Shown here: positions 1 through 8,302 of the stretch, in pieces | Position numbering within the stretch: position 1 is the stretch's first letter | Layout: every line of letters begins with the position of its first letter | Assembly: GCA_029979405.1 (NCBI GenBank) | Contig: JAPOHM010000056.1 | Location: 1-8,302, forward strand | DNA: 8,302 nt | DNA from: Methanobacteriota archaeon | GTDB lineage: Archaea > Thermoplasmatota > Poseidoniia > Poseidoniales > Poseidoniaceae | Reading direction: 5' to 3' | The notes under the pieces: model-generated | The model's database searches: none | What the model was told of the DNA's origin: nothing | What the model saw: the letters and a program-made list of their open reading frames with translations, nothing else | Position numbers and translations under genes: made by a program

Positions 1-1014
1 GTCAAAGTCATTAGTTGCTAAAGATGCCAAGACTCGCATTGCAACATATTGTTGGAATCGTGAAAGGTTTCCAGAACACCAAGCGGCAAAGACAAAAAAT
101 CTGTCATGTTTTTCAAGAATTAAGTTTACAAATCTCTTGACATTTATCCCGTTTAGAATCGAATCGATTGGCACGTTGAATGCTTCTGAAAAGCCGACCA
201 TGCCTCCCCGGCCGTCATATGTTCTGGGTGTAATGTTGATGCCACCAAGGTCATCACATGTCTTAATCTGTTCACTGGTTAGGTGGCCATTGAAATGCGT
301 TAAATCTAGCATTGATACTACCTCACTATACCAATCTGGAATTCTATACCAGAAGCCACCGATGCAAAGATTTCTTCTTCTTCTCCCGGAAATGAATAGT
401 CTGTCACCGAAACCAGAAATGGTTTCGATTCCCTTACAATCATTGACTGAGCAAGTCAAAACTCGTTTTTCAATTGTCAAATGCTTTAGCTTTGAAGAAG
501 ATTCAATCGATAATTTACCGATAATGCCATCTCCATGAACAGTAATTGATTTCAATTTACTATTTCCAACAATCAAAATGTTACTGTAATTCTGGCTAAT
601 CTTTAGGTCAGAAATATTCTCAGGTATCAGAATAATGGAATCAACTTCTTCATCTAAAACTTCCTCAGAACTCGTTACAACCACCGATTTCCCATTGTCA
701 AAATCTATTGTACTGTTGGTAGTATTACGATAGAGACTGTGGATTTTGCCTGCATTTTTCAATATAATGTCATGCACTTCTCCTCGGATAACGACAGGCC
801 TCTTTGGCGCACTTTCAAAAATGATTTCAGCCCCAGGCCTTGAAGCGATTATGCATTCGAGAGAATCGATCTCATCAAGAATTAGTGAGGAGCCGTGGTG
901 AGTATTTTTGAGAGTGATTGTTTTGACGTCATTACCTATGAATCGTAGTCGTTCATCTAGGTCTAAATATACAGTCTCTTGCTTCGGCGTCGATTTGAAA
1001 ATAGTAGCTTCCAA
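1..1014 (-). CDS. Leucine-rich-repeat-like protein, third gene of ATPase cassette (partial, runs off left edge)
   Basis: The reading frame is open from the left edge of the window to about 1074, so the C-terminus is missing. There is no ATG near its beginning. I chose TTG at 1014 because GAAGGTGAT at 1029-1021, one mismatch from the ideal archaeal Shine-Dalgarno GGAGGTGAT, lies 6 nt upstream. The visible 338 residues are not a family I can name. The part encoded by about 582-357 has a repeating pattern of roughly 20-22 residues with a core like LxIxxxxxLxxI (ILIVGNSKLKSI, LSIESSSKLKHL, CSVNDCKGIETI), which resembles leucine-rich or other beta-solenoid repeats. A run of four arginines follows (AGA codons at 384-373). 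No signal peptide or membrane segment is visible. The gene follows the ATPase and pseudo-ATPase on the same strand, so a recognition or scaffold role beside them is plausible but inferred. An alternative start at TTG 1133 would need a frameshift near 1071. Confidence 0.6.
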   Translation of the reverse strand, partial: MEATIFKSTPKQETVYLDLDERLRFIGNDVKTITLKNTHHGSSLILDEIDSLECIIASRPGAEIIFESAPKRPVVIRGEVHDIILKNAGKIHSLYRNTTNSTIDFDNGKSVVVTSSEEVLDEEVDSIILIPENISDLKISQNYSNILIVGNSKLKSITVHGDGIIGKLSIESSSKLKHLTIEKRVLTCSVNDCKGIETISGFGDRLFISGRRRRNLCIGGFWYRIPDWYSEVVSMLDLTHFNGHLTSEQIKTCDDLGGINITPRTYDGRGGMVGFSEAFNVPIDSILNGINVKRFVNLILEKHDRFFVFAAWCSGNLSRFQQYVAMRVLASLATNDFD

Positions 1015-1052
1015 AACCAAATCACCTTCTTTGAACCAAACGCGAACGATAA

Positions 1053-1071
1053 CTGACAGAGCATCTGTCAG
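1053..1071. repeat. Perfect 8-bp inverted repeat with 3-nt loop before the third cassette gene
   Basis: CTGACAGA at 1053-1060 is followed by GCA and then TCTGTCAG at 1064-1071, a perfect inverted repeat. On the transcribed minus strand it would form an 8-bp RNA hairpin with loop TGC. The TGA stop (1070-1068) of a 21-codon frame beginning at TTG 1133 lies in its first arm. It sits 24 nt before the GAAGGTGAT ribosome site of the next gene. It could be an RNA control hairpin, an operator, or chance: about one such repeat is expected in a window this size. Confidence 0.55.
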
Positions 1072-1136
1072 AGGTTATCTTCACCGGCTATAATACTTGG
1101 AATTAGGATATTATTAAGGCCGATGGTTTTCAATGA

Positions 1137-1976
1137 TCACTCGTCTACTTCCAGAGCGGGAATCGTCGTGACATCAATCATTTCCGAGCCTATAAAATCA
1201 CCAAAAAGCATTACAAAATTCAATCCATGTGTTGAACATATTTCTCTTGCAAGCCGTAGTACTGATACCGATTCAAATACCGAAAGAGTATGTAAATCAA
1301 TGTATGATATTGAAGGAGGGCAGTATCCATAAATCCGCTTTCTCATCAGAGCTTGTGCAATGTTGTACAGCAATCTCACATATGCTGGAATGCGACTTGC
1401 ATTCCAGGCGTGTTTGATATCAAAATTATCTCTATTAAATCGCCATATGCAATCAAAATCTAATTCAACACTCCCATCGGCGTTGATTGTTTTAAGCCAG
1501 GAGTTGACTATTCGAACGATTTCCTTCCTTTGACTTTCAGAGGTGGGTTTGAATATTACACAGCGGTTTGAATAGAAATCACCATTATTGATAGTTATTG
1601 GTTTAACCATCGATTTCAACTTTGTTATCGCGTCCTTTCCCGAGAAAAAAATACCAGTCCCCAATCGCTGTAATTTGCTTTCAGTAGATGTAACACCAAC
1701 AAAATAACGGGTCAGCAAATATTCATGTCTGTCGGTTTTAAACCGCATTTCAACAGTGTATCGAGGCTTTCTCTTTGGAAAAGATACAATCTCAAAATGA
1801 TTTTTTGTATTGAACAGGTTCAACATTCTCAACGACGCCTCTTCAGCGGCTAAGCAGTTATTGAACATGATAAAGGAGCTATGAGGACTCAATTCAGCCG
1901 AACAAGGAGAAAAAGTAGCATCAAGATGACTAAATGAAAATGATATAAGTTCAGTAATCGATTCCAACCTTTTCAA
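1137..1976 (-). CDS. Probable pseudo-ATPase paralogue of the upstream ABC-type ATPase (279 aa)
   Basis: This is not a recognised named family. Manual comparison with the neighbouring ATPase (1973-2944) finds matching segments in the same order. Residues 34-55 align without gaps to its Walker A region, but the GKS triplet is replaced by AEE (44-46). Residues 75-79 (VEMRF) match IEMTF, and 86-92 match the following strand. Residues 192-210 resemble the signature-helix region. Residues 223-257 (ISYIDLHTL through LNFVML) match the Walker B strand, helix and next strand: D227 is kept, the catalytic acidic residue is L228, and the His switch is absent. It therefore appears to be a degenerate ABC-type domain unable to hydrolyse ATP, perhaps a heterodimer partner. 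The start is TTG at 1976, overlapping the ATPase stop as TTGA, which suggests translational coupling; a second TTG at 1967 is possible. The homology is inferred from eye alignment only. Confidence 0.75.
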   Translation of the reverse strand: MKRLESITELISFSFSHLDATFSPCSAELSPHSSFIMFNNCLAAEEASLRMLNLFNTKNHFEIVSFPKRKPRYTVEMRFKTDRHEYLLTRYFVGVTSTESKLQRLGTGIFFSGKDAITKLKSMVKPITINNGDFYSNRCVIFKPTSESQRKEIVRIVNSWLKTINADGSVELDFDCIWRFNRDNFDIKHAWNASRIPAYVRLLYNIAQALMRKRIYGYCPPSISYIDLHTLSVFESVSVLRLAREICSTHGLNFVMLFGDFIGSEMIDVTTIPALEVDE

Positions 1977-2944
1977 CCACCTTTCTTCCTTCTGTTTGCA
2001 TATTTTTTCATGTAATTTGAAAAACTCTTGATTGTGTATGGTGGGTTGGATACTATACTACTGTACACAGAAGGAATTCGATTATGAGGTATCCTTACAT
2101 TGTTTGAATCTAATATTCTGTGTCGCGATGTAACAATAATTTGTAGGTCATGTCGTTTGGCAATAACTTTCAAGATTTCACAGGTACAGTGCTTTAATTC
2201 CTTTCCGAGAGATCTATCGAAATCATCTATGAGTACAACCTTGGTCTTATCTTCCCCTACCTTTGAAATGTTGTGCGAAATATTCCCAATAAGCGTAAAA
2301 AATAGCTTCTCCTTAATCGATAAATTCTGGAATTTAGTTTCACTCCCATCTCTAAATACACAATAAGTATTCAATTTTTTATTGTATAATTTCTTAATAT
2401 CAATATCGATCAAACTGAGTAAACTATTGACGAAATCTAATTCAACTCTGTCAAATTTGTAATTGCTTTCATCTTCATCAGTAATCGAATCTGCTGATCT
2501 AATGAATCCGAATCTTACTTGCCACGGGGTATTCAAAATTGAATTGGATGGCGGAATTACTTGCATTAGGTATTCGGACGCTTCACCGTCTCGATAAAAT
2601 TGGGAATAATTCTCTCCAACATATAGATGAATGTCGGTAGTTAAATCATTTGTAATTACTCTTCTTAGGTAGTGTATCTTTTCGTTAGCGGTAAAGGTCA
2701 TTTCAATAAGGGATGTTTGGCCCATGAAACCAAATCCCCAAAACGATGAACATCTATGTTTTACATGTGGATTAAGAACGGTTCTAATCGCATTGAGAAT
2801 TGCTGACTTTCCATCCACATTACCTCCAGATATAGTGTTTAAACCGTCGCTAAATTCGTATGTTTGTAATTCATTTATTGATCTAAAATTTCTCACAGCT
2901 AATGAATGAATTCTCGTAACCGGAAACCTCTCGATTTTAGCCAT
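1973..2944 (-). CDS. SMC/RecF-like ABC-type ATPase (AAA_15/AAA_21-like), 323 aa
   Basis: This is a soluble ABC-class ATPase of the SMC/RecF/OLD kind, expected to couple ATP binding and dimerisation to action on DNA or a partner protein. The N-terminus has the usual IHSLAVRNFRSI strand-turn (12-23). Walker A is GGNVDGKSA at 40-48 with K46 and S47. A signature-like NLSIKEK lies at 207-213. Walker B is KVVLIDDFD at 235-243, with Asp rather than the common Glu at the catalytic position 241. A switch region TSRHR lies at 272-276. There is no long coiled coil, and at 323 residues it is short for this class. The tail is very basic (311-321). I prefer ATG 2944 over TTG 2956 because GGTG at 2953-2950 is spaced 5 nt from the ATG. 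It overlaps the following gene by four bases and follows pgk by about 58 nt on the same strand. No nuclease (TOPRIM) domain is attached, so it is not a full OLD nuclease. Confidence 0.85.
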   Translation of the reverse strand: MAKIERFPVTRIHSLAVRNFRSINELQTYEFSDGLNTISGGNVDGKSAILNAIRTVLNPHVKHRCSSFWGFGFMGQTSLIEMTFTANEKIHYLRRVITNDLTTDIHLYVGENYSQFYRDGEASEYLMQVIPPSNSILNTPWQVRFGFIRSADSITDEDESNYKFDRVELDFVNSLLSLIDIDIKKLYNKKLNTYCVFRDGSETKFQNLSIKEKLFFTLIGNISHNISKVGEDKTKVVLIDDFDRSLGKELKHCTCEILKVIAKRHDLQIIVTSRHRILDSNNVRIPHNRIPSVYSSIVSNPPYTIKSFSNYMKKYANRRKKGG

Positions 2945-2983
2945 ATTCCCACCCAAGATAGAGGATTCTAACTTAGGCTATTC

Positions 2984-2988
2984 AAAAA
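2984..2988 (-). terminator. Possible T-tract terminator after pgk
   Basis: The minus strand has TTTTT here, 14-18 nt after the pgk stop codon and before the ATPase gene. Archaeal RNA polymerase can terminate at U-rich tracts without a hairpin, but five T is weak. Read-through from pgk into the ATPase cassette remains possible. Confidence 0.25.
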
Positions 2989-3002
2989 GACACGGATTTT
3001 TA

Positions 3003-4265
3003 CTATTGAAGGTCAATAGGCTTTGAGATTGAGAATTGAAACTGTTCAGCAGACTGCTCAAGAGAAGCGACACCTGGCATAACTCTGCCAGCGAGTAATT
3101 CTAAGCATGCTCCACCGCCTGTTGAAACGTGCCCCATTTTCGAGGTCAATTTGTTAGAAGAAACCAATGTTGCAGTATGACCTCCACCCATTACTGCATA
3201 GCCTTCGCTTTCGGCACATGCATTCAACATTTCAATCGTCCCGAATGCGAAATCAGGATTTTCAAACACACCAGCAGGTCCATTCAAGATGATTGTTCCA
3301 GCAGACTTAATACCCTTTGACAATGCTCGAATACTGGTAATTCCAAGGTCAAAAATCGGGGCATGGATTGGAAGGTTTTTGATGCTCATGTCAACTCTAT
3401 TTCCTTCAAGATTCACAGCAACATCACTAGGCATTATGATTCTCTCAGGGAAATCCTTCAACAATTTCGCAGCCTTCGCAATCGTGGAATCCCAATTATC
3501 CTTTAATTCACCCTTAAGGAACTGAATGTTTCCTTCTCCCAAATCAATTCCAGATAAGTACAAGAATAGATTTGCAACTCCGCCTGTAACCCATACGTGG
3601 TCACAAATGTCGCCTTTCAGCATATTTTCTGTAACAACAACTGAATCGTCGACCTTGATTCCTCCAAGTACGGCAATACACGGCCTTTTCGGATTTTCAA
3701 GCGCCATTCCTAATTTTTTCAATTCGTGATTCATCAACTCGCCTGCTATACAGGGTAAGGTGTTAGTAAAACCAGTAATTGAGGGTGAATTTCTGTGAGC
3801 GCAAGCGAAGGCGTCGTTGACAAAAGCATCGGCGACCATCGACAAATTTTGCACCATCATTGTCTGTGAAAATCTTTCAAAATCACCTTTTAGTTTGACT
3901 TCGTCTTCATCCATTCTGACATTGTTGAGCATCAATATTTCGCCATCTTGCAACTGTTCAATGGCTGTTAATGCTTTCTTTCCATAGATGTCCTCAACCC
4001 ACTTGACATTTTTTCCAATTAATCTGCCCAATTCTCTTGCGTGACCTAAGGTCGATGTGAAATCATCTTTGCCGGGTCTTGATTGATGGGCCAAAATAAC
4101 AACCTTTGATTTTGTTAATTTGTTGAGGGTTGGAATGATTCTTCGTATCCTCGTATTGTCGAGAAACTGCCTTGCAGATGGTTCCATAGGAGAATTAATG
4201 TCTACCCTTACAAGAACTGTGCGTCCTTCCAGGTCAACGTCGTCCAGACAGAGGAAGTCCGCCAT
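3003..4265 (-). CDS. pgk: Phosphoglycerate kinase, archaeal type (420 aa)
   Basis: The enzyme interconverts 1,3-bisphosphoglycerate + ADP and 3-phosphoglycerate + ATP in cytosolic glycolysis and gluconeogenesis. The N-domain substrate site is visible: VRVDINSP (19-26), DNTRIR (36-41), AHQSRP (59-64), NNVR (114-117) and AHRNSPS (156-162). The C-domain nucleotide site follows: LGGIKVDDS (200-208), NGPAGVFE (328-335), GGGHTA (360-365) and STGGGA (381-386). The LDDVDLEG opening, AHQSRPGK and GGGH motifs are archaeal rather than bacterial in style. I chose ATG 4265 because archaeal enzymes begin close to the LDDVDLEG segment. The frame continues upstream to a TTG at 4322, which would add 19 residues that do not look conserved. 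Length is normal and all expected motifs are present. It diverges from the methyltransferase across a short region with one TATA-like box. Confidence 0.96.
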   Translation of the reverse strand: MADFLCLDDVDLEGRTVLVRVDINSPMEPSARQFLDNTRIRRIIPTLNKLTKSKVVILAHQSRPGKDDFTSTLGHARELGRLIGKNVKWVEDIYGKKALTAIEQLQDGEILMLNNVRMDEDEVKLKGDFERFSQTMMVQNLSMVADAFVNDAFACAHRNSPSITGFTNTLPCIAGELMNHELKKLGMALENPKRPCIAVLGGIKVDDSVVVTENMLKGDICDHVWVTGGVANLFLYLSGIDLGEGNIQFLKGELKDNWDSTIAKAAKLLKDFPERIIMPSDVAVNLEGNRVDMSIKNLPIHAPIFDLGITSIRALSKGIKSAGTIILNGPAGVFENPDFAFGTIEMLNACAESEGYAVMGGGHTATLVSSNKLTSKMGHVSTGGGACLELLAGRVMPGVASLEQSAEQFQFSISKPIDLQ

Positions 4266-4343
4266 CAAACTCTGCGAGTAGCGGTCGGTTTTTGATTCGA
4301 CCGGTTCAAACGCGCGTCTCAATTAACAGGATTGCGCGAAATC

Positions 4344-4351
4344 TCATATAC
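4344..4351. promoter_or_regulatory. TATA-like box in the pgk / methyltransferase divergent region
   Basis: TCATATAC lies 22-29 nt before the methyltransferase ATG at 4373, the spacing expected for TBP binding ahead of a leaderless archaeal transcript. Read on the minus strand it gives GTATATGA, also about 22-29 nt from the TTG at 4322, the outermost pgk start candidate. No Shine-Dalgarno precedes the methyltransferase ATG, which supports leaderless translation. A minus-strand transcript starting near 4322 would instead give pgk a 57-nt leader if ATG 4265 is used. Confidence 0.45.
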
Positions 4352-4372
4352 CGATAAGATACGATAACAAAC

Positions 4373-5302
4373 ATGGCGCGTGGAGATTCTTTTGAAGGTC
4401 CACGTAAAAGAGCAAAAACCTCTACTTCTTCATTTGGGGTATCAAAGCGAGAGGGTCACGACTCTTCGCTATATTATCAATCAAAAATGTATGATGAAAT
4501 GGTGACAAGTAGAGAGGTCGGCGATCATGTTGAATTCCCAACCGAATTAGAAGATCACATTATGTGTGGCGATTCAAGAAACCTTCCGCTTCCAGATAAT
4601 TGTGTTCATTTGGTGGTAACATCGCCTCCTTACAATGCATCAAAAGAGTATGACCAAAATTTGTCTTTTAGTGATTATTTGCAACTTTTGAAAGACGTAT
4701 TTGCAGAGTGTTACAGGGTCTTAGCGCCCGGAGGAAGAATGGTTGTTAACGTTGCAAACCTTGGCAGGAAACCGTATATTCCTCTAACCAGTCATGTCAA
4801 CTTAATCATGCATGAGTTGGGCTTTTTGCACAGAGGAGAAGTGATTTGGGATAAGTCTGCAAGTTCAGGAGCGTCGTGTGCTTGGGGGTCATTTCAGTCA
4901 GCATCAAACCCGTGTCTGAGAGATATCCATGAATACATATTGATGTATTCAAAAGGGGACTACAAATTACCTCGAAAGAAATCTGAAAGGGATGCAGGTC
5001 GAATAGATACTATCGGCAAAGAGGATTTCGTCCGACAAACAAAATCAATTTGGGCATTCCCTACAGAATCAGCAAAGCGAGTAAATCACCCAGCTCCTTT
5101 CCCGGTAGAGTTGCCTAAACGCTGTATTGAGATGTTTACATTTGCTGGTGATTTGGTACTTGATCCATTTCTGGGTTCGGGTACGACTGCAGTAGCCGCA
5201 AAAATGACTGGAAGAAAATACTTCGGAGTCGATCTTTCAGAGGATTATTGCGAATCCTCAAAAATTCGTTTACAGAACACAGAAGGTCTTCTAAAAGTAT
5301 AA
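4373..5302 (+). CDS. Site-specific DNA methyltransferase, beta class, probable N4-cytosine type (309 aa)
   Basis: The enzyme transfers a methyl group from S-adenosylmethionine to a base in a specific duplex DNA sequence. Catalytic motif IV is TSPPY (83-87), a form typical of N4-cytosine enzymes, though some adenine enzymes share it. Motif I, the AdoMet-binding loop, is DPFLGSGTT (264-272), followed by YFGVDLSEDY (283-292) where the AdoMet ribose acid is expected. The order IV then I marks the beta class. The central part (about 155-245) contains WDKSASSG, WGSFQSASNP, RDIHEYIL and NHPAPFPVELPKR, strongly conserved in a widespread group of archaeal and bacterial solitary methylases. The first 30 residues are basic and Ser/Thr-rich and precede the fold. 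No restriction endonuclease is adjacent: neighbours are pgk and a membrane protein, so this looks like an orphan methylase. The recognition sequence cannot be read from the protein. The ATG is preceded by a TATA-like box at leaderless spacing. Confidence 0.93.
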   Translation: MARGDSFEGPRKRAKTSTSSFGVSKREGHDSSLYYQSKMYDEMVTSREVGDHVEFPTELEDHIMCGDSRNLPLPDNCVHLVVTSPPYNASKEYDQNLSFSDYLQLLKDVFAECYRVLAPGGRMVVNVANLGRKPYIPLTSHVNLIMHELGFLHRGEVIWDKSASSGASCAWGSFQSASNPCLRDIHEYILMYSKGDYKLPRKKSERDAGRIDTIGKEDFVRQTKSIWAFPTESAKRVNHPAPFPVELPKRCIEMFTFAGDLVLDPFLGSGTTAVAAKMTGRKYFGVDLSEDYCESSKIRLQNTEGLLKV

Positions 5303-5307
5303 CAAAA

Positions 5308-6081
5308 TTAACTGTTTTCGATTTCATCAAACACGGGTTGAGACATTCCAGTTTGTACGGTAACCGGGCCCGGAGTTTGTTGAATGAATTGTTGCTGAGG
5401 CATCATACTTCCATCCGGGAATGCTGTTACAAGTTGCGCATCATTGTTTGATGAGAATGCTAAAATCCCACCAATAATCAAGAAAATCAGTCCGCAACAA
5501 CTAGATCCAAATCCACCGACGAAGCCCAAAAATATTGAGAAAATGTCCTCGAAAGCATCTTCCAAAATTTTGTCATCATAGGTAACCCATACACTCTGAT
5601 TTGATTCAAATGTTAGTGTTCCGGAATAGCATCCAAGGCAGGCCCTACCTATCTTCACAAATCCTTTGTCAGTTTTCTCATAATTTTTGTTGTTTTCAAC
5701 AGCATCGCAGTTACTGTTATTCCCATTTGCGTAATAATCGACTTCGTAGTAGAATCTACCGTCAAGGGCTTCAGCATCTTCCCAGTCTGTGTTGATTCTA
5801 GGATTTTCTGTAATGACAACACTCGTACTGTCACACACATCCCAAATCCCGTTATCATTCAAATCAACATATTCTCCTTTTACCCAGAATGTAACCCCAA
5901 GTTCTCCCATGCCATCAGAATCATCCATCTGAATACTTCCGTTCGTTGCATTCTCGATTTCGAATTTGCTCCAATTTTCATCCACGTCTGACACAGTATT
6001 GAGTCCGATGCCGAAACCAACAATTCCGATAAGTAAAAACAGAGCCCCAACTATCAATAGTACTTTAGCTGCAGTACGCAT
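5308..6081 (-). CDS. Two-pass membrane protein with extracytoplasmic acidic domain (257 aa), function unknown
   Basis: I do not recognise a named family. A hydrophobic segment at about 6-28 with basic residues before it (R2, K6) acts as signal anchor. A second hydrophobic, glycine-rich segment lies at about 182-210. The 150 residues between are acidic and aromatic and should lie outside the membrane. They contain DLNDNGIWD (73-81), spaced like an EF-hand/dockerin-type calcium loop, cysteines C83, C125, C148 and C151, and four N-glycosylation sequons (N44, N47, N121, N161). A Cys pair (195-196) lies in the second membrane segment. The last 45 residues form a Gln/Pro-rich, low-complexity cytoplasmic tail. 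ATG 6081 gives a clean membrane anchor start and has an AT-rich box 20-29 nt upstream. The gene converges on the methyltransferase with a 5-bp gap, so their transcripts probably overlap. Two-pass proteins of this plan are common in marine euryarchaea; the role is unknown. Confidence 0.85.
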   Translation of the reverse strand: MRTAAKVLLIVGALFLLIGIVGFGIGLNTVSDVDENWSKFEIENATNGSIQMDDSDGMGELGVTFWVKGEYVDLNDNGIWDVCDSTSVVITENPRINTDWEDAEALDGRFYYEVDYYANGNNSNCDAVENNKNYEKTDKGFVKIGRACLGCYSGTLTFESNQSVWVTYDDKILEDAFEDIFSIFLGFVGGFGSSCCGLIFLIIGGILAFSSNNDAQLVTAFPDGSMMPQQQFIQQTPGPVTVQTGMSQPVFDEIENS

Positions 6082-6100
6082 GATTATTGGTAACTATGTT

Positions 6101-6110
6101 GAATATTTAG
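6101..6110 (-). promoter_or_regulatory. TATA-like box for the membrane protein gene
   Basis: On the minus strand this reads CTAAATATTC, 20-29 nt before the ATG at 6081. This fits a TBP site for a leaderless or nearly leaderless transcript, and no Shine-Dalgarno is visible before that ATG. A clear second box at equivalent spacing for the divergent peptidase gene was not found. Confidence 0.4.
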
Positions 6111-6163
6111 GACTGGCTACGTTAAGGGAGTAGTTTTTCAACCTTTGGCGGTAGCCATTGTTT

Positions 6164-7381
6164 ATGCAGGACCAACTATCAACTCTCGTTGGACCAGAGG
6201 GTGAGGACTGGCGGGTTCCGGTGCATGAGTTGGAAAGTAGGCAGAAAAAGCTCGCATCCCTCCTTCAAGAACATGGATTAGATGCAGCCTTAATTCAACA
6301 TCCTGTCGACCTGTATTATTATTCAGGAGGTAGACAAAACGCCTCGCTTTTAGTTAAGTCAGATGGCGAATCCACATTGTTTGTAAGAAGGTCGCTTTCT
6401 AGAGCAAAATATGAATCAGGGGAAGGCGATTCTCCACATAAGATTGAGATGTTTCCTCGCATGGCAGAATTTTCAGATGTAATCGGTTGTAATCCTGCAA
6501 TGCAATTTGGAGAATTGCCACACACTTTCGCAGATAGATTTGCAAAAAAAATTGGAGCGACAGAAGATTGTACAGCAATTGTTCATGGCCAAAGAGAAAT
6601 CAAGAGTGCTTGGGAAATTCAAATGATGGAAGAAGGTGCTTCAGTGCAGATGGAAATGTTCGAGGCAGTAACAAGAGTTGGAGGGGAAGGTGTAACAGAA
6701 ATCGAACTCGTTGCAGCGGCTGAGGCAGTCAGTAGAGCGGCTGGTTTTGGTGGTAATGTACAAATGCGAAGATTTCCGCTACAATGTGATAGAGGTGTTA
6801 TCGTAGCTGGTAGAGCAGGCGGTATCCCTTCATTTTTCGATTCTGCAATTGGTGGAACGGGACCACATCCTATGGCCTCGATGGGAAGTGGATTTAGCAA
6901 GATAAAGAAGAATGAACCAGTTTTGGTAGACCTCGTTCATCTACATCGTGGATACGTAGTCGATACAACTAGAATGTTTGTCGCAGGAAAACTTTCAGCT
7001 GAATGGGAAAACAGATTGGAAGACATGGTGGCAGTCAAAGACGTGGTCGTGGATGTCCTTGACCAAGGCCTGAATTGTTCTGAGGCTTATCGGCAAGGTC
7101 ACGCATTAGCATCGGAATTTGGTCATTCCAACCACCTTATGGGTATGGCTCCTGACCAATCAAAATTCCTCGGGCACTCCGTAGGATTGCAACTTGATGA
7201 ATCACCCGTTGTCGCAGAAGGTTTTGATAGACCATTGCCGACAGGTGGTACAATGGCGATAGAGCCTAAAGTCGTCCATGTCGAAGGTAGCATCGGAACA
7301 GAAGATACCTGGACAAGAGATGAGGAAGGGATGAGGCCAATTACCGCACACGGGGCGATTCCCTGGATTACAGAATGGTGA
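6164..7381 (+). CDS. M24-family metallopeptidase, Xaa-Pro aminopeptidase/dipeptidase-like (405 aa)
   Basis: This is a cytosolic metal-dependent peptidase with the pita-bread fold, probably removing residues next to proline or cleaving Xaa-Pro dipeptides. The N-terminal creatinase-like domain (about 20-145) includes LASLLQEHGLDAALI and the VDLYYYSGG stretch. The catalytic domain (about 155-400) keeps all five metal ligands: D256 and D267 (VLVDLVHL and VVDTTRMF, spacing 11), H338 in FLGHSVG, E367 in AIEPKVV and E380 in GTEDTW. These spacings match prolidases and aminopeptidase P, so the enzyme should be active. Length is normal for the group. I chose ATG 6164; a TTG at 6158 in the same frame would add two residues. 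Neither has a clear Shine-Dalgarno, as expected for the first gene of a leaderless archaeal operon. The next gene begins 4 nt after the stop. The substrate cannot be fixed from sequence, and creatinase or ectoine-hydrolase relatives share the fold. Confidence 0.92.
   Translation: MQDQLSTLVGPEGEDWRVPVHELESRQKKLASLLQEHGLDAALIQHPVDLYYYSGGRQNASLLVKSDGESTLFVRRSLSRAKYESGEGDSPHKIEMFPRMAEFSDVIGCNPAMQFGELPHTFADRFAKKIGATEDCTAIVHGQREIKSAWEIQMMEEGASVQMEMFEAVTRVGGEGVTEIELVAAAEAVSRAAGFGGNVQMRRFPLQCDRGVIVAGRAGGIPSFFDSAIGGTGPHPMASMGSGFSKIKKNEPVLVDLVHLHRGYVVDTTRMFVAGKLSAEWENRLEDMVAVKDVVVDVLDQGLNCSEAYRQGHALASEFGHSNHLMGMAPDQSKFLGHSVGLQLDESPVVAEGFDRPLPTGGTMAIEPKVVHVEGSIGTEDTWTRDEEGMRPITAHGAIPWITEW
7377..7381 (+). 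promoter_or_regulatory. Ribosome binding site GGTGA for the small Cys/His protein
   Basis: GGTGA spans the last bases of the peptidase gene, including its TGA stop, and lies 4 nt before ATG 7386. It matches the core of the archaeal GGAGGTGAT site and supports this start and coupled translation. Confidence 0.6.
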
Positions 7382-7385
7382 AAAT

Positions 7386-7652
7386 ATGAGTGAAAAAATA
7401 GTTATCGATGAAGAGTTTACTGACAAACTCAGTGATTGGGACGAGTCGGATATTGGAAAGAGAATTCCAAAGAGAGTCACAGCGAATGGAACATATTTCA
7501 ACGAATTTATCGTGCAGGTCTTCTGCCAATTCTGTGCCGCTGAGTTCATTGGGCCCTCAAGAGAAGCAGGAGGTTTTCTTGGTGGTCACGAATGTTTCCA
7601 CGCTTGGGAAGTATCACAAGCCTTGGGCAGAGAGGACGGCTTGGTGGAATAG
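7386..7652 (+). CDS. Small Cys/His protein, probable zinc binder (88 aa)
   Basis: I do not recognise a named family. The first 35 residues are charged (MSEKIVIDEE onward, then KRIPKR at 25-30). They are followed by CQFC at 47-50 and a GGHECFH stretch with H68, C70 and H72. The C-x2-C then H-x-C-x-H arrangement, 17 residues apart, could hold one zinc ion in a small treble-clef-like or beta-hairpin finger. The protein is acidic overall with no membrane segment or signal peptide. It lies between the M24 peptidase (4-nt gap, own GGTGA site) and the histone-fold-like protein, whose ATG follows its stop directly. This points to co-translation and perhaps a DNA- or RNA-associated role with that partner, which is inference. 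A short overlapping frame at 7408-7713 is a shadow of this gene and the next. Confidence 0.8.
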   Translation: MSEKIVIDEEFTDKLSDWDESDIGKRIPKRVTANGTYFNEFIVQVFCQFCAAEFIGPSREAGGFLGGHECFHAWEVSQALGREDGLVE

Positions 7653-8302
7653 ATGGCAAAGCCATACTCTACAAGTCACATTGGTTTCGTATCCTCTGGA
7701 TTTACCGACATGAGGTTGTCTGGCGCTGTAAAGGAACAGTTAGTTGACATGCTTGTATCTGAAATTGATAGAATGGTTCCATCAATGGAAGAAGCCACTC
7801 TTAGTGCCACTCCAGACAAGAAGACACTCGATGATACCAAAAGAACGCGCTTGAACTACAATCGAACAAGAGAGTTAATGATTGAGCGCCTTGAGAACTT
7901 AGAAAGTGTTGGTTCTGAAGCAGTTCAAGCAGGAATTGAGCACCTTGAAACATACCTCAAAAAAATTCTACATGCTGCTGAAAGCGCAGCGGCAAAAGAT
8001 CGTGTAAACACGATTAAACCTAGACATCTTTCTGCAGTCGCCTCCGTTCAAGAAGCTCCCGAGGAAGGAGAAAGCCACGTCGAAATTGAAGAAGACGTAC
8101 TTGAAGGACAAGTTACCGGGTCTGCACTCACTCCAGCCGTTATAAGAAAAATGGCAAAGTCATTCGCTCGTATGCCGGTAACAGATTCCGCAATCGAGGA
8201 ACTGATGATGTGGTATTACGAAGTTGTTGATGAAACTGGTCAAAACATCAGAGAGCATGCACAACTCGGTAGTAATCCAGCTAATTTCATAGATGCTCTT
8301 GA
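7653..8302 (+). CDS. Protein with tandem histone-fold-like segments (partial, runs off right edge)
   Basis: The frame opens with ATG directly after the upstream TAG, with GGTGG at 7643-7647 as ribosome site, and stays open to the window end (216 codons visible). I do not recognise an established gene name. Residues 86-130 have the pattern of the archaeal histone core: a helix start near VGSEAV, a long amphipathic helix (GIEHLETYLKKILHAAESA), then a short loop and VNTIKPRHLSAV, resembling the RKTIKAEDI segment of HMf-type histones. A second copy appears at about 159-216: LTPAVIRKMAKSFARMPV, then TDSAIEELMMWYYEVVDETG, then the loop before NPANFIDAL. A weaker third copy may lie at 22-64 (LSGAVKEQL through DKKTLDDTK). 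An acidic linker (134-152, EAPEEGESHVEIEEDV) separates the two clearer units. It could be a tandem histone or a TAF-like transcription component. Few basic residues lie on the predicted surface, so DNA wrapping is uncertain. Confidence 0.8.
   Translation, partial: MAKPYSTSHIGFVSSGFTDMRLSGAVKEQLVDMLVSEIDRMVPSMEEATLSATPDKKTLDDTKRTRLNYNRTRELMIERLENLESVGSEAVQAGIEHLETYLKKILHAAESAAAKDRVNTIKPRHLSAVASVQEAPEEGESHVEIEEDVLEGQVTGSALTPAVIRKMAKSFARMPVTDSAIEELMMWYYEVVDETGQNIREHAQLGSNPANFIDAL

What the first reader, a model, noticed from the sequence alone, without database searches (positions are those of the whole stretch)
1137..2944. ABC-type ATPase encoded with an apparent catalytically dead copy of itself
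The product of 1137-1976 aligns by eye along its length to the adjacent ATPase. The Walker A GKS becomes AEE, the catalytic Walker B acid becomes Leu (Asp before it retained), and the His switch is gone. The flanking strands (VEMRF/IEMTF, the following strand, and the Walker B-helix-strand spacing) are kept. The two genes overlap by TTGA. This points to an obligate heterodimer with one working and one dead half, known in some ABC systems but unusual for a short SMC/RecF-like ATPase pair in an archaeon. I do not recognise it as a named system.
Basis: partly seen in the sequence, partly recalled or inferred. Interest (0 to 1): 0.7.

Follow-up and report, generated by a model that had tools for sequence, protein, structure and literature searches.

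The report
Archaeal ATPase with dead twin partner
A few ocean archaea carry a small DNA-repair-like ATPase gene followed by a gene for a similarly folded protein that has lost its ATP-using parts; the pair sits in a variable stretch of the chromosome, diverges fast, and may be a new kind of anti-virus module.

The parts
1973..2944 (-). LIVE: 323-aa single-head ABC ATPase (ATG start; 327 aa if TTG 2956 is used)
2804..2827 (-). LIVE Walker A, residues 44-51 GGNVDGKS (numbering from TTG 2956)
   Evidence: sequence; GK[ST] in 14 of 15 members
2309..2323 (-). LIVE signature region, residues 212-216 LSIKE
   Evidence: sequence; variable in relatives, such as LSGGD, LAGGD, LPGGY
2222..2239 (-). LIVE Walker B, residues 240-245 VVLIDD
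   Evidence: D244 in 15 of 15; next residue E in 8, D in 5, Q in 2 of 15
1137..1976 (-). DEAD: 279-aa pseudo-ABC ATPase head (start TTG 1976 or, by homology, TTG 1967)
1839..1862 (-). DEAD residues 39-46 NNCLAAEE, place of Walker A; modelled helix starts at 41
   Evidence: profile alignment, DSSP of the model, 12 of 12 without Lys
1377..1391 (-). DEAD residues 196-200 IPAYV, place of the signature motif
1296..1313 (-). DEAD residues 222-227 SISYID, place of Walker B
1..1020 (-). SOL: 5' part of a ~590-aa protein of the same island, solenoid-like by eye only (runs off the window)
   Evidence: tblastn 38% to the SOL gene of L003; no Pfam match for the L001 homologue at E 0.1
3003..4322 (-). Border of the island: phosphoglycerate kinase (core gene)
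   Evidence: Pfam PGK E 7e-108; PGK followed directly by an amidohydrolase gene in 25 of 29 other loci

Best explanation
The two genes are an accessory, defence-type module of marine Poseidoniales. LIVE is a minimal Rad50/OLD-type ABC ATPase head without coiled coil. DEAD is an ABC head, probably a diverged paralogue of LIVE, that has lost Walker A, Walker B and the signature motif. Shown by computation: predicted fold, loss of motifs, adjacency, patchy distribution, island location, fast but constrained evolution. Inferred: the two proteins assemble, DEAD serves as a fixed structural or sensing head, and ATP binding at the only intact Walker site, in LIVE, switches the complex when an invader is sensed. 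The output would differ by lineage: an HNH nuclease encoded 14 bp upstream in one clade, and the neighbouring SOL, MoxR-like and vWA genes in the clade of the window.
For: DEAD model is an ABC head over its whole length. Motifs lost in 12 of 12. LIVE and DEAD adjacent in 8 of 8 loci where both can be seen: window, L001-L005, L011, L017. In 318 genomes of the order, ATPase in 6 and DEAD in 7, the 6 nested in the 7; in the 7th the contig ends inside DEAD. DEAD is not decaying: dN/dS 0.17 and 0.10; more conserved than LIVE in 16 of 21 genome pairs (15 of 15 without the window, 1 of 6 with it). Defence-like setting: island between PGK and an amidohydrolase gene in L001 and L005, while these two adjoin in 25 of 29 other loci; pair 30-33% identical between the window and L001-L003 against 74-78% for PGK and the methylase; in L004 and G033 an HNH gene upstream and a CARF gene nearby; LIVE profile closest to retron/Septu PtuA among solved structures, with AriA also matched, and an AbiLi model matches 15 of 15 members.
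Against: No physical or functional evidence. DEAD also lacks the signature motif, so it could not complete LIVE's ATP site in the classic way. Paralogy rests on one profile-profile score that drops when a clade is removed and is invisible to hmmsearch. No HNH relative lies in the window or in six context-A loci searched. In the ATPase survey only 6 candidates per genome were scored of up to 17 in the genomes listed, so a LIVE gene without DEAD could have been missed. One LIVE gene (L005) is split by a frameshift.
Confidence: 0.5

Rival explanations
1. LIVE works as an ordinary homodimer with two full ATP sites, and DEAD is a separately bound adaptor or inhibitor with an ABC-like fold, not the second half of an ATP sandwich.
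For: Several LIVE members keep a GG-containing signature segment while DEAD has none; related PtuA structures include a PtuA dimer and a PtuA hexamer (entry titles).
Against: Every LIVE gene with visible context has a DEAD gene directly downstream, which fits a stoichiometric subunit as well. Some LIVE signatures are eroded, such as LSIKE in the window.
Confidence: 0.3
2. DEAD is an independent ABC-superfamily protein recruited next to LIVE, not a duplicate of it.
For: About 15% identity; profile-profile P falls to 0.0087 (and is no longer collinear) or 0.0011 when one clade is dropped; an AAA/MoxR-like family scored 30.8 against DEAD over 14 columns; hmmsearch sees nothing.
Against: Full-set score 49.1 over 259-265 collinear columns beats all controls, while DEAD shows no similarity to SMC heads of the same order (P 0.23-0.83).
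Confidence: 0.3
3. The pair is a housekeeping DNA-repair or chromosome factor, for example standing in for a missing Rad50.
For: Fold of Rad50/SMC heads; no Rad50 model match at E <= 1e-10 in 9 of 9 genomes searched, while the same search rings in 10 of 14 control genomes.
Against: Present in only 7 of 318 genomes of the order, in a variable island, diverging far faster than its neighbours.
Confidence: 0.1
4. DEAD is a decaying pseudogene of a tandem duplication.
For: All catalytic motifs are gone.
Against: Open frame in the members seen whole (L004 has ambiguous bases, G027 is cut by the contig end); dN/dS 0.10-0.17; 28 invariant columns among 12 sequences; often more conserved than LIVE.
Confidence: 0.02

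Closest known systems
AbiL (AbiLi ATPase) of lactococcal abortive infection
   Same: AbiLi model matches 15 of 15 LIVE members, best E 2e-19, and is the best PADLOC match of the window's LIVE; ATPase gene in a two-gene unit (PMC3985639, passages)
   Different: The partner AbiLii (RloB/Toprim-like as I recall, not tested) is here replaced by a dead ABC head; DEAD matches no AbiL model
PARIS (AriA/AriB)
   Same: An AriA model matches 15 of 15 LIVE members, and AriA chains are among the profile's PDB matches
   Different: No Toprim hit among the nine window proteins scanned; the partner is a pseudo-ABC head; LIVE is shorter than AriA chains of 464 aa
Septu and retron type I-A (PtuA/PtuB)
   Same: Retron/Septu PtuA heads the PDB matches of the LIVE profile; L004 and G033 have an HNH gene upstream with weak PtuB hits for G033 (E 0.0024)
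   Different: No HNH relative in the window or six context-A loci; LIVE about 320 aa against retron/Septu PtuA chains of 456-552; an extra pseudo-ABC subunit; a retron was not sought
Rad50/SMC heads, LmuB (Lamassu), YydD
   Same: Predicted fold of DEAD; Rad50/SMC also for LIVE
   Different: One-piece genes of about 280-350 aa without long coiled coil
ABC exporters with a degenerate site (MRP1, TAP, TmrAB)
   Same: One canonical and one degenerate site (PMC7756269, passages)
   Different: There the degenerate site still binds ATP; here DEAD has no P-loop
MoxR-vWA ternary conflict systems (PMC7159879, passages)
   Same: The island carries an AAA/MoxR-like gene, a vWA gene and a third protein; that paper also describes inactive STAND NTPases as third component
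   Different: The vWA protein here is DUF2201_N plus DUF2201, a name absent from that paper's text; the pair is of ABC, not STAND, type

Membership tests
ABC ATPase head (Rad50/SMC/OLD type), applied to DEAD | ABC head fold | tested here: met
ABC ATPase head (Rad50/SMC/OLD type), applied to DEAD | Walker A, Walker B, signature motif | tested here: not met
   absent in 12 of 12 members
ABC ATPase head, applied to LIVE | Walker A and Walker B Asp | tested here: met
   GK[ST] in 14 of 15, D244 in 15 of 15
Rad50 or SMC proper | long coiled coil between the two half-heads | tested here: not met
   LIVE is 323 aa; longest modelled helix 18 residues
Septu / PtuAB | HNH nuclease gene (PtuB) next to the ATPase | tested here: not met
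   no HNH among nine window proteins; the G033 HNH protein finds only L004 and itself among nine loci
Septu / PtuAB | ATPase within the PtuA family | tested here: inconclusive
   PtuA models shown for the window match mainly residues 15-67
AbiL / PARIS (split OLD) | separate Toprim-type partner gene | tested here: not met
   the adjacent partner has a predicted ABC-head fold and no AbiLii or AriB match; genes outside the window not searched
Degenerate-site ABC heterodimer | physical heterodimer of active and inactive heads | not testable with these tools
   no complex prediction or binding data available
MoxR-vWA ternary conflict system | MoxR and vWA genes adjacent to a third core protein | tested here: inconclusive
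   AAA and vWA genes follow SOL in L001, L005, G033, G027; the AAA gene is MoxR-like by eye, Pfam AAA/AAA_5 best, no NCBIfam match; beyond the window's end

The most novel reading that the evidence does not exclude
An undescribed archaeal immune module built on an asymmetric pair of SMC/Rad50-type heads: one ATP-binding head and one obligate pseudo-head without any nucleotide-binding element. The pseudo-head would turn a two-site ATPase into a one-site switch (natural Asp or Gln at the catalytic position in 7 of 15 LIVE members), coupled to interchangeable outputs: an HNH nuclease in one lineage and an AAA-vWA island in another.
Probability: 0.3. Interest if true: 0.75.

Novelty: new variant of a known kind. 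Interest (0 to 1): 0.55.

Why it matters
Short ABC ATPases drive several recent antiviral systems (PARIS, Septu, Gabija), normally with a nuclease or Toprim partner. Here the partner would be a pseudo-ATPase of the same fold, which would show that an ABC sensor can be rebuilt around a dead head, as happened in transporters. It would also give Poseidoniales, common ocean archaea (recalled), a candidate defence module; the listings of my three searches on their defence genes showed no paper on that subject, but one search listed only 10 of 97 papers.

Tried and rejected
DpdD as a relative of DEAD (PADLOC E 0.006): seen in 1 of 12 members only, taken as chance. PHROG tail-sheath hit E 0.04: taken as chance. 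DUF2326 in 2 of 12 members, best E 0.012: too weak to use, though an ABC family as I recall. Pairwise BLASTP and hmmsearch with 3000 shuffled decoys failed to link the two families; only profile-profile did. The first SMC control was flawed because 3 of 8 sequences came from the wrong strand; redone with 8 of 8. Exact-pattern or tblastn searches of viral contigs, phages and plasmids found no relative (DEAD; LIVE; phages were searched with LIVE only, plasmids with both). The single-sequence DEAD scan of genome contigs found nothing. DEAD in 243 genomes of the phylum: 1, G001 itself; in 399 genomes of G004's order: 1, G004 itself. A direct superposition of the two models or a complex prediction was not possible (no coordinates, both prediction jobs used). 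The context of P0005-P0011 could not be read, so 'LIVE never without DEAD' rests on 8 loci. Krishnan et al. 2020, the ABC ATPase classification most likely to mention such pairs, is not held, so a prior mention there cannot be excluded; four searches for a pseudo-ATPase or inactive partner (0 of 0, 8 of 8, 12 of 17 and 8 of 20 papers listed) showed no listing of such a pair, and passages read in PMC10853773 and PMC12839542 describe none.

Full report
What is in the window. On the minus strand, after phosphoglycerate kinase (PGK, 4322-3003), lie an ATPase gene (ATG at 2944, stop at 1973; here LIVE) and a second gene (1976-1137; here DEAD), then the 5' part of a long gene (1020 to beyond position 1; here SOL, solenoid-like by eye only). 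No tRNA was found and no Rfam family reaches its threshold. LIVE matches AAA_23 above its cut-off (E 2e-9) and, below cut-off, SMC_N and AAA_15; DEAD matches no Pfam or NCBIfam family.

Is it dead? In profile register, live GGNVDGKS faces NNCLAAEE, and the model starts a helix where the P-loop should be. No member has the Walker A lysine (0 of 12) or an acidic residue at the Walker B Asp position (0 of 12); LSxxE is replaced by a segment starting P[SA] in 10 of 12, MS in L003 and PW in P0016. LIVE itself is not uniform: the general-base position is Glu in 8, Asp in 5 (the window's clade) and Gln in 2 (L004, L017) of 15, and P0007 has Thr for the last Walker A glycine.

Who has it? Homologues of DEAD are few: 2 in the first search of 5.8 billion proteins and 8 with a profile, at E <= 1. 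A genome scan with the ATPase alignment found five loci, titled Poseidoniales, Poseidoniaceae or Euryarchaeota; in each the next gene is a DEAD relative. A phylum sample gave only G001 itself (1 of 243). So in 8 of 8 loci where both genes can be seen they are adjacent (window, L001-L005, L011, L017).

Where is it? In other genomes of the order PGK is followed directly by an amidohydrolase gene (PF01979 E 1e-40): 25 of 29 loci. These are the 30 best of 57 hits in a sample of 60 genomes, less G001, which has the pair; two of the four exceptions end at or near the contig end. In L001 and L005 an 8.5-9.2 kb island with LIVE, DEAD, SOL, an AAA (MoxR-like by eye) and a vWA/DUF2201 gene lies between these two genes. 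G033 has SOL, AAA and vWA next to the amidohydrolase and, upstream on the same contig, an HNH_5 gene 14 bp before LIVE-DEAD, with a CARF-domain gene in between (E 2e-11). L004 has the same HNH, LIVE, DEAD, CARF and SOL genes. The HNH protein has no tblastn match in the window, L001, L002, L003, L005, L011 or L026. SOL occurs in 15 of 318 genomes at E <= 1e-10, 12 of them at E <= 1e-30; 6 of the 7 pair carriers are among those 12, a hypergeometric P of 5e-9 that ignores shared ancestry. SOL-AAA-vWA also occurs without the pair (L039-L042), so it need not be part of the same machine.

How does it evolve? Between the window and L001-L003, PGK and the methylase are 74-78% identical, the pair 30-33%; among L001-L003 81-87% against 47-59%. 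dN/dS is low where it can be measured: DEAD 0.17 (L002/L005) and 0.10 (L004/L017), LIVE 0.24 (L004/L017). DEAD is more conserved than LIVE in 16 of 21 genome pairs: all 15 without the window but only 1 of 6 with it. So DEAD is a constrained protein, not a relic.

What it probably does. Patchy island location, fast divergence, LIVE's likeness to AbiLi, PtuA and AriA, and HNH and CARF neighbours in one lineage point to a conflict role; this is inference from context. The mechanism I favour is a complex in which DEAD acts as a structural or sensing head and nucleotide binding at LIVE's only intact site switches the complex. Because DEAD lacks the signature motif, the transporter-style model, in which the inactive half completes the active site, does not fit simply; a LIVE homodimer with DEAD bound elsewhere is a serious rival. 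In transporters the degenerate site still binds ATP and holds the dimer (PMC7756269, passages).

Comparison with known kinds. LIVE belongs to the broad group of short ABC ATPases of defence systems. The defining partner of each named system was looked for: no Toprim hit is among the nine window proteins, and an HNH gene (Septu) is absent in the window and six context-A loci. PARIS and other OLD-ABC systems were checked in passages of PMC10568477 and PMC12839542, PtuAB in passages of PMC11555353, AbiL in passages of PMC3985639. The most relevant classification of ABC ATPases (Krishnan et al. 2020) could not be read. I therefore call it a new variant of a known kind, with moderate interest.

Noticed in passing
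L001:9102-18350; L005:9919-18408: The PGK/amidohydrolase junction looks like an integration hotspot: the two genes adjoin in 25 of 29 other loci, and 8.5-9.2 kb of further genes lie between them here.
   Followed up: partly
L037:10105-10857; L004:16738-17490: CARF-domain gene (PADLOC CARF3 E 2e-11) near HNH-LIVE-DEAD in G033 and L004, beside two long unassigned genes.
   Followed up: partly
L004 and L017 LIVE proteins: Walker B reads IIDQ: a natural Gln at the catalytic Glu position, the change made in laboratories to trap ATP in ABC proteins (recalled).
   Followed up: no
L001:9120-9953: An unassigned 277-aa gene sits between PGK and LIVE, not seen there in L002, L003, L005 or the window.
   Followed up: no
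L005:9983-10988: The LIVE gene is split by a frameshift while DEAD is intact; real loss or assembly error not decided.
   Followed up: no
window 4373-5302: Type II-like DNA methyltransferase gene without a restriction partner in view; also found near PGK in 17 of 29 other loci.
   Followed up: no
window 7653-8300: Protein with a weak histone-fold match in its middle part (PF00125 E 6e-4, below cut-off).
   Followed up: no
window 1053-1071: A perfect 7-bp inverted repeat (CTGACAG, 5-base loop, CTGTCAG) between DEAD and SOL, seen by eye.
   Followed up: no
G004 (L004): The record is titled Euryarchaeota and its locus matches G033, but it is not in G001's order and the 20 other genomes listed for its order are 1.5-5 Mb, most above 2 Mb; a misbinned contig or odd placement is possible.
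   Followed up: no
9 Poseidoniales genomes: No Rad50 model match at E <= 1e-10 in 9 of 9 genomes, while an SMC match is present in 9 of 9.
   Followed up: no
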